The notes: a model not told the origin generated them from the letters alone. A stretch of DNA of 64,000 nucleotides from Bacillota bacterium (GCA_021799275.1 JAJZAT010000006.1:1-64000), one strand, 5' to 3'; shown: positions 1 to 64,000, numbered from the stretch's first letter. Made by a program: numbers and translations.

Positions 1-52
1 TTGCCAAGCCAACCCTTCCTCGGCTTGGCAGATCTCGCTCACATGCAGCCAA

Positions 53-80
53 GCCCCCGCAGACTTAGTCTTGCGGGGGC
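53..80. terminator. Strong GC hairpin, probable bidirectional terminator
   Basis: GCCCCCGCA-gacttagtct-TGCGGGGGC perfect 9-bp stem. Confidence 0.6.
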
Positions 81-398
81 CAAACTTCCTGCCTTGCTTC
101 GCACGTCACTCCAAAGGAGCCGCACCCCGCCCATAACACACTGACCAGCAGGAAACGGCTTCGTAGAGCCTTTTCAGCGCCCTACAGAGCCGTTGCGGCG
201 AAACTCAGGTATGACGACGCTGCATCCCTACTCGCTACGCATACCTTTTGACGAGTGTGGATCGCCTAAAGTTTGTCCTCACGGTGGAAGCAGTTGACTC
301 CTCTACAATAAAGTCTGTCTATGGAGGTTGTCGTACTCCTTATTAGTCGGAAGAGTCATCCCTGCCGGCCACGAGTCGTGAAACCTTAGAAGCAGTCG

Positions 399-704
399 TC
401 ATTGCCTTGAGGTGCGAGTTCGACTTGCTCGTGCCTCGCCCGACTTATCTATCTTATCGATGGTTTCTGAAAGCTCGCCCAGCGTAGAAGGGGTTAGTCG
501 CAAACGGACAACTGTACCGTCGAACATGGTGTCGTAGATCTCATGCCCGCCATTGCCTAAGTACAACACGCTTGCTCCGCTGCCCAGAACAAAACTTCCA
601 CCTAGTTGACACAGACCAATCGTAACATACAGTCCGAACTCAGAGTTTTGCCATATGTCGTAGCAGGGCCACCTCTTGCCTTTGTAGGCAGGTCCAGAGA
701 TCAC
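399..704 (-). CDS. Hypothetical protein (uncertain)
   Basis: 101-aa ORF in a lower-GC region; no recognised family. Confidence 0.3.
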   Translation of the reverse strand: MISGPAYKGKRWPCYDIWQNSEFGLYVTIGLCQLGGSFVLGSGASVLYLGNGGHEIYDTMFDGTVVRLRLTPSTLGELSETIDKIDKSGEARASRTRTSRQ

Positions 705-840
705 GTCTCAGATTCCTTGTGAAAGCGGTTAGGCAACCTCGGACGCAGCGGCGCTCCGGTTTTCGGGCTCCAGTTCGCAGAGAGGCGAGTCCGGCCTGAG
801 CTCAGGGCAAGGTTGACGCGCGACACCCTTAGGCTGGGGT

Positions 841-1209
841 TCAGTCTGGATAAGGTGCATACCTGCGATGGAGCATGAGGACGTTTTCATCCGGATCCTT
901 GAAGAACGCCATATGGCAAACACCAGTGTCGACCGTCTCGCCGTCGAACACTACACCCCTTCCTTCGAGTTCCGCCCGGGCGGCGGCGACGTCGGCCACC
1001 TTGAGGGCAAGACCCGCGGGGCTCGGAGCGAAGGGCTGCCCGATCTGCGCAGGGTTCCATATGTCGAGCGTCACCTGACCCGCCGTAAACTCGAGATCCC
1101 ATTCTCCCTCCGTCTCCAGGGGAAGCCCGAGAGTCTCAGCGTAAAAGGCCCGTGCGCGTGGAATGTCCTGCGTGAGGAACCCCACGAAATCGACGAGTTC
1201 GACCTTCAT
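841..1209 (-). CDS. VOC/glyoxalase-family protein
   Basis: MKVELVDFVGFLTQDIPRARAFYAETLGLPLE...FFKDPDENVLMLHRR, typical VOC fold motifs; start placed at internal Met 1209. Confidence 0.85.
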   Translation of the reverse strand: MKVELVDFVGFLTQDIPRARAFYAETLGLPLETEGEWDLEFTAGQVTLDIWNPAQIGQPFAPSPAGLALKVADVAAARAELEGRGVVFDGETVDTGVCHMAFFKDPDENVLMLHRRYAPYPD

Positions 1210-1364
1210 TTGCGCTCCTCCTCGGCCATCTCTGGCGACCTGCGACAACTCGACTATTCGTGTCGGGTGGTGGCGTTTCCTACCAAAATGCACCCTCGAC
1301 CCGCCCATTGCTCGTCGTTCGCCCATCAGGCGGCAGTCCCTCTGCGGAGGAGCCGCCTCAGAGG

Positions 1365-1444
1365 GACAAACATTATTGTAGAAGGAGAGCCTGAGCCGAA
1401 ACGCCAGGGACACACTTTACAAAGTGCCGACAAACATAATTGTC
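1365..1444. promoter_or_regulatory. Cluster of palindromic boxes (two GACAAACATWATTGT[A/C] and one CACTTTACAAAGTG)
   Basis: Read directly: 1365-1380, 1413-1426 and 1429-1444. Confidence 0.5.
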
Positions 1445-1478
1445 AGATGCCCAATAAACACAGTCCGGGCTTCAGCGC

Positions 1479-3281
1479 TTACTCTACGGTGACGGATTTG
1501 GCCAAATTTCGCGGCTGGTCGATAGGGCAACCGCGCGCTTCGGCCACTTCCACTGCCAGCAACTGCAGTGGTAGGGCCCCGAGCAGGTACGCCCCAATGC
1601 GCTCCTTAAGCGGGAGGGTAACCTGCAGCGTGGCACCGAGCTTGCTGCCGACAGCGACGCCGTAGGCCCCCCTTGCAGTGGCCTCCGCCAGTGAGCTGCG
1701 AAGCTTCACGGCATGCCTCGGGTCCGTGACGCAGACGATGACAGGCACGCGTTGATCGACGAGCGCCAGCGGGCCGTGCTTCAATTCTCCAGCCGCGAAC
1801 GCCTCGCTCCAGACGTAAGACAGCTCCTTGAGCTTGAGGGAACCTTCGCGCGCCAAGCTGAGATCCTGTCCGCGCCCGAGGAAAATGACTCCCGGGGCCT
1901 GGGCGCACGTTTCGATCAGTTCCTTGGGCAGATGGAACGCGGCGAGGAAGTCTTCGGCCACGGTCGGCACCGCCCGCAGGGCGTGCAGATCGGTGGGAGG
2001 CAGGGGACAAGCGCGCGCCTGTGCCAAGGCCGCGGTGAGGAGCTCGAGGGCAATGACCTGCGTCGTGAAGGCCTTCGTCGACGCCACGGAGATCTCGAAG
2101 CCTGCCCTCAGATCCAGAACGTAGTCACTCTCGCGTGCGATCGTCGATGCAGGAGCATTCACCAGCGACAGCACCTTTGCGCCGAGGTCGCGGGCGTGGC
2201 GCAAGGCGGCCAGGGTGTCGATCGTCTCACCCGACTGACTGACGGCAATCGCCAGCGTGCCTGGTTCTAGGAAGGTTCGCGTGTCCCGGAACTCGCTGGC
2301 GAGTTCCGCCTGCGCGGGGAGGTGCACCACCTCGGCGAGGCGCTCCACGGCCATCTGGCACGCGTGCAGCGACGAACCCATCGCCAGGAAGACGATGCGC
2401 TCCACGGAGCGCAGGAACTCCTGGTCGATGCCGTCGTCGCGCAGGTTGACTTGGCCAACGTCGTCCAGCCGGCCCGCCATGACGCGCCGCCAGGCGATCG
2501 GCTGCTCCATGAGCTCCTTGCGGTAGAACGTGCCGTGCTCGCCCGCGTCGGGCAACTCGCCGTCGCCCTCGATCGGGTGCAGGGTCTTCGCAATCGGCTC
2601 AAGGTCCTCCAAACGGAAGACTTCGATCTTGCCGGGGCGGATGTCCGCGATCTCCCCGTCATCCAGGTAGATGCACTCACTGAGCCAGGGAGCGAGAGCG
2701 ATCGCTCCCGATGCCACGTAGGCCTCGTTCTCGGTTGCGCCGATGGCGATCGGGCTCGTGCGGCGCACTGCGACGAGTCGGTCCGGCTGGTGCACATCCA
2801 TGACGAGCAGGGCGTACGCCCCCTCGCACCTGCGCGCAACCTCGCTCAGGCGCACGCGAAGGTCCGCTGGCCCCGTCTCGAGCAGATGGGCTACGAGTTC
2901 TGAGTCGGTCTCGGAACGCAGCACATGTCCGGCGTTGAGCAGTTCGGCGCGCAACTCGTCGGCGTTCTCGATGATGCCGTTGTGGACGATCGCGTTCTCG
3001 CCCTTGCAGTCCGTGTGCGGATGGGCATTGCGGTCCGAGACGCCGCCGTGCGTCGCCCAGCGCGTGTGCCCGATGCCGATGTGGCTCGGGGGTGGCGGCG
3101 ACTCGGCCAGGACCTCCTCCAGAACCCGAAGGGCTCCCGCCTTGCGCCGCAGATAGATGCTGCCTTCATCCTCGAGCGCTATGCCCGCCGAATCGTAACC
3201 GCGGTATTCAAGGCGCTTGAGGCCACCCAGGAGCACCTCCGCTGCCTGTTTCGGCCCGACGTAGCCCATGATGCCGCACAT
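1479..3281 (-). CDS. glmS: Glutamine-fructose-6-phosphate aminotransferase (isomerizing)
   Basis: MCGIMGYVG N-terminal Cys1 Ntn domain, SIS domains, C-terminal PRNLAKSVTVE. Confidence 0.97.
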   Translation of the reverse strand: MCGIMGYVGPKQAAEVLLGGLKRLEYRGYDSAGIALEDEGSIYLRRKAGALRVLEEVLAESPPPPSHIGIGHTRWATHGGVSDRNAHPHTDCKGENAIVHNGIIENADELRAELLNAGHVLRSETDSELVAHLLETGPADLRVRLSEVARRCEGAYALLVMDVHQPDRLVAVRRTSPIAIGATENEAYVASGAIALAPWLSECIYLDDGEIADIRPGKIEVFRLEDLEPIAKTLHPIEGDGELPDAGEHGTFYRKELMEQPIAWRRVMAGRLDDVGQVNLRDDGIDQEFLRSVERIVFLAMGSSLHACQMAVERLAEVVHLPAQAELASEFRDTRTFLEPGTLAIAVSQSGETIDTLAALRHARDLGAKVLSLVNAPASTIARESDYVLDLRAGFEISVASTKAFTTQVIALELLTAALAQARACPLPPTDLHALRAVPTVAEDFLAAFHLPKELIETCAQAPGVIFLGRGQDLSLAREGSLKLKELSYVWSEAFAAGELKHGPLALVDQRVPVIVCVTDPRHAVKLRSSLAEATARGAYGVAVGSKLGATLQVTLPLKERIGAYLLGALPLQLLAVEVAEARGCPIDQPRNLAKSVTVE

Positions 3282-3364
3282 ATGCAAAAACACCCCTTCT
3301 GACCGCATGTGAACGCGAGACTCGCGCAGGCCATGCAGATAGAGGGGTGCGCAAACGCGACCCT

Positions 3365-3504
3365 CGCCTGCCGACCCTTTTCCCCCGAGGGATCGCTCCC
3401 TGGCTTTGTGAGGTCTTTGACGGTCCAGGCCAACCGGGGGTCACCCGCCGAAAGCTCCGAGATCCCCCACCTCGTCCACTCGCCCGAAGGCGAGTGCTGG
3501 CGCT
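3365..3504 (-). ncRNA. glmS ribozyme (GlcN6P-activated self-cleaving riboswitch)
   Basis: Minus strand reads A|GCGCC-[hairpin AGCACTCGCCTTCGGGCGAGTG]-GACGAGGTGGGGG...TTTCGGCGGGTGACCCCCGG... directly upstream of glmS. Confidence 0.92.
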
Positions 3505-3663
3505 TGTATGTGTTTGCATGGCGATGCGTAGCGATGTGTCGCGACGCTCACTGGACCGAGTTTCGCACGCGAGGGTGAGGCGCGCAAGTGCCTCTACCTG
3601 GCTCGTGTGCTATACTGTACGCATTCTGATCGCGGGGGGACCGCGGCAAAGGAGCGCTTAACT

Positions 3664-3858
3664 ATGGATATCCTTTCGCCGGTCCACCTCATCATCATCC
3701 TAGCGCTCGCCCTGTTGCTGTTCGGACCCAAGCGTCTGCCCGAGCTGGGACAAGGCCTCGGCAAGACGATCAGAGAATTCCGCAAGGCCATGCAGGAAGG
3801 ATCGGACGCTGCGGATAAGCCCGCCGCTCCGCCCTCCAAGGAGGAAGAGCTTCGCTGA
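3664..3858 (+). CDS. tatA: Twin-arginine translocase TatA/TatE family subunit
   Basis: MDILSPVHLIIILALALLLFGPKRLPELGQGLGKTIREFRKAM. Confidence 0.95.
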   Translation: MDILSPVHLIIILALALLLFGPKRLPELGQGLGKTIREFRKAMQEGSDAADKPAAPPSKEEELR

Positions 3859-3874
3859 TGCTCCCCCGCTCCAG

Positions 3875-4474
3875 ATGACGCCGGAGCACTTGCGTGAGCT
3901 ACTAACCCAGTACGGCTATCCTTTGCTGTTGTTGGTCAGCACGATCGAAGGCACGGGCATGCCCGGCCCGATCGAGCTGTTTTTTGTTGCCGCGGGCGTG
4001 CTGATCGGGCGCGGCGAGATGTCCCTCACCATGGTGTGGCTGGTCGTGACGATCGGCAACGTGCTTGGCAACGCGATCGGCTACGGCGTGGGTCGTATGG
4101 GCGGCAGGCCGCTCCTGGACCGGGCCATGCGCATGCTGCACATACCGCCGCGGGCCATGCAGCGCGTCGAGGAATGGTTTGGTCGTTACGGCCTCTTCGC
4201 GCAGGCGATCTCGCGCTGGATCGGGGTGACACGGACCCCCGCGATTCTGGGCGCGGGCGTGGTGCGCGCGCCTCTGCTGCCCTACCTGCTCGGATCACTG
4301 ATCGGTGACGGCATCTGGGCTCTCTTCTGGTCTTTGCTTGGCATGGGCATCGGCAAGGGTGTGGAGAGTCTCATCAATCACGGCGTCGGGCTGATCACGC
4401 TCGCCGTGGTCGTGGTGGCCGCGGCCGCTCTGGCATGGTGGTGGCTGTTGCGCCGGTCACGCAGCCAGGGGTAG
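3875..4474 (+). CDS. DedA-family membrane protein
   Basis: EGTGMPGPIELFFVAAGVL and GRYGLFAQAISRWIGVTRTPAILGAGV motifs. Confidence 0.85.
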   Translation: MTPEHLRELLTQYGYPLLLLVSTIEGTGMPGPIELFFVAAGVLIGRGEMSLTMVWLVVTIGNVLGNAIGYGVGRMGGRPLLDRAMRMLHIPPRAMQRVEEWFGRYGLFAQAISRWIGVTRTPAILGAGVVRAPLLPYLLGSLIGDGIWALFWSLLGMGIGKGVESLINHGVGLITLAVVVVAAAALAWWWLLRRSRSQG

Positions 4475-4586
4475 GAGATGGGCAGTCCAGGTATGCAAAG
4501 TTTACTGAACAGCATTCGGGTTTAATGCCTTGAACCTGCGCCGAGCGGGCGGGCATAATCGCCTCCTGTGGAGGCGATGGGCAGTG

Positions 4587-4793
4587 ATGGTCAATGTTGG
4601 AAAGGACGGGCTGGTCGAGATCCCGGCAGAAGTGCGCCAGAGCCTGGGCCTGGCGCCCGGAACCTATTACCGGATCCTTCAATGTGGCCAAGACATGGTG
4701 CTGCAGCGGCTCGAGGATGCGCACCTGCGCTGCTTGACGCTGGAGATGGGCGCAGATACAATACATTCCGCTAGTAGCACTCAGCACGAGTGA
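4587..4793 (+). CDS. AbrB/SpoVT-like small DNA-binding protein
   Basis: VGKDGLVEIPAEVRQSLGLAPGTYYRILQCGQDMVLQRL swapped-hairpin-like sequence; 68 aa. Confidence 0.65.
   Translation: MVNVGKDGLVEIPAEVRQSLGLAPGTYYRILQCGQDMVLQRLEDAHLRCLTLEMGADTIHSASSTQHE
4734..4762 (+). promoter_or_regulatory. Housekeeping promoter for groESL
   Basis: TTGACG-N17-TACAAT. Confidence 0.75.
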
Positions 4794-4800
4794 GTGCCAA
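4774..4800 (+). promoter_or_regulatory. CIRCE element (HrcA operator)
   Basis: GTAGCACTC-N9-GAGTGCCAA, close to consensus TTAGCACTC-N9-GAGTGCTAA. Confidence 0.9.
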
Positions 4801-4817
4801 CAAGGAGGAGGGATCCT

Positions 4818-6763
<1,946 letters not shown>

Positions 6764-6779
6764 ACCTCGAGAGGTCTGA

Positions 6780-6806
6780 CCGAGCCCCCGCGTCGCGGGG
6801 GCTCGG
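6780..6806 (+). terminator. Rho-independent terminator after groEL
   Basis: CCGAGCCCCCGC-gtc-GCGGGGGCTCGG. Confidence 0.8.
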
Positions 6807-6867
6807 CTGTTTGCTGGCGTCCCTTTGTGATCGGTATGATGGGGGACGAAACTGGGACGAGGAAGGT

Positions 6868-8094
6868 ATGTCCGTGTCCTCTCCGCGTGGGTTCACGATA
6901 GAGGAAGCTATTGGCCGCTTTACGGTTGGGCTCGAACCGGTTGCATCCGAAGAAGTGGCGCTGGATGAGGCACTTGGCCGCGTATTGGCGGGACCTGTGC
7001 TGGCAGGGCGCCTCGTCCCGGACACCCCGCGGTCGGCCGTCGACGGTTGGGCATTGCGGACGGGCGATACGGAGTCGGCTTCGTCGGAAACGCCGGTACG
7101 ACTGCGCATCGTCGGATCGGCTCTTGCTGGGCATCCGTCCGGCGACGCCTTGGCGCCGGGCGAAGCCGTGCGCATCACCACGGGCGGTGTGGTGCCGGAA
7201 GGCGCGGACGCCTCGGAGTTCCAGGAGGTGTGCCGGGTAGAGGAGGGCTACGTGCTCCTGTCCCGGCCGGTCAGGCCTGGCGCCAATGTTCGCCAGGCAG
7301 GAGAGGACATGGTGCCCGGGCAGGAGCTCCTGAGCGGGGGTCTTCGCATCCGGCCCGAAAGCCTCGGTCTTCTCGCGACCTTGGCGCAGCAGAGCGTCCA
7401 AGTGCGGCGCAGGTTGAGGGTGCGCTTCGTCTCGACCGGAGACGAAATCTACCGGCTCGGCGAGCCGCTGTCCCCGGGTGGGACCTACGACTCCAACAGC
7501 CTGCAGATTTCGGCCCACCTGAGAGCGCTCGGCGCCATCGTCGAGCTGCGCGGGCCGGTCGAGGACTCGGCCGAGGCGATCGCAGAGGCGTGCCGCGGCG
7601 ACGACTACGACATGCTCCTCACCTCGGGTGGTGTGTCGGTGGGGCCGGCGGATCGGATCGGCGAGGTGGGTCGCATGCTGGGAGCGTCGGTCTGCTTCCA
7701 CTGGGCCCGCATGCGTCCGGGAGCACCTACGATGGGCCTGCGGCTCAACGGTCATCCATGGCTTGGGCTCAGTGGAAACCCTCTCTCGGCGCAGGTCGGG
7801 TTCGACCTCTTCGGGCGCGCAGCGATCGCACGCCTTCTAGGCGCCAGGCCAAGCATCCGGCGCGCTGAGGCGCAACTGATGGAGGAGTTCCGTGGCAAAG
7901 CCCCCGACGCCCCGAGACTATTGCGCGCAAGCCTTGCCCTCGTGGGCGGCGCGATCGAAGCCCGCGTCCACGCCTACCAATCGTCCGGCGGCGTGCGGGC
8001 CATGGCGCAGACGAACGGCTACGTCGTCCAGCCGGAAGGCGTTTCCGTGCTGCCTGCCGGCAGCCCGGTGACGGCGCTCGTCATTCTGCCGTGA
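6868..8094 (+). CDS. moeA: Molybdopterin molybdenumtransferase MoeA
   Basis: SAVDGWALR, ITTGGVVPEGAD, STGDEIY, YDSNS, LTSGGVSVG motifs. Confidence 0.95.
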   Translation: MSVSSPRGFTIEEAIGRFTVGLEPVASEEVALDEALGRVLAGPVLAGRLVPDTPRSAVDGWALRTGDTESASSETPVRLRIVGSALAGHPSGDALAPGEAVRITTGGVVPEGADASEFQEVCRVEEGYVLLSRPVRPGANVRQAGEDMVPGQELLSGGLRIRPESLGLLATLAQQSVQVRRRLRVRFVSTGDEIYRLGEPLSPGGTYDSNSLQISAHLRALGAIVELRGPVEDSAEAIAEACRGDDYDMLLTSGGVSVGPADRIGEVGRMLGASVCFHWARMRPGAPTMGLRLNGHPWLGLSGNPLSAQVGFDLFGRAAIARLLGARPSIRRAEAQLMEEFRGKAPDAPRLLRASLALVGGAIEARVHAYQSSGGVRAMAQTNGYVVQPEGVSVLPAGSPVTALVILP

Positions 8095-8122
8095 ACGGCG
8101 CGCGCGCTTGGAGGTCAAGCCG

Positions 8123-8845
8123 TTGAACGATCGACCCATGCCGCTCGGGGAACATCTGCGCGAGTTGCGCAACCGGCTGATCGTCTACCTGCTCTTTCTC
8201 ATCCCGGTGGGTGTCTACGCCTTCATCAAGGCGCGGCTGATCGTGCGCTTCCTTCTCCTGCCCACGCACGGCGCGGTACACAGCCTGATCGTCCTGAGCC
8301 CCACCGAGGGTCTCTACACGTTCATCGAACTGGCTCTGGTTGCGGGCTTCGTGGTGACGTCACCGATTCTCATCTATGAGATCGCCGCATTCGTTCGGCC
8401 GGCGCTCGAACCCTCGGAGCGACACCTCGTGATCGTGTATGCGCCGATCGTGCTTCTGCTCTTCGTGGTCGGGTTGGCCTTCGGCTACTTCGTCTTTCTC
8501 CCCGTGGTGCTGCACTTCGTCCTCCAGTTTGCGACGGCGCCGTTCCAAGCGTTTATCAGCCTCGGCAAGTACATCGGCTTTATCGTCAACCTGACGCTGC
8601 CGTTCGGACTCATCTTCGAACTGCCCGTTGTGGTCTACGGCCTGACCCGCGTGGGTATCCTCACCCCGGCCTTCCTCCGCAAGCAGCGGCGGATCGCGAT
8701 TCTCGTCATCTTTGTCGTCGCCGCGGCAGTTACGCCACCGGACGCCTTCTCGATGATGGTCATGGTCGTGCCGATGCTTGTACTCTATGAGGTATCGATC
8801 CTGGTGTCCGAACTCGCCGCCCGCAGACACCCACCCATGGTATAA
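8123..8845 (+). CDS. tatC: Sec-independent protein translocase TatC
   Basis: MPLGEHLRELRNRL...YEIAAFVRPALEPSER...AAAVTPPDAFSMMVMVVPMLVLYE; start TTG 8123 or ATG 8138. Confidence 0.95.
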   Translation: MNDRPMPLGEHLRELRNRLIVYLLFLIPVGVYAFIKARLIVRFLLLPTHGAVHSLIVLSPTEGLYTFIELALVAGFVVTSPILIYEIAAFVRPALEPSERHLVIVYAPIVLLLFVVGLAFGYFVFLPVVLHFVLQFATAPFQAFISLGKYIGFIVNLTLPFGLIFELPVVVYGLTRVGILTPAFLRKQRRIAILVIFVVAAAVTPPDAFSMMVMVVPMLVLYEVSILVSELAARRHPPMV

Positions 8846-8852
8846 TGCTCGC

Positions 8853-8948
8853 GGGAACAGACGGCCTGCTGGTGCAGCCCCTGGACTTCAAATCCAGCCG
8901 GCGGGCTTTACGGTCCGCGGTGGGTTCGATTCCCACCTGCTCCCGCCA
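8853..8948 (+). tRNA. selC: tRNA-Sec (anticodon TCA)
   Basis: 96-nt tRNA with TGGACTTCAAATCCA anticodon arm, extended D-arm, long variable arm, 8-bp acceptor/5-bp T stem, TTCGATT T-loop, encoded GCCA end. Confidence 0.95.
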
Positions 8949-9026
8949 ATTTTCACCGTGGAACGCGGGCGGCGTCTGCTGCCCGCACCTTCGTGTCTGC
9001 GTGCTGTAGGGAGGAACCCTGAGGGG

Positions 9027-9656
9027 ATGGAGGAGCCCGTGCGTCATTCGGCGTGGCGGCTGCTACGGCAATACTTCCTGACTGGCCTCGTGGCGCTGCT
9101 GCCGCTCGCTGTCACCCTTTATATAGGGTACAGAATCTTCACCATGTTCGACGCCCTGGGTCGCATGCTGGGCGTCACGATCCCTGGGTTCGGCCTCCTC
9201 GTCACGCTCGTCCTGATCACGCTCTTCGGACTGCTTGTGTCGAATTTCCTCGGCCAGCAGTTCGTGTCCCTCTATGAGTGGATCTTTGCGAGGGTGCCGG
9301 TGCTGCGCACCGTCTACGACGCGGTGAAGCAGCTCGTCAACACCTTCTCCGACCACAACAGCGGGACGTTCCAGAGCGTTGTGCTGGTCCCGTACGGCGG
9401 CGGCGGCGGCCGGTCGTTCGGATTCGTTACGCGCAACCCGACCGACGATGGCAAGGTTGCCGTGTTCGTGCCGTTTTCCCCGCCGACCGGGGGCCTTCTG
9501 GTGATCTATGCCCCCGAGGATGTCGAGCAGGTGGACTACTCTGTGGAGGAAGCCATGAAGATCGTCCTCTCTGGCGGCACCTTGCTGCCTGGGGGCAATG
9601 GCAACGGCACCGGCCAGCTGATCGAGCTCGAGAGCAAGGAGCGTGGGCTTGAGTGA
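9027..9656 (+). CDS. DUF502-family membrane protein
   Basis: LLRQYFLTGLVALLPLAVTLYIGYRIF...VLRTVYDAVKQLVNTF...VVLVPYGGGGGRSFGFVT. Confidence 0.85.
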   Translation: MEEPVRHSAWRLLRQYFLTGLVALLPLAVTLYIGYRIFTMFDALGRMLGVTIPGFGLLVTLVLITLFGLLVSNFLGQQFVSLYEWIFARVPVLRTVYDAVKQLVNTFSDHNSGTFQSVVLVPYGGGGGRSFGFVTRNPTDDGKVAVFVPFSPPTGGLLVIYAPEDVEQVDYSVEEAMKIVLSGGTLLPGGNGNGTGQLIELESKERGLE

Positions 9657-10714
9657 TCACGAGAGACCAGGTCATGGAGCGGCTCGCAACGGTGATGGAT
9701 CCGGAGATCCATAAGCCGATCACGGAACTCGGCATGGTCAGTTCGGTCGAGGTCGAGGGCACCAACGTGCGCTGCGTCATCAAGCTGACCGTCGCCGGGT
9801 GTCCCCTGAGCACGCGCATCGAGGATGACGTGCAGCGTGCGGTGAAGGCCATTCCCGGCGTCGGACAGGTGACGGTGCAGCTTGACGTGATGACGCCGCA
9901 GGAGCGCGAGGACCTCGCAAACCGGCTTCGGCCGCGCCACGTTTCGACCATCACCAGGAAGGATTCGACCGTCCGCGTCTTGATCTGCGGTTCAGGCAAG
10001 GGCGGCGTCGGCAAGTCGACCGTGACGGTGAACGTGGCCGCCGCCCTGCAGAGCATGGGAAAGGCGGTCGGGGTCCTTGACGCGGACGTTTACGGCTTCT
10101 CCGTCTCGCGCATGCTCGCGGCGCGGCAGCAACCCGTGGTGCTCGGCGATGGCGTAATCGTACCGATTGACGTGCATGACGTGCGCGTGATCTCGATGGG
10201 CATGCTGGTCGACGAGAACACCCCCGTGATGTGGCGGGGACCGATGCTGCACAAGCTCGTGGACCAGTTCCTGAACGAGGTTGCCTGGGGCGACCTCGAC
10301 TACCTCGTCATCGACGCGCCGCCGGGCACCGGCGACGTCGCCATTTCGCTTTCACAGGAGCTGCCGCGAGCCAAGGTGCTTCTGGTGACGACGCCGCAGG
10401 AGGCGGCTGCCCGCGTCGCCGGGCGCGTCGCCCAGATGGCGGGCAAGGTTGGCCAGGACGTCATCGGCATCGTCGAGAACATGGCGTACTTCCGTTGCCC
10501 GGATTGCGGGCAGGCCCACGAGATCTTCGGCAAGGGTGGAGCGCAGCGGCTCGCGCGCGAGCTGCACGTGCCGCTCGTCGGCCACGTGCCGATCGACCCA
10601 GCCCTGCCGAGCGGTGGCGACATTGGCGAGCCCATCGTCTGGAGCCAGCCAGACGCCGAGGCGGCGCAGGTGTTCCTGGCGGTTGCGAAGGCGGTGGACC
10701 AGTCCGCCTGGTAG
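9653..10714 (+). CDS. mrp: Mrp/NBP35-family Fe-S carrier ATPase with N-terminal MIP18-like domain
   Basis: GKGGVGKSTVTVNVAAAL, DADVYGFS, DAPPGTGDVAIS. Confidence 0.95.
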   Translation: MITRDQVMERLATVMDPEIHKPITELGMVSSVEVEGTNVRCVIKLTVAGCPLSTRIEDDVQRAVKAIPGVGQVTVQLDVMTPQEREDLANRLRPRHVSTITRKDSTVRVLICGSGKGGVGKSTVTVNVAAALQSMGKAVGVLDADVYGFSVSRMLAARQQPVVLGDGVIVPIDVHDVRVISMGMLVDENTPVMWRGPMLHKLVDQFLNEVAWGDLDYLVIDAPPGTGDVAISLSQELPRAKVLLVTTPQEAAARVAGRVAQMAGKVGQDVIGIVENMAYFRCPDCGQAHEIFGKGGAQRLARELHVPLVGHVPIDPALPSGGDIGEPIVWSQPDAEAAQVFLAVAKAVDQSAW

Positions 10715-10725
10715 TGGCAGTGGCA

Positions 10726-10757
10726 GACAAGGGCCGGGCGCAAGCCCGGCCCTTGTC
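10726..10757 (+). terminator. Terminator hairpin after mrp
   Basis: GACAAGGGCCGGGC-gcaa-GCCCGGCCCTTGTC, 14-bp stem. Confidence 0.75.
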
Positions 10758-10893
10758 GTTCTGGTTCATGCGACCAAGCTTGGTTGGGCAGACTGCTGTA
10801 AAATGCATGCTAACCTTGGACCGCGGGGGACTCTGGGCAGGGACGGATGGACTACACCGGCCGGACCATCCGGACCAACTAGGGCCCGACGGT

Positions 10894-10922
10894 TTGACGC
10901 GTACTAGGCCACCAGATAGAAT
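10894..10922 (+). promoter_or_regulatory. Promoter of the Rieske/cytochrome b-c operon
   Basis: TTGACG-N17-TAGAAT. Confidence 0.7.
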
Positions 10923-10944
10923 TGGTTGCGTATTTTGGCCTAGT
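10903..10944 (+). promoter_or_regulatory. 9-bp inverted repeat flanking the -10 element
   Basis: ACTAGGCCA-N24-TGGCCTAGT. Confidence 0.55.
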
Positions 10945-10977
10945 CCTCATGGATCGCTAATTGGGGGGAACCGAGGC

Positions 10978-11499
10978 ATGCGATGCCGGATCTGCGGGCA
11001 CGAGACAGGCAACGACACAGATCTCTGCCAAGATTGCGTCGAACGCGCCTCCGATCACAAGGAGTTGAGCCGCCGGCGCTTCCTCGGTTGGGGCGCGGTC
11101 ACGGTGGGAGGGCTCGTGGGGATCGGCTACCTGGGCGCGGCCCTGCGCCTGCTGTATCCGTCTTCCAGCGGTTCTGCCAAGCTGCAGGACATTGGGCCCG
11201 TCAGCAATTTTCCGGTCGGGAACTATGTTTTGACCTCATACACCGGCGACGGCTATGACGATGGCGTCTATGTGATGAATCAGGGTGGCGGCAAGTTCAT
11301 CGCCCTCGACTTCCACTGCACCCATCTGCAGTGCCCCGTCCAGTGGTTCCAGTCTCTCGAGAAGTTCATGTGCCCCTGCCATGGCTCGCAGTACAACAAA
11401 CTTGGTGAGCACATCGCCGGGCCTGCCCCGCGCGGCCTTTTCCATCATGAGATCGCGGTCCAGAACGGTCACGTGATGCTTGGAGGTCAGATCTCGTGA
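10978..11499 (+). CDS. qcrA: Rieske 2Fe-2S protein with N-terminal zinc-ribbon-like segment and Tat motif
   Basis: CRICGHETGNDTDLCQDC; SRRRFLGWG; CTHLQCP and CPCHGS Rieske motifs. Confidence 0.93.
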   Translation: MRCRICGHETGNDTDLCQDCVERASDHKELSRRRFLGWGAVTVGGLVGIGYLGAALRLLYPSSSGSAKLQDIGPVSNFPVGNYVLTSYTGDGYDDGVYVMNQGGGKFIALDFHCTHLQCPVQWFQSLEKFMCPCHGSQYNKLGEHIAGPAPRGLFHHEIAVQNGHVMLGGQIS

Positions 11500-12896
11500 G
11501 TGCGGAGAAGAAGCCCCGGCAGACGGTCCTGGACTGGCTCGACGAGCGCGTAGGCGTCAAGCCGCAGCTCAACGAACTGCTCTATCACCGCGTTCCCCGC
11601 TCGGTGAATCCGCTCGACTTCCTCGGGCTGGCCACGCTTTTCGTATTCATTAACCAGGCTGTCACTGGAACGCTCCTGGCCATGTTCTACCAGGCCTCGT
11701 CGAAGACGGCCTACCAGAGCATCCAGTACATCATGACGAAGGTGCCGCTCGGTTGGGTTATCCGCGACCTGCACTACTGGGGCGCAAACGCCATGGTCGT
11801 GCTGGTGGCGGCGCACATGCTGCGTGGGTTCTACGTAGGCGCATACAAGAAGCCGCGCGAGATCACCTGGATCACCGGAGTGGTCCTGCTCTTCATCACG
11901 ATCCTCTTCGCGTTCACGGGTTACCTGCTCCCCTGGGACCAGCAGTCCTATTGGGCGACGATGGTCGGCACGTGGATGCCCTTCTACACACCGTTCGTCG
12001 GCATCTACATCGCCTATCTGGCCCGTGGCGGCGCCTACATTTCCGGACTGACGCTGACACGCTTCTACGCGGTGCACATGCTGGTGCTGCCGGCGCTGCT
12101 GCTCATCTTCTTCGGCATCCACTTCGCGATGGTGCTGAAGAACCAGATGCTCATTGTGGAAGAGGCCGAGGCCAAGCCGAAGGGCACTAAGGGTCTCGTC
12201 ACCTTCTATCCCTACACGGTGTTCCAGATGACGATGCTGGTCGTCGTCGTCGCGGCGATCCTCCTGTTCCTTGCGCTCTCGTTCCACGCACCGCTCCTGG
12301 CGCCCGCCGACCCGCTCAACAAGGCGCACTACACGCCTGTACCGCTCTGGTTCTTCTACTCGATCTACCAGCTGCTCAAATACATTCCGCCCGCGCTTGA
12401 CCCGCTCGGGATCATCGGACTGCCGCTCGTCGCGGTGATCGTACTGGTCGGGCTGCCGTTCTTCGACAAGAACCCCCGACGCGAGCCGCGTCGACGCCCC
12501 TTTGCGATGAGCGCCGCCGGCGTAATCGTCGTGGCGGTTCTCGGTCTGACCTACCTGGGCGCCGAACAGCAGGGCGTCAGCACCTCCGGCGGCGGTACGA
12601 CCGCCACGACCGTGGTCGCCAAGCCGACGTTCGCCGCCGACATCGAGCCGATCTTCCAGCAGCATTGCGCCGTCTGCCACGGACCGACCACGAAATCCGG
12701 TGGTTTGGACTTGACGTCGTACGCCAGCATTGCAAGCATGAAGGTGGCGACGCCGACGAACTACAAGCAGGCATTGCTGTGGCAGAAGATCGAGGGCGTA
12801 GCCCAGCCGCAGATGCCGCTCGGCGGACCGTACCTGTCGAAGTCGACAATCCAGACGATCGCCAACTGGATTGCGGAAGGGGCTCCTGACAACTGA
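11496..12896 (+). CDS. Cytochrome b/c fusion subunit (cytochrome b6 + subunit IV-like + C-terminal cytochrome c)
   Basis: b-type heme region (GYLLPWDQQSYWA), PLWFFYSIYQLLKYIP, C-terminal CAVCHG heme c motif. Confidence 0.93.
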   Translation: MSAEKKPRQTVLDWLDERVGVKPQLNELLYHRVPRSVNPLDFLGLATLFVFINQAVTGTLLAMFYQASSKTAYQSIQYIMTKVPLGWVIRDLHYWGANAMVVLVAAHMLRGFYVGAYKKPREITWITGVVLLFITILFAFTGYLLPWDQQSYWATMVGTWMPFYTPFVGIYIAYLARGGAYISGLTLTRFYAVHMLVLPALLLIFFGIHFAMVLKNQMLIVEEAEAKPKGTKGLVTFYPYTVFQMTMLVVVVAAILLFLALSFHAPLLAPADPLNKAHYTPVPLWFFYSIYQLLKYIPPALDPLGIIGLPLVAVIVLVGLPFFDKNPRREPRRRPFAMSAAGVIVVAVLGLTYLGAEQQGVSTSGGGTTATTVVAKPTFAADIEPIFQQHCAVCHGPTTKSGGLDLTSYASIASMKVATPTNYKQALLWQKIEGVAQPQMPLGGPYLSKSTIQTIANWIAEGAPDN

Positions 12897-13225
12897 TGCA
12901 CCCTGCGCCGGACGATCCTGAAGAGCACTCCTGCCATGAGGGGCACGTCCACAGCGGTGTCGAACGTCGTGACAAACTGGATCTCCAGCAGCGTCTGAAC
13001 CGGATCGAGGGTCAGGTGCGCGGTATCCGCCGCATGATCGACGAGGACCGATACTGCCCTGAAGTGCTGACGCAGATCGCGGCCGTGCGAGCCGCGCTGG
13101 ACCGGGTCGGTCTGATGCTGCTCGAGGACCATACCCGCGGTTGCATCGTCGACGCGGTGCGCGAAGGCCACCCGGACGAGGCCATGACGGAGCTCATGGG
13201 GGTCCTGCGCAAGTTCCTGCCGTGA
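12896..13225 (+). CDS. CsoR-family metal-sensing repressor
   Basis: LNRIEGQVRGIRRMIDEDRYCPEVLTQIAAVRAAL...DHTRGC with C-H-C ligands; His-rich N-terminus; TGATG overlap with upstream gene. Confidence 0.9.
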   Translation: MHPAPDDPEEHSCHEGHVHSGVERRDKLDLQQRLNRIEGQVRGIRRMIDEDRYCPEVLTQIAAVRAALDRVGLMLLEDHTRGCIVDAVREGHPDEAMTELMGVLRKFLP

Positions 13226-13231
13226 GTGATC

Positions 13232-13259
13232 GGGCCTGCGCCGCATGCGGCGCAGGCCC
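13232..13259. terminator. Perfect GC palindrome, probable terminator
   Basis: GGGCCTGCGCCGCATGCGGCGCAGGCCC. Confidence 0.75.
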
Positions 13260-13300
13260 TTGGGAATCCTAGGACGCACGCGAAGAAGGGGGAGGAGTCG

Positions 13301-13729
13301 ATGCGGCGCAAGACGCGCCTTTGGATCGCAGCCGGAGTCGTCGTCGCAGCGTTGGCCTTCCTCATGGTCAACGGACTCCGACACTTTACGGAGTATTACC
13401 TCACCGTGCCCCAGCTGGCGGCCCAGCGTGCCGTGCTGGGGTCGTCCGAGGTGCGCGTGGCGGGAACGGTCATGGGCAAGACGGTTGTCTACGACCCGCG
13501 ACGCAACTACCTAAGCTTCCTTATGAAAGGCGGCGGCCACACCGTGCGGGTCGTGTACCGGGGGGTCGAGCCAGATACCTTCGGCTCGCCCGACGTGCAG
13601 GCGATCGCGGACGGCCGCCTGCAGTCCGACGGCACCTTCCTCGCGCAGAACCTGCTGATGAAGTGCCCGTCGCACTACCAGCCCGCAACGCCCGTGCAGG
13701 CGGGCGCCAAGCATGCCAAGCAGGGTTAG
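13301..13729 (+). CDS. ccmE: Cytochrome c maturation protein CcmE
   Basis: RVAGTVMGKTV, VVYRGVEPDTF, LMKCPSHYQP (CcmE LAKHDEnY equivalent region). Confidence 0.9.
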   Translation: MRRKTRLWIAAGVVVAALAFLMVNGLRHFTEYYLTVPQLAAQRAVLGSSEVRVAGTVMGKTVVYDPRRNYLSFLMKGGGHTVRVVYRGVEPDTFGSPDVQAIADGRLQSDGTFLAQNLLMKCPSHYQPATPVQAGAKHAKQG

Positions 13730-14330
13730 GCTAGGACTGGCGGCGGCTGGTCTCGGGATCGTGCTCTGCGCCGCGCTTCCGGCGTCCGCAGCAACGACTC
13801 CGTCGGAGCCGTTTGCCATGGCCGTACTGGACCGCGCCGGCGCTACCGCCATCTCGGTCACCGAAACGGTTTCGCAGCCGGGCCACGGTCAATTTTCGGT
13901 CTGGCCGGGCGCATACGACGTGAGCGTGCCGGCCGGCCTTGCGGCGCTGGTGCAAGGGCGCTTCACGGTACCCGCGGGCGTCGGGTCGGCGCAGGTCAAG
14001 TTCCTCGTGCGCATGCCGAAAAGCGGCCTTACCGTGCACTGGCCCTTCCCGAACCGTGTGGGCGTGCTCTGGATCCTTGTCGGCAAGGGACTCAGCCTGC
14101 CCGTAATCCTCAACCAGAGGTTCTCCCCAGCGCCGTCGACCGTCTGGGACGGCAACGACTACGCCGTATACAGCGCCAAGAATGTCGGCAACGACCTCAC
14201 ACTGAACCTCCAGTACCAGCAGCCGGCCGAGAGCCCCTGGCAGCGGGTGCTGCCCTGGCTCTGGCTGGTTCCGGTCGCCCTGGTGGCGTATCTCGTTCTG
14301 CGGCGACTGCGCTGGCGCACCCATGCTTGA
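13713..14330 (+). CDS. Unknown secreted protein with C-terminal membrane anchor, in ccm operon
   Basis: Signal peptide, ~170-aa domain, C-terminal TM + RRLRWR; overlaps ccmE and ccmA. Confidence 0.8.
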   Translation: MPSRVRLGLAAAGLGIVLCAALPASAATTPSEPFAMAVLDRAGATAISVTETVSQPGHGQFSVWPGAYDVSVPAGLAALVQGRFTVPAGVGSAQVKFLVRMPKSGLTVHWPFPNRVGVLWILVGKGLSLPVILNQRFSPAPSTVWDGNDYAVYSAKNVGNDLTLNLQYQQPAESPWQRVLPWLWLVPVALVAYLVLRRLRWRTHA

Positions 14331-15033
14331 AGCTCGAGACCTCCGACTGCAGCTCGGCGATCGTCGCGTGCTGCGCGGGGTGTCTTTTGCTTTAATGCCG
14401 GGACACTGCCTGGCCCTCTTCGGTGCCAACGGCGCCGGGAAAACCTCGCTGCTGAGCCTCGTCGCCCTGCAGCGCGTGCCGTCGGCGGGCAGCCTTAGGC
14501 TGTTTGGAGGAGAGGCGGCGGTGGACGACCTTGCTCTGCGGCGGCGCCTGGGCTACCTTGGGCACGAACCCGGTGTATTCCTGGGCCTCACAGGGTACGA
14601 GAACCTTCTGCTGTACGCGCGCCTCTATGGGCTGACGGACGCCAAGGAGCGCGCGCTCGGGGAGCTGCGCAGAGTGGGGCTCGCACCATTCCGGCATACC
14701 CTTGTCCGCAGCTACTCCGCCGGGATGCGCCAGCGGCTCGGGCTCGCCAGGACGCTGATGCATCGCCCGGAACTGCTGCTGCTCGATGAGCCGCATCAGA
14801 GTCTCGACCGCCGCGGCCAGGATCTCCTGGACCGCCTTGTGGCGGAGCATTGCGGTGCCGGCGGAGCGGCGCTGCTGGCCACCCACGAGACGGAGCGGGC
14901 GCTCGGCCTGGCCACCGACGTCATGGTGCTCAGCCGGGGAAGGATCGTGTATCTGGCGACGGCAGCCGAGACGACGCGCGCCACGTTCGAGAAGGTCCTC
15001 TCAGAAGCGCTCGGAGGCGGAGAACTTTGCTGA
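14323..15033 (+). CDS. ccmA: Heme ABC exporter ATP-binding protein CcmA
   Basis: GANGAGKTSLLSLVA, YSAGMRQRLGLARTLMHRPELLLLDEP; followed by CcmB/C. Confidence 0.9.
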   Translation: MLEARDLRLQLGDRRVLRGVSFALMPGHCLALFGANGAGKTSLLSLVALQRVPSAGSLRLFGGEAAVDDLALRRRLGYLGHEPGVFLGLTGYENLLLYARLYGLTDAKERALGELRRVGLAPFRHTLVRSYSAGMRQRLGLARTLMHRPELLLLDEPHQSLDRRGQDLLDRLVAEHCGAGGAALLATHETERALGLATDVMVLSRGRIVYLATAAETTRATFEKVLSEALGGGELC

Positions 15034-15689
15034 AGGCGGCCGTCTGGCTGTTCTGGAAGGACCTCAGCCTTGAACTGCGCGGACGGGAGCTTCTGTTGCC
15101 GGCCGCAGTGTTCGGCCTGATCATCGCGATGCTCTACGGCTTCGCCTTCGACGGCGGCCAGCAGGTGCTGCGCCCGATGTTCCCAGGGCTGCTCTGGCTC
15201 GGTATCTTCTTTTCGAGTTTCCTGGCGGTGGGGCGGGCTTTCGGCGTGGAGGCGGAGGCTGGGCAGCAGCTCTTGATGGCCCCGATCGATCGCGGTGCCA
15301 TCTTCCTTGCGAAGCTAGCGCTCAACATCCTCCTGACGCTCGTCCTGACGGCCGTGCTCACCCCGGCCTTCGCGCTGCTGCTGGGTGCCCCGCTGCCCCA
15401 CGCGACCTTGCTCTTTCTCTGGACCCTCATGCTCGGGGTGGTCGGCTTCGCCGCTGCAGGCAGCGCGATGGGCGCCCTGACGGCGCAGACCCGCCTGCGG
15501 GAGCTTCTTCTGCCGGCCGTCCTGTTGCCGTTCACGTCGCCCCTGCTGCTCGCTGCGGTGAGCGCGACGTCGGCGCTCTACGGCAAGAGCCCGGCGCAGC
15601 TCGGCAGCTGGCTCTGGCTGATGGCGGTGTTCGACGGCATCTTCATCCTGGTGCCGCTGCTGCTGTTCGAGTATCTGACGGAGGTGTAG
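15027..15689 (+). CDS. ccmB: Heme exporter CcmB
   Basis: WLFWKDLSLELRGRELLLPAAVFGLI...RLRELLLPAVLLPFTSPLLLAAV. Confidence 0.88.
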   Translation: MLKAAVWLFWKDLSLELRGRELLLPAAVFGLIIAMLYGFAFDGGQQVLRPMFPGLLWLGIFFSSFLAVGRAFGVEAEAGQQLLMAPIDRGAIFLAKLALNILLTLVLTAVLTPAFALLLGAPLPHATLLFLWTLMLGVVGFAAAGSAMGALTAQTRLRELLLPAVLLPFTSPLLLAAVSATSALYGKSPAQLGSWLWLMAVFDGIFILVPLLLFEYLTEV

Positions 15690-15692
15690 GAC

Positions 15693-16370
15693 TTGCGTTA
15701 CCTGCGCTGGCTCGCACTGCCGCTGTGGGTGGTGGGGCTGTACCTGGCGCTGATCTGGGTTCCCGATGTCCGCGCCCTGGGGGTTTCCTACCGCATCTTC
15801 TACATCCACCTGGGCATGGCCTGGACCGCCCTCCTGGCGATGACGGCCAACTTCGTCCTGTCCCTGCTGGTGCTCGTGCGCCGCAAGGGCAGGGAGGAGA
15901 CCGACCGCTTCGCCCAGGCTTCGGCAGAGGCGGGCATTCTCATGACGACCGCAACGCTGGCGTCGGGCATGCTGTGGGCCCGTGTCGCCTGGGGCGCGTA
16001 CTGGACCTGGGACCCGCGGCTGACGACCACGGCGATCATGTGGTTTCTGTACATCGGCTATCTCCTGCTGCGCCAGGCCATGGACGACGACGCGAAGCGC
16101 CGCGTCTATAGCGCCGTCTATGCGCTCATCATCTTCGTGGACGTGCCGATCGTCTACCTGAGCGTCCGCTGGTGGCGGAGCATCCATCCGGTCGTCTTCA
16201 CGGAATCCGGCATGAACATCACGCCTCAGATGTTCATCGCCGTGATCGTGTTCTTCTTCGCGACCCTTGTGCTCGCTCTCGATCTCATCTACCTGCGTGC
16301 CTTCCAGGAGAAGGTGCACCAGGAACTGCAACAGCGCAGGGCCCGGCGGCTAGGACGTCTCGGCTACTGA
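15693..16370 (+). CDS. ccmC: Cytochrome c biogenesis protein CcmC (tryptophan-rich motif)
   Basis: RIFYIHLGMAW, WGAYWTWDPRLTT, VPIVYLSVRWWRSIHP. Confidence 0.95.
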   Translation: MRYLRWLALPLWVVGLYLALIWVPDVRALGVSYRIFYIHLGMAWTALLAMTANFVLSLLVLVRRKGREETDRFAQASAEAGILMTTATLASGMLWARVAWGAYWTWDPRLTTTAIMWFLYIGYLLLRQAMDDDAKRRVYSAVYALIIFVDVPIVYLSVRWWRSIHPVVFTESGMNITPQMFIAVIVFFFATLVLALDLIYLRAFQEKVHQELQQRRARRLGRLGY

Positions 16371-16386
16371 ACGGGGGGACTTTCGG

Positions 16387-16548
16387 GTGGCGGTGGAGAA
16401 GCAGTTTCTCGAGTTCGTCTTCTTTGCATACTCGGCGGTGTTCATCCTGATCTTCCTGTTCGTGACCAACGTCTGGCGACGGACGCGGAGCCTCCAGCAA
16501 CAATTGGACGCCATGCGGGAAGACGAGGACGCAGAAGGGGAGTCCTGA
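16387..16548 (+). CDS. ccmD: CcmD-like small membrane protein (GTG start; absent from ORF track)
   Basis: VAVEKQFLEFVFFAYSAVFILIFLFVTNVWRRTRSLQQQLDAMREDEDAEGES, one TM + basic/coiled tail. Confidence 0.75.
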   Translation: MAVEKQFLEFVFFAYSAVFILIFLFVTNVWRRTRSLQQQLDAMREDEDAEGES

Positions 16549-16552
16549 AGGC

Positions 16553-17218
16553 ATGAAGGGCCGGCAGATGTGGGGCATGCTCGGGATGCTGCTCCTTCTC
16601 GGCATTCTGCTCGGCGTCCAATTTCGCGTCGACCGTGGCGTACAGGCGGTGGGACCGGAAAACGTCGGTGACATGGCCGTGCTGCTGCTGCGCGCGGAAC
16701 AGCAGAACCACCAGCTGTCCGGGGAACTCGCAACGCTCAAGGCGCAGATCCTCCGTCAGGATCAGGGGGCCGTGCGCTACAAGGATCTTGTGCAGCAACT
16801 CGACCAGGCCAGGGCGGAGGCGGGGCTGACCCCCGTATCCGGCAAGGGCGTCGAGGTGACGATGGCCGAACCGCCGGGAGGACCCGGCACCCAGGGCATC
16901 TTCGCCATCCACGACACCGATGTGCTGAGCATCCTGAACGAACTCAGGGCGGCCGGGGCCTACGCGCTCTCGATCAACGGCCAGCGGGTCGTCGCGACGA
17001 CCGAGGTGCGCGAGGCGGGCACCATCTTCTCGATCAACAACACGCCGTCGGCACCGCCTTTCACCATCGTGGCGCTCGGCAACCCGACGACCCTGCGGCA
17101 GGCCCTGCTGCTGCGCGGAGGGGTCGTCGACACGCTGCAGGCCGTCGGCATCGGCATCAAGATCAGGACTTCGCAGACGCTCACGGTTCCCGCGTACCAG
17201 GGTGCGGACCTGCCCTGA
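16553..17218 (+). CDS. DUF881-family protein
   Basis: LLGVQFRVDRG..., GKGVEVTMAEPPGGPG..., DVLSILNELRAAGAYALSINGQRVVATTEVR. Confidence 0.85.
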   Translation: MKGRQMWGMLGMLLLLGILLGVQFRVDRGVQAVGPENVGDMAVLLLRAEQQNHQLSGELATLKAQILRQDQGAVRYKDLVQQLDQARAEAGLTPVSGKGVEVTMAEPPGGPGTQGIFAIHDTDVLSILNELRAAGAYALSINGQRVVATTEVREAGTIFSINNTPSAPPFTIVALGNPTTLRQALLLRGGVVDTLQAVGIGIKIRTSQTLTVPAYQGADLP

Positions 17219-17395
17219 CGCCTCCTGCCTCCGTACCCGGCGGTCCGATCGGCTCCAGCCGAGGGCCAGTTGGGCCTAATGGCACCCGGCGCCCAGTACT
17301 TCGTCTTTCTTTCTCCCCTCCCGGTGGTACAATGAACGGCGGAGCGGGACCAATCGGCTGCGACCGCGTTTTCTTTGGGAAGGGATGGTCGGAAC

Positions 17396-18523
17396 ATGGC
17401 AGAGACTGGCTTCAAGGCAGGCCTCGAAGATGTGGTGGCCGGGACTTCCGATATTTGTTTCATCGATGGGAAGGAAGGCCGGCTCGTATATTCCGGCTAT
17501 GATATCCACGACCTCGTAAAGCACGGCAGCTTCGAGGAGACGGTATACCTGCTCTGGCACAACCGGCTGCCGAGCAAGGCGGAACTCGAGACCCTCGAGC
17601 AGACCTTGACGACCCAGGCGGCCGTGCCCGAGCCCGTGATCAGCATGCTCGAGGCCATGCCGAAGGGCGCCGAGCCCATGGAGATGCTGCGCACCGCCGT
17701 TTCGGCGATGTCGGTCTACGACCCCGACGACCACGACCAGAGCTACGACGCATCGGTGCGCAAGGCCGAGCGGCTTGTGGCCCGCTTCCCGACCCTGGTC
17801 GCGGCCATCGGCCGGATCATGCAGGGCGAGAAGCCGATCGCGCCGCGAGAGGGCCTCAATGTCGCGCAGAACTTCCTCTACATGCTCACGGGCAAGGAAG
17901 CCGACGAGCGCAACGCCCACCTCTTCGACCTTTGCCTGATCATGCACGCCGACCACGAGCTGAACGCGTCGACGTTCTCCGCTCGCGTCACGGCAGGCAC
18001 CCTGAGCGACATCTACTCGGCGGTCACCTCCGCCGTCGGCACCCTCAAGGGACCGCTGCACGGCGGCGCCAACGAGCAGGTCATGCGGATGCTGCTCGAG
18101 ATCGGTGACGTCTCAAAGGCGGAGAGCTGGATCAAGGACGCTCTGGCGCAGAAGAAGAAGATCATGGGCTTCGGCCACCGCGTGTACCGCACGGAGGACC
18201 CGCGGGCCACGCACCTGCGCCAGTTCAGCGAGGAGGTCGGAAAGAAGGCCGGCGACACCCGCTGGTACGAGATGTCCCGCATCGTCGAGCGGGTCGTGCT
18301 GCAGGAGAAGGGCCTCTACCCGAACGTCGACTTCTTCTCGGCCTCGACCTACTACATGATGGGCCTGCCGATTCCGCTCTTCACTCCAATCTTCGCTTTG
18401 AGCCGCATTTCCGGCTGGACGGCCCATGTTCTTGAACAGTACCGCAACAACCGCCTCATCCGCCCGCGCGCAGAGTACACTGGACCCGAGCGCCGGGAGT
18501 ACATACCGATCGCTGACCGCTAG
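17396..18523 (+). CDS. Citrate synthase
   Basis: DICFIDGKEGRLVYSGYDIHDL, GALKGPLHGGANE-like, GFGHRVYRTEDPR. Confidence 0.97.
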   Translation: MAETGFKAGLEDVVAGTSDICFIDGKEGRLVYSGYDIHDLVKHGSFEETVYLLWHNRLPSKAELETLEQTLTTQAAVPEPVISMLEAMPKGAEPMEMLRTAVSAMSVYDPDDHDQSYDASVRKAERLVARFPTLVAAIGRIMQGEKPIAPREGLNVAQNFLYMLTGKEADERNAHLFDLCLIMHADHELNASTFSARVTAGTLSDIYSAVTSAVGTLKGPLHGGANEQVMRMLLEIGDVSKAESWIKDALAQKKKIMGFGHRVYRTEDPRATHLRQFSEEVGKKAGDTRWYEMSRIVERVVLQEKGLYPNVDFFSASTYYMMGLPIPLFTPIFALSRISGWTAHVLEQYRNNRLIRPRAEYTGPERREYIPIADR

Positions 18524-18595
18524 AGCCCCGTCGCTCCCCGGTGGGGTCCCCGCCCCGCCGGGGGCGTTCTTTGGAAACAGGAGGGTAGCCGTACA

Positions 18596-19813
<1,218 letters not shown>

Positions 19814-19816
19814 AGC

Positions 19817-20743
19817 ATGCGCGACAAGGTCACGATCATCGGCGCTGGTAACGTCGGCGCGACAACGGCCCACTGGCTCATGGCCCGCAACATCTGCGAT
19901 GTCGTGCTGGTCGATGTGGTCGAGGGCATTCCCCAGGGCAAGGCGCTCGACCTCTACGAGGCTTCGCCGATCACCGGCGCTTCGGTCAAGGTCGTCGGCG
20001 AACAGGACTACGCGGCAACCGCCGGATCGTCCGTGGTGGTCGTGACCGCTGGCTTCGCCCGCAAGCCCGGTATGAGCCGCGACGATCTCCTGAACATGAA
20101 CAACGAAGTCGTGACGCAGGTGGTCAAGAAGGCGGTCGCGGCATCACCCGACGCCGTCTTCATCGTCGTGACGAACCCGGTCGACGTGATGACCTACGTC
20201 ACCTGGAAGGCGTCCGGCCTGCCGGCCCAGCGCGTCATGGGCATGGCCGGGGTGCTCGACTCCGCCCGCTTCCGCACGTTCCTGGCGATGGAGCTCGGCG
20301 TATCGCCGAAGGACGTCGTGGCGTTCGTCATGGGCGGCCACGGCGACCAGATGTTACCTCTCACCCGCTACTCGTCCGTCGGCGGCATCCCGGTCGAGAG
20401 CCTGATTCCGAAGGACCGCCTCGACGCCATCGTCAAGCGTACCCGCACCGGCGGCGGCGAGATCGTCAATCTGCTCAAGAGTGGCAGCGCCTACTTCGCG
20501 CCGGGTGCATCCTCCGCGGAGATGGTCGAGGCCGTGCTTGGCGACCAGAAGCGCATTCTCCCCGTCATCGCCCACCTGGACGGCCAGTACGGCGAGAAGA
20601 ACGTCTACGTCGGCGTGCCCGCCATGATCGGGCGCGACGGCGTCGAGAAGATCTACGAGATCGAATTCACGCCGGAAGAGGCAGAGGCGTTCCGCAACTC
20701 CGTCAAGGCAGTGCGCGAGCCGCTTTCGGTACTGGGGTTTTAG
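19817..20743 (+). CDS. mdh: Malate dehydrogenase (LDH-like)
   Basis: [45 protein letters not shown]. Confidence 0.97.
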
Positions 20744-20746
20744 AAA

Positions 20747-21985
20747 ATGAGGCTGCGTGAAGAGGCCCTCGAGTATCACCGCGTCCACCATGGCAAGATC
20801 GAGGTCACGAGCCGCGTGCCGCTGCATGACCAGCAGGACCTGTCGCTCGCGTACACGCCAGGCGTGGCAGAGCCGTGCAAGCAGATCCAGATCGAGCCGG
20901 AGTCCATCTTCGACTACACGAACCGCGGCAACCTCGTGGCCATCCTGACGGACGGCTCCGCGGTGCTCGGACTTGGCGACATCGGTCCCGGCGCCGGCCT
21001 TCCTGTCATGGAGGGCAAGGCGGTCCTGTTCAAGGCGTTCGGCGGCGTCGACGCATTCCCGGTGCTCGTCAACACGCAGGACGTCGACAAGATCGTCGAG
21101 GTCATGAAGCTGCTCGAGCCGGGCTTCGGCGGCGTCAACGTCGAGGACGTGTCGGCTCCTCGCTGCTTCGAGCTTGAGCGCCGGCTCAAGGAGGAACTCG
21201 ACATCCCCGTGTTCCACGACGACCAGCATGGTACCGCCATCGTGGTCGGAGCGGCGTTCCTCAACGCCCTGCGCGTCGTGCAGAAGAAGATCGAGGACGT
21301 GCGCGTCGTCTTCAACGGCGCCGGCGCCTCCGGCATCATGGTCTCCCGGATGCTGCGCGACCTCGGCGTCAAGGACATCATCCTCTGCGACCGTCAGGGG
21401 ACCATCTATCAGGGGCGGCCGGGCCTCAACCCCGAGAAGGAGGTTGTGGCCAAGGAGACAAACCCGCGTGGCGTGAAGGGCAGCCTGGCCGACGCGCTCG
21501 TCGGGGCGGACGCCTTCGTTGGTCTCTCCTCCGCAGGGGCCGTCACGATGGACATGCTCCGTCCGATGAACAAGGATGGTATCGTGTTCGCCCTCGCGAA
21601 CCCGGTTCCGGAGATCTGGCCAGTCCAGGCCGTCGAGGTGGGCGCGGCGGTGGTCGGCACAGGCCGCTCCGACTTCGCAAACCAGATCAACAACGTGCTC
21701 GGCTTCCCCGGCGTCTTCCGCGGCGCCCTGGACGTCCGGGCGCGCCAAATCACGGAAGGCATGAAGCAGGCGGCGGCACGGGCCATCGCCGGCCTCATCA
21801 CCGACCAGGAGCTCCGGCCCGACTACGTGATCCCGGCACCGCTCGACCGGCGCGTCGCACCGGCGGTGGCACGGGCCGTGGCCGAGCAGGCGATCAAGGA
21901 AGGGCTCGCGCGGCGTGTCCTCGACCCGGCCGAAGTTGAGCAGCACTGTATCGAGCTGACCCGCGAGAAGGAAGGCCAAGCGTAG
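20747..21985 (+). CDS. NAD(P)-dependent malic enzyme
   Basis: LAYTPGVAEPCKQI, VFHDDQHGTAIVV, FALANPVPEIWP. Confidence 0.96.
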   Translation: MRLREEALEYHRVHHGKIEVTSRVPLHDQQDLSLAYTPGVAEPCKQIQIEPESIFDYTNRGNLVAILTDGSAVLGLGDIGPGAGLPVMEGKAVLFKAFGGVDAFPVLVNTQDVDKIVEVMKLLEPGFGGVNVEDVSAPRCFELERRLKEELDIPVFHDDQHGTAIVVGAAFLNALRVVQKKIEDVRVVFNGAGASGIMVSRMLRDLGVKDIILCDRQGTIYQGRPGLNPEKEVVAKETNPRGVKGSLADALVGADAFVGLSSAGAVTMDMLRPMNKDGIVFALANPVPEIWPVQAVEVGAAVVGTGRSDFANQINNVLGFPGVFRGALDVRARQITEGMKQAAARAIAGLITDQELRPDYVIPAPLDRRVAPAVARAVAEQAIKEGLARRVLDPAEVEQHCIELTREKEGQA

Positions 21986-21998
21986 AAAGGACAGTGGC

Positions 21999-23111
21999 AT
22001 GAAGCTCTACGAGTATCTCGCGAAGGGGCGCCTTAAGGCGCATGGAATCCCTGTGCCCCCAGGCCTGCTCTGTCGCACGCCGGATGAGGTCGCCAAGGCG
22101 CTCGAGGAGATCTGCCCTGCGGCCGTGAAGGCGCAGGTGCTGGTCGGGGGCCGTGGCAAGGCGGGCGGCATCAAGTTCGCCCAAGATCCCGAGGAGGGGC
22201 GCAAGGTCGCTTCCGAGATCCTCGGCATGAACCTCAAGGGCTACACTGTCGAACAGGTCTACGTCGAAGGCAAGATCGACGTCGACCGCGAGTTCTACGT
22301 CTCCGTGACTGTCGACCGCAACGCGAGGAAGCCACTCGTCATGGCTTCCTCGCACGGCGGCGTCGAGATCGAGGACGTGGAGGACAAGTACATCGTCCGC
22401 CGCCACGTGGACGAGGCCTTCGGCATGCAGGGCTACCTGGCCCGGGACATCGCCGCCGAGATGGGCCTCGAGGGCGATGTCGCGAAGCAGGTCGCGGTGA
22501 TCCTGCAGAAGCTCTACGAGGTCTTCCGCACGGAAGACGCCGAGCTTGTGGAGATCAACCCGCTCGTCGTCTCGGGCGGGAAGGTCATCGCCGCGGACGC
22601 GCGGCTCAACATCGACGACGCGGCCCTCTTCCGCCACAAGGATCTCCCTGCGGTGGCCGAGGGCACGGAACTCGAACTCAAGGTGAAGGAGATCGGCCTC
22701 GCCTTCGTGCAGCTGGACGGCGACATCGCCGTGATGGCGAACGGCGCCGGCATGGCCATGGCCACGCTGGACGCGCTGCAGCACTTCGGCGGCAAGCCCG
22801 CGAACTTCCTCGACGCCGGTGGCGGCGCGTCGGTGGAGCCGACAGCCCAGGCGATGGGCGTCCTCGTCTCGATGAAGCCCAAGGCGATCTTCGTCAACAT
22901 CTTCGGTGGCATCACGCGATGCGACGACGTTGCGAACGCGATCGTCCAGGTGAAGAAGACGCAGGGCATTCCGGTGCCGCTCGTGGTACGCCTCGTGGGC
23001 ACCAACGAGCTGCAGGGCGTCGAGATCCTGCGCCACGAGGGCATTGAGGCGTTCCGAGAGATGAGCGAGGCGGCCAGGAAGGCTGTCGAACTCGCCGGGG
23101 AGGTGCGCTAG
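21999..23111 (+). CDS. sucC: Succinate-CoA ligase beta subunit
   Basis: MKLYEYLAKGRLKAHGIPVP, INPLVV, NFLDAGGGAS, FVNIFGGITRCD. Confidence 0.97.
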   Translation: MKLYEYLAKGRLKAHGIPVPPGLLCRTPDEVAKALEEICPAAVKAQVLVGGRGKAGGIKFAQDPEEGRKVASEILGMNLKGYTVEQVYVEGKIDVDREFYVSVTVDRNARKPLVMASSHGGVEIEDVEDKYIVRRHVDEAFGMQGYLARDIAAEMGLEGDVAKQVAVILQKLYEVFRTEDAELVEINPLVVSGGKVIAADARLNIDDAALFRHKDLPAVAEGTELELKVKEIGLAFVQLDGDIAVMANGAGMAMATLDALQHFGGKPANFLDAGGGASVEPTAQAMGVLVSMKPKAIFVNIFGGITRCDDVANAIVQVKKTQGIPVPLVVRLVGTNELQGVEILRHEGIEAFREMSEAARKAVELAGEVR

Positions 23112-23112
23112 C

Positions 23113-23979
23113 ATGGCGATCATCATCGATCAGGACACCCGGGTCGTCGTGCAGGGCATGACCGGCAACCAGGGCAGCTTCCACACGGGCCAGATGGTCA
23201 AGTACGGTACCAACGTCGTCGCGGGTACCTCGCCGACCAAGGCCGGCCAGGACCACGAGGGCATTCCGGTCTTCGCCTCGGTACGCGAGGCGGTCCTGGA
23301 GCGCGGCGCGGACGCGTCGATCGTGTTCGTGCCAGCGGCATTCGCCAAGGACGCCGCGTTCGAGGCCATCGACGCCGGCTGCAAGGTCGTCGTCATGATC
23401 CCTGAGCACATCCCGGTGCAGGACTCGATCCTCATCGTCGAGTACGCCCGCTTCCGCGGCGCCAAGGTGGTGGGACCAAACACGTACGGTCTCATCTCCC
23501 CAGGCAAGTCGAAGATGGGCATCATGCCGAACCACATCTACGCGCCCGGCCCGGTGGGCCTAGTGGCGCGCTCGGGAACCCTCTCCTACGAGATCGCGGC
23601 CGCACTTACCGAGGCGGGTCTCGGTCAGTCCACCGCGATCGGCATGGGCGGCGACCCCGTGGTGGGACAGGTGTTCAACGACGTGCTGCACCAGTTCGAG
23701 AAGGACCCCGAGACCAAGGCCTGCGTGCTGGTCGGGGAGATCGGCGGCAGCGCGGAGGAGGAGGCGGCGGAGTTCATCAAGACGATGAGCAAGCCCGTCG
23801 TCGCTTACCTCGCGGGTCGCGCGGCACCTCCCGGAAAGCGCATGGGTCACGCCGGGGCCATCATTGAGCGTGGCCGCGGCACCTTGGAGAGCAAGCGCAA
23901 GGCACTCGAGGCGGCCGGAGTCACGGTCGTCGAGATGCCGTGGGAAGTGGCGCCGGCGGTGAAGAAGCTGCTGGGCTGA
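23113..23979 (+). CDS. sucD: Succinate-CoA ligase alpha subunit
   Basis: VQGMTGNQGSFHT, GTLSYEIAAALTEAG, GHAGAI. Confidence 0.97.
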   Translation: MAIIIDQDTRVVVQGMTGNQGSFHTGQMVKYGTNVVAGTSPTKAGQDHEGIPVFASVREAVLERGADASIVFVPAAFAKDAAFEAIDAGCKVVVMIPEHIPVQDSILIVEYARFRGAKVVGPNTYGLISPGKSKMGIMPNHIYAPGPVGLVARSGTLSYEIAAALTEAGLGQSTAIGMGGDPVVGQVFNDVLHQFEKDPETKACVLVGEIGGSAEEEAAEFIKTMSKPVVAYLAGRAAPPGKRMGHAGAIIERGRGTLESKRKALEAAGVTVVEMPWEVAPAVKKLLG

Positions 23980-23993
23980 GCTACATGCGATGG

Positions 23994-24015
23994 GCGGCCG
24001 CCTTCGGGCGGCCGC
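23994..24015. terminator. Hairpin terminator between sucD and the convergent desulfhydrase gene
   Basis: GCGGCCGCC-ttcg-GGCGGCCGC. Confidence 0.7.
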
Positions 24016-24040
24016 TTCCTGGTTGCTGGTCCGGCTGGCA

Positions 24041-25063
24041 TCACCAAACGCGACCGCCCGCCGAGGCATCGGCGAAGAGGTGGGTGGCGGCATAGAGGCT
24101 CGGCTCTCCACCCGTGTGCAGGAACAGGACGTTTTCCTCCGGGCGGATGACGCCCTGCCTTGCGAGGTCGATCAGACCGGCCATGGCCTTGCCTGTGTAG
24201 GTCGGATCGAGCAGGATGCCTTCCGTGCGCGCCAGGAGCTTGACCGCTTCGATCATCTCCTGTGTGGGCTGGCCATAACCCGGCCCGATGTAGGCGTCGT
24301 AGCAGGTGACGGCGTCTGGCCTGACCTGGACGTCGACGCCAAGGTGGGCTGCGGTCTCCGCCGAGATCCGCTCGATGTCGGCCAGCAACTGCTCGTGTGG
24401 ATGCAGAACGCTGATGGCCGTGACGGGCACGTCGAGGTGGAGGACCTCAAGGCCGAGCAGGGTGCCGGCCAGGGTCCCGGCGCTGCCGCCCGCGACCACG
24501 ATGCGGTCCATGGATAGCCCGTGGTCGAAGCACTGCCCCATGATCTCCGTCGCGCAGGCGACGTAGCCGAGAGCGCCGACGGCGTTCGATCCGCCCATCG
24601 GAATGACGTAGGGCCTGTGTCCCGCGGCCACCGCCTCCGTTGCGGCCGCGTCGAGTTCGGTCGGCCAGTCCACCTCATCGGGGACGATCTTGATCCTCTC
24701 GGCCCCGAGAAGATGGTAGAGAAAGATGTTGCCGTTCCCATCTGGCCGGTACGCGCCGGGCGACGGCTCGGATAGGACGAGCCAGCACTTGAGACCTTCC
24801 TTGACGGCCGCCGCCAAGGTCAGGCGGCAATGGTTCGACTGGATGCCGCCGCAGGTGATCAGCGTGTCCGCACCTTGGGCAAGAGCGTCCGCCACCAGAA
24901 ACTCCAGCTTGCGCGTCTTGTTGCCGCCGCCCGTGAGGCCCAGAAGGTCGTCGCGCTTGATGTAAACGTGCGGCCCGCCGAGTGCCTCGGAGAAACGCGG
25001 CATCCGCTCGATGGGCGTCGGACCGGCCGTGTACCGCCGCCGCGGAAACTTCGCCAGATTCAT
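24041..25063 (-). CDS. D-cysteine desulfhydrase / ACC deaminase family PLP enzyme
   Basis: IKRDDLLGLTGGGNKTRKLEFLVADAL, GGIQSNHCRLTLAAA, VAGGSAGTLAGTLLG. Confidence 0.92.
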   Translation of the reverse strand: MNLAKFPRRRYTAGPTPIERMPRFSEALGGPHVYIKRDDLLGLTGGGNKTRKLEFLVADALAQGADTLITCGGIQSNHCRLTLAAAVKEGLKCWLVLSEPSPGAYRPDGNGNIFLYHLLGAERIKIVPDEVDWPTELDAAATEAVAAGHRPYVIPMGGSNAVGALGYVACATEIMGQCFDHGLSMDRIVVAGGSAGTLAGTLLGLEVLHLDVPVTAISVLHPHEQLLADIERISAETAAHLGVDVQVRPDAVTCYDAYIGPGYGQPTQEMIEAVKLLARTEGILLDPTYTGKAMAGLIDLARQGVIRPEENVLFLHTGGEPSLYAATHLFADASAGGRVW

Positions 25064-25234
25064 GCCACACCTCCGCCTGCGTCGTGGCTGCGCGCCTGGG
25101 CTCCCCGGCGCAGTCGCTTCCAGGCTATGTTCAAGCGTCTCGCCTGACACGGAGGGGAGGAGGAGATTGCCATACCTGAGGGGAACAGCCATAAGACGCG
25201 TGCCCCAGGCGAGCGTCTAGGGAGGAGAGGCCAG

Positions 25235-26488
25235 GTGCAGTCGGCCAGAGACGAAGATCGCACGGTTAAGCACCCTAAGCTCTGGCGCAACGCCAACCTC
25301 ACGATCCTGGTGAGCGGCCAGTGGGTGTCGCAGGTCGGCAACAACCTTTTCGAGCTTGCGGTGTACTGGTACGTGCTCGCCCAGACCCATCAGGCCGCTT
25401 CGCTCGGCTGGGTGGGGACGGCGATGGCTCTGCCGGGCGTGCTGGGCCTCATGACCGGCGTGTTCGTCGACCGCATGGACCGCCGCTGGACCATGGTCGG
25501 GTCGGATGTGCTGCGGGCCGCGCTCTCCGCACTCCTCGGCATCTTTGCGCTCCTGCACCTGCTGCCGCTGTGGCTGTTCCTGGTGCTGGTGCTGCTGCTG
25601 ATGGCGGTCGGCACCTTTTTCAACCCGGCGTCGGGGGCACTGCTGCCGCAGATCGTTCCGGATGAGCAGCTCGCGGCGGCCAACGGCCTCTATTCTTCCG
25701 CTACCAGTTCCGCGGGGCTGATCGGCATGTTCGGTGGCGGCATCGTGATGTCGCTCTTGGGGCCGATCCTGCTCTTCTTCATGAACGCGGCATCCTTCGT
25801 CGTGTCTTTCCTGAGTCTCATGTTCCTGCGCGTCCCGCGGCGCGAGCGCGACCGGCCTGCGACCGGCGCGGGCATCGGCCAGCTCTATCGCGAATGGGTC
25901 GAGGGATTCAAGGTCTACCAGGCAATCCCGCTCTTGCGTACCCTTCTAATGACGGCTATCCTCATCAACTTCGCGGGTCAGGGCCTAGGGGTGCTCGCCG
26001 CGGCATGGGTCAAGGGCCCCTTGCGCGGCAACGCCTTCGACTACGCGCTGTTCGGCGCGGCGATCACCGTGGGGGCCATTGTCGGAGCCATGACGGCAGC
26101 GCAGGTACTGCGCCGGATGAGACTCGAGCAGGTGCTGCCGGCAGGAATCATCGCGGTCGGCGTGGCCGTCGTGGTCCTGTCGCGCGTGCCGCTTCTATGG
26201 GTGACGATTCTGTGCATGTTCCTGGCTGGCATCGCCATGGGCGAGATGAACACGGGACTGACCACCATGATGCAGAGGATCGTGCCGCAGGAGAAGATGG
26301 GTCGCGTCTTCGGCACCGTCGGCGCCCTCGTGACCCTAGCGAATCCCGTAGGTGCGGCCGTTGCCGGTGCGCTCGCCGAGGTGTGGTCCGTGCCCTTTAT
26401 CTATCTGCTGCTCGGCGTACTGATCCTGCTCAGCTCCTTGCCTCTCTTCAGGCTTCAGGCAGGGTCGTCCGCGCAGTCGGCTGCCTAG
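25235..26488 (+). CDS. MFS transporter (macrolide-efflux/DUF894-like)
   Basis: 12-TM protein; GNNLFELAVYWYVLAQT, VDRMDRRWTM. Confidence 0.88.
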   Translation: MQSARDEDRTVKHPKLWRNANLTILVSGQWVSQVGNNLFELAVYWYVLAQTHQAASLGWVGTAMALPGVLGLMTGVFVDRMDRRWTMVGSDVLRAALSALLGIFALLHLLPLWLFLVLVLLLMAVGTFFNPASGALLPQIVPDEQLAAANGLYSSATSSAGLIGMFGGGIVMSLLGPILLFFMNAASFVVSFLSLMFLRVPRRERDRPATGAGIGQLYREWVEGFKVYQAIPLLRTLLMTAILINFAGQGLGVLAAAWVKGPLRGNAFDYALFGAAITVGAIVGAMTAAQVLRRMRLEQVLPAGIIAVGVAVVVLSRVPLLWVTILCMFLAGIAMGEMNTGLTTMMQRIVPQEKMGRVFGTVGALVTLANPVGAAVAGALAEVWSVPFIYLLLGVLILLSSLPLFRLQAGSSAQSAA

Positions 26489-26512
26489 AACCTCCCCCGG
26501 GGTACGAGAGAG

Positions 26513-26547
26513 GCGAGGGGCCCGCCCTAAGACGGCCTGCCCCTCGC
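26513..26547. terminator. Bidirectional terminator between convergent genes
   Basis: GCGAGGGG...CCCCTCGC imperfect stem. Confidence 0.65.
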
Positions 26548-26572
26548 CGACGTTCTCTCTTTTCCAGGCCGA

Positions 26573-26848
26573 TCAGCGACCGTCCAGGACCTGCACCAGG
26601 CGACGCACGACCCTGAGGTTTTCGATGCGCCCGAAGCGCCAGCCGCGGTCGTAGAGCGCCAAGGTGACCAGCTCGCCCTGCCGGTTGAAACGCCAGATGC
26701 GGAGCTGGGCGATGCGTCCGCCGCCCTTGTAGAGCGTGCGCTGATTGAGGCCGTAGCTGACCCGGCCCTGGGTCAGGCGGGCATGAAAGCCGTACTTGCC
26801 GAGATGTCCCGCAATGACGCCATCCTCTTCGAAACGACGACTAAGCAT
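26573..26848 (-). CDS. Small basic hypothetical protein
   Basis: 91 aa from internal Met (MLSRRFEEDGVIAGHLGKYGFHARLTQGRVSYGLNQRTLYKGGG...). Confidence 0.6.
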   Translation of the reverse strand: MLSRRFEEDGVIAGHLGKYGFHARLTQGRVSYGLNQRTLYKGGGRIAQLRIWRFNRQGELVTLALYDRGWRFGRIENLRVVRRLVQVLDGR

Positions 26849-26981
26849 CTTCGTGGCCTCCCGGCTCCAGCGTTGCCCAGATGTTGGGCAGGCTAGACAT
26901 GCCGCAGCCGGATGGAAGCGCCTCGGGGCGCAGGTGAGAACCGGTGCAGGGCAGAATGGGAGCATCCGAGGTGATCCCGCG

Positions 26982-27860
26982 ATGCCGGCAGAAATTCTAG
27001 CTCCACTGATCAGCCCGCGCGATGCCAAGGGACGGCTCGATCTCGACGGACTGGCCGCGAACGTCGCGAGACTGGGACCCGATGTGGACGGCTTCCTCGT
27101 TCTCGGGTCATCGGGCGAGTACGTCTATCTTTCGGAGCGGGAGCGCATGGACGCCGTCCGTACGGTGATGGAGGGCGCGGGCGACCGCACGGTATTCGTG
27201 CAGGTCGGGTCGGAGACCACGGAGTCGAGCGCGGCCTTGGCACACGAGGCGATGCAGTATGGCGCCACCGGCCTCCTGGCCGTCACGCCCCATTACTACA
27301 CGCCGCAGCTCAAGGGGCCCGCTCTGCAGGCCTACTATAGGACGATCGGCGCCATCGGGCCGACCTACCTCTACCACATCCCTTCCTACACGGGAATGAC
27401 GCTCGACGTGCGGGAGATCCTCGACATCGCCGCGATTCCCGGGGTCGTCGGCATGAAAGACTCGACGGGCAACCTCGCGCTGCTCACGGAGATTCTCGCG
27501 AGCTGCCCTGCGGGCTTCCGCTACTATGTCGGATCGGGTGGGGCGCTCCTCGCCGCGATGGCCCATGGCGCCGTCGGGACGATAGCGGCACTTGCCAACC
27601 TTGTGCCGGCACAGATGCGCCAGGCCGTCTCGCTGTTCGAAAGAGGGCGGATGGCCGAGGCGGCCGAGGCACAGCGGCCGCTTGCGCGGCTGAACGCCCT
27701 CGTCACGCGCCGGTACGGCATCCCTGGGCTCAAGTACGCGGCCGGCAGGCTCGGCTTTGCGGCGGGCGAGCCCGTGCCGCCGCTCCAGCCCGTGACGTCC
27801 GCGGCCGCCGCCGAAATCGACGCGGCGATCGCCGACCTGAGGGTGCCTGCGGCGGGATGA
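26982..27860 (+). CDS. Dihydrodipicolinate synthase (DapA/NanA) family lyase
   Basis: GFLVLGSSGEYVYLSERER, YLYHIPSYTG, GMKDSTGN (Schiff-base Lys). Confidence 0.92.
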   Translation: MPAEILAPLISPRDAKGRLDLDGLAANVARLGPDVDGFLVLGSSGEYVYLSERERMDAVRTVMEGAGDRTVFVQVGSETTESSAALAHEAMQYGATGLLAVTPHYYTPQLKGPALQAYYRTIGAIGPTYLYHIPSYTGMTLDVREILDIAAIPGVVGMKDSTGNLALLTEILASCPAGFRYYVGSGGALLAAMAHGAVGTIAALANLVPAQMRQAVSLFERGRMAEAAEAQRPLARLNALVTRRYGIPGLKYAAGRLGFAAGEPVPPLQPVTSAAAAEIDAAIADLRVPAAG

Positions 27861-28993
27861 ACCGGCGTGCACTGCTGAGCCTAAGCTTCGCCCACTTCAC
27901 CGCCGACCTGAACTCGGGCGCCGTTCCGGCTCTCCTGCCGCTCGCGACGACGCTCTTCTCCCTGAACTACAGCGCCGCAGCGCTCGTGATCCTGGTGTCC
28001 AATCTCACCTCGTCCGTGATCCAGCCGCTGTTCGGTGTGCTTGCGGACAGGCGTCCGATGCCTTGGCTGATGCCGTTCGCGCTCGCCCTGGCGGCCATCG
28101 GTACCGCCGCCTACTCTCTCGCAGGCGGCTACGGGTCGTTCGTGGCGCTGGTGGCGCTCACGGGCGTCGGCGTGGCGGCATTCCATCCCGTCGGTGCGTC
28201 GGGAGCCTACTTTGCGGCTGGAGCGAAGCGCGCCTCCGGTATGAGCATCTTCTCCGTCGGGGGCAATGTCGGGTTCGCGTTCGGCCCGCTGCTTGCGGGT
28301 CTGGCCACCCACGCCTTCGGCATGACGGGGGTGCTCTGGTTCCTGGTGCCGGGGGCCGCGGCGGTCATTGTGCTGAGGTTCTTCGCGCCGCGCGAGACCC
28401 AGGTGCGACCTGCCCACGAGATGAAGACGGCGCCGGTGCCGTGGCTGCTGCTCTCGATCCTGGTGCTGGTCGTGGTGTTGCGCAGCACGGCCCAGTACGG
28501 CGTACTGACCTTCTACCCGCTCTACCTGACGCACCTGCACCGGCTGTCGCCCAGCCTCTCAGGGGCCATCCTCTTCTTCTTCCTGATCATGGGTGCCTTT
28601 GGCACCATGGTCGGCGGTCCGCTGTCGGACCGCTTCGGCCGCAGGAGCCTCATGCTCTGGAGCTGGGTCGCGACGACGCCGCTCCTCTACCTGCTGCCAC
28701 GGTTGCCCGGCGTCTGGCAGTTCGTGGACCTGGGCGTCCTGGGGTTCGCGATCGTCGCGACCTTCAGCACGACGGTCGTCCTGGCGCAGGAAATGCTGCC
28801 CGGCCGCCAGGCGGTGGCCTCGTCGCTGACAATCGGCCTCGCGATCGGCCTTGGCGGCGTCGTGATGCTCTGGCTGGGTCAGCTCGCGGACGTGGCCGGC
28901 GTTCGAGAGGTCCTTGGCCTGCTCTGGATCGCCGGTGTCGCCGGCTTCCTCGGATCCCTCCTGCTGCCTCAGCAGGTGCGGATCGCCGACTAG
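27857..28993 (+). CDS. MFS transporter (fosmidomycin-resistance-like)
   Basis: FAHFTADLNSGAVPALLPL, QPLFGVLADR, FHPVGASGAYFA, SVGGNVGFAFGP; ATGA overlap with upstream gene. Confidence 0.88.
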   Translation: MNRRALLSLSFAHFTADLNSGAVPALLPLATTLFSLNYSAAALVILVSNLTSSVIQPLFGVLADRRPMPWLMPFALALAAIGTAAYSLAGGYGSFVALVALTGVGVAAFHPVGASGAYFAAGAKRASGMSIFSVGGNVGFAFGPLLAGLATHAFGMTGVLWFLVPGAAAVIVLRFFAPRETQVRPAHEMKTAPVPWLLLSILVLVVVLRSTAQYGVLTFYPLYLTHLHRLSPSLSGAILFFFLIMGAFGTMVGGPLSDRFGRRSLMLWSWVATTPLLYLLPRLPGVWQFVDLGVLGFAIVATFSTTVVLAQEMLPGRQAVASSLTIGLAIGLGGVVMLWLGQLADVAGVREVLGLLWIAGVAGFLGSLLLPQQVRIAD

Positions 28994-29078
28994 CGGCGCA
29001 GGACACCTGCAGCGCTCTGTCGTATTCGGACCGCCAACGTGGCAGGCGCCTTGACCGCGCCGCAAAGGGGGGCCCACG

Positions 29079-30146
29079 TTGGATGTCATGGTGATGGTCG
29101 GGACGGCCAAAGGGCTGTTCCGCTTCAGGTCCCGCGATCGCAGAGGTTGGCGGATGGAAGGGCCGGACTTTCCGCAGACGCCCTGCTACACCGCGGTTTT
29201 GGACCCGCGCAGCGGCGTTCTCCTGGCTGGCGTGAACTCCGAGTTCTACGGTCCGTCCATCCGGCGGTCGCGGGATTTCGGGGCGACCTGGGACGCAGGC
29301 GTTGTACCTGCGTACGGGCCGGACGACGAGGAGCAGGTGACACGGGTCTGGGCCATCGCGCCTGCGGGCGCGGATGAGCCCGGGACGATGTACGCGGGCG
29401 TGGAGGCGAGCGGACTCTTCCGCTCGGACGACGGCGGCGACAGCTGGAGCGAAGTCCAGGCTCTGCGCCGTCACCCGACGCGCGAGCTCTGGGGTCCGGG
29501 GTACGGCGGCAAATGCCTGCACACGGTGCTTCCCGTGGGCCGCGACACCATCTACACGGCTTGCTCGGCCGGCGGCGCTTACCGGTCCACCGATCGCGGC
29601 GAGAGCTTCAGCCCGATCAACGCGGGGATCGAGGCGCGCTTCATGCCCGAGGGGCAGCGTTTCCCCGAAGCCGGCCAGTGCGTGCACAAACTCTCGAACT
29701 GCGCCGCCGAACCGCAGCGCATCTGGATGCAGAACCACGGTGGCGTGTACCGCACGGACGACGGCGGCGACACCTGGCACGAGGTCGGGAGGACTCTGCC
29801 GGGCGACTTCGGCTTCCCGGTGCTGGCACACCCGAGCGACCCCGACACCGCCTACGTCATTCCTTTGCAGGCGGATGGGCAGCGCTGGGCCAAGAATGCG
29901 CTCGGGGTCTGGTCCACGGAGGACGCGGGTGCCACCTGGCGCCCGATCACGGAGGGCCTGCCGGCCGTCTCCTTCGCGAGCGTGCTGCGCGACGGCCTGG
30001 ACCATGACGGCCAGGACCCGCTCGGCCTCTATTTCGGCACGACTTCGGGCAGCGTCTACGCGTCCGCCGACGGCGGCCGGGGCTGGCAGGAGATCGCGGC
30101 GCACCTGCCACGCATCTTCTCGGTGCGCGCGGCCACCTTGGCATGA
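29079..30146 (+). CDS. Cytoplasmic BNR/Asp-box (WD40/YVTN-like) repeat protein
   Basis: Repeated RSxDxGxTW-like boxes (RSDDGGDSWSE, YRSTDRGESFS, YRTDDGGDTWHE, WSTEDAGATWR, YASADGGRGWQE); no signal peptide. Confidence 0.88.
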   Translation: MDVMVMVGTAKGLFRFRSRDRRGWRMEGPDFPQTPCYTAVLDPRSGVLLAGVNSEFYGPSIRRSRDFGATWDAGVVPAYGPDDEEQVTRVWAIAPAGADEPGTMYAGVEASGLFRSDDGGDSWSEVQALRRHPTRELWGPGYGGKCLHTVLPVGRDTIYTACSAGGAYRSTDRGESFSPINAGIEARFMPEGQRFPEAGQCVHKLSNCAAEPQRIWMQNHGGVYRTDDGGDTWHEVGRTLPGDFGFPVLAHPSDPDTAYVIPLQADGQRWAKNALGVWSTEDAGATWRPITEGLPAVSFASVLRDGLDHDGQDPLGLYFGTTSGSVYASADGGRGWQEIAAHLPRIFSVRAATLA

Positions 30147-30418
30147 TCACGCTGCACCTGCCTGACGACCTGGCACGGGAGATCGGCATCGCCCCTCGGT
30201 CGGGGCATGCGGCAAAGGACAGTCTGGGGGAACTCCTGTCGGCGGTCGACGTCGGGAGTAGTGGGCTGCTGCCGAGGATCCTCGAGGCCGACGGGCGGCT
30301 GCGGCCGCACCTGAATCTCTTCATCGGAGAGAACAGGCTCGCGAGGGAGACGGCCATGGCGGCTCCAGTGCGCGACGGCGACGAAGTCTGGCTCTTGCGC
30401 GCGATCTCCGGCGGTTGA
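30143..30418 (+). CDS. MoaD/ThiS-family ubiquitin-like protein
   Basis: ~91 aa, beta-grasp pattern ending VRDGDEVWLLRAISGG (C-terminal GG); ATGA overlap with BNR gene. Confidence 0.82.
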   Translation: MITLHLPDDLAREIGIAPRSGHAAKDSLGELLSAVDVGSSGLLPRILEADGRLRPHLNLFIGENRLARETAMAAPVRDGDEVWLLRAISGG

Positions 30419-30434
30419 GACTAAGGTGGCGCTT

Positions 30435-30462
30435 GGGCCGCCTGCCATCGGGCGGGCGGCCC
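30435..30462 (+). terminator. Hairpin after the MoaD-like gene
   Basis: GGGCCGCC...GGCGGCCC. Confidence 0.6.
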
Positions 30463-30586
30463 AACTCCTTGTCCGAGGGCAGGGTGGCTGCTGCTCGCGG
30501 GCGGCCCCAGCAAGAGCCCATCGCCACCTGCGCACCTGCGGGGCCGCCGCGCTCCCACAGTAGGGCCCACCAGGAGGGAGGACACC

Positions 30587-30742
30587 ATGGCCCGATCCGA
30601 CACCGCCCTCGATCGCGTGATTCTTGCGGCCACGGACAACGATCGGGCGGCGCGCTTCTACGCTGCGGTACTGCGATCGGCGGGCGAGCGCGACCCGTCC
30701 GGCCTGCCGATCTGCCGCCGCGTCTATTCGACGGTCGTGTAG
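30587..30742 (+). CDS. 51-aa ORF with strong RBS (possible gene remnant)
   Basis: CCAGGAGGGAGGACACC-ATG; MARSDTALDRVILAATDNDRAARFYAAVLRSAGERDPSGLPICRRVYSTVV. Confidence 0.4.
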   Translation: MARSDTALDRVILAATDNDRAARFYAAVLRSAGERDPSGLPICRRVYSTVV

Positions 30743-31212
30743 CGCGAGCGGAAGTAGACAAGCGGCTGGGCGGCCCTCGGTCCGTCCAGATGCAGGACCC
30801 GCCCGAGGAAGAGGGTGTGGTCCTGCGCCACGACCTCGTCCGTCACCTCGCATTCGAGGTGGCCGATGGCGCCGTCCAGCCACGGCAGGCCGCCAGGGCT
30901 TGGCTGCCAGGCGATGCCTTGGAGCGCCTGCCCCGGGTCCTTGAAGCGCTGGGCGAAATGGACCGAAACGTCCTGCTGCGTCGCCGCCAGGAAGGAGACA
31001 GCGAAGCGCTTCGAGGCGCTGATGATCGCGTGGGAGTCGTTCTCCCGGCCGATCGAGACGAGGACGAGCGGCGGCTCGAGCGAAACGGAGAGGAAGGCGT
31101 TGGCCGTCATGCCGTGCGGACCTTGCGGCCCGGCGCAGCTGATGACGGAAACACCGGTAGCCCAGCTGCCCATGAGCTGATGGAACTCTTGCGGCAAGGA
31201 CGTAGACGGCAC
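30724..31212 (-). CDS. Flavin reductase family protein
   Basis: MGSWATGVSVISCAGPQGPHGMTANAFLSVSLEPPLVLVSI. Confidence 0.93.
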   Translation of the reverse strand: MPSTSLPQEFHQLMGSWATGVSVISCAGPQGPHGMTANAFLSVSLEPPLVLVSIGRENDSHAIISASKRFAVSFLAATQQDVSVHFAQRFKDPGQALQGIAWQPSPGGLPWLDGAIGHLECEVTDEVVAQDHTLFLGRVLHLDGPRAAQPLVYFRSRYTTVE

Positions 31213-31363
31213 CCGGCAGAGGCCGGGCTTCTTCCCTTCGTAAGAAAGTGGCGCACGACCAGATGGCTGAGGGACGGTGCGCCAGGTGGCCTACGCTATC
31301 CACCATATGCTATCACCATTGCCGTGTCCGCGTGGTCCGGAATGACCTGAGCGTCGCGAAGTG

Positions 31364-31404
31364 AGATCAAAGCCCCGCCGCGCACCGCGGCGGGGCTTTG
31401 ATCT
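31364..31404. terminator. Perfect 18-bp-stem bidirectional terminator
   Basis: AGATCAAAGCCCCGCCGC-gcacc-GCGGCGGGGCTTTGATCT. Confidence 0.88.
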
Positions 31405-31409
31405 AGCCG

Positions 31410-33059
31410 CTACCGTTTGGGCGGGCGCCAGGCGTTCGCGTCCCAGAGCGTTCCCGTGTAGGCGCTAAGGGCCACGTGGGAGAGCTTGGCCGGATTGTAG
31501 GCCGCCTCGGTGGATACGTAGAAGAGCGGCACCATCGGCAGGTCCTGGTAGAGTTGCATCTGCACCTGGCGGTAGTCCCGCGCGCGCAGGGACTGGTTCA
31601 TCTGGTTGAGGGCGTCCTGCGTCCAGGCGTTGACATTTTGGTTCTGGTAGCCCGAGAAGTCGTCACCCTGGTGGTACGGGCTGCCGAGGGTAGAGTTCCA
31701 GATCGCGGCGTCGTCCGGGTCGACGTTGTTCATCAGGCCGAATTCACCGACCTGGTAGGTGCCCTGGGCGAGCATGCCGTTCGGACCGAACAGCGCCTGC
31801 GTCGAGAAATAGACCGGCAGAACGCGGATTCCGGCCTGCGCCTCCTCGCTGCTGACGTACTTCATGATCGCCGCGTGCAGCGGAGTGTGGGTCAGGGAAA
31901 CGTCCAGGATGAGCTCCTGCCCGTTCTTCTGGAAGTAGCCGTCGCTGCCCATCTGCCAGCCGTCCTGCTGCAGGACGGCGCGCGCCCGGGCGATGTTCTG
32001 CTTCACCACAGGCACCTTGGGATTGAAAGCCCAGCTCCACGGTGGCTGGTCCGATGTGGCCACCTGCCAGCGGTCACCCGAGATGCGGGCGGCGATCTGC
32101 TGGCGGTTGAGCGCGAGGTAGAACGCGCGACGGACGGCGAGGTCGCCAGCGATGGGATCGCGCAGGTTGAACGTAAACTGCTCGAAGACCGCACTCGGCA
32201 CGCTCGCGACGACAAGGTGCCGTCCCCGCAAGGTGTGCACCGCGGGGGTGCTGAGGGTGAGGAGATCGGCCAGATCCACCTCATGCTTCTGCAGGGCGGC
32301 GACGAGGTCCGACTGACGGCTGTAGGACGAGACCACGATCTCCTTGAAGGTCGGGCGCGGCCCGTCCTGCCCCGCATAATAGGGGTTCGGCACCAGGACC
32401 ACCTTGGACGCGCCGTACTGGTGCACGGCGTATGGCCCTGTGGACAGCGGGTGGCGGTTGTAGGACTTGTCCGTCGCGATGGTCGCCACGCGGCCGTGCA
32501 GGGCGTGCCAGGGCAGAAGCTCCGAGAACAGGGTTTGCCAGGCCGCGAACGTGCCGTGCATGTGCACCACGGCGGTGAGTCGGCTCGGCGTGTCGATCGC
32601 CGTGATCTGGTTGTAGCCGGCCTGGTAGGCGCCATTGCCCGGTTCCATGATGGCCCGCCAGGTGAAGCGGATGTCCTTCGCGGTCAAGGGTCTCCCGTCC
32701 GACCACCTGAGGCCGCGGCGCAAGCGGTAGACGATGGTCACGTCCGCCTCCGGGCCCGGCGTGCCGTCGATGGTGATGCGGGGAGCGGCGGCAAGAAGGT
32801 CCGGCCGCCAGACGTAGTGCAGGTGACCGCCCGCCGTGGCGGGCCTATAGCTCATCAGGCCGTCCGAGGTGGCGCCGAGGACGTCCGAGGCGGCCTGCGT
32901 GCTGGCCAGCAGGGGATCCAGGCTACCGAAGGAGCCCAGGACGCCCACTTTCAGAACGGACGGCGCTGCGGGCGCCGCGGACGCAGCCTGCACACTCCCG
33001 CCCCAGGTCAGCATGAGGCCGAGGGCGGTCGCGATGACTGCATGGCGCTGCAACGAAAC
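31410..33059 (-). CDS. ABC transporter substrate-binding protein (peptide/nickel, SBP_bac_5)
   Basis: Signal peptide; LKVGVLGSFGSLDPLLAST; IVYRLRRGLRWSDGRPLTAKDIRFTW; GTG start. Confidence 0.92.
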   Translation of the reverse strand, partial: VSLQRHAVIATALGLMLTWGGSVQAASAAPAAPSVLKVGVLGSFGSLDPLLASTQAASDVLGATSDGLMSYRPATAGGHLHYVWRPDLLAAAPRITIDGTPGPEADVTIVYRLRRGLRWSDGRPLTAKDIRFTWRAIMEPGNGAYQAGYNQITAIDTPSRLTAVVHMHGTFAAWQTLFSELLPWHALHGRVATIATDKSYNRHPLSTGPYAVHQYGASKVVLVPNPYYAGQDGPRPTFKEIVVSSYSRQSDLVAALQKHEVDLADLLTLSTPAVHTLRGRHLVVASVPSAVFEQFTFNLRDPIAGDLAVRRAFYLALNRQQIAARISGDRWQVATSDQPPWSWAFNPKVPVVKQNIARARAVLQQDGWQMGSDGYFQKNGQELILDVSLTHTPLHAAIMKYVSSEEAQAGIRVLPVYFSTQALFGPNGMLAQGTYQVGEFGLMNNVDPDDAAIWNSTLGSPYHQGDDFSGYQNQNVNAWTQDALNQMNQSLRARDYRQVQMQLYQDLPMVPLFYVSTEAAYNPAKLSHVALSAYTGTLWDANAWRPPKR

Positions 33060-33086
33060 ACCTCCAGGTGGTGGAGTCCATACCAT

Positions 33087-33710
33087 CTATGACGGTTCGG
33101 GTCCGTATTCCTCAACAGCGACCGCCTGTCCACCCACTGCCCACAGAAGGAACCGGCGCACCTCGTCGTCTTCCTGCTCCGCTGCGCTGTCCCGGCGCAG
33201 GCCGTAAACGAGCGCCTCGCGCATCGCGCCCAGCACGAGGCGGGCGCGCAGGGCAGCGTCGCCTGGTGGGATCAGCCCATCCTGTGCGGCTTCGGAGAGG
33301 TCGGTGGCCAGGAGCCCGAGGAGCTCCGCCTCGATCACGTCGAGCCGTTCCTGCACGGCTCTCGTGGCACCGGACGCCTGAAGCAGCACGATCGACGCGA
33401 GATCGCGTCGTCGTCTGAAGCACTGGAGAACGGCCTGCACCGACCGGTCCAGCTTGACGAGCACGCTTGCGGCGCCGCGGCGCCGCTGCTGCACATCCTG
33501 CAGCACCTCGTCGTAGAGCAGGGCGATCAGCTGCGCGAAGCACTGCTCCTTCGAGGGGAAGTAGAGGTAGAACGTGCCGGTGGCCACGCCTGCCCGCCGG
33601 GCGATCGCCGCGACGGTCGCCGCGTGGTAGCCCTGCCGGGCGAAGACGCTGGCCGCGGCGGCGAGGAGCGCCTCCTGGCGGTTCACAGGGCCTTCCCTGG
33701 ATCTCTCCAT
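33087..33710 (-). CDS. TetR/AcrR family regulator
   Basis: ALLAAAASVFARQGYHAATVAAIARRAGVATGTFYLYFPSKEQCFAQL. Confidence 0.93.
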   Translation of the reverse strand: MERSREGPVNRQEALLAAAASVFARQGYHAATVAAIARRAGVATGTFYLYFPSKEQCFAQLIALLYDEVLQDVQQRRRGAASVLVKLDRSVQAVLQCFRRRRDLASIVLLQASGATRAVQERLDVIEAELLGLLATDLSEAAQDGLIPPGDAALRARLVLGAMREALVYGLRRDSAAEQEDDEVRRFLLWAVGGQAVAVEEYGPEPS

Positions 33711-34862
33711 CTAGCGCCGCAGCGTCCAGTGGGCGTGAGCCATCGATCGCACCATGTCCTCGCGTACCTTGTGCCCAAGGCCGGGCCCGTCCGGCACCTG
33801 TATGGTGCCCTTCGGCGACACGATCACTTCGGGTTCGATGATGTCCTCCTGCCAGTAGCGGCTGCTGGCGGCGGTATCGCCAGGCAGGGTGAAGCCGGGC
33901 AAGGTGGTGATCGCGACGTTGTGCAGCCTTCCCACCCCCGACTCCAGCATGCCGCCGCACCAGACGGGCCAGCCCGCCCCTTGGCAGAGGTTGTGGCTTC
34001 TGAGGGACTGCGTGAGTCCCCCGAGCCGCCCGATCTTGATGTTGAGAATGCGTCCCGAGCCCAGAGAGATCGCCTTCCTGAGGTCCTCCGGCCCGTGGAT
34101 GCTCTCGTCGAGGCAGATGGGCGTCTTGAGCTGCCTCTGCAGCGTGGCGTGGTCGATGATGTCGTCGTAGGAGAGGGGCTGCTCGATCATCATGAGGTCG
34201 AGTTCGTCCAGCCGCTGCAGCAGCGGCAGGTCCTCGAGCGTGTAGGCGGAGTTCGCGTCCGCCATCATCGGGATCTGGCCGAACTCCCTGCGCACCGCCT
34301 TGAGCCGATCGTAGTCGACGCCGGGCTTGATCTTGATCTTGAACCGCCTATACCCCTCGCCGAGGAAGCGCTCCACCTGCTTCAGCAGGAGCGCTTCCGT
34401 CGGCTCGATGCCGATCGAGATGCCGACCTCGATCTCCTGCCGCGTGCCGCCCAAGGCGCGGCTGAGCGGCAGCCCGAGCTCCTGCGCGTGGATGTCCCAC
34501 ACAGCGCCTTCGAGGCCGGCCTTGGCCATCTGGTGGCCGCGCACCTGAGCCAGGCGCTCCTGCAGGTCGTCCGGGTGGATGATGGGCGCCTTGAGGGCCC
34601 AGGGAACCAGGTAGTCGTGGAGCACGGACTGCGCCGTCGCGACGGTCTCATAGCAGTAGAAGGGATCGCGGGAGACGGTCACCTCGCCCCAGCCGGTGAA
34701 ATCGTCGGTCTCGGCGCGAACCAGCAGGAACTCCCGGTCGTCCTCGCGACCGAAGCTGGTCTCGAAAGGATGCCGAAGACGCATCCGCAAGGCGAAGATC
34801 TCGACCTGACGCAGTTGCACGGGTGAAGGCTCCCTTCCAAGCACGGTAAGGGAGACTTCCAC
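33711..34862 (-). CDS. menC: o-succinylbenzoate synthase / N-succinylamino acid racemase-like enolase-superfamily enzyme
   Basis: FKIKIKPG (KxK), MADANSAYT, MIEQPLSYDD, CLDESI, IKIGRLGG. Confidence 0.9.
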   Translation of the reverse strand: MEVSLTVLGREPSPVQLRQVEIFALRMRLRHPFETSFGREDDREFLLVRAETDDFTGWGEVTVSRDPFYCYETVATAQSVLHDYLVPWALKAPIIHPDDLQERLAQVRGHQMAKAGLEGAVWDIHAQELGLPLSRALGGTRQEIEVGISIGIEPTEALLLKQVERFLGEGYRRFKIKIKPGVDYDRLKAVRREFGQIPMMADANSAYTLEDLPLLQRLDELDLMMIEQPLSYDDIIDHATLQRQLKTPICLDESIHGPEDLRKAISLGSGRILNIKIGRLGGLTQSLRSHNLCQGAGWPVWCGGMLESGVGRLHNVAITTLPGFTLPGDTAASSRYWQEDIIEPEVIVSPKGTIQVPDGPGLGHKVREDMVRSMAHAHWTLRR

Positions 34863-34868
34863 TCGTGG

Positions 34869-35234
34869 TCAGGCGTCTCCTGTAGTGCCGACGGGCCGGT
34901 TGGCGCCATCGACGTGGACGATCCGCGGGGCGATTCCCTCGCGTTCTTCCGTGGTGGCGTACGCGAACGCGAGGATGATCACTTCGTCGCCCGGAGCGAA
35001 GTGCCGCGCGGCCGCTCCGTTCGCGCGCACGGTGCCGCTGCCTGCCGGGGCCTCGAGCACGTAGGTCTGCCAACGGGCGCCGTTGGCCATGGAAGTGATC
35101 TGCACCCAGTCGTACTGCCTCAGGTCTGCCGCCGCCATGAGATCGGTGTCCAGCGAGAGGCTCCCCTGGTAGTCGAGGACGGCCTCCGTGACGCGCGCCC
35201 GGTGGATCTTGGAGCGAAGCACTGCGTAAAGCAC
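34869..35234 (-). CDS. panD: Aspartate 1-decarboxylase (pyruvoyl)
   Basis: LYAVLRSKIHRARVTEAVLDYQGSLSLDTDLM (G-S processing site), DEVIILAFA. Confidence 0.93.
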   Translation of the reverse strand: MLYAVLRSKIHRARVTEAVLDYQGSLSLDTDLMAAADLRQYDWVQITSMANGARWQTYVLEAPAGSGTVRANGAAARHFAPGDEVIILAFAYATTEEREGIAPRIVHVDGANRPVGTTGDA

Positions 35235-35344
35235 CGCCGATTCCTCCCTGGCCGGAGTCGGGCCCGGGGTCAGCATATGCGCTTACTTCCGGGCCTGGTC
35301 TTCCTCGCGGGGAGGTGCCATAGAAACAGGCAGGGGGTAACCGG

Positions 35345-35932
35345 ATGCTGAACGCTGTCTGGGCCTTGCTGATGCTGGTTGCCCTAGGCGTCGGCGGCGC
35401 GCACGGCACGATCGACAGTGTCGGCTCGGGCCTCTTCACCCAGGCGATGCAGGCCACGAAACTGGCGATCGACCTCGCTGCCGTGACGGCGTTCTGGTTT
35501 GGGCTGAGCCGCATCGCGGAGAAGAGCGGGCTGCTCGAGACGTTGGCCCGTCCGCTGATGCCTCTCTTGCGCTTCCTCTTTCGCAAGCTTCCCGAAGGGC
35601 ATCCCGCCTTCGCGCTGATGGCGATGAACCTCGTGGCCAACGCGCTCGGGCTAGGCTCCGCCGCGACGCCCTTCGGCCTCAAGGCGATGCAGGAACTCTC
35701 GCACGCGATGCCCGACAAGGAGACGGCTTCGGACGACATGATCCTCTTTCTCGTGCTCAACTCCGCGGCGCTCAACCTGCTGCCGGCCGGCACCATCGCG
35801 ATGCGGGCCGCAGCGGGCTCCCTCGATCCCGCCGGCACCGCCTTGGCATCCACCATCGTCACGGGCGTGGCCTTCGTCTCCGCGCTCATCCTGCACGGGG
35901 TATTCCGGCGCGTCGCCCGCACGAGCGCATGA
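35345..35932 (+). CDS. spmA: Spore maturation protein A
   Basis: NAVWALLMLVALGVGG...MNLVANALGLGSAATPFGLKAMQEL. Confidence 0.93.
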   Translation: MLNAVWALLMLVALGVGGAHGTIDSVGSGLFTQAMQATKLAIDLAAVTAFWFGLSRIAEKSGLLETLARPLMPLLRFLFRKLPEGHPAFALMAMNLVANALGLGSAATPFGLKAMQELSHAMPDKETASDDMILFLVLNSAALNLLPAGTIAMRAAAGSLDPAGTALASTIVTGVAFVSALILHGVFRRVARTSA

Positions 35933-36462
35933 TCCAGGCGGTGGGCAGCGTCGCCGGCTGGCTCGTGCCGATCTTCGTGGCGGCGGTGCTTTTGCACGGC
36001 CTCTGGCGGCGGGTGGACCTCATCGCGGAGTTCGTCAGCGGCGCGCGCGAGGGACTGCAGCTGTCGGTCAGCCTGTTTCCGTACCTACTCGCCATCTATG
36101 TCGCGGTGGCTGCCTTCCGCATGAGCGGAGCCCTCGAGATGCTGAGCGCCTGGCTCGCGCCGGTGCTGCGGCCGCTCGGCGTGCCCGCCGCACTGCTGCC
36201 CCTGCTCCTGGTGCGGCCCCTTTCGGGCTCGGCGTCCTCGGGGCTTGTGCTCTCCCTTCTGCACCAGCACGGTCCGGACAGCTTTCTCGGACATCTTGTC
36301 TCGACAATCCAGGGCTCGTCCGAGACAACCCTCTACGTCCTGACCGTCTACCTGGGCTCAGTCGGGGTGCGGCGCTCGCGTTACGCCCTGCCGCTCTGCC
36401 TCAGCGTGGACGCGATCGGCTATGCGACGGCCTTCATCGTCGCGGGTTGGCTCTGGCACTGA
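35929..36462 (+). CDS. spmB: Spore maturation protein B
   Basis: LLLVRPLSGSASSGL...TIQGSSETTLYVLTVYLGSVGVRRSRYALP. Confidence 0.93.
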   Translation: MIQAVGSVAGWLVPIFVAAVLLHGLWRRVDLIAEFVSGAREGLQLSVSLFPYLLAIYVAVAAFRMSGALEMLSAWLAPVLRPLGVPAALLPLLLVRPLSGSASSGLVLSLLHQHGPDSFLGHLVSTIQGSSETTLYVLTVYLGSVGVRRSRYALPLCLSVDAIGYATAFIVAGWLWH

Positions 36463-36531
36463 CCTCATGGGGCTGGAGATAGGCTACAATGGTGGGGACA
36501 ACCGCCACCAAGGCAGTCTCGGGGGTAACAC

Positions 36532-37410
36532 ATGCGTGTCGCAAAGGCCGTGGTGCCGGCCGCTGGTCTCGGCACCCGCTTCCTTCCGGCTACAAAGGCC
36601 CAGCCGAAAGAGATGCTCCCCGTGGTGGACCGCCCGGCGATCCACTACATCGCCGAAGAGATCGACGCCTGCGGCATCCGCGATCTCCTGATCGTCACCG
36701 GGCGCGGCAAGCGCGCAATCGAGGACCATTTCGACCGTGCGATCGAACTCGAGCGGCTGCTCCAGAAGACCGGAAACCCGCGCCTGCGCGAGGTGCAGCG
36801 TCTTCTCGACCGTCTGCAGGTCTTCTACGTGCGCCAAGGGACACCGCGTGGTCTCGGACACGCGATCGCCTGTGCCGAGCGCCATGTCGACCGCGAGGAT
36901 TTCGCGGTCCTGCTGCCCGACGACCTCTACATCAGCCCGAGGCCCGCCCTTGCGCAGCTGATCTCCGTGGCGGAGCAGCTCGACGCGCCGGTGGTCGCGG
37001 TGGTGCCGGTACCGCCCGAGGACATCAGCCGCTACGGCGTCGTCGCCGTTGGCGAAGAGATCCAGCCGGGCGTCTTCCGGGTGCTCGACATGGTCGAGAA
37101 GCCGCAGGCCGAGGATGCGCCATCCCACCTCGGCGTCGTCGGGCGCTATGTCCTTCCGCCGGAGATCTTTGCACACCTCCGGCATACGAAGCCCGGCGCT
37201 GGCGGCGAAATTCAGCTGACGGACGCCCTGAGGGCGCTTTGCCGCGAACGGCCGCTCTACGCGGTGACGGTGGCGGGGGAGCGCTACGACATCGGCGAAC
37301 CGCTTGGACTGCTGCGGGCGCAGATCAGTTTTGCCTTGCAGCGGCCGGACCTCCGGCAGGGTGTCGTGGAACTGCTGCGCGAGGTGACGCAGGTGAGCGA
37401 CACCTTCTGA
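36532..37410 (+). CDS. galU: UTP-glucose-1-phosphate uridylyltransferase
   Basis: AVVPAAGLGTRFLPATKAQPKEMLPVVDRPAIHYIAEEI. Confidence 0.96.
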   Translation: MRVAKAVVPAAGLGTRFLPATKAQPKEMLPVVDRPAIHYIAEEIDACGIRDLLIVTGRGKRAIEDHFDRAIELERLLQKTGNPRLREVQRLLDRLQVFYVRQGTPRGLGHAIACAERHVDREDFAVLLPDDLYISPRPALAQLISVAEQLDAPVVAVVPVPPEDISRYGVVAVGEEIQPGVFRVLDMVEKPQAEDAPSHLGVVGRYVLPPEIFAHLRHTKPGAGGEIQLTDALRALCRERPLYAVTVAGERYDIGEPLGLLRAQISFALQRPDLRQGVVELLREVTQVSDTF

Positions 37411-37441
37411 GCGCGGCGTGGCATAAGGGGAGGGGTGGCAA

Positions 37442-38602
37442 GTGCAGCGCCTGCCTCTCGTGTCGGCGCTGTTTGCCGTGGTGGTGGCCGGCTGCGCAGC
37501 GGCCGGCACTCCCACGCCGAATCCGCCCGCAGCCTACCACTTCTCCTGGATCGAAATGCGGTCACCCACGTCGGGCTGGGCCTTGGGCGGTGACCACACG
37601 ACGGTTTACCGCACAGCGGATGGCGTAACGTGGACCGCCTCCGCTGCGCTTCCACGCATCCCGCAAAGCGCCTACGGATCCATCCTGTACCCGGTTTCGG
37701 CCAAGAAAGCCTGGTACGCGTTCACGGTCAGCGGCTCCACGATCGGTCTCGATCACACGACCGACGGGGGAGGACACTGGAGCTACGAGACGCTTCCTTT
37801 CGCCTACATTCCCGGACTGAAGGGGTCTGCCCCGCTGGGCGGGCCCGTCTCCATCAGCTTCGCGGGCCCAGAGGACGGCTGGCTCATGGCAGCTCCCGGC
37901 CATGGCATGAGCACCGAGCCCGGGGTGCTCTACCGCACCGTGGACGGGGGTGCGCACTGGCGGGTGGTCGCTTCGACCTACGCGAGCGGCGGCAGACCGA
38001 CGCTGCCGTTCAGCGGTGACATCTCGTTCACCGGGCCCCTCAGCGGCTGGCTCGTCGGCAGCATTACGAGTACCTCGCCAAGCCTCCTCTACAGGACGGC
38101 GGACGGGGGAGCGCACTGGTCCGAGATGACCTTTCCGGTAGCGAAGTCCGTGCCGAGGGACGAGGCCAACGTGCTTGCGCCGCCGGTCTTCTCCGGAGCA
38201 CTGGGCGCGATGGCCGTGCAGTTCGAGGGCACCCCTGCGACCGTCGTCTACGCCTCGACGACCGGTGGCCGCTCCTGGCGGGTCGCGTATCGGCAGCGCG
38301 CGGCGCACGATCTCGGGTACCAGGTCATCGATATCGTCAGGGCCAAGCTAGAGATCCTGGCGTTCAGCTACGATTCGGGATCTTCCGACCTCTCCCGCGT
38401 CGAGGGGGCCGCTGCGGCGATCCCCACGTCGACGCTGTCCGGCCACATCCCGAAGCGGCTTCTTCCGATCGGGACGCAGATCTCCCAACTTGACTTCGTC
38501 AACCGCGACGACGGCTGGGTGATCATCGAACAGGATGCCGGCGAAAGCCCGCCCGAGGTGCTACGTACCACGAATGGCGGGAAGACGTGGCTGCGCGTCT
38601 GA
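37442..38602 (+). CDS. Putative lipoprotein with BNR-type repeats
   Basis: VVAGC lipobox-like; repeated YRTxDGGxHW boxes. Confidence 0.8.
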   Translation: MQRLPLVSALFAVVVAGCAAAGTPTPNPPAAYHFSWIEMRSPTSGWALGGDHTTVYRTADGVTWTASAALPRIPQSAYGSILYPVSAKKAWYAFTVSGSTIGLDHTTDGGGHWSYETLPFAYIPGLKGSAPLGGPVSISFAGPEDGWLMAAPGHGMSTEPGVLYRTVDGGAHWRVVASTYASGGRPTLPFSGDISFTGPLSGWLVGSITSTSPSLLYRTADGGAHWSEMTFPVAKSVPRDEANVLAPPVFSGALGAMAVQFEGTPATVVYASTTGGRSWRVAYRQRAAHDLGYQVIDIVRAKLEILAFSYDSGSSDLSRVEGAAAAIPTSTLSGHIPKRLLPIGTQISQLDFVNRDDGWVIIEQDAGESPPEVLRTTNGGKTWLRV

Positions 38603-38696
38603 CGGGAGGAACGGAGGCGCCGGAACGCGAGCGCGGCCCGGGAGGCGTTTCCCCCGGGCCGCGCAACGCGTTTGCTTCCTGGTGAGCCGCCCGCGA

Positions 38697-41537
38697 TCAG
38701 TCGCTCGGGTCTGGGTACGGCAGGGCGGTGATCGCTCCGAGTTCGGCAGCTGTCGCCGTCGGCAGGCGGTAGAACGAGATGCCGATCGCGCCGGCGTCGC
38801 TCGCCGCCTGGAAGGCCGCCTGGAGTTCAAGCGGCGTCGGGCTGAAGACGCCTTTGGCACCGCTCGAGAACATGTCGTAGGTCTGGCCGATCACGCTGAC
38901 CGGCACGTTCGGCAGCCCTGAGAGCTGGCGGATCAGCCCCACGGTGTCATGCACGTACTGGTACGCCGTGGTGAAGTCCTCGCTGATGGCCTCATAGTGC
39001 CAGTAGTCCATCGGCGCGTACAGCGTCACGTAGGGGGCCAGGGCCGCGAACGGATAGTTCTCGTGGTAGATCGGCGGGTAGGTGACGGCGATGAAGACGC
39101 CGCCCGGTCCCAGGGCCTGGCGCACCGCGGCGGCGTAGCTGCCGACGGCGGTGGGGCTGAGGTTCTCCTCGATGTCGGCGGCGATGCCGTCCGGCTTGTC
39201 GCCTGTGGGAGCGACGTAGGTCGCCACCTCCTGCGTCAGCGCCTCGTCGAGCGGCACGTTGCTCAGGTAGGGGTAGACCCAGGCCAGCACGGCGATGCCT
39301 GCGTCGTGCGCCTGGTAGAGGAACGTGCGCAGCTGCGAGCTGCCGTAGAAGCCCCAGCTGCCCTCCACCTCCAGGTACACGTGGGTCGCGCCGAGGCTCC
39401 TCAGTTGCGCTAGCAGCTTGGGTACCGGGGTGGAGGAGAGGTCGCTGCCGAGCAGCCAGAAGCCCTTGCCGGCGGCGACGTCCGCGCTCTGCGCGATCAC
39501 GCGGAACGTGACCCGCACCGTACCGTAGGCGGGGACCTGCGGATCTCGGACGCTGACCGTCTCGAGCCCCGGTGTCGCCGCCTGGAACACGGCCGCCGCT
39601 CCGGGTCCGGCGAGGCTCTGCGACGTCTGCGTCAGCGTGCCCGCCGAGCCCTGCACCGTCATGGCCACACTGAGCGGAGCTGGCACGGGGTTGTCGAAGC
39701 GGTCGGCGAGCATCACCTGAAGGTTGCTGCTCTGCCCTGCGACGACGATGGTGGAGGGGGCACCCGTGGCGATCAGCTGCGTCGCCGGACCGGGGTTCAC
39801 GACCCAGCTCGCGGCAGAGGGCGTGTACCCGGGCGCCGAGGCCTTGACCTGCCACGTCCCTGCTTCATCCCGGTCCAGGCTGAAGCGGGCGACGCCGCCC
39901 TGGGCGGTCGCCGCCAAGGTCGTCACAGAGACACCCTGGGGATTCACGAGCGTGAGCGAGACCGCTGGCGCCGGCGCCGGCGTGGTTTGCTGTACCGTTA
40001 CGCTGGCCGTCGCGGACTGCCCGGCCGTGACGGTCGGAGGCGAGACCAGCGCAAGCTGGCCCAGCGCCGGCACCGTCACCTGCATGGTCGCGTTCATGTA
40101 CGCTCCGGCGCCATTGCTGAGCGTGAGCGTTGCGGTGCCGGGCGCAACCGCCTGCACCTTGAAGGTTAGGCCGGACGCCGTCAGCGAGCCGCCCCCGGAT
40201 CCCTGCACCGCCACGACGGCCGGATCGCTCGACGTCAGGGTGACCGGTGAGGCCTCGCTGGCTCCTGGCGGTAGGTTCGCCTTGAGGCTGGCCGACTGAC
40301 CGGGCAGGATTTGCGTGGGACCCGTGAGCTGCAGAGGACTCGGGAACGGCGCCGCCAGCACGTCGAACGCCGCCGTGCCGCTCAGGAGACCCGCCGCGCT
40401 GGCGGTCAGGGTCCAGGGGCCCGCCGCGGGAGGGGTGAAGGAGAAACTGGCTTGACCGTTCTGCGCCGTCGCCGTCAGGGTGACCGGCGGGGTGCTGCCG
40501 CTGGTCGCGGTCAGGGTGATGGCGCGGGAGACGTCGGCGACGTCGCGCTTGCCGCCCTGATCCAGCACCGTGACCTGCACCGGCACGGTCGCACCGGGAC
40601 CCGCCACCTCGAGCAGGCCATAGATGGCGAGGGAGGTCGCCTGTTCGACGTGGATCGTCATGGCCTTCCTGGCGGTGGAGCCGTAGACGCTGGCCGTGAG
40701 CTGGTAGCTGCCGGGCGTCTGGGCGCTGAAGGTCGTACCCGACAGGGAGCCCCCGCTCGCGCTCCACTGGACCTGGGCGGGCACCGGCAATCCGGAGGCG
40801 TCGCGGGCGACGGACCAGAGGGATGTGGACTGCCCGATGGCGATGGAGGTGGAGACGCTGCCGCCGTCGATGCGGCTGACCACCGATGCCGCTAAGGACG
40901 CGATCGTCTGGGGCGAAAGCCCCAGCATGCGGTAGATCACGGTCGCCGCCTGAGCCCGGTTGAGAGCCCCGGCCGGATCGAAGACGTTCCCGGCAAGGCC
41001 CTGCATGATGCCGAGGCGTTTCGCCACGATGACGTCGCCCAAGGCGTAGCTTGGGATCCGCCCGCCATCCACGTATCCCGATGGCTGGCCCTGCACGTCG
41101 CTCCCGACTGGCGCGAGGTCGATGGCACGCACGCCAATGGTGGCCGCCATGGCCCGGTTGATGGTGGCGCCTGGGCTGAACGCCGTCACGCTCGTGCCGA
41201 GCATCAGGCCGTTGGCCGCGGCCGTCTCGACGTCTCCGTAGAGGGCGCTCGACGAGGACACATCGCTGAAGCGCGGCCCGACGGTCACGATCGGGAGCTT
41301 CTCCGCGCGCACGATCATCGCGGCGAACTGTGCCCGCGTCACGGGAGCGAGGGGATGGAAGAGTCCGTCCGCTTCGCCTTGGATCACGCCCTGCGCGGCA
41401 AGCGCATCGATGGCCCCGGCGGCCCAATAGCTGGAGGGCACGTCGGGGAACGACGCGGCCGCGGCGGCCGGCGACGAAGAAAAGGCGAGGGGCGCAAGCA
41501 GCGCTACGGCTGCCAGCGCACCCAGATATCTGCGCAT
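38697..41537 (-). CDS. SLH-domain surface protein with Ig-like repeats and C-terminal TIM-barrel/GH-like domain
   Basis: SFPDVPSSYWAAGAIDALAAQGVIQGEADGLFHPLAPVTRAQFAAMI (SLH), repeated Ig-like modules, GATHVYLEVEGSWGFYGSSQLRTFLYQAHDAGIAVLAWVYPYLSNVP. Confidence 0.88.
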   Translation of the reverse strand: MRRYLGALAAVALLAPLAFSSSPAAAAASFPDVPSSYWAAGAIDALAAQGVIQGEADGLFHPLAPVTRAQFAAMIVRAEKLPIVTVGPRFSDVSSSSALYGDVETAAANGLMLGTSVTAFSPGATINRAMAATIGVRAIDLAPVGSDVQGQPSGYVDGGRIPSYALGDVIVAKRLGIMQGLAGNVFDPAGALNRAQAATVIYRMLGLSPQTIASLAASVVSRIDGGSVSTSIAIGQSTSLWSVARDASGLPVPAQVQWSASGGSLSGTTFSAQTPGSYQLTASVYGSTARKAMTIHVEQATSLAIYGLLEVAGPGATVPVQVTVLDQGGKRDVADVSRAITLTATSGSTPPVTLTATAQNGQASFSFTPPAAGPWTLTASAAGLLSGTAAFDVLAAPFPSPLQLTGPTQILPGQSASLKANLPPGASEASPVTLTSSDPAVVAVQGSGGGSLTASGLTFKVQAVAPGTATLTLSNGAGAYMNATMQVTVPALGQLALVSPPTVTAGQSATASVTVQQTTPAPAPAVSLTLVNPQGVSVTTLAATAQGGVARFSLDRDEAGTWQVKASAPGYTPSAASWVVNPGPATQLIATGAPSTIVVAGQSSNLQVMLADRFDNPVPAPLSVAMTVQGSAGTLTQTSQSLAGPGAAAVFQAATPGLETVSVRDPQVPAYGTVRVTFRVIAQSADVAAGKGFWLLGSDLSSTPVPKLLAQLRSLGATHVYLEVEGSWGFYGSSQLRTFLYQAHDAGIAVLAWVYPYLSNVPLDEALTQEVATYVAPTGDKPDGIAADIEENLSPTAVGSYAAAVRQALGPGGVFIAVTYPPIYHENYPFAALAPYVTLYAPMDYWHYEAISEDFTTAYQYVHDTVGLIRQLSGLPNVPVSVIGQTYDMFSSGAKGVFSPTPLELQAAFQAASDAGAIGISFYRLPTATAAELGAITALPYPDPSD

Positions 41538-41648
41538 GGTCCCACCTCCGAAACTGGTCCTCGTCAGCCTTCGATGCCAGACGGACCCTTCCTGCGGAAC
41601 GCATGTCCAGTTCTCAGAGGGGAATGCTGGCCTCTGGGAGGCGGTGCC

Positions 41649-42314
41649 GTGCGATGGATTCGTGGTCCCCTGCCTGCGCTGGCGGGCATGGCCGTCCTGG
41701 CGATAGCCCTTCTGGCAGTGACGCCGCGCAGCGGCCACGCCGCGGATGTGAAGGCCACGCCCGCGACCTTGACCGTCACGGAGGAGGAGCCGGTGGCAGC
41801 GCCAACCCAAGGCGCCACGCTCTATTTGGGTATCGAGACGCGCGCCCAGGACAGCCGTTCCGCGCAGTCCGACGCGCAGCAGTCGCTCGAGCGGCTCCGC
41901 CAGGGGCTGCGCTCGGCGGGGGTTCCGGCCAGCGACGTGAAGGTGCAGGGCTACCGCATCGGGGCTCTGCAACGTGGACAGCAGAGCCAGCAGGGGGAGG
42001 GCTACATCGTCGTCCAGAACGTCGTGGCGCGCATCGCCAAGGCGGACCGGCTCGGCGCCGCCATCGACGCGGCGGTGGTGAGCGGGGCCACGATGGTCCA
42101 GGGAACCGCGGACCAGTATCAGACGCCGAGCGTCAGCGAGCGGGCAAGTGCCGTGGCAGCGGCCGTGCGGGCAGCGCGCAGCGACGCGCAGGCGATCGCG
42201 TCCGCGTTGCAGGAACCGCTGGGGCGGCCGCAGGTGGTCAGCGTCCACATGCGGCACATGTCCGCGCCGGGTCCCAGCTACGCGATGCAGGTGCAGGTCA
42301 CGTTCACGCGCTGA
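41649..42314 (+). CDS. SIMPL/DUF541-domain secreted protein
   Basis: ATLTVTEEEPVAAPTQGATLYLGIETRAQDSRSAQSDAQQSLERLRQGLRSAGVPASDVKVQGYRI; GTG start. Confidence 0.8.
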   Translation: MRWIRGPLPALAGMAVLAIALLAVTPRSGHAADVKATPATLTVTEEEPVAAPTQGATLYLGIETRAQDSRSAQSDAQQSLERLRQGLRSAGVPASDVKVQGYRIGALQRGQQSQQGEGYIVVQNVVARIAKADRLGAAIDAAVVSGATMVQGTADQYQTPSVSERASAVAAAVRAARSDAQAIASALQEPLGRPQVVSVHMRHMSAPGPSYAMQVQVTFTR

Positions 42315-42325
42315 ACGCGGACGTC

Positions 42326-42357
42326 GAGGACCCGCCGCTGGCTGGCGGCGGGTCCTC
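42326..42357. terminator. Terminator between convergent SIMPL and minC genes
   Basis: GAGGACCCGCCGC-tggctg-GCGGCGGGTCCTC. Confidence 0.8.
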
Positions 42358-42368
42358 GCGTTGCTCTA

Positions 42369-42956
42369 CTAGGTTGTCTGACGGACGGGCGGTCGGCGGC
42401 CGGACTTGGCTGCCCAGGGCTCGACGATGATCTTGCCGTCCTCGAGGTGCGCGTATTCCGCGCCGCCGGGCTCCGTTGGTGCGCCCTGGGCGATGGCCCC
42501 GGCGATGCGCACCTGCGTCGGCTGAAGCTGCTGCGCGTAGATGATGGCGCCCTCGTTGCCTTCCGCGCCCGCCCAGGCGAAGCCGCGCAGGGTACCAACC
42601 ACGATCACGTCGCCGGTGGCCACGAGGCGGCCGCCGACGTGAACGTCGCCCAGCACGACGAGATCCCCCTGGTGCGTGACCTCCTGGCCGGAGCGCACCG
42701 TCCTGCGCACCACCTTGGGATCGTCGCCGCGGGTGGGCTGCGCGTGCGGTCTCGGGCCGATGCTGGCGAGTCCGAGTGTCGGAAAGCGCCGCATCGCCTC
42801 GCTGATCGCCGCGACAAGCTCCGGCGACATCGTGTCGTCGGCGGTCTCGACCGCGATGCGGGCGTTGCCGAGGAACCCCGCGGCGCTTTCAAGGCTTTGG
42901 ATGATTTCTCCGACCACGGTCTGAGGGTTCGGGCGGGGACCGATCACCAGACGCAC
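42369..42956 (-). CDS. minC: Septum site-determining protein MinC
   Basis: VRRTVRSGQEVTHQGDLVVLGDVHVGGRLVATGDVIVVGTLRGFAWAGAEGNEGAIIYAQQLQPTQVRIAG. Confidence 0.93.
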   Translation of the reverse strand: MRLVIGPRPNPQTVVGEIIQSLESAAGFLGNARIAVETADDTMSPELVAAISEAMRRFPTLGLASIGPRPHAQPTRGDDPKVVRRTVRSGQEVTHQGDLVVLGDVHVGGRLVATGDVIVVGTLRGFAWAGAEGNEGAIIYAQQLQPTQVRIAGAIAQGAPTEPGGAEYAHLEDGKIIVEPWAAKSGRRPPVRQTT

Positions 42957-43075
42957 GCCACCGCGCCCGCCCTTCAGCTGGACCAGAACGCAGCACCTCC
43001 GGCGCCGTATTCCGTGCAGAGGGCGTCGAATCCTGCGAAAGGCGCGGGAGGGGGCCGTGTCGAAACGGCTAGGAC

Positions 43076-44584
43076 ATGATGAAGATTCCTCGCGCTATCC
43101 TTGCCGTGCTCGCTCTTCCACTCTCCCTGGCGGCGCTCTATCTCTACGCCGTGGGGCAGTGGCCGTGGTTTGCCGTGGTCCTCGCAGGCGTGCTCTACGC
43201 GTACGCCGTGCAGGGTCTGCCATGGGTCGGGCGGCGGCGGCCGCTCTTCACCATTTCGCTCGTGTACCTGATCATCGCCCTTTGGGCCGTGCCGCTCGGG
43301 CACGCTTTCGGCCTCTCGGCCCAGCCGAACTTCTGGCTGTTCATCTCGTTCCTCGGGGAGATCGGCCTGGCCCTCTGGCTCTGGGTCTGGCTGCGGCCTC
43401 GCTTCATCAAGAGCGACACGGTGCGCCTCGGAGTCACGGGCAGCCTCAGGCGTCCTGTCGACATCGCCATCGACGACAGGTTCCTGCACATGCACGTGCT
43501 CGGGCCGACCGGCTCCGGCAAGACGATCGGTGTGCTCTGGCCACTCTTGCGGCAGGACATCGCGGCGGGTCACGGCATCCTGCTGTTGGACCCGAAGGGC
43601 GACCTCTACGACCTGGCGGTCGAGGAGGCGAGGCGTCGCGGGCGGCAGGTGATCGCCCTGCGGCCGGGGGAGCCGCCCAGTCTCGGCCTGGACCCGTTTG
43701 CCGGCGAGCCGCAGGTGGCGGCGGAGACGGTGGCCTACGCCCTGTTCGGCGCTTTCGGCAGCCAGCACGAGTTCTACAGGAGCGTCGGCCAGGCGATGTT
43801 GCGGCACGCCGCCCTCGCCCTGAAGGAAGCGCTGCCGAGCCCGACCTTGCCGGACCTCGCCGAGTTCCTGCGCAGCGAGGAGATGCGCAGGGAGGTGCTG
43901 CTCGAGGCCTCGTCGCCGCACGTCCGGGCCTACTTCCGCGACGAGGTCGGCGGTTGGAGCCCGCGCTTCCGTCAGGACGCCTTTATCGGCGTGCAGTCGG
44001 CGCTGTCGGAGGTCTTGGCGCATCCCTGGGCGCGGCAGCTCTTCACGACCACGCCCGCCACCGACTTCGACCGACTGCTCGCAGAGGGCGACATGCTCTG
44101 CATGGCCCTGCCGGAGGGAGAGATCGGCCTTGGCGCGGGCGCCGTGGGGGCGTTCGCCCTTCTGCTCTTCCAGTCGGCGGCCTTGCGCAGGGTCAAGGGC
44201 CCTTCGGCCTTCATCTACGCGGACGAGTTCCAGACCTTCGCGCAGGCCGATTTCGGCAGCTTCCTCGCGCAGGCCCGTTCGCACCGCGTCGGCGCGGTGC
44301 TCGCGCACCAGCATCTCAGGCAGCTGTCGGACGAACTGCGCGGCGCCGTTCTGGCGAACGCCCGCAACCGCGTCCTGCTCGGAGGCCTCGGGCGCGAGGA
44401 TCTTGAGCAGCTCAGGGAGTCGCTTGGCCGCCGCTTCGTGACGAGCGCGAACGGCGGGCTCAGGGAGGCGCCGCGCTTCGATCAGGAGACGCTGCGCCGG
44501 CTGCCGCGCGGCCAGGCGGTTGCGGAGGTCGCGGCTGGCGGCCGGCTTCTGCCCCCTGTGCTGGTGCGGCTCGGAAGACCCTGA
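43076..44584 (+). CDS. VirD4/TraG-like type IV coupling ATPase with N-terminal TM segments
   Basis: HVLGPTGSGKTIGVLWPLL (Walker A), GILLLDPKGDLYDLAVEEA, AFIYADEFQTFAQADFGSFLAQARSHRVGAVLAHQHLRQL. Confidence 0.88.
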   Translation: MMKIPRAILAVLALPLSLAALYLYAVGQWPWFAVVLAGVLYAYAVQGLPWVGRRRPLFTISLVYLIIALWAVPLGHAFGLSAQPNFWLFISFLGEIGLALWLWVWLRPRFIKSDTVRLGVTGSLRRPVDIAIDDRFLHMHVLGPTGSGKTIGVLWPLLRQDIAAGHGILLLDPKGDLYDLAVEEARRRGRQVIALRPGEPPSLGLDPFAGEPQVAAETVAYALFGAFGSQHEFYRSVGQAMLRHAALALKEALPSPTLPDLAEFLRSEEMRREVLLEASSPHVRAYFRDEVGGWSPRFRQDAFIGVQSALSEVLAHPWARQLFTTTPATDFDRLLAEGDMLCMALPEGEIGLGAGAVGAFALLLFQSAALRRVKGPSAFIYADEFQTFAQADFGSFLAQARSHRVGAVLAHQHLRQLSDELRGAVLANARNRVLLGGLGREDLEQLRESLGRRFVTSANGGLREAPRFDQETLRRLPRGQAVAEVAAGGRLLPPVLVRLGRP

Positions 44585-45261
44585 TGCGCCCCGACCTCAC
44601 GGAACGCCTGCTGCGCCTGGGTACCGCCGAGCGCGACCTTCTCCAGGATCTCTATCAGGCGCGTTTCGCGACGCGTGCGCAGGCGGAAGACCTGGCGGTC
44701 CTCGCCGGTGGCGATCTGCCGGGGCTGCTCGCGAGCGGCCTCGCTCGCGAGGTGACCGGGGAGACGGAGAGCGTCGTCTACCTGGGACAGAGTGGGACCC
44801 GTGCCGCCCTGGCCATGCTGGGGGAGGAGGTGGCGAACGGCCAGCGGGCCTACGCCGCGTTGCGCCTGGGTCACGAACTGCGGCGCACGGCGCTCTACGT
44901 CGCCTTGCGCCGAGCCGGCATGCCTGCGGCGGCCTATCGGGCGGAGCCGCGCCTCGGCTATCGCAGCGCCGCAGGCCTCGGCGAGCGTACCCTCGTGCCG
45001 GACGCGCTCGTTCGCACCGTGGCGGGCGAGGCCCTGATCGAGGTGGACCGCGCCACGGAGGGGCAAGGCCAGCTTCGGCACAAGTGGCTGCGCTACCGTG
45101 AGTGGCAGGAGGACGGACCGCGGCGCGACCTCTATGTGCTCGCGGACGCCAGGGCGCCAGTCGAGGCGAGCCTGAGGGCGGCGGGCCTCGGGGCGACGGT
45201 GCTCGAGGAGCCATGGCAGCTCGCGCGCCTCATCTGGCTGCAGGCAGCGGCGCAGGTCTAG
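44584..45261 (+). CDS. Replication-relaxation (Replic_Relax)-like protein
   Basis: N-terminal winged-helix-like LGTAERDLLQDLYQARFATRAQAEDL, LRLGHELRRTALYVALRRAG, LVPDALVRTVAGEALIEVDRATEG; TGATG overlap. Confidence 0.75.
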   Translation: MRPDLTERLLRLGTAERDLLQDLYQARFATRAQAEDLAVLAGGDLPGLLASGLAREVTGETESVVYLGQSGTRAALAMLGEEVANGQRAYAALRLGHELRRTALYVALRRAGMPAAAYRAEPRLGYRSAAGLGERTLVPDALVRTVAGEALIEVDRATEGQGQLRHKWLRYREWQEDGPRRDLYVLADARAPVEASLRAAGLGATVLEEPWQLARLIWLQAAAQV

Positions 45262-45851
45262 ACAAGATCCTTGATGCCGATGAGGATCAGCAGGACCCCC
45301 GCGGCGACGGTGGCCTTGGGGCCGAGCCAACTGCCCGGGGCCCTGCGGCCCACGTGCTCTCCGGCGAGCAGCGTCGCGAAGCTCAGTAGGCCCGTCGCGA
45401 GCGCGAGCAGCCACGGCGGCAGGCCCACCATGCCGCCGCCGAAGCCGCCGGCCCAGGCGTTCAGGCCGAGCCCGACCGACAGCGCCAGCGATTCCATGAC
45501 GGAGATGTCGCCCGAGAGGTCGACGTCGGCTTGCTCCGGGTGGTAGACGAGGCCGATCGCATCCTTGGTCGCCGTGGACGGCGCAGGCGCCCTGCGTGGC
45601 CACAGCACCCAGATGCCTACGGCGATGATGACGGCCGAGCCGATGATGTTGGCGATCTCCGGCCTCAGAACGTGGCCGATGCCAAGGCCCGCATAGGCCA
45701 CCACGAGCGTGCCTGCGGCGGCTACGAGCGCAATGAAGAAATTGCTGCGGAACGGGATGCCGATCTTGCGCACGCCGTAGGCGACGCCAACCCCAAGGTT
45801 GTCGAGATTGCCGGCGATGCCGATCAAGACGGCCAGAACGAGCGCGTGCAT
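45258..45851 (-). CDS. ytaF: Sporulation membrane protein YtaF (MntP superfamily)
   Basis: AGNLDNLGVGVAYGVRKIGIPFRSNF; SVMESLALSVGLGLNAWAGGFGGG. Confidence 0.88.
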   Translation of the reverse strand: MHALVLAVLIGIAGNLDNLGVGVAYGVRKIGIPFRSNFFIALVAAAGTLVVAYAGLGIGHVLRPEIANIIGSAVIIAVGIWVLWPRRAPAPSTATKDAIGLVYHPEQADVDLSGDISVMESLALSVGLGLNAWAGGFGGGMVGLPPWLLALATGLLSFATLLAGEHVGRRAPGSWLGPKATVAAGVLLILIGIKDLV

Positions 45852-45943
45852 GGGCCTTCCCTCCGGGCGACTGCCATGCATGCTATGGCAGGGCGGGGGA
45901 AGGGGTGCCGGGGACGGCGCTCCCATCGGGGCCACCTGATGCC

Positions 45944-45973
45944 TTGTACCATGTGACAACACAGGTGTATAGT
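45944..45973 (+). promoter_or_regulatory. Promoter with NiaR-like box (ACACAGGTGT, 45959-45968) in the spacer
   Basis: TTGTAC-N18-TATAGT containing ACACAGGTGT; niaR gene is adjacent. Confidence 0.55.
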
Positions 45974-45998
45974 CTCATGGAGCCTGGAGGTGGTCCCC

Positions 45999-47285
45999 AT
46001 GCGCATCGAGTCCCGCGGCCTCGAGCCTGTCCCCGCCGCGGAACGCCATGGTAAGAGTTCAAGCCTGTTCACGCTCTGGTTTGCAGCAAATCTCGGCATT
46101 CCGCCCTGGTTTCTCGGCGTCCTGCTCTACTCGTTCGGCCTTGGCCTCTGGTGGTCGCTCCTGACGGTGCTGCTCGGCAACCTGATCGGCGCGGCTCTGG
46201 TCGGCTTCGCGTCGGCCATGGGTCCGGAAAGCGGACTGCCGCAGCTCGCGCAGTCGCGCGCGGGGTTCGGCAGCCTCGGCGTCTATCTGCCCGCGGCCCT
46301 CAACTGGCTCTCGTGCCTCGGCTGGTTCGCCGTCAATTCTCTTCTTGGCGGACAGCTGCTCGCGAGCCTGCTCCACCTGCCGGCAGCAGGCGGTATCGTC
46401 CTGATCGGGATTCTGCAGATGGCGATCGGCGCGGTGGGGCACGACATGGTCCACAGCGTGGAGAGGTGGGTCAGCATCCTGCTCGCGCTCACCTTCGCCT
46501 TCTTCACCTGGCGCGCCGCGACCCTGGGCTTCGGCGCACCGACCCAGGGCGGTTTCAGCTGGGCGCCCTTCGCCCTCGGTATCGCCATGATCGCTTCCTA
46601 CGTCTTTTCCTGGGCGCCCTACGCCTCGGACTACTCCCGCTACCTTCCGGCAGGCACCAAGAGAGGGCTCGTCTTCACCTGGACCTTTCTCGGCTCGCTC
46701 GTCTCCTGCCTCTGGGTGGAGGTGATCGGAGTCGCGTTCGCGTCCCATTTCCGCCTGTTCGATGAGGTGCCGCTGCTCCAGGCGGCGTCGGGCGGGCTCG
46801 CCATCTTCGTCTTCGCCGCCGGCATCCTCGGCACCTTGACCGCGAATCTGCTCAACATCTACACCGGCGCCACTTCGCTCCTGGCGCTCGGCATTCGCAT
46901 GCCGCGCTCGCTCGCCGCGCTGCTGGTCGGGGTGTTCGGCACCGCGATCGCGCTGCTCGGCGTGCAGGGCTTCAGCGGTGATTACGAATCGTTCCTGCTG
47001 CTGCTGTCGTACTGGATCGCGCCGTGGCTGGGAGTCGTGCTGTCGGAGGGCCAGGCGACAAGAAACCCCGCGCTCGTGGAGGCGGGGTTCTGGGCATTCC
47101 TGATCGGTCTCGCCGTCTCCGTCCCCTTCATGTCGCAGTCGCTCTTCACGGGACCCGCGGCCAGGGCGATGGGGGGCGCGGACATCGCGTACTACGTCGG
47201 CGGTCTTACGGCCGCTATCCTCTATCTTCTGCTTCGTCGAGGATCCCGAGGCGCGCGAGAGCCTGCCGTCCCTCAGCGAGCGTAG
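45999..47285 (+). CDS. NCS1-family cytosine/purine/nicotinate-type permease
   Basis: LFTLWFAANLGIPPWFLGVLLYSFGLGLWWSLLTVLLGNLIGAALVGFASAMGPESGLPQLAQSRAGFG. Confidence 0.92.
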   Translation: MRIESRGLEPVPAAERHGKSSSLFTLWFAANLGIPPWFLGVLLYSFGLGLWWSLLTVLLGNLIGAALVGFASAMGPESGLPQLAQSRAGFGSLGVYLPAALNWLSCLGWFAVNSLLGGQLLASLLHLPAAGGIVLIGILQMAIGAVGHDMVHSVERWVSILLALTFAFFTWRAATLGFGAPTQGGFSWAPFALGIAMIASYVFSWAPYASDYSRYLPAGTKRGLVFTWTFLGSLVSCLWVEVIGVAFASHFRLFDEVPLLQAASGGLAIFVFAAGILGTLTANLLNIYTGATSLLALGIRMPRSLAALLVGVFGTAIALLGVQGFSGDYESFLLLLSYWIAPWLGVVLSEGQATRNPALVEAGFWAFLIGLAVSVPFMSQSLFTGPAARAMGGADIAYYVGGLTAAILYLLLRRGSRGAREPAVPQRA

Positions 47286-47727
47286 AGACGTCACGTGCTT
47301 CGACGGTGTGGACGTGCGCGCCGCCCGTGAGTACGCTCAGCAGCTGGCCGCCGTGCTCGCGCAGCCGCCCGAGGAAGAGCTCGACGTCCCGGCGCGAGTG
47401 CAGTTCAAGCCCGCCGCGCAATTCGCCGTAGAGGGGATGGTCCACGATGACCTCCTTCACGACGATGCCGAGGTCGACGAGCGTCATCAGTTCGACTTCC
47501 GTCTGCTCCGGCGTGTGGCGCACGGCAAACACGTCGCGCACGCCGATCGGTCCGCTCGCCAGGCGGTAGCCGCTGGTCGTCGCGTCGATCGGGTGGCCCT
47601 CCGCGCGCAGCAGGGCGATGTCGTGCACGATCACCTGCCGGGAGACGCCGAACATGTCGGCGAACTGGCCGCCTGAAATGGGCTCCTTGGCCTCCTTGAG
47701 CACGTCGAGAAGCTCACGTCTGCGCAT
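47215..47727 (-). CDS. niaR: NiaR/YrxA-type niacin/NAD-responsive repressor (HTH_11 + 3H domain)
   Basis: MRRRELLDVLKEAKEPISGGQFADMFGVSRQVIVHDIALLRAEGHPIDATTSGYRL; conserved His at 3H positions. Confidence 0.9.
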   Translation of the reverse strand: MRRRELLDVLKEAKEPISGGQFADMFGVSRQVIVHDIALLRAEGHPIDATTSGYRLASGPIGVRDVFAVRHTPEQTEVELMTLVDLGIVVKEVIVDHPLYGELRGGLELHSRRDVELFLGRLREHGGQLLSVLTGGAHVHTVEARDVSTLAEGRQALARLGILDEAEDRG

Positions 47728-47873
47728 GTCCCGCCTCCTGGCCAGAGCATAGCGGCAAGGCGCCGGCCAGGCAATTGTGCCAAGCTCTCGCCCGGGACCG
47801 ACCCGGCGAGAGCTTGGCGCATGTCGTGGCCTGTCCCTGGGGCCTGCCTCCTTACGGCCCGACATAGGATGTC

Positions 47874-49073
47874 GTGTTTCACGGCATCGTCGGTCGAGGG
47901 GGGAGGCCCGTGCCGCGGCACGGCCTGAGGCTGCGCGTACCGTCGCCGGGCCTGTTCCGCCCAGGGCTCGGCGTTCTTGCCCTTGTCATCGTCCTCGGCG
48001 CCAGCGGCGTGCACGTCCTCCTGCGCGCCGCTGCGCCGTCGGTTCGCTGGCACGTCAGCACGGCCAGGGACACTTTGCGCATCTGGCTGCGCCCTGGTGC
48101 AAGCCCTCTTGCGGGCTACGTGACGCGGGAGACCACATGGACCGCCTTCGGCGAGACGGAGCCGGCCACGGCCGCCTTGACCCTAGACCTGCGGCCCGGC
48201 GAGATCGTCTCGACGCGGGTGACGGTGGCGGGGCCGGACCCCGAGACGAAACGTATCCTGGCCGTCGCGCCGGTGCCACCCAAGATCGCCGGGGAGGAGG
48301 AGACCGCGGGTTCGCTCGTCCTGCGATCCTCCGAACCGCTCATCGCCGTCCGCGGCCTGCCGCCCGGAAGCTGGCAACCTGCCGCGCCGGGCGTCGTGAC
48401 ACTGACGCGCGGCGTCGCCGCGCAATCCTACCGGATCGTGGCGGTCGGGGCATGGGGCGGCCGGAGCGTCTGGCGCGTCACCGTGCCCGCGCTACCGGAG
48501 GCGCCGGTCGTCTGGTTCGGTCCCAGCCGAGACGGGCAGGTCTACCTGACCATCGACGACGGGTGGTATCCTAGCCGCTATCTCCTGCAGCTCATGCGGC
48601 GGCGGCATGTGCCGGTCACGGCGTTCCTGATCGCGAGAGCGGCGGAGGGGAACCCCGGCTACTGGCGCGATTTCGTTGCGGCCGGCGGGGTGATCGAGGA
48701 TCACACGGTAGACCACGCGGATCTCGCGCAGCTGTCCTTCGCGGACGCTGCGGCCGAGTGGCGGGGCCCGATCGCGGATTATCCCGCCTGGTTCGGCGTG
48801 CCCGCCCCCACCATGGGCCGGCCTCCGTACGGGCGGGTGAGCGCCGCGGTGCGCGCGGCCGCGGCCGCCGCCGGGCTCAAGGAACTCGTGATGTGGAGCG
48901 CCGAATGGCTGCCGGGCAAAGGCATCGAAACCTGGAACGGCGGCCCGCTGCAGGCCGGCGACATCATCCTGCTGCACTGGGTGCCCGGCGTCGGCCACGA
49001 GCTTGCGCGCCTTTTGAAGACGCTGGGCAAGGACGGTTTGCACCCCGCGCCGCTCAGCCTCGGCACCGGGTAG
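47874..49073 (+). CDS. Membrane-anchored polysaccharide deacetylase-family protein
   Basis: QVYLTIDDGWYPS, VIEDHTVDHADL, GRPPYGR; start uncertain. Confidence 0.85.
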   Translation: MFHGIVGRGGRPVPRHGLRLRVPSPGLFRPGLGVLALVIVLGASGVHVLLRAAAPSVRWHVSTARDTLRIWLRPGASPLAGYVTRETTWTAFGETEPATAALTLDLRPGEIVSTRVTVAGPDPETKRILAVAPVPPKIAGEEETAGSLVLRSSEPLIAVRGLPPGSWQPAAPGVVTLTRGVAAQSYRIVAVGAWGGRSVWRVTVPALPEAPVVWFGPSRDGQVYLTIDDGWYPSRYLLQLMRRRHVPVTAFLIARAAEGNPGYWRDFVAAGGVIEDHTVDHADLAQLSFADAAAEWRGPIADYPAWFGVPAPTMGRPPYGRVSAAVRAAAAAAGLKELVMWSAEWLPGKGIETWNGGPLQAGDIILLHWVPGVGHELARLLKTLGKDGLHPAPLSLGTG

Positions 49074-49082
49074 CAAGGAAAA

Positions 49083-49107
49083 AGGGCGCGCCCGCCGGGC
49101 GCGCCCT
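49083..49107. terminator. Bidirectional terminator
   Basis: AGGGCGCGCCC-gcc-GGGCGCGCCCT. Confidence 0.75.
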
Positions 49108-49120
49108 GAGATGCCGGACC

Positions 49121-49561
49121 TTATTCCGCGAGTTCCTCGACCGCCGCGGCCTCGACCGCGATCTGCGGCGTGACGTCGACGTTGGCCGGCGTGATCGCCT
49201 GCAAGAGCTTCGACTTGAGTTCCGAGTACTCGGACAGGCGCGTCTCGATCGCGCGGTCCAGGTCGCGACGCCGACGACCCAGGTCGTCAAGCTCGCGGGC
49301 GAGCGCCGCCAGACGCTGCGTCAGCACCATCATGTCGCGGCCCCGTCCCATGGCGCGGATCTTGCGCTGCCGCGGGCGGCGCGGGTTTTGACGCGCAAGT
49401 TCACGGCCGATTGTCAGGGCAAGGCCACGGGCCGAGCGATTGAGTTCCACAGCAAGCTCTTGGGCCAGATCACGGATCTGGGCGCCTTCGCGCACCTTCG
49501 CCGTCATCTTGCGGATCTCGGCGATCTCGTCGTCTGTATACGGGCCAGTGCGGACGGACAC
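49121..49561 (-). CDS. Putative Myb/HTH-like DNA-binding protein with coiled-coil region
   Basis: GTG start after GAAGGAGG; YTDDEIAEIRKMTAKVREGAQIRDLAQELAVELNRSARGLALTIGREL. Confidence 0.6.
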   Translation of the reverse strand: MSVRTGPYTDDEIAEIRKMTAKVREGAQIRDLAQELAVELNRSARGLALTIGRELARQNPRRPRQRKIRAMGRGRDMMVLTQRLAALARELDDLGRRRRDLDRAIETRLSEYSELKSKLLQAITPANVDVTPQIAVEAAAVEELAE

Positions 49562-49840
49562 GTTGTAGCCTCCTTCAGGTTTACACAGCACAGTATGCGC
49601 TAGCGATACGATACTCCATACATTTCGTTGTGTCCATTGTCTTGTCTGGCGTCTTCAGCGCATTAGTAAGTGAGAAATGCAGCGGGAGCAGATCGTTAGG
49701 ACACAGAACATGGCGATTTTTGTCGCCATGGCATTACGGAATGTCTATAAAAGAACACCAGTCGTCAGAAGGTTCCTATGTTGTGCGAGGCGGAGCGAGC
49801 AGGGAGGAAGGGAGACAAAAGCTGTCGAACGCGCAGAATC

Positions 49841-51568
49841 ATGGTCAACCCCTTCCGGCGGCTTGGTACGGCCGCGCTGCTCGTGCTTGCCCTGGCCCTC
49901 GTGCCCACCTTGTCAGGGATAGCGTCCGCCCAGACGGCGCCCGACATTCGCGTCGGGCTCTATGTGGGATCGGCTGCGCGCCCCGCGGTGACGCTTGCGC
50001 CGGCCGGTCCGAGCCAGAATGTCGTCTATGCCGTCGGACAGGCCCAAACGGAACTGCCTGGTCAGAGCTATGTGCGGATGCTGGGCTATCGCGACCTCGT
50101 CAGCCAGACGACCGACCTCACGACGGGCCAATCCGCGGTGGCGGCTCTGGCGGCCGCGGGCCATCCCGCCTATCTCGAACTGACGCCGCCGGGCGTCTAC
50201 GACGTATTCTCAGGTCCGTACGCGACGTCGGCCGCCGCCCAGGCGGCCACCACGACCGAAACGGCGGTTTACGGCCCCTACGGCGTGCTCATTCCGGACC
50301 AGACGACGCTCGCGGCGGCGCAGATGCTGTCGGCACCCTACTGGCAGGGTGGGACGCCGGCCTATCCGATCCTGACCGCGCAGGGGTGGGGGGTGCTGGT
50401 CGGGCAGTACGCGAGCGCCGCGGCGGCGCAGCCGGAGCTTGCGATGGTGCAGGCGCAGTACCCCACGGCGGCTCTATACCAACCGAGCGGCACGGAGCTG
50501 ATGGTGCAGGTGCCGAGCGGCGCGACGTCCTTCCTTGCCGCCTCGCAGAGCGGATTCACCGCATCGGGCGACGGCGGCGTTCTCTCGGTGCAGGGCACGG
50601 CCTACAGGGGCAGCCTGTCCTTCGCCCTCGCGGGGACGCGCCTGCAGGTGATCAACACGCTGCCGCTCGAGCAGTATCTGTACGGCGTCGTGCCGTCCGA
50701 GATGCCGGCAAGCTGGTCCCAGGCGGCCCTGGAGGCGCAGGCGGTGGCGTCGCGCAGCTATGCGCTCTTCGCCATGGAGCACGTCGCGGCGGGAAGCCTC
50801 TTCGACGTCTACGGCTCCACCTTGAGCCAGGCCTATGGCGGCTACTCCGCCGAGCAGCCCAGCTCGAGCGCGGCGGTGGACGCGACGGCCAACATCGTCA
50901 TGACCTACCAGGGGCAGGTCATCGACGCGGTGTTCTCCGCGGACTCCGGCGGGGCGACCGAGAACTCGGAGAACGTGTGGTCCGCGGTGGTGCCGTATTT
51001 GAGAGGCGTCGACGAGTTGCCAGGCTACAAGCCGACGACGTGGACCATCACCCTGACGGCGACCCAGATCGCGAACCTCGTCTTGAACTGGAGCGGCACG
51101 GCCATCGGCGCGCTTGAGCAGATGGTGCTGCAGGGTACGTCCCAGACCTTCTCAGGCAGGCCGCTCTCGGTGCTGTTCGAGGGATCGCAGGGACAGTACA
51201 CCGTGTACAAGGACAGCATCCGGGGTCTTTTGCGCCTGCCGTCGACCCTCTTCACCGTCACGACCAACGCTTCGGTGACCGTGGAGGGCGCCGACGGACA
51301 GACGACGCTGCCGAGTCTCGCCGGGAGCGTGGCGGAAGGGGCGTCGGGGGTAGCGCAGATGCCAGCCCAGCTGTCGGCCGAGGGGGCAGACGGCCAGCAG
51401 GCGACCTACCCGCTCGCCGCCTCGACCTACGTCCTGCACGGGCGCGGCAACGGGCACGGGGTCGGGATGAGCCAGGACGGCGCCCAGTACATGGCCGAGC
51501 AGGGCATGACCTATCAGCAGATCTTGAGCCACTATTACACGGGGGTTTCCTTCACCCCGGACAACTGA
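49841..51568 (+). CDS. SpoIID/LytB domain protein with SPOR-like repeats
   Basis: PLEQYLYGVVPSEMPASWSQAALEAQAVASRSYAL, DSGGATENSENVW, GRGNGHGVGMSQDGAQYMAEQGMTYQQILSHYYTG. Confidence 0.93.
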   Translation: MVNPFRRLGTAALLVLALALVPTLSGIASAQTAPDIRVGLYVGSAARPAVTLAPAGPSQNVVYAVGQAQTELPGQSYVRMLGYRDLVSQTTDLTTGQSAVAALAAAGHPAYLELTPPGVYDVFSGPYATSAAAQAATTTETAVYGPYGVLIPDQTTLAAAQMLSAPYWQGGTPAYPILTAQGWGVLVGQYASAAAAQPELAMVQAQYPTAALYQPSGTELMVQVPSGATSFLAASQSGFTASGDGGVLSVQGTAYRGSLSFALAGTRLQVINTLPLEQYLYGVVPSEMPASWSQAALEAQAVASRSYALFAMEHVAAGSLFDVYGSTLSQAYGGYSAEQPSSSAAVDATANIVMTYQGQVIDAVFSADSGGATENSENVWSAVVPYLRGVDELPGYKPTTWTITLTATQIANLVLNWSGTAIGALEQMVLQGTSQTFSGRPLSVLFEGSQGQYTVYKDSIRGLLRLPSTLFTVTTNASVTVEGADGQTTLPSLAGSVAEGASGVAQMPAQLSAEGADGQQATYPLAASTYVLHGRGNGHGVGMSQDGAQYMAEQGMTYQQILSHYYTGVSFTPDN

Positions 51569-53037
51569 TCGTCGACGGACCCGCGGACGCCTGTCAGGAC
51601 ACGGCTGAGCCAGGTGTCCACCGTGTTGCGCTGCACGGCATCCCGCAGCGATTGCATGCGCTCCCTGCGCTCCTCGGGTGAGGCGAAGATGGCCCTGGCC
51701 ATGCTCTCGGCGATGCGTTCGGAACTCAGGGGAGAGAGCGGGAATGCCGAGCGCAGCTCGTGGTAGGCGCCGGCCGTTTCGCTCAGGCAGAGGCTGCCGT
51801 CCCCGTCGACACGGGCGGCCACGTATTCCTTGGCGACGAGGTTGAGACCGTCGTAGAGCGACGAGACGACCGCCACGTCGGCGAGCCGGTAGAGGACGAC
51901 GAGGCGCTCGAGGCGCAGGTTGTGCTCGATGAGGCGCACGGGCTGCCAACCCGGCTCGCCGAACCGGCGGTTGATCGATGCCGCCTTGCGGCGCACCGAT
52001 AGGGCAAGTCTGCGGTAGTCCGAGATCTCGGTGCGCGTCGGCACCGCGATCTGCAGGAAATGCGCCTTGCCCCGCAAGGAGGGATAGCGCGACAGCAGGC
52101 GGGAGAAGCCTTCCAAGCGCTCGGGAATGCCCTTGGTGTAATCCAGGCGGTCGACGCCGAGCAGCAGCACGCTGTCCTCGCCCAGCTTCCAGCGGCGCCT
52201 GAGGTCCACGAGCAGATGCTCCGCGTATTCGGTCCGCGCGAGCTCCTCCACCTTCTCCACGTCGATCGAGATCGGCACCGACGCCACGTGCGTGCGGTGA
52301 CCCTGGTAGAGCAGCGTGACGCCGTGCGCGGTGCGCTGGCTGCGCACGCCGAGCTCGCGCCGGGCGGCGGCAGCGAAGGCGTCGACCGACTCCTCCGTCT
52401 GGAAGCCGATCCAGTCGGCCTCGAGCAGGCCCTGGAGCAGCATTTTGCGCTCCGGTACGAGGCGGAGCACGACGGTGGGCGGCCACGGGATGTGCCAGAA
52501 GAACGCGATCGGGCCGCTCACGCCGAACTGCCTGAGATAGCCGGGCACGAGCGCCAGCTGGTAGTCGTGGACCCAGATGAGATCGTTCGGTCGCGCCTCG
52601 CTCGCGATGCGCGCCGCGAACTGGCGATTGACCTGCCGGTAGGCGACCCAGTCGCTCGAGCGGAAGTGCGCGCGCTCCACGAGATTGTGGCAGAGCGGCC
52701 AGAGCCCAGAGTTCGCGTAGCCCACGTAGTAGCCGCGATAGACCTCCTCCGGCACGCCGAGCACCGAGACGTTGTAGGTGGGATCCTCGGGGGGCACCTT
52801 GAGTTCCTGCGGCTCTCCCGGCTCCGCCGCGACCCACAGGCCGCCGGTCTGGCGCAGCAGCGGGTCGAGCGCCGCGGTGACCCCACCGGCCGGCCGCTCC
52901 CAACGCTCCTCGCCGCGCACGCCGAACGTCAGGCGAAACGGCGAGCGGTTCGCCGCGACGATGAGGCGCGCGCCCGGGAAGAGCTCACCGAGGAGCGTCC
53001 GTCCGCGCGATCCGGCAGGCGGCGTGTCGATGGTCAA
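51535..53037 (-). CDS. otsA: Alpha,alpha-trehalose-phosphate synthase (GT20)
   Basis: RPAGGVTAALDP, WVHDYQLALVPGYLRQF, GVDRLDYTKGIPERLEGF, SLYDGLNLVAKEYVAA; TTG start. Confidence 0.93.
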   Translation of the reverse strand: MTIDTPPAGSRGRTLLGELFPGARLIVAANRSPFRLTFGVRGEERWERPAGGVTAALDPLLRQTGGLWVAAEPGEPQELKVPPEDPTYNVSVLGVPEEVYRGYYVGYANSGLWPLCHNLVERAHFRSSDWVAYRQVNRQFAARIASEARPNDLIWVHDYQLALVPGYLRQFGVSGPIAFFWHIPWPPTVVLRLVPERKMLLQGLLEADWIGFQTEESVDAFAAAARRELGVRSQRTAHGVTLLYQGHRTHVASVPISIDVEKVEELARTEYAEHLLVDLRRRWKLGEDSVLLLGVDRLDYTKGIPERLEGFSRLLSRYPSLRGKAHFLQIAVPTRTEISDYRRLALSVRRKAASINRRFGEPGWQPVRLIEHNLRLERLVVLYRLADVAVVSSLYDGLNLVAKEYVAARVDGDGSLCLSETAGAYHELRSAFPLSPLSSERIAESMARAIFASPEERRERMQSLRDAVQRNTVDTWLSRVLTGVRGSVDDQLSGVKETPV

Positions 53038-53071
53038 GGTTCTCCCTCCTTGGCTCGGAAAAGTGCACAAA

Positions 53072-53093
53072 CCGCCCCGGTGACCCGAGGCGG
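53072..53093 (-). terminator. Intrinsic terminator, riboswitch expression platform
   Basis: Minus strand CCGCCTCGG-gtca-CCGGGGCGG followed by TTTGTGCACTTTT, between aptamer and otsA. Confidence 0.75.
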
Positions 53094-53131
53094 CTCCATG
53101 TTGCGAGACGCGATAGCCCGGGTGCACCCGT

Positions 53132-53266
53132 AGCACTTCGGTGGCTTGCGAGGTTAGCTGACGGGCTGGAGTCGAAGTGCGACTCTGCGCCAAAAGGCGC
53201 TTCGCCCCGATTTGGTGGGTCCCCCGCTCTCCCCCGGAAAGGGGAGATTCAGCAATGAAGAGTGAC
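53132..53266 (-). ncRNA. c-di-AMP riboswitch (ydaO/yuaA motif)
   Basis: Minus strand GCTGAATCTCCCC...CCGGGGGAGAGCGGGGGACCCACCAAATCGGGGCGAA...AGTCGCACTTCGACTCCAGCCCGTCAGCTAACCTCGCAAGCC. Confidence 0.88.
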
Positions 53267-53306
53267 TCCCGACTGGATCTATGCTAGCAGAGCCAAGCCA
53301 TGGCGG

Positions 53307-55124
53307 TCAAAGCGGTTGCTGGCTGGGCTGGGACGCTGCGGTGGCCGTATCGTCGCGGCCGTCCTCTGGTTCCGCGGCACCCGGCCCCTCGCGGGCCAGT
53401 TCGGAGACAGCCGCGACGAAACCGGCGTGCGGGAAGAGCTGCGGGAAGTTGCCGCGCTGCTCGCCGAGTTCCGGGTCGACGTGCTCGCCCCAGAGACCGA
53501 GCGGCGTCGCCACCTGCTCGAGCTGCTCGAGCGTCCTCAGAGCATCCGCCATCCGGCCCGAGCGCAGGTAGGCCCGCGCGAGCCAGGTGCTGCCGAGCGT
53601 GAAGGGATGGCGTGCGGGGCCCATGGCGTCGCGCCGATACCGATAGACGAGACCGTCCTGCACGAGGTCCGTCTCGATCCGCCGCAGGGTGCCCTGCCAC
53701 GCAGAGACGCCCGCTGTGACGAAGCCGTAGAGCGGCAGGCAGAGCAGCGCCGCGTCGACCTCGGTCATGCCGACGCCCTGCGTGAAGCTCCCTAGATCCG
53801 GCCGGTAGCATTCGCGCATCACGAAGCGGCGGACACTCTGAGCCTCCTCGCGCCAGGCGCGCGCCTTCTGGTCCCGTCCGAGGGACGAGGCGAGGCTCGC
53901 CGCCGAGGAGAGCGCGACCCAGCAGAGCACGAGCGAGTGCGTGTAGTGGCGAGGCTCGTCGCGGAACTCCCAGAGACTCGCATCGGGGTCCTGCCAGTGC
54001 TGGGCCGTCCAGTCGGCCATGCGCTGGATCGCCCACCAGTAGCCGCGCGGCAGGTTCCAGTCGCCCGTCTCCTGCACGTAGCGCCAGAGCGCCCAGAGCA
54101 GATCGCCTTCGATGTCGAGCTGGAGCTGGGCCGAGGCGGCGTTGCCGACGCGGACCGGCAGGCTCTGCCGGTGGCCCGAGAGCCAGCCGAGTTCCCGCTC
54201 GCCCAGGCTGAAGTTGCCGTCCCCGCGCAGGAACGGGCTGACGAACGGTTTGCCGGTCATCTGCACGGCACTCAGGAGGAACTCGATCAGCCGTCGGGCG
54301 GCAAGAACGTCCCCACAAAGGAGAAAGGCCTCCGCCGCGTAGGCGGAGTCCCGCACCCAGGCGAAGCGGTAATCCCAGTTCCGCCCGCCGCCGATCTGCT
54401 CGGGCAGGCTTGTGGTGGGCGCGGCCAGGACCGCCCCGGTGGTGCGCACGGTGAGGGCACGCATGGTCAGGACCGAACGCTCGAAGTGCTGCTGCAGCTC
54501 CGGCACGCCCTCCGGCATCGGCGCCTGTCGCCAGAAGCGCAAGGCGTCTTCGAGGTGTTCGGCGGGGTCGCCTTCGGGGGACGTGAACTCGTCCTGCTCC
54601 TTGGCGAAGTCCGGCGTGTAGAGGAGCGCCACCTCGTGCTCGCCTGGCGGCAGGAGCCACTGCTCACGGCCGATGCGCCGGGGTCTCGGGCCGTGCAGGG
54701 CAAGGAGCAGGGCGTCCCCTCCGTGCGGATTGCGCCAGAGGAGGCCGTCCGGCACCTGCCGCAGGGCACCGAGCGACTGGCCGTAGCCGAAGCGGGGCTG
54801 GCATTCGAGCACGAGCGGAACTTCGCTGCGTACGAAGCGGCGCAACTCCATCCGACCAATGACGAGGTAGTCGTCGATCGTCGCGACGCCCGACGGGGTG
54901 CGCAGCCGGGTCTCGAGCACGACGCTGCCGGAGAGGTAGGCCTGGTCGGCGCGGAAGTGGGACTCCGGCCTCAGGGACATGAAGCCTCCGGACAGAGGGT
55001 CCAGGATCCTGCAGAACACCGCGTCGCTGTCGAAGTCGGGAAAGGCGAGCCAGTCGATCGAGGCGTCGGGGGCGACAAGTGCCGCGGTCTGACCGTTCGA
55101 GAGCAGGCCGTAGAACTGTTTCAC
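53307..55124 (-). CDS. Glycoside hydrolase family 15 protein (glucoamylase/trehalase-like)
   Basis: YGLLSNGQTAALVAPDASIDWLAFPDFDSDAVFCRILD, GGGRNWDYRFAWVRDSAYAAEAFL; GTG start. Confidence 0.92.
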   Translation of the reverse strand: MKQFYGLLSNGQTAALVAPDASIDWLAFPDFDSDAVFCRILDPLSGGFMSLRPESHFRADQAYLSGSVVLETRLRTPSGVATIDDYLVIGRMELRRFVRSEVPLVLECQPRFGYGQSLGALRQVPDGLLWRNPHGGDALLLALHGPRPRRIGREQWLLPPGEHEVALLYTPDFAKEQDEFTSPEGDPAEHLEDALRFWRQAPMPEGVPELQQHFERSVLTMRALTVRTTGAVLAAPTTSLPEQIGGGRNWDYRFAWVRDSAYAAEAFLLCGDVLAARRLIEFLLSAVQMTGKPFVSPFLRGDGNFSLGERELGWLSGHRQSLPVRVGNAASAQLQLDIEGDLLWALWRYVQETGDWNLPRGYWWAIQRMADWTAQHWQDPDASLWEFRDEPRHYTHSLVLCWVALSSAASLASSLGRDQKARAWREEAQSVRRFVMRECYRPDLGSFTQGVGMTEVDAALLCLPLYGFVTAGVSAWQGTLRRIETDLVQDGLVYRYRRDAMGPARHPFTLGSTWLARAYLRSGRMADALRTLEQLEQVATPLGLWGEHVDPELGEQRGNFPQLFPHAGFVAAVSELAREGPGAAEPEDGRDDTATAASQPSQQPL

Positions 55125-55168
55125 TCTGCTCCCCCTCTGACGGCTTGCACGCCTTATTCTATCCGCCG

Positions 55169-56539
55169 CTAGCCGCCATGCGGCACCGCCCCGCGCCCGA
55201 CGCCCCGCGGCATCCACTTGTCCTTGTCGAGGTTCAGCCGGTGCTGCGTGCCGCCACGCCGGTGCACCGCGTCGAAGTCCTGGGGTGCGATCGCGAGCTC
55301 CTCGCCGGCCAGGAGGCCCGCGACGCCCCTCTGGCCCGGCTCGGGCCAGACCCATTCCTCAGGCACGGCCATGTCCGGGCCCTGGTAGTCTTCGGGTTCG
55401 GTGTAGGTGCCGATGTAACCCTCGAAGTTGCGCAGAACGACGCGATTCGAGCCCTGCGCCAGGAGGTAGTTCGGTCCGACCGGCACCTTGCCGCCGCCCC
55501 CGGGCAGGTCGACCACGTAGGTCGGGACGGCGTAGCCGGACATGTGGCCGCGCAGCGACTCCATGATCTCGATGCCCTTCGCGACCGTGGTGCGGAAGTG
55601 GCCGGCCCCGTGCACCTCGTCGCACTGGTAGACGTAGTAGGGCCGCACCCGGCAGCGGGTGAGCTCGCGCATCAGCTTGTGCATGATGACGGGATGGTCG
55701 TTGATGCCGCGCAGCAGCACGGACTGCGAGCCGAGCGGGATGCCGGCGCGGCTCAGGTGATCCAGCGCGTCCTCGACCTCGGGGGTGATCTCCTTCGGGT
55801 GGTTGACGTGGATGTTCATCCAGAGCGGGTGGTACTTGCCCAGCATCTCCGCCAGTTCCTTTGTGATCCTCTGCGGCAGGAAGATCGGAACGCGCGAGCC
55901 GATGCGGATGATTTCGATGTGGGGAATCTCCCGGAGCGACGAGAGCACGTGCTCGAGCACCTTCGGGCTGAGGACGAGAGGGTCGCCGCCGCTAAGCAGC
56001 ACGTCACGCACCTGCGGCGTGCGGCGGAGGTAGTCGAGCTGAGCCTCGAACTCCTGGGGACTGAAGTTCGCGTGGGGATCGCCCACGATGCGCGAGCGCG
56101 TGCAGTAGCGGCAATAGCTCGCACACTGGGTCGTGATCAGCATCAGGACCCGGTCGGGGTAGCGGTGCACGAGCCCGGGCACCGGGCTGTGCAGATCCTC
56201 CGCGAGCGAGTCGCGCATCTCGGCCGTGAACGGGACGAGTTCCCGGCCGGTCGGGACCACCTGGCGGCGGATCGGGCAGGTGGGATCGTCCGGGTCGATC
56301 AGCGAGGCGAAGTATGGGGTGATGTCGAGGCGGAGGATGCCGCTGGCGCGAATGCCCTCCTCCTCTTCCGGGGTGAGGCGGATGATCTCCGCGAGCTCTC
56401 CGATGCTGTTGAGACGATGCGTAAGCTGCCAGCGCCAGTCCTGCCATTCCTCGTCCGGGACGTTCGCGAACGCGGGTGCCCGTGTGCCCCGGGGCAGCTG
56501 CAACTGACTGCGTGTCGTGGCCCGTTCATGCTGGACCAA
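55169..56539 (-). CDS. kamA: Lysine 2,3-aminomutase family radical SAM protein
   Basis: TTQCASYCRYCTRSRIVG (CxxxCxxC), DVLLSGGDPLVLS, PYYVYQCDEVHGAGHFRT. Confidence 0.95.
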   Translation of the reverse strand: MVQHERATTRSQLQLPRGTRAPAFANVPDEEWQDWRWQLTHRLNSIGELAEIIRLTPEEEEGIRASGILRLDITPYFASLIDPDDPTCPIRRQVVPTGRELVPFTAEMRDSLAEDLHSPVPGLVHRYPDRVLMLITTQCASYCRYCTRSRIVGDPHANFSPQEFEAQLDYLRRTPQVRDVLLSGGDPLVLSPKVLEHVLSSLREIPHIEIIRIGSRVPIFLPQRITKELAEMLGKYHPLWMNIHVNHPKEITPEVEDALDHLSRAGIPLGSQSVLLRGINDHPVIMHKLMRELTRCRVRPYYVYQCDEVHGAGHFRTTVAKGIEIMESLRGHMSGYAVPTYVVDLPGGGGKVPVGPNYLLAQGSNRVVLRNFEGYIGTYTEPEDYQGPDMAVPEEWVWPEPGQRGVAGLLAGEELAIAPQDFDAVHRRGGTQHRLNLDKDKWMPRGVGRGAVPHGG

Positions 56540-56587
56540 GCCTGTGTGCCCCCTTGACGCTCGCCCGGTTGGCCGATGCGTGCACCC

Positions 56588-56620
56588 ATTATAGCCCTTG
56601 CACTATGACGAACATAGTGC
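56588..56620 (-). promoter_or_regulatory. kamA promoter (-10 TATAAT) with palindromic operator candidate
   Basis: TATAAT on minus strand (56593-56588) and GCACTATG-acgaa-CATAGTGC (56600-56620). Confidence 0.6.
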
Positions 56621-56637
56621 GTGCGACCGCAAACGAC

Positions 56638-56663
56638 GAAGGCGCCCGCGGCGGGCGCCTTCG
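56638..56663 (-). terminator. Terminator after small ORF
   Basis: GAAGGCGCCCGC...GCGGGCGCCTTC. Confidence 0.7.
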
Positions 56664-56685
56664 TCTCTCGGGAATGATGGCGGGA

Positions 56686-56877
56686 TCAGAGGTTCGGCGT
56701 GTAGAGCCGCGCCAACTGGTCGTCGATGGCGATCACGCGCCGCATGATGTGATTGCGCTGCTTGTACGGCTTCTTGGCGGCGCGCTCCAGCAGGACTTCC
56801 TTCTCCCGCTGCAGCGTCTTGATCATTTCGACGGCGTCAGGAGGATACGGCAAGGTCCTCGCGTCGGACATCTGCAT
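56686..56877 (-). CDS. Small conserved-looking hypothetical protein (63 aa)
   Basis: MQMSDARTLPYPPDAVEMIKTLQREKEVLLERAAKKPYKQRNHIMRRVIAIDDQLARLYTPNL; followed by a terminator. Confidence 0.6.
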   Translation of the reverse strand: MQMSDARTLPYPPDAVEMIKTLQREKEVLLERAAKKPYKQRNHIMRRVIAIDDQLARLYTPNL

Positions 56878-57179
56878 CGCTCCTTCCGTTCTCCTGCATG
56901 AGCATAGACGAGGGGATGGGCGCCTGCAAGCGTCAGTCTGCCCACCGTCCAGCCTGTGCGCCCCGGCCGTGGACTGCCTGAGAACTGCTGGTACGACCTA
57001 TCGATCTTTTATGGAAGACACTCGGCGAAGGAGGCGGACGGGGACCCGGGCCGAGCGTCCCCTGGCCGGGATCGAGAAGACTTGCGGCGCCGCTGGGCAT
57101 GCTCTTAGTGGAAGCCGGCTGCGCCAGGGGCGGCTTCTCGCGTTTGCGCGTGCGAAAGGGGAACCTTGGAAGGGACGCG

Positions 57180-57935
57180 ATGGCGACGGCGGAGGATTCG
57201 ACGCGGGAGTTCTTGCTTGAGGCCAGAGGCCTTGCGCGCCGCTACGGTCAGGGGGACGCGGTCGTGCAGGCCTTGCAGGGTGTGGATCTCGACGTGCGGT
57301 GCGGCGAGATGATCGCGCTGATGGGCCCTTCGGGCAGCGGGAAGTCCACGCTGATGCACATCCTGGGCCTGCTCGACCGCCCGTCCGCGGGCAGCTACCG
57401 CCTGGGTGGCCGGGACGTGAGCCGCGTCGGCTCCCGTGAGGCGGCAGAGCTGCGCGGACGCCGCATCGCATTCGTGTTCCAGGGCATCCATCTCATATCG
57501 CGGCTGACCTTGCAGAAGAACGTTGAGCTACCTATGGCGTACGCCCGCATGCCAGCCCCCGAGAGGCACCGACGGGCGGCCGAGAGTCTTGCCAGTGTCG
57601 GCCTCGGTCATCTCGCGCAGCGCCTGCCGAACCAGGTTTCGGGCGGCCAGGCCCAGCGCGCGGCGATCGCGCGCGCCGTGGCGCCGGGGCCAGACCTGCT
57701 CCTCGCGGACGAACCGACGGGTGCCCTCGACCGGTCCTCCGGCCGGGACGTGCTGGCCATCTTCCAGGAGCTGAACGCCTCGCTCGGGCTGACGGTGGTC
57801 GTGGTCACGCACGACCCCCTGGTCGCGCGGCACGCGCAGCGGCTGGTGGAACTCGAGGACGGACGTGTCGTGGCGGACCGACCCGTCGAGGATCGGCTCT
57901 TCGCCTGGCGCCAGGAGGGAGGTGCCAGAGGGTGA
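57180..57935 (+). CDS. MacB-type ABC transporter ATP-binding protein
   Basis: MGPSGSGKSTLMHILGLLDRP, VSGGQAQRAAIARAVAPGPDLLLADEPTGALD. Confidence 0.94.
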   Translation: MATAEDSTREFLLEARGLARRYGQGDAVVQALQGVDLDVRCGEMIALMGPSGSGKSTLMHILGLLDRPSAGSYRLGGRDVSRVGSREAAELRGRRIAFVFQGIHLISRLTLQKNVELPMAYARMPAPERHRRAAESLASVGLGHLAQRLPNQVSGGQAQRAAIARAVAPGPDLLLADEPTGALDRSSGRDVLAIFQELNASLGLTVVVVTHDPLVARHAQRLVELEDGRVVADRPVEDRLFAWRQEGGARG

Positions 57936-59143
57936 ACGCGTTCAGGATCGCCTTCGACTCGATCTGGAGCCATCGCACGCGCAGCGCCCTGACCGCGCTC
58001 GGCATCGTGATCGGCGTCTTTGCCGTGGTCACACTCGTGTCGCTCGGCACGGCCGTGCGCGACTTCGTGAGCGGCCAGTTCCGCTCCGTCGGCGCCAGCA
58101 TCTTCACCATCTCGCCGGCAAGCCCGGGCAACGGCTCGCCGGGCGAAGGGCACCCGTTCCATGGCGGCGGCCCATCCCCCTTCGGGGCTGGCGGCGTACC
58201 CAGCACCCTGACGGTTGGCGACAGCGCTGCGATCGCGGCCGTGAAAAGCCCGTCGATCCGGCGCGTGGCGCCGGTGAGCCAGCTGCCGCTGCCCGTGTCG
58301 ACCGGGAGCGGCGAACTGGCCGCCGTTGCCGTGATCGGCACGACCGCCAGCTACTTCCCGATGCAGCAGCTCTCCTTTGTGCGCGGTGGTTTCACGGGCC
58401 GAGGCGTCGCCTTGGGAGCCTCGGCCGCGAAGACCCTCTTCGGCGACACGAGGAATCCCATCGGGCGGGAGGTGCAGGTCGGATCGGCCCGCCTCAGGGT
58501 CACGGGCGTCCTGCGCAAGGGCGAGGGCATGCTCAGCCTGCAGGCAAACCAGTCGGTCTTCATGCCGGTGTCGCAGGGACTGTCGCTCGCCGGTCTCGAC
58601 AAGGTGTCGCAGATCATGGTCGAGGCGAGGGGCAACAGCCAGGTGGATGCCGCGGCGGCCGCGACGACGCGCGTCCTCGACCATCGTCACGCGCTCAGGG
58701 ACTTTCAGGTGATGAAGAACAGCCAGCTGCTGACGTCGATCAACCGGACGCTCGCCGTGATCACGGCCTTTCTGAGCGGCCTCGCGGCGATTTCGCTGAT
58801 TGTCGGCGGCATCGGAATCATGAACATCATGCTCGTCACCGTGACGGAGCGCTTCCGCGAAATCGGCATCCGCAAGGCTCTCGGTGCGCGCGATGGCGAC
58901 ATCCTCTGGCAGTTCCTCGCGGAGGCCATGGTACTCTCGCTGCTCGGGGGCCTGGTGGGGGTCGTCCTGTCCGCCTTCGCCGGCAGGATCATCAGCCATC
59001 TGGCGGGCCTACCGTCCGGACTGACACCGGGCGCGGTGCTGCTCGCGATCGCCTTTTCGCTGGCCGTCGGCGCGGTGTTCGGGGTGCTGCCGGCTCTGCG
59101 CGCGTCGCGGCTCATGCCGGCGGAAGCCCTGCGCAGCGAATAG
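57932..59143 (+). CDS. MacB-type ABC transporter permease
   Basis: RTRSALTALGIVIGVFAVVTLVSLG; GGIGIMNIMLVTVTERFREIGIRKALGA. Confidence 0.94.
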   Translation: MNAFRIAFDSIWSHRTRSALTALGIVIGVFAVVTLVSLGTAVRDFVSGQFRSVGASIFTISPASPGNGSPGEGHPFHGGGPSPFGAGGVPSTLTVGDSAAIAAVKSPSIRRVAPVSQLPLPVSTGSGELAAVAVIGTTASYFPMQQLSFVRGGFTGRGVALGASAAKTLFGDTRNPIGREVQVGSARLRVTGVLRKGEGMLSLQANQSVFMPVSQGLSLAGLDKVSQIMVEARGNSQVDAAAAATTRVLDHRHALRDFQVMKNSQLLTSINRTLAVITAFLSGLAAISLIVGGIGIMNIMLVTVTERFREIGIRKALGARDGDILWQFLAEAMVLSLLGGLVGVVLSAFAGRIISHLAGLPSGLTPGAVLLAIAFSLAVGAVFGVLPALRASRLMPAEALRSE

Positions 59144-59144
59144 C

Positions 59145-60728
59145 TCAGGCGCGGCGCAGGCGCCGCGCGATGATGCCGAGCAGCCATGCCACCTCTTCCG
59201 CGCCGAGCAGGCGCGCGATGACGAAGTAGGCCACGATACCGACCAGCATCGGCCACAGAAGTTCGATCAGGCCGCGCACGAGCGCCGGGCCGAACATCAG
59301 GAGCGGCGTCACATGCTCGCTCAGATAGACGACCGCGACCATGCCGACGCCGGCAAGAAGGGCCCGCACCGCCGTTCGGGCGGTACGCCGGCCCTGCAGC
59401 GGCCCTGCGCGCCGGCGCAGGGCGCCCAGCAGGAGCCAGGCGTTCAAAAGGCCCGTGAGGGAGTAGGCGAGCGCCAAGCCTCGTTCCCCGCCCGCGCCGT
59501 GCAGGCCTGAGAAGAGATGGACCAGGAGGAAGTTCAGGATGACACCGGCCACGAGCGAGATCATGCCGATCACGACCGGCGTGCGCGTGTCGCTGAGGGC
59601 GTAGAAGGCCCGCGCGAGGATCTCGTAGGCGGCGTAGCCCGTGATGCCGACGCTGTAGTAGATGAGGGCGCTCGACGTGACCAGCGTCGCCGTCCCGTTG
59701 AAGGCGCCATGCTGGAACAGCACCTCCACGATGGGCTCCGCCAGCAGCAGGAGGCCGAACGAGGCCGGGATCGTCACGAAGAGCACGATGCGCAAGGCAT
59801 CCGAGAACGACCGCCTGAAGCCGTGCATGTCGCGTGCGGCAGCTTGCCTGCTCAGGTTCGGCAGCAAGGTGATGCCTACGGAGATGGCGAACATGACGGG
59901 CACGAGCTCCACCCTGGACGCCAGGGTGAGGGCGTTGACGCTGCCCTGCGGCAGGGTGGAGGCGAGGTAGGACTGGTTCACGAGCAGGTTGATCTGCGCG
60001 AGCGACATGCCGAACGCCACCGGCAGCATCAGGCGGAAAATGCGACGGATGCCGGGGTGGTGCAGGTTCAAGGACGGAAGGTAGTGGGGGCGGAGGCGCA
60101 AGACCCCCCAGACCTGGACGAGGAAATTGAGGAAGGCGCCGATCAGGGTCGACCAGGCGAATGCGGCGATGCCGAAAGGACCGGCCAGGATGATGCCTAC
60201 GACGATGATGGCCACGTTGTAGATGAGTGGCCCGACAGCGGTGCCGAGGAAGCTCGAATAGGTATATTCGGTGCCGATCAGGACACCGTTGAGGCCATGA
60301 AAGAAGATGCTCGCGAGGGTGATGCGCGTGAGTTCGGTCGTCAGGGCGAGCTTTTGGGGACCGAAACCCGGCAGGATGAGGTGCAGGTACCACGGCGCGA
60401 GCAGCATGCCAAGGCCGAGTACGATAGCGAGTCCTACCGCCACGATGTTGAACGCGATCGACGTGACGCGCCAGACCTCGTCCTCGCGATCCTCGGAGAG
60501 GTAGCGGGTGAGGACCGGGATGAAGGCGGATGAGACGCCGCCGCCAATCAGGATCAGGTAGATCGTGTCGGGCACGAGGTAGGCCGCGTAGAAGGCGTCG
60601 GTCGCGAGGCCCTGGCCGAACAGGGCGGCGATGGCGGAGTTGCGGAAGAAGCCCAGGATACGCGACAAGACCATCGCCACACCGACGATGGCCGCCGCTC
60701 TGCCGATGCTCTGTGCCTGCCGGCTCAT
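59145..60728 (-). CDS. murJ: Lipid II flippase MurJ
   Basis: VLSRILGFFRNSAIAALFG...ADAFYAAYLVPD-like...FIPVLTRYL; start approximate. Confidence 0.93.
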   Translation of the reverse strand: MSRQAQSIGRAAAIVGVAMVLSRILGFFRNSAIAALFGQGLATDAFYAAYLVPDTIYLILIGGGVSSAFIPVLTRYLSEDREDEVWRVTSIAFNIVAVGLAIVLGLGMLLAPWYLHLILPGFGPQKLALTTELTRITLASIFFHGLNGVLIGTEYTYSSFLGTAVGPLIYNVAIIVVGIILAGPFGIAAFAWSTLIGAFLNFLVQVWGVLRLRPHYLPSLNLHHPGIRRIFRLMLPVAFGMSLAQINLLVNQSYLASTLPQGSVNALTLASRVELVPVMFAISVGITLLPNLSRQAAARDMHGFRRSFSDALRIVLFVTIPASFGLLLLAEPIVEVLFQHGAFNGTATLVTSSALIYYSVGITGYAAYEILARAFYALSDTRTPVVIGMISLVAGVILNFLLVHLFSGLHGAGGERGLALAYSLTGLLNAWLLLGALRRRAGPLQGRRTARTAVRALLAGVGMVAVVYLSEHVTPLLMFGPALVRGLIELLWPMLVGIVAYFVIARLLGAEEVAWLLGIIARRLRRA

Positions 60729-60978
60729 CGACCCGCCGCGTGCCGCAAAGGCCGCCATACCGCTTGCATCACGCCTCATTATACCTTGGCCCGGGGTAGG
60801 CCACACGAGCAGTATCCGCCCGCCTGCGAACGGACCATACGGACGTGCGCAGGCCCTGGGCGCATTGGTCCAGTAGAGGCCCCGAGGTTGTGGCAGACGC
60901 TGGGCTCGGCTAGCATGAATGGAGCAGGCGGTAGGCGAGGAGGGTGGGCCGGGCGCCTTTTGGCGTGTCGGTGCAAGG

Positions 60979-61359
60979 ATGAGTTGGAAGCTCGGCGTGC
61001 TTTGGGGCGTCCTCCTGACCATTATCGAATGGCTCGGCTATCTGGCCGCGCGCGGGGGTCTGCCGCAAGGCAGCGTATGGGTCTCCCTGCTGACGCTTGT
61101 CGTGTTCGGCTATATCGGCTACAGCGCGTTCAAGGTGTCGGGCAGCTGGGTGCAGTCGATCCTGACCGCGATGCTGGCGGGCATCATCACGGGGATCCTG
61201 GGGTCCCTGACGTTCTTCCTCGAACCGAAGCAGAGCGCGCTCAGCAGTATCGTCCTGATTGTCGAGACGGGGTTCGCGACGGCCGTATTCGCCCTGGCGC
61301 TCGGGGCTGTCGGCGTGACGGTGTCGCGACTCGTGCAGCGATTCAGGCATTCAACCTGA
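60979..61359 (+). CDS. Hypothetical membrane protein
   Basis: 4-TM-like 126 aa from internal Met. Confidence 0.65.
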   Translation: MSWKLGVLWGVLLTIIEWLGYLAARGGLPQGSVWVSLLTLVVFGYIGYSAFKVSGSWVQSILTAMLAGIITGILGSLTFFLEPKQSALSSIVLIVETGFATAVFALALGAVGVTVSRLVQRFRHST

Positions 61360-61372
61360 CGGGGGTGGGTCC

Positions 61373-62305
61373 GTGCTGCAGGGGTACTGGGCACAATTCC
61401 TGGACGTGACGGAAGAGGCGGCCATCGCCGCCCTGTCTCTTTGCGGCCGCGGCGACAAGAACGCCGCGGACCAGGCTGCGGTGGACGGCATGCACCGCGC
61501 GTTCGCCAAGGCGACCTTGAGCGCCAGGGTGGCGATCGGCGAGGGCGAGATGGACGAGGCGCCGATGCTCTACATCGGCGAAGAGCTCGGTGCGGGCGGA
61601 CCCTCATGCGACATCGCCGTCGATCCGCTCGAGGGCACGTCGCTCACGGCCGAAGGACGGCCTGGCGCGATGACCGTGCTCGCCGCGGGTCCGCGCGACG
61701 CCTTGCTGCACGCCCCCGACATGTACATGGAGAAGTTTTGCGCGGGTCCGGCAGCGAAGGGTGCGCTAGACCCTCAGGCGCCACTTTCGGAGAACCTTCG
61801 CCGGCTCGCGAAGGCTCTCGGCAAGAAGCCGGGCGAGCTGCGCGCGGCGATCCTCGACCGCCCGCGCCACCAGGAGATCCTGGCCGACTTGCGCTCCGTC
61901 GGGGCGGCGGTCACGCTGCTCCCGGCGGGCGACGTCGGACCCGCCATCGCGACCTGCCTGCCGGACGGCGACGTCGACCTCGTGGTCGGCACGGGCGGGG
62001 CGCCGGAAGGCGTGATCACCGCCGCCGCCGTGCTCTGCCTCGGCGGGGAGTTCTGGTGCAGGCTGAGGCCGGAGAACGACGAGGAGCAGCGGCGTGCCCG
62101 AGAGATGCTCGGCGGGAACGCGGAGAAGCTGCTCATGCTGTCCGACGTGGTGCGGTCGGACGATCTCGTGTTCGCTGCCACCTCCGTCACCGACTCGGTG
62201 GCGGGCCCGGCGCCGGAACGTGCCCTCGGCGGCTGCTATGTCCATTCGCTCGTGGTGGCTGGCGGGACGATCCGCCGCCTGCGCCGCTTCGTCCCCGGGA
62301 ACTGA
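61373..62305 (+). CDS. glpX: Class II fructose-1,6-bisphosphatase
   Basis: AIAALSLCGRGDKNAADQAAVDGMHRAF, VAIGEGEMDEAPMLYIGE, DPLEGTSLT. Confidence 0.96.
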   Translation: MLQGYWAQFLDVTEEAAIAALSLCGRGDKNAADQAAVDGMHRAFAKATLSARVAIGEGEMDEAPMLYIGEELGAGGPSCDIAVDPLEGTSLTAEGRPGAMTVLAAGPRDALLHAPDMYMEKFCAGPAAKGALDPQAPLSENLRRLAKALGKKPGELRAAILDRPRHQEILADLRSVGAAVTLLPAGDVGPAIATCLPDGDVDLVVGTGGAPEGVITAAAVLCLGGEFWCRLRPENDEEQRRAREMLGGNAEKLLMLSDVVRSDDLVFAATSVTDSVAGPAPERALGGCYVHSLVVAGGTIRRLRRFVPGN

Positions 62306-62323
62306 CGACCAGGGGGTCTCGGC

Positions 62324-62869
62324 ATCTACTGGCAAGTATGGCTTCTCGCCCTTTCGCTAGGGCTCGACAATCTTTCGGTGGCGGTCGGCATCGGCGTGCA
62401 GGGCGTGAGTCACCGGCGCGCCCTGCTCGTCGCGTTCGTCTTCGGCCTGTTTCAGACCGTGCTGCCGGCGGTGGGGCTCTACATCGGCCGACTGGTCGGG
62501 CCAAGACTTGGCGACACCGCCGGGTTCCTGGGGTTTGGCCTGCTCTTCGCGGTCGGCGTCGTAACCCTTGTCATGGCATTTCGCCCAGGCAAGAAGGCGA
62601 TGCACCTCGGCAAGGGCATCGGTCTTCTGCTGTCGGCCAGCGGCGTCAGCCTGGATTCGCTCGCGGTCGGGTTCTCGCTGGCCCTCGCGGGTTTTCCCAT
62701 GGTTCTCACCATTGTGGCGCTCGGCGTTTCCGCATTCGTCATGACGTGGATCGGCCTGCAGTTCGGTCGCGGGCTTGGCCAGTGGCTCGAGGAGTGGGCC
62801 GAGCGGTTCGCCGGCGCCGTGCTGGCCCTGACGGGCCTTGTGCTGCTGATTCTGAAGCTTGCCGCCTGA
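62324..62869 (+). CDS. MntP-family manganese efflux pump (start codon unclear)
   Basis: LLALSLGLDNLSVAVGIGVQG...SGVSLDSLAVGFSLAL; N-terminus extends upstream of GTG 62378 with no canonical start. Confidence 0.75.
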   Translation: MYWQVWLLALSLGLDNLSVAVGIGVQGVSHRRALLVAFVFGLFQTVLPAVGLYIGRLVGPRLGDTAGFLGFGLLFAVGVVTLVMAFRPGKKAMHLGKGIGLLLSASGVSLDSLAVGFSLALAGFPMVLTIVALGVSAFVMTWIGLQFGRGLGQWLEEWAERFAGAVLALTGLVLLILKLAA

Positions 62870-63008
62870 CGCCGGTCGCGAACGCGCTTGACCCGCAAAA
62901 ACCGCCGGTGGTATGGTACATGGGTGGCGCCCTGCAAGGGTGCAGTTTTGTCTGTGTCTCATCCCGGCCGCTTTTGCGTCCGGCCAGGCATCAAAGGTGG
63001 TGAAGGGT

Positions 63009-63209
63009 ATGAAGCCAGGTATTCACCCGAAGTACGAGCAGACGACCATCACCTGCTCCTGCGGCGCGGTCTACCACGTAGGTTCCACGAAGCAGAACGT
63101 GCGTGTCGAGATCTGCTCCGCTTGCCACCCGCTCTTCACCGGCGGACAGCAGCGCATCGTCGACACCGGTGGCCGCGTCGAACGCTTCAAGAGGCGCTAC
63201 GGTCTTTAG
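63009..63209 (+). CDS. rpmE: 50S ribosomal protein L31 (Zn-binding type)
   Basis: [64 protein letters not shown]. Confidence 0.97.
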
Positions 63210-63210
63210 A

Positions 63211-63232
63211 GGGAGGCGGGCTACCGCCTCCC
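63211..63232 (+). terminator. Terminator after rpmE
   Basis: GGGAGGCGG-gcta-CCGCCTCCC followed by pyrimidine-rich tract. Confidence 0.75.
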
Positions 63233-63262
63233 TTCTCTCTGTCGGGCGGGAGGTCTGACGCC

Positions 63263-63721
63263 GTGCGAGCAGACTATGTGCGGGAGATGCGCGCCCTCGT
63301 CGGCTCGAGACCGCTGATCCTTGTCGGTGCCGCCGTCATCCTGCAGGCCCGCGATGGATCGATCCTGCTGCAGCGCAGGGCGGACGACGGCCTCTGGGGG
63401 CTGCCGGGCGGCATCATGGAGCCGGGCGAGAGCCTTGAAGAGACCGCGAGGCGAGAACTGCGCGAGGAGGTCGGGCTCGACGCCGGGGACCTTGCGCTCT
63501 GGCGCGTCTTCTCGGGCGAGCACATGTACCATCGCTACCCGAACGGCGACGAGGTGCACTTCGTCAACGCGTTCTTTGTCGGTGACGCGCCCTCGGCTCC
63601 GCCGGTGGCGGACCGGGAGGAGAGCCGTGAGGCGCGCTTCTTCCCGCTCGATGCGCTGCCCGAGAACCTCAGCATGGACCGCGTGGCCATCCAGGAATTC
63701 CGCAAGTACCAGGCCCTTTGA
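63263..63721 (+). CDS. NUDIX hydrolase
   Basis: GLPGGIMEPGESLEETARRELREEVGL Nudix box; GTG start. Confidence 0.93.
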   Translation: MRADYVREMRALVGSRPLILVGAAVILQARDGSILLQRRADDGLWGLPGGIMEPGESLEETARRELREEVGLDAGDLALWRVFSGEHMYHRYPNGDEVHFVNAFFVGDAPSAPPVADREESREARFFPLDALPENLSMDRVAIQEFRKYQAL

Positions 63722-63738
63722 GCCGGAGGGAGCCAGCG

Positions 63739-64000
63739 TTGGACGAACGACTCGAGGCCGCGATCCGCACCTATGACGACCTTGCGGTGGAGCTTGCAGA
63801 TCCTGAGCTTTGGCGCGACCCGGCCCGGGCGGCCGATCTGCGCCGCCGCCAGGGCGACGTGGAGGACCTGACCCTCGCCGCGCGCGCGATGGAGGCGACC
63901 GAGCGCCAGATCGCGGAGGCGCGCGCGCTTTTGCAGGAGGCGGACGATCCCGAACTGCGCGAGATGGCCCAGGACGAGGTGGCAAGGCTCGAGGAGCGTC
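63739..64000 (+). CDS. prfA: Peptide chain release factor 1 (5' part, runs off window)
   Basis: LDERLEAAIRTYDDLAVELADPELWRDPARAADLRRRQGDVEDLTLAAR...DDPELREMAQDEVARLEER. Confidence 0.8.
   Translation, partial: MDERLEAAIRTYDDLAVELADPELWRDPARAADLRRRQGDVEDLTLAARAMEATERQIAEARALLQEADDPELREMAQDEVARLEER

Follow-up and report, generated by a model that had tools for sequence, protein, structure and literature searches.

We analyzed a gene run in a 64,000-nucleotide stretch of DNA from a Bacillota bacterium (GCA_021799275.1 JAJZAT010000006.1:1-64000), here called the window. An earlier note, made from the sequence alone, had described four co-directional genes, two ATGA overlaps and a hairpin after the run. 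On re-reading the window we confirmed four open reading frames, all on the plus strand, and found the overlaps and the hairpin as well. The features are as follows.

26982..27860, + strand: lyase of the DHDPS/NAL family (DHDPS 6.4e-51); a same-genus neighbour, outside the conserved unit
27857..28993, + strand: MFS transporter (MFS_1 6.2e-32); a same-genus neighbour only
29079..30146, + strand: Asp-box (BNR) beta-propeller protein, 355 aa, TTG start (Pfam Sortilin/BNR 1.3e-12)
30143..30418, + strand: Ubl of the sulfur-carrier type, 91 aa, C-terminal RAISGG (NCBIfam SAMP1 3e-7)
30143..30146, + strand: ATGA stop/start overlap of the BNR and Ubl genes; a 4-base overlap is present in 20 of 23 Bacillota pairs
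30433..30464, no strand: inverted repeat of 14 bp after the Ubl gene, without a T run

The lyase and MFS genes overlap exactly at 27857-27860 and the BNR and Ubl genes exactly at 30143-30146. Between the MFS and BNR genes there is a gap of 85 bases and no overlap. The BNR gene starts with TTG at 29079, with AAGGGGGG approximately 6 bases upstream, and the next in-frame ATG is at 29088. A single 4-base gene overlap is common in bacteria. The retention of the BNR/Ubl overlap, as ATGA or GTGA, in the 20 Bacillota pairs goes beyond chance, and this overlap is likely to provide translational coupling. The 72-nt stretch with the hairpin has a fold energy of -42.7 kcal/mol (z -2.98). Since the T run is absent, the hairpin is not a canonical intrinsic terminator; it is possible that it marks the transcript end or stabilises the mRNA.

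Conservation of the BNR-Ubl pair

We surveyed the genome context of the pair. In 61 related genomes we recovered 12 loci with the propeller beside a Ubl match; the Ubl gene lay directly downstream in every one of them, and 11 have the 4-base overlap. A propeller-only search of a named collection (Sulfobacillus, Alicyclobacillus, Ferroacidibacillus and MAGs; overlapping in part with the genomes of the survey above) gave the complete pair in 23 of 26 Bacillota loci, and a 24th pair was cut by a contig end. The propeller was found in 3 of 300 sampled Bacillota genomes, so the pair is rare in this phylum. Most of the named Bacillota matches come from genera which we take to be acid-, metal- or heat-associated. 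One genome (G004) carries two separate pairs, L011 and L026.

Among the actinomycete genomes sampled, 94 of 198 encoded the propeller. In at least 18 of these 94 the Ubl gene lay directly downstream on the same strand, as read from coordinates; Streptomyces and most other actinomycetes carry the propeller without a linked Ubl. Four Pseudomonadota plasmids (P. aeruginosa, Cupriavidus metallidurans, Burkholderia cenocepacia and Mitsuaria) have the pair in the reversed order, Ubl then BNR. The genes that flank the pair vary from locus to locus. A pair kept across phyla, in two gene orders and in many surroundings is hard to explain other than by a shared function. Therefore the adjacency in Bacillota, Actinomycetota and Pseudomonadota supports a functional partnership between the BNR protein and the Ubl, as the earlier note had proposed.

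The lyase and MFS genes were found beside the pair in the window's own genus only. For this reason we rejected the reading of all four genes as one system, and the lyase and MFS, which the earlier note had counted in, do not belong to the conserved unit.

The BNR and Ubl gene trees agreed in their main groups and were clearly discordant at one place, the Ubl of L035, a locus from the same assembly bin as G004. In comparison with the window, L035 is 99% identical in the MFS C-terminus, 94% in the BNR protein and 58-59% in the Ubl, and its Ubl groups with that of L036. Either the locus recombined at the BNR/Ubl junction or the assembly introduced a join there. Given 94% identity in one protein and 58-59% in the other, co-adaptation at the interface may be less than tight.

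Actinomycete genomes with the propeller more often encoded at least two Ubls (83 of 94, and 31 of 104 among the others). We dropped this co-occurrence as evidence, because in the two genomes that we inspected, a Streptomyces and a Streptacidiphilus, the Ubl genes lie next to other genes, which we identified from their sequences as a CysM/Mec-type cluster and a threonine-synthase-like gene. In Rhodobacter sp. CZR27 (L123) the propeller gene is divergent from the ergothioneine genes egtB/egtD, and the fetched flanks contained no Ubl match.

Fold and invariant residues of the propeller

The BNR protein matched PDB entry 3b7f at 1e-60 in a sequence search and at 1.8e-86 with a profile. In the PDB search true sialidase chains matched it at E 0.3 or worse. 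The model of its L105 homologue matched 3b7f in Foldseek (E 8.6e-36, TM 0.91), and by way of this homologue the BNR protein is predicted to be an Asp-box propeller of the 3b7f fold. Entry 3b7f (Reut_B4987 of Ralstonia eutropha) comes from structural genomics, and its function is listed as not known (PMC2716378). We rejected the sialidase (GH33) reading, given E 0.3 or worse against 1e-60 for 3b7f. The label 'exo-alpha-sialidase' derives from the shared Asp-box fold only, and the propeller gene is mislabelled in databases as a sugar-cutting enzyme.

This result bears on a reading of the four genes as one catabolic operon, in which a BNR glycosidase would act together with a DapA/NanA-type lyase and a transporter, and the Ubl would be incidental. 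The common direction of the genes, the two ATGA overlaps, the sialidase labels of BNR proteins and a weak match of the N-acetylneuraminate lyase model to the lyase are what such an operon would predict. However, in other genera the pair has no lyase and MFS genes around it, and the lyase is under every NCBIfam equivalog cut-off (111 bits for N-acetylneuraminate lyase, NanA, vs the cut-off of 281). The propeller, moreover, is nearest to 3b7f, a protein without a listed function (PMC2716378), and distant from true sialidases. We consider such an operon highly improbable.

We observed 45 invariant columns among 13 propellers from three phyla. When Asp-box positions and glycine/tryptophan scaffold positions were set aside, the invariant polar residues were T9, K11, H148, S163, H203, Q218, H220, R225, H251, R269 and R304 (window numbering, from the TTG). 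According to the predicted secondary structure of the L105 protein, the loops that join the second strand to the third hold K11, S163, Q218 and H220, and H148, H203 and R304 fall where the inner strand starts or close by. In Asp-box propellers the Asp-boxes between strands three and four are at the bottom, and a survey of these proteins recommends the top face as the functional face (PMC2716378). Because the Asp-boxes mark the bottom, the B-C loops and inner-strand starts belong to the top face (PMC2716378). The non-Asp-box invariants K11, H148, S163, H203, Q218, H220 and R304 are thereby predicted to lie mainly on the top face, assigned by topology and not by coordinates. Two cysteines, C146 and C162, are invariant in the Bacillota propellers and not retained in Pseudomonadota.

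Titles of PDB entries include Ycf48 bound to a D1 peptide and DAIP with a C-terminal thermolysin fragment, thus Asp-box propellers can bind peptide tails. This makes the entry of a GG tail into the top face a reasonable model.

Family, fold and GG tail of the Ubl

The Ubl matched Pfam ThiS (PF02597) at E 0.041 and 14.9 bits, under the gathering cut-off of 22.5, and appears to be a distant relative of that family rather than a curated member. With the NCBIfam equivalog model of SAMP1 (NF041918) it scored 3e-7 and 30.8 bits, under the curated cut-off of 60, and the L105 Ubl reached 59.5 bits on the same model. PDB chain 3dwg_C, CysO, was matched at 9e-7 with the single sequence and at 1.2e-10 with a profile. 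The AF2 model (pLDDT 91.9, pTM 0.80) had a beta-grasp fold. In Foldseek the top match of this model was SAMP1 and the second 4n6e_B (TM 0.84); CysO was matched at TM 0.84-0.86 (0.86 for M. tuberculosis CysO), and MoaD was matched as well. We are confident in the predicted beta-grasp fold, nearest to SAMP1 and CysO, and the structure check upholds what had earlier been suggested of the small protein.

Residues R54, G90 and G91 were invariant across 24 Ubls of two phyla. The terminal GG is also kept in the Pseudomonadota Ubls, though the remaining sequence drifts to 22-30% identity. The Ubl beside the propeller in Nonomuraea gerenzanensis (L124:5069-5380) is without the terminal GG and ends in ...VYVLPALA. 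The Ubl of L014/L038 has seven to eight residues beyond SGG (GDRARPAS), and a protease would therefore be needed to expose its GG.

We considered whether the Ubl could be a non-catalytic small subunit which stabilises or closes a hydrolase or lyase propeller, with the GG as a relic and no sulfur moved. The constant adjacency and tight overlap of the genes imply equal dosage, which would suit a subunit, and so would the Nonomuraea Ubl without GG and the propellers without a linked Ubl. However, the GG is invariant in the 24 Ubls and is kept in Pseudomonadota at 22-30% identity, and in seven loci the operon also includes an E1-rhodanese gene. A subunit of this kind is distinctly unlikely.

At the window locus no PALP (cysM) gene was found next to the Ubl gene. 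The nearest PALP gene, at 24044-25063 on the minus strand and 2 kb from the lyase gene, encodes a PLP enzyme which scores barely above the cut-off of the NCBIfam model for D-cysteate sulfo-lyase CuyA (454.7 vs 450 bits). The closeness of CuyA-like sulfonate metabolism to a sulfur-carrier gene is possibly a coincidence. A flavin-reductase-like protein (PF01613 5e-44) is encoded at 30724-31212 on the minus strand, convergent with the Ubl gene.

E1-rhodanese and JAB genes

The earlier note had stated that no E1-like enzyme is encoded nearby. This holds for the 64-kb window, where the sole weak ThiF match (21278-21394) falls inside a malic-enzyme gene. It does not hold for the window's own genome and for seven Bacillota operons. 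In several Bacillota relatives ThiF and the Ubl were less than 400 bases apart on one contig. An E1 gene (ThiF plus rhodanese by Pfam) directly followed the Ubl gene in seven loci (L040, L042, L043, L045, L047, L053 and L057), and in L048 and L051 the BNR and E1 genes were found without a Ubl gene between them. In the sequences of the operon E1s we could read zinc CxxC motifs and the cysteine of the rhodanese loop (VVCAAGVRS).

In the own genome, contig C56 (L003:1210-2996) encodes an E1 whose N-terminal domain is SAMP1-like but has no GG and whose C-terminal domain is a rhodanese. It is followed by a JAB protease, the best NCBIfam match of which is desampylase. The matches of the E1, JAB and SAMP1 models are all under the NCBIfam equivalog cut-offs. 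Judged from these genes, a candidate cognate E1 for the Ubl would be encoded in the own genome (C56) and beside the Ubl in the seven loci of relatives. The MoeZR of mycobacteria is likewise an E1 that ends in a rhodanese domain; it forms the thiocarboxylate of CysO and acts on several Ubls (PMC3227635). The own genome also encodes a MoaD-MoaE fusion. A second, divergent ThiF-like protein (395 aa) is encoded between small genes on contig C7 (L004:1213-2400) and may belong to a ubiquitin-like defence system.

These genes also invite the view that the Ubl is a protein modifier, attached to lysines through its GG as in SAMPylation or urmylation, with the propeller as main target, receptor or target-selecting adaptor and the JAB protease as the enzyme that removes it. 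The nearest NCBIfam model and the top Foldseek match of the Ubl are both SAMP1, the own genome has a UbaA/MoeZ-like E1 together with the desampylase-like JAB, and the L014/L038 Ubl, with seven to eight residues after GG, would need a protease. However, the operon E1s carry rhodanese, which is a sulfur supply and is dispensable for conjugation as such, bacterial MoeZ-type E1s are known for thiocarboxylation (PMC3227635), and the E1, JAB and SAMP1 scores do not reach the equivalog cut-offs. We regard the modifier role as fairly unlikely.

Comparison with known systems

The closest parallel is the CysO-CysM-MoeZ system of M. tuberculosis, with which the pair shares a CysO-like Ubl (1.2e-10 to 3dwg_C, TM 0.86), an E1 with rhodanese, a Ubl gene beside the gene of a partner enzyme and a JAB protease in the genome. 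The partner here is an Asp-box propeller instead of a PLP cysteine synthase, and no CysM lies beside the pair. The SAMP1/UbaA/HvJAMM system of Haloferax volcanii offers the nearest curated model and solved fold (SAMP1), a UbaA-like E1 and a desampylase-like JAB. In contrast to it, the E1s here carry rhodanese and the scores are under the family cut-offs. The synthesis of 2-thiosugar by BexX-CysO in Amycolatopsis (4n6e) likewise joins a sulfur-carrier Ubl to a dedicated enzyme; BexX is a ThiG-like enzyme and not a propeller.

As for the propellers, 3b7f is homologous to the BNR protein (TM 0.91), and the sequence links to Ycf48, DAIP and sortilin are distant. None of these four is known to work with a Ubl.

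Ubl, E1-rhodanese and JAB also come together as sulfur-transfer modules outside the thiamine and Moco pathways in classes 4a-4e of the ThiS/MoaD neighbourhoods described by Iyer et al. 2006 (PMC1779556). That paper uses neither the word BNR nor the word propeller (PMC1779556). Within the literature searched, which was covered partially, no description of the BNR-Ubl pair was found, in line with the earlier view of an uncharacterised system. The Ubl and E1 belong to known sulfur-carrier modules; a propeller partner is named neither by Iyer et al. nor elsewhere in the literature searched.

Proposed mechanism

The BNR protein and the Ubl are probably an unstudied two-protein sulfur-handling system. 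By analogy with CysO and CysM, we give about even chances to a model in which the Ubl is thiocarboxylated by an E1-rhodanese and delivers sulfur to the propeller. A MoeZ/UbaA-type E1-rhodanese, encoded elsewhere in the genome and in the same operon in relatives, would adenylate the C-terminal glycine of the Ubl. Sulfur would then replace the AMP and give the thiocarboxylate. The Ubl would bind its dedicated partner propeller and its -SGG tail would enter the centre of the top face, lined by K11, H148, S163, H203, Q218, H220 and R304. The propeller would spend the sulfur on a small molecule or a protein, cf. CysM/CysO, MoaE/MoaD and ThiG/ThiS. From the observed pairing, folds, E1-rhodanese linkage, conserved GG tail and conserved residues we infer that the Ubl is thiocarboxylated, that its tail docks, and that sulfur chemistry takes place at the propeller. 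The rhodanese domain speaks for a Ubl that is loaded with sulfur, and the dedicated pairing of the genes speaks for delivery to the propeller.

Several observations count against sulfur delivery, namely the Nonomuraea Ubl without GG, the propellers without a linked Ubl, the BNR-E1 arrangement of L048 and L051, the discordance of L035, and the loss of C146 and C162 from the Pseudomonadota propellers. The L105 locus has a natural in-frame BNR-TGA-Ubl read-through chain, the model of which had a pTM of 0.78, with low confidence at the linker and the Ubl tail. The earlier note had proposed the BNR propeller as partner or target of the Ubl. Partnership stands, given the adjacency in three phyla, and an enzyme fed with sulfur, a docking partner and a modified target are alike compatible with the sequence.

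In more general terms, we suggest, tentatively and at somewhat less than even chances, that a Ubl carrier passes sulfur to a beta-propeller or switches it. Such a partner class is not described for any Ubl in the literature searched. It would be spread over Bacillota, Actinomycetota and Pseudomonadota (with one P. aeruginosa plasmid copy), hidden under the name 'exo-alpha-sialidase'. If this is true, a sialidase-annotated family present in approximately half of the 198 sampled actinomycete genomes is misnamed and belongs to sulfur or Ubl biology, and a beta-propeller joins the short list of enzymes which take sulfur from a Ubl. The suggestion is directly testable, since the tail could be loaded, the E1 and the partner are both named, and the residues for mutagenesis are few.

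In Streptomyces sp. CB01881 (L165) and Streptacidiphilus (L167) another Ubl gene is directly behind a threonine-synthase-like gene. From sequence reading, these two genes may represent a further pair of a Ubl and an enzyme.
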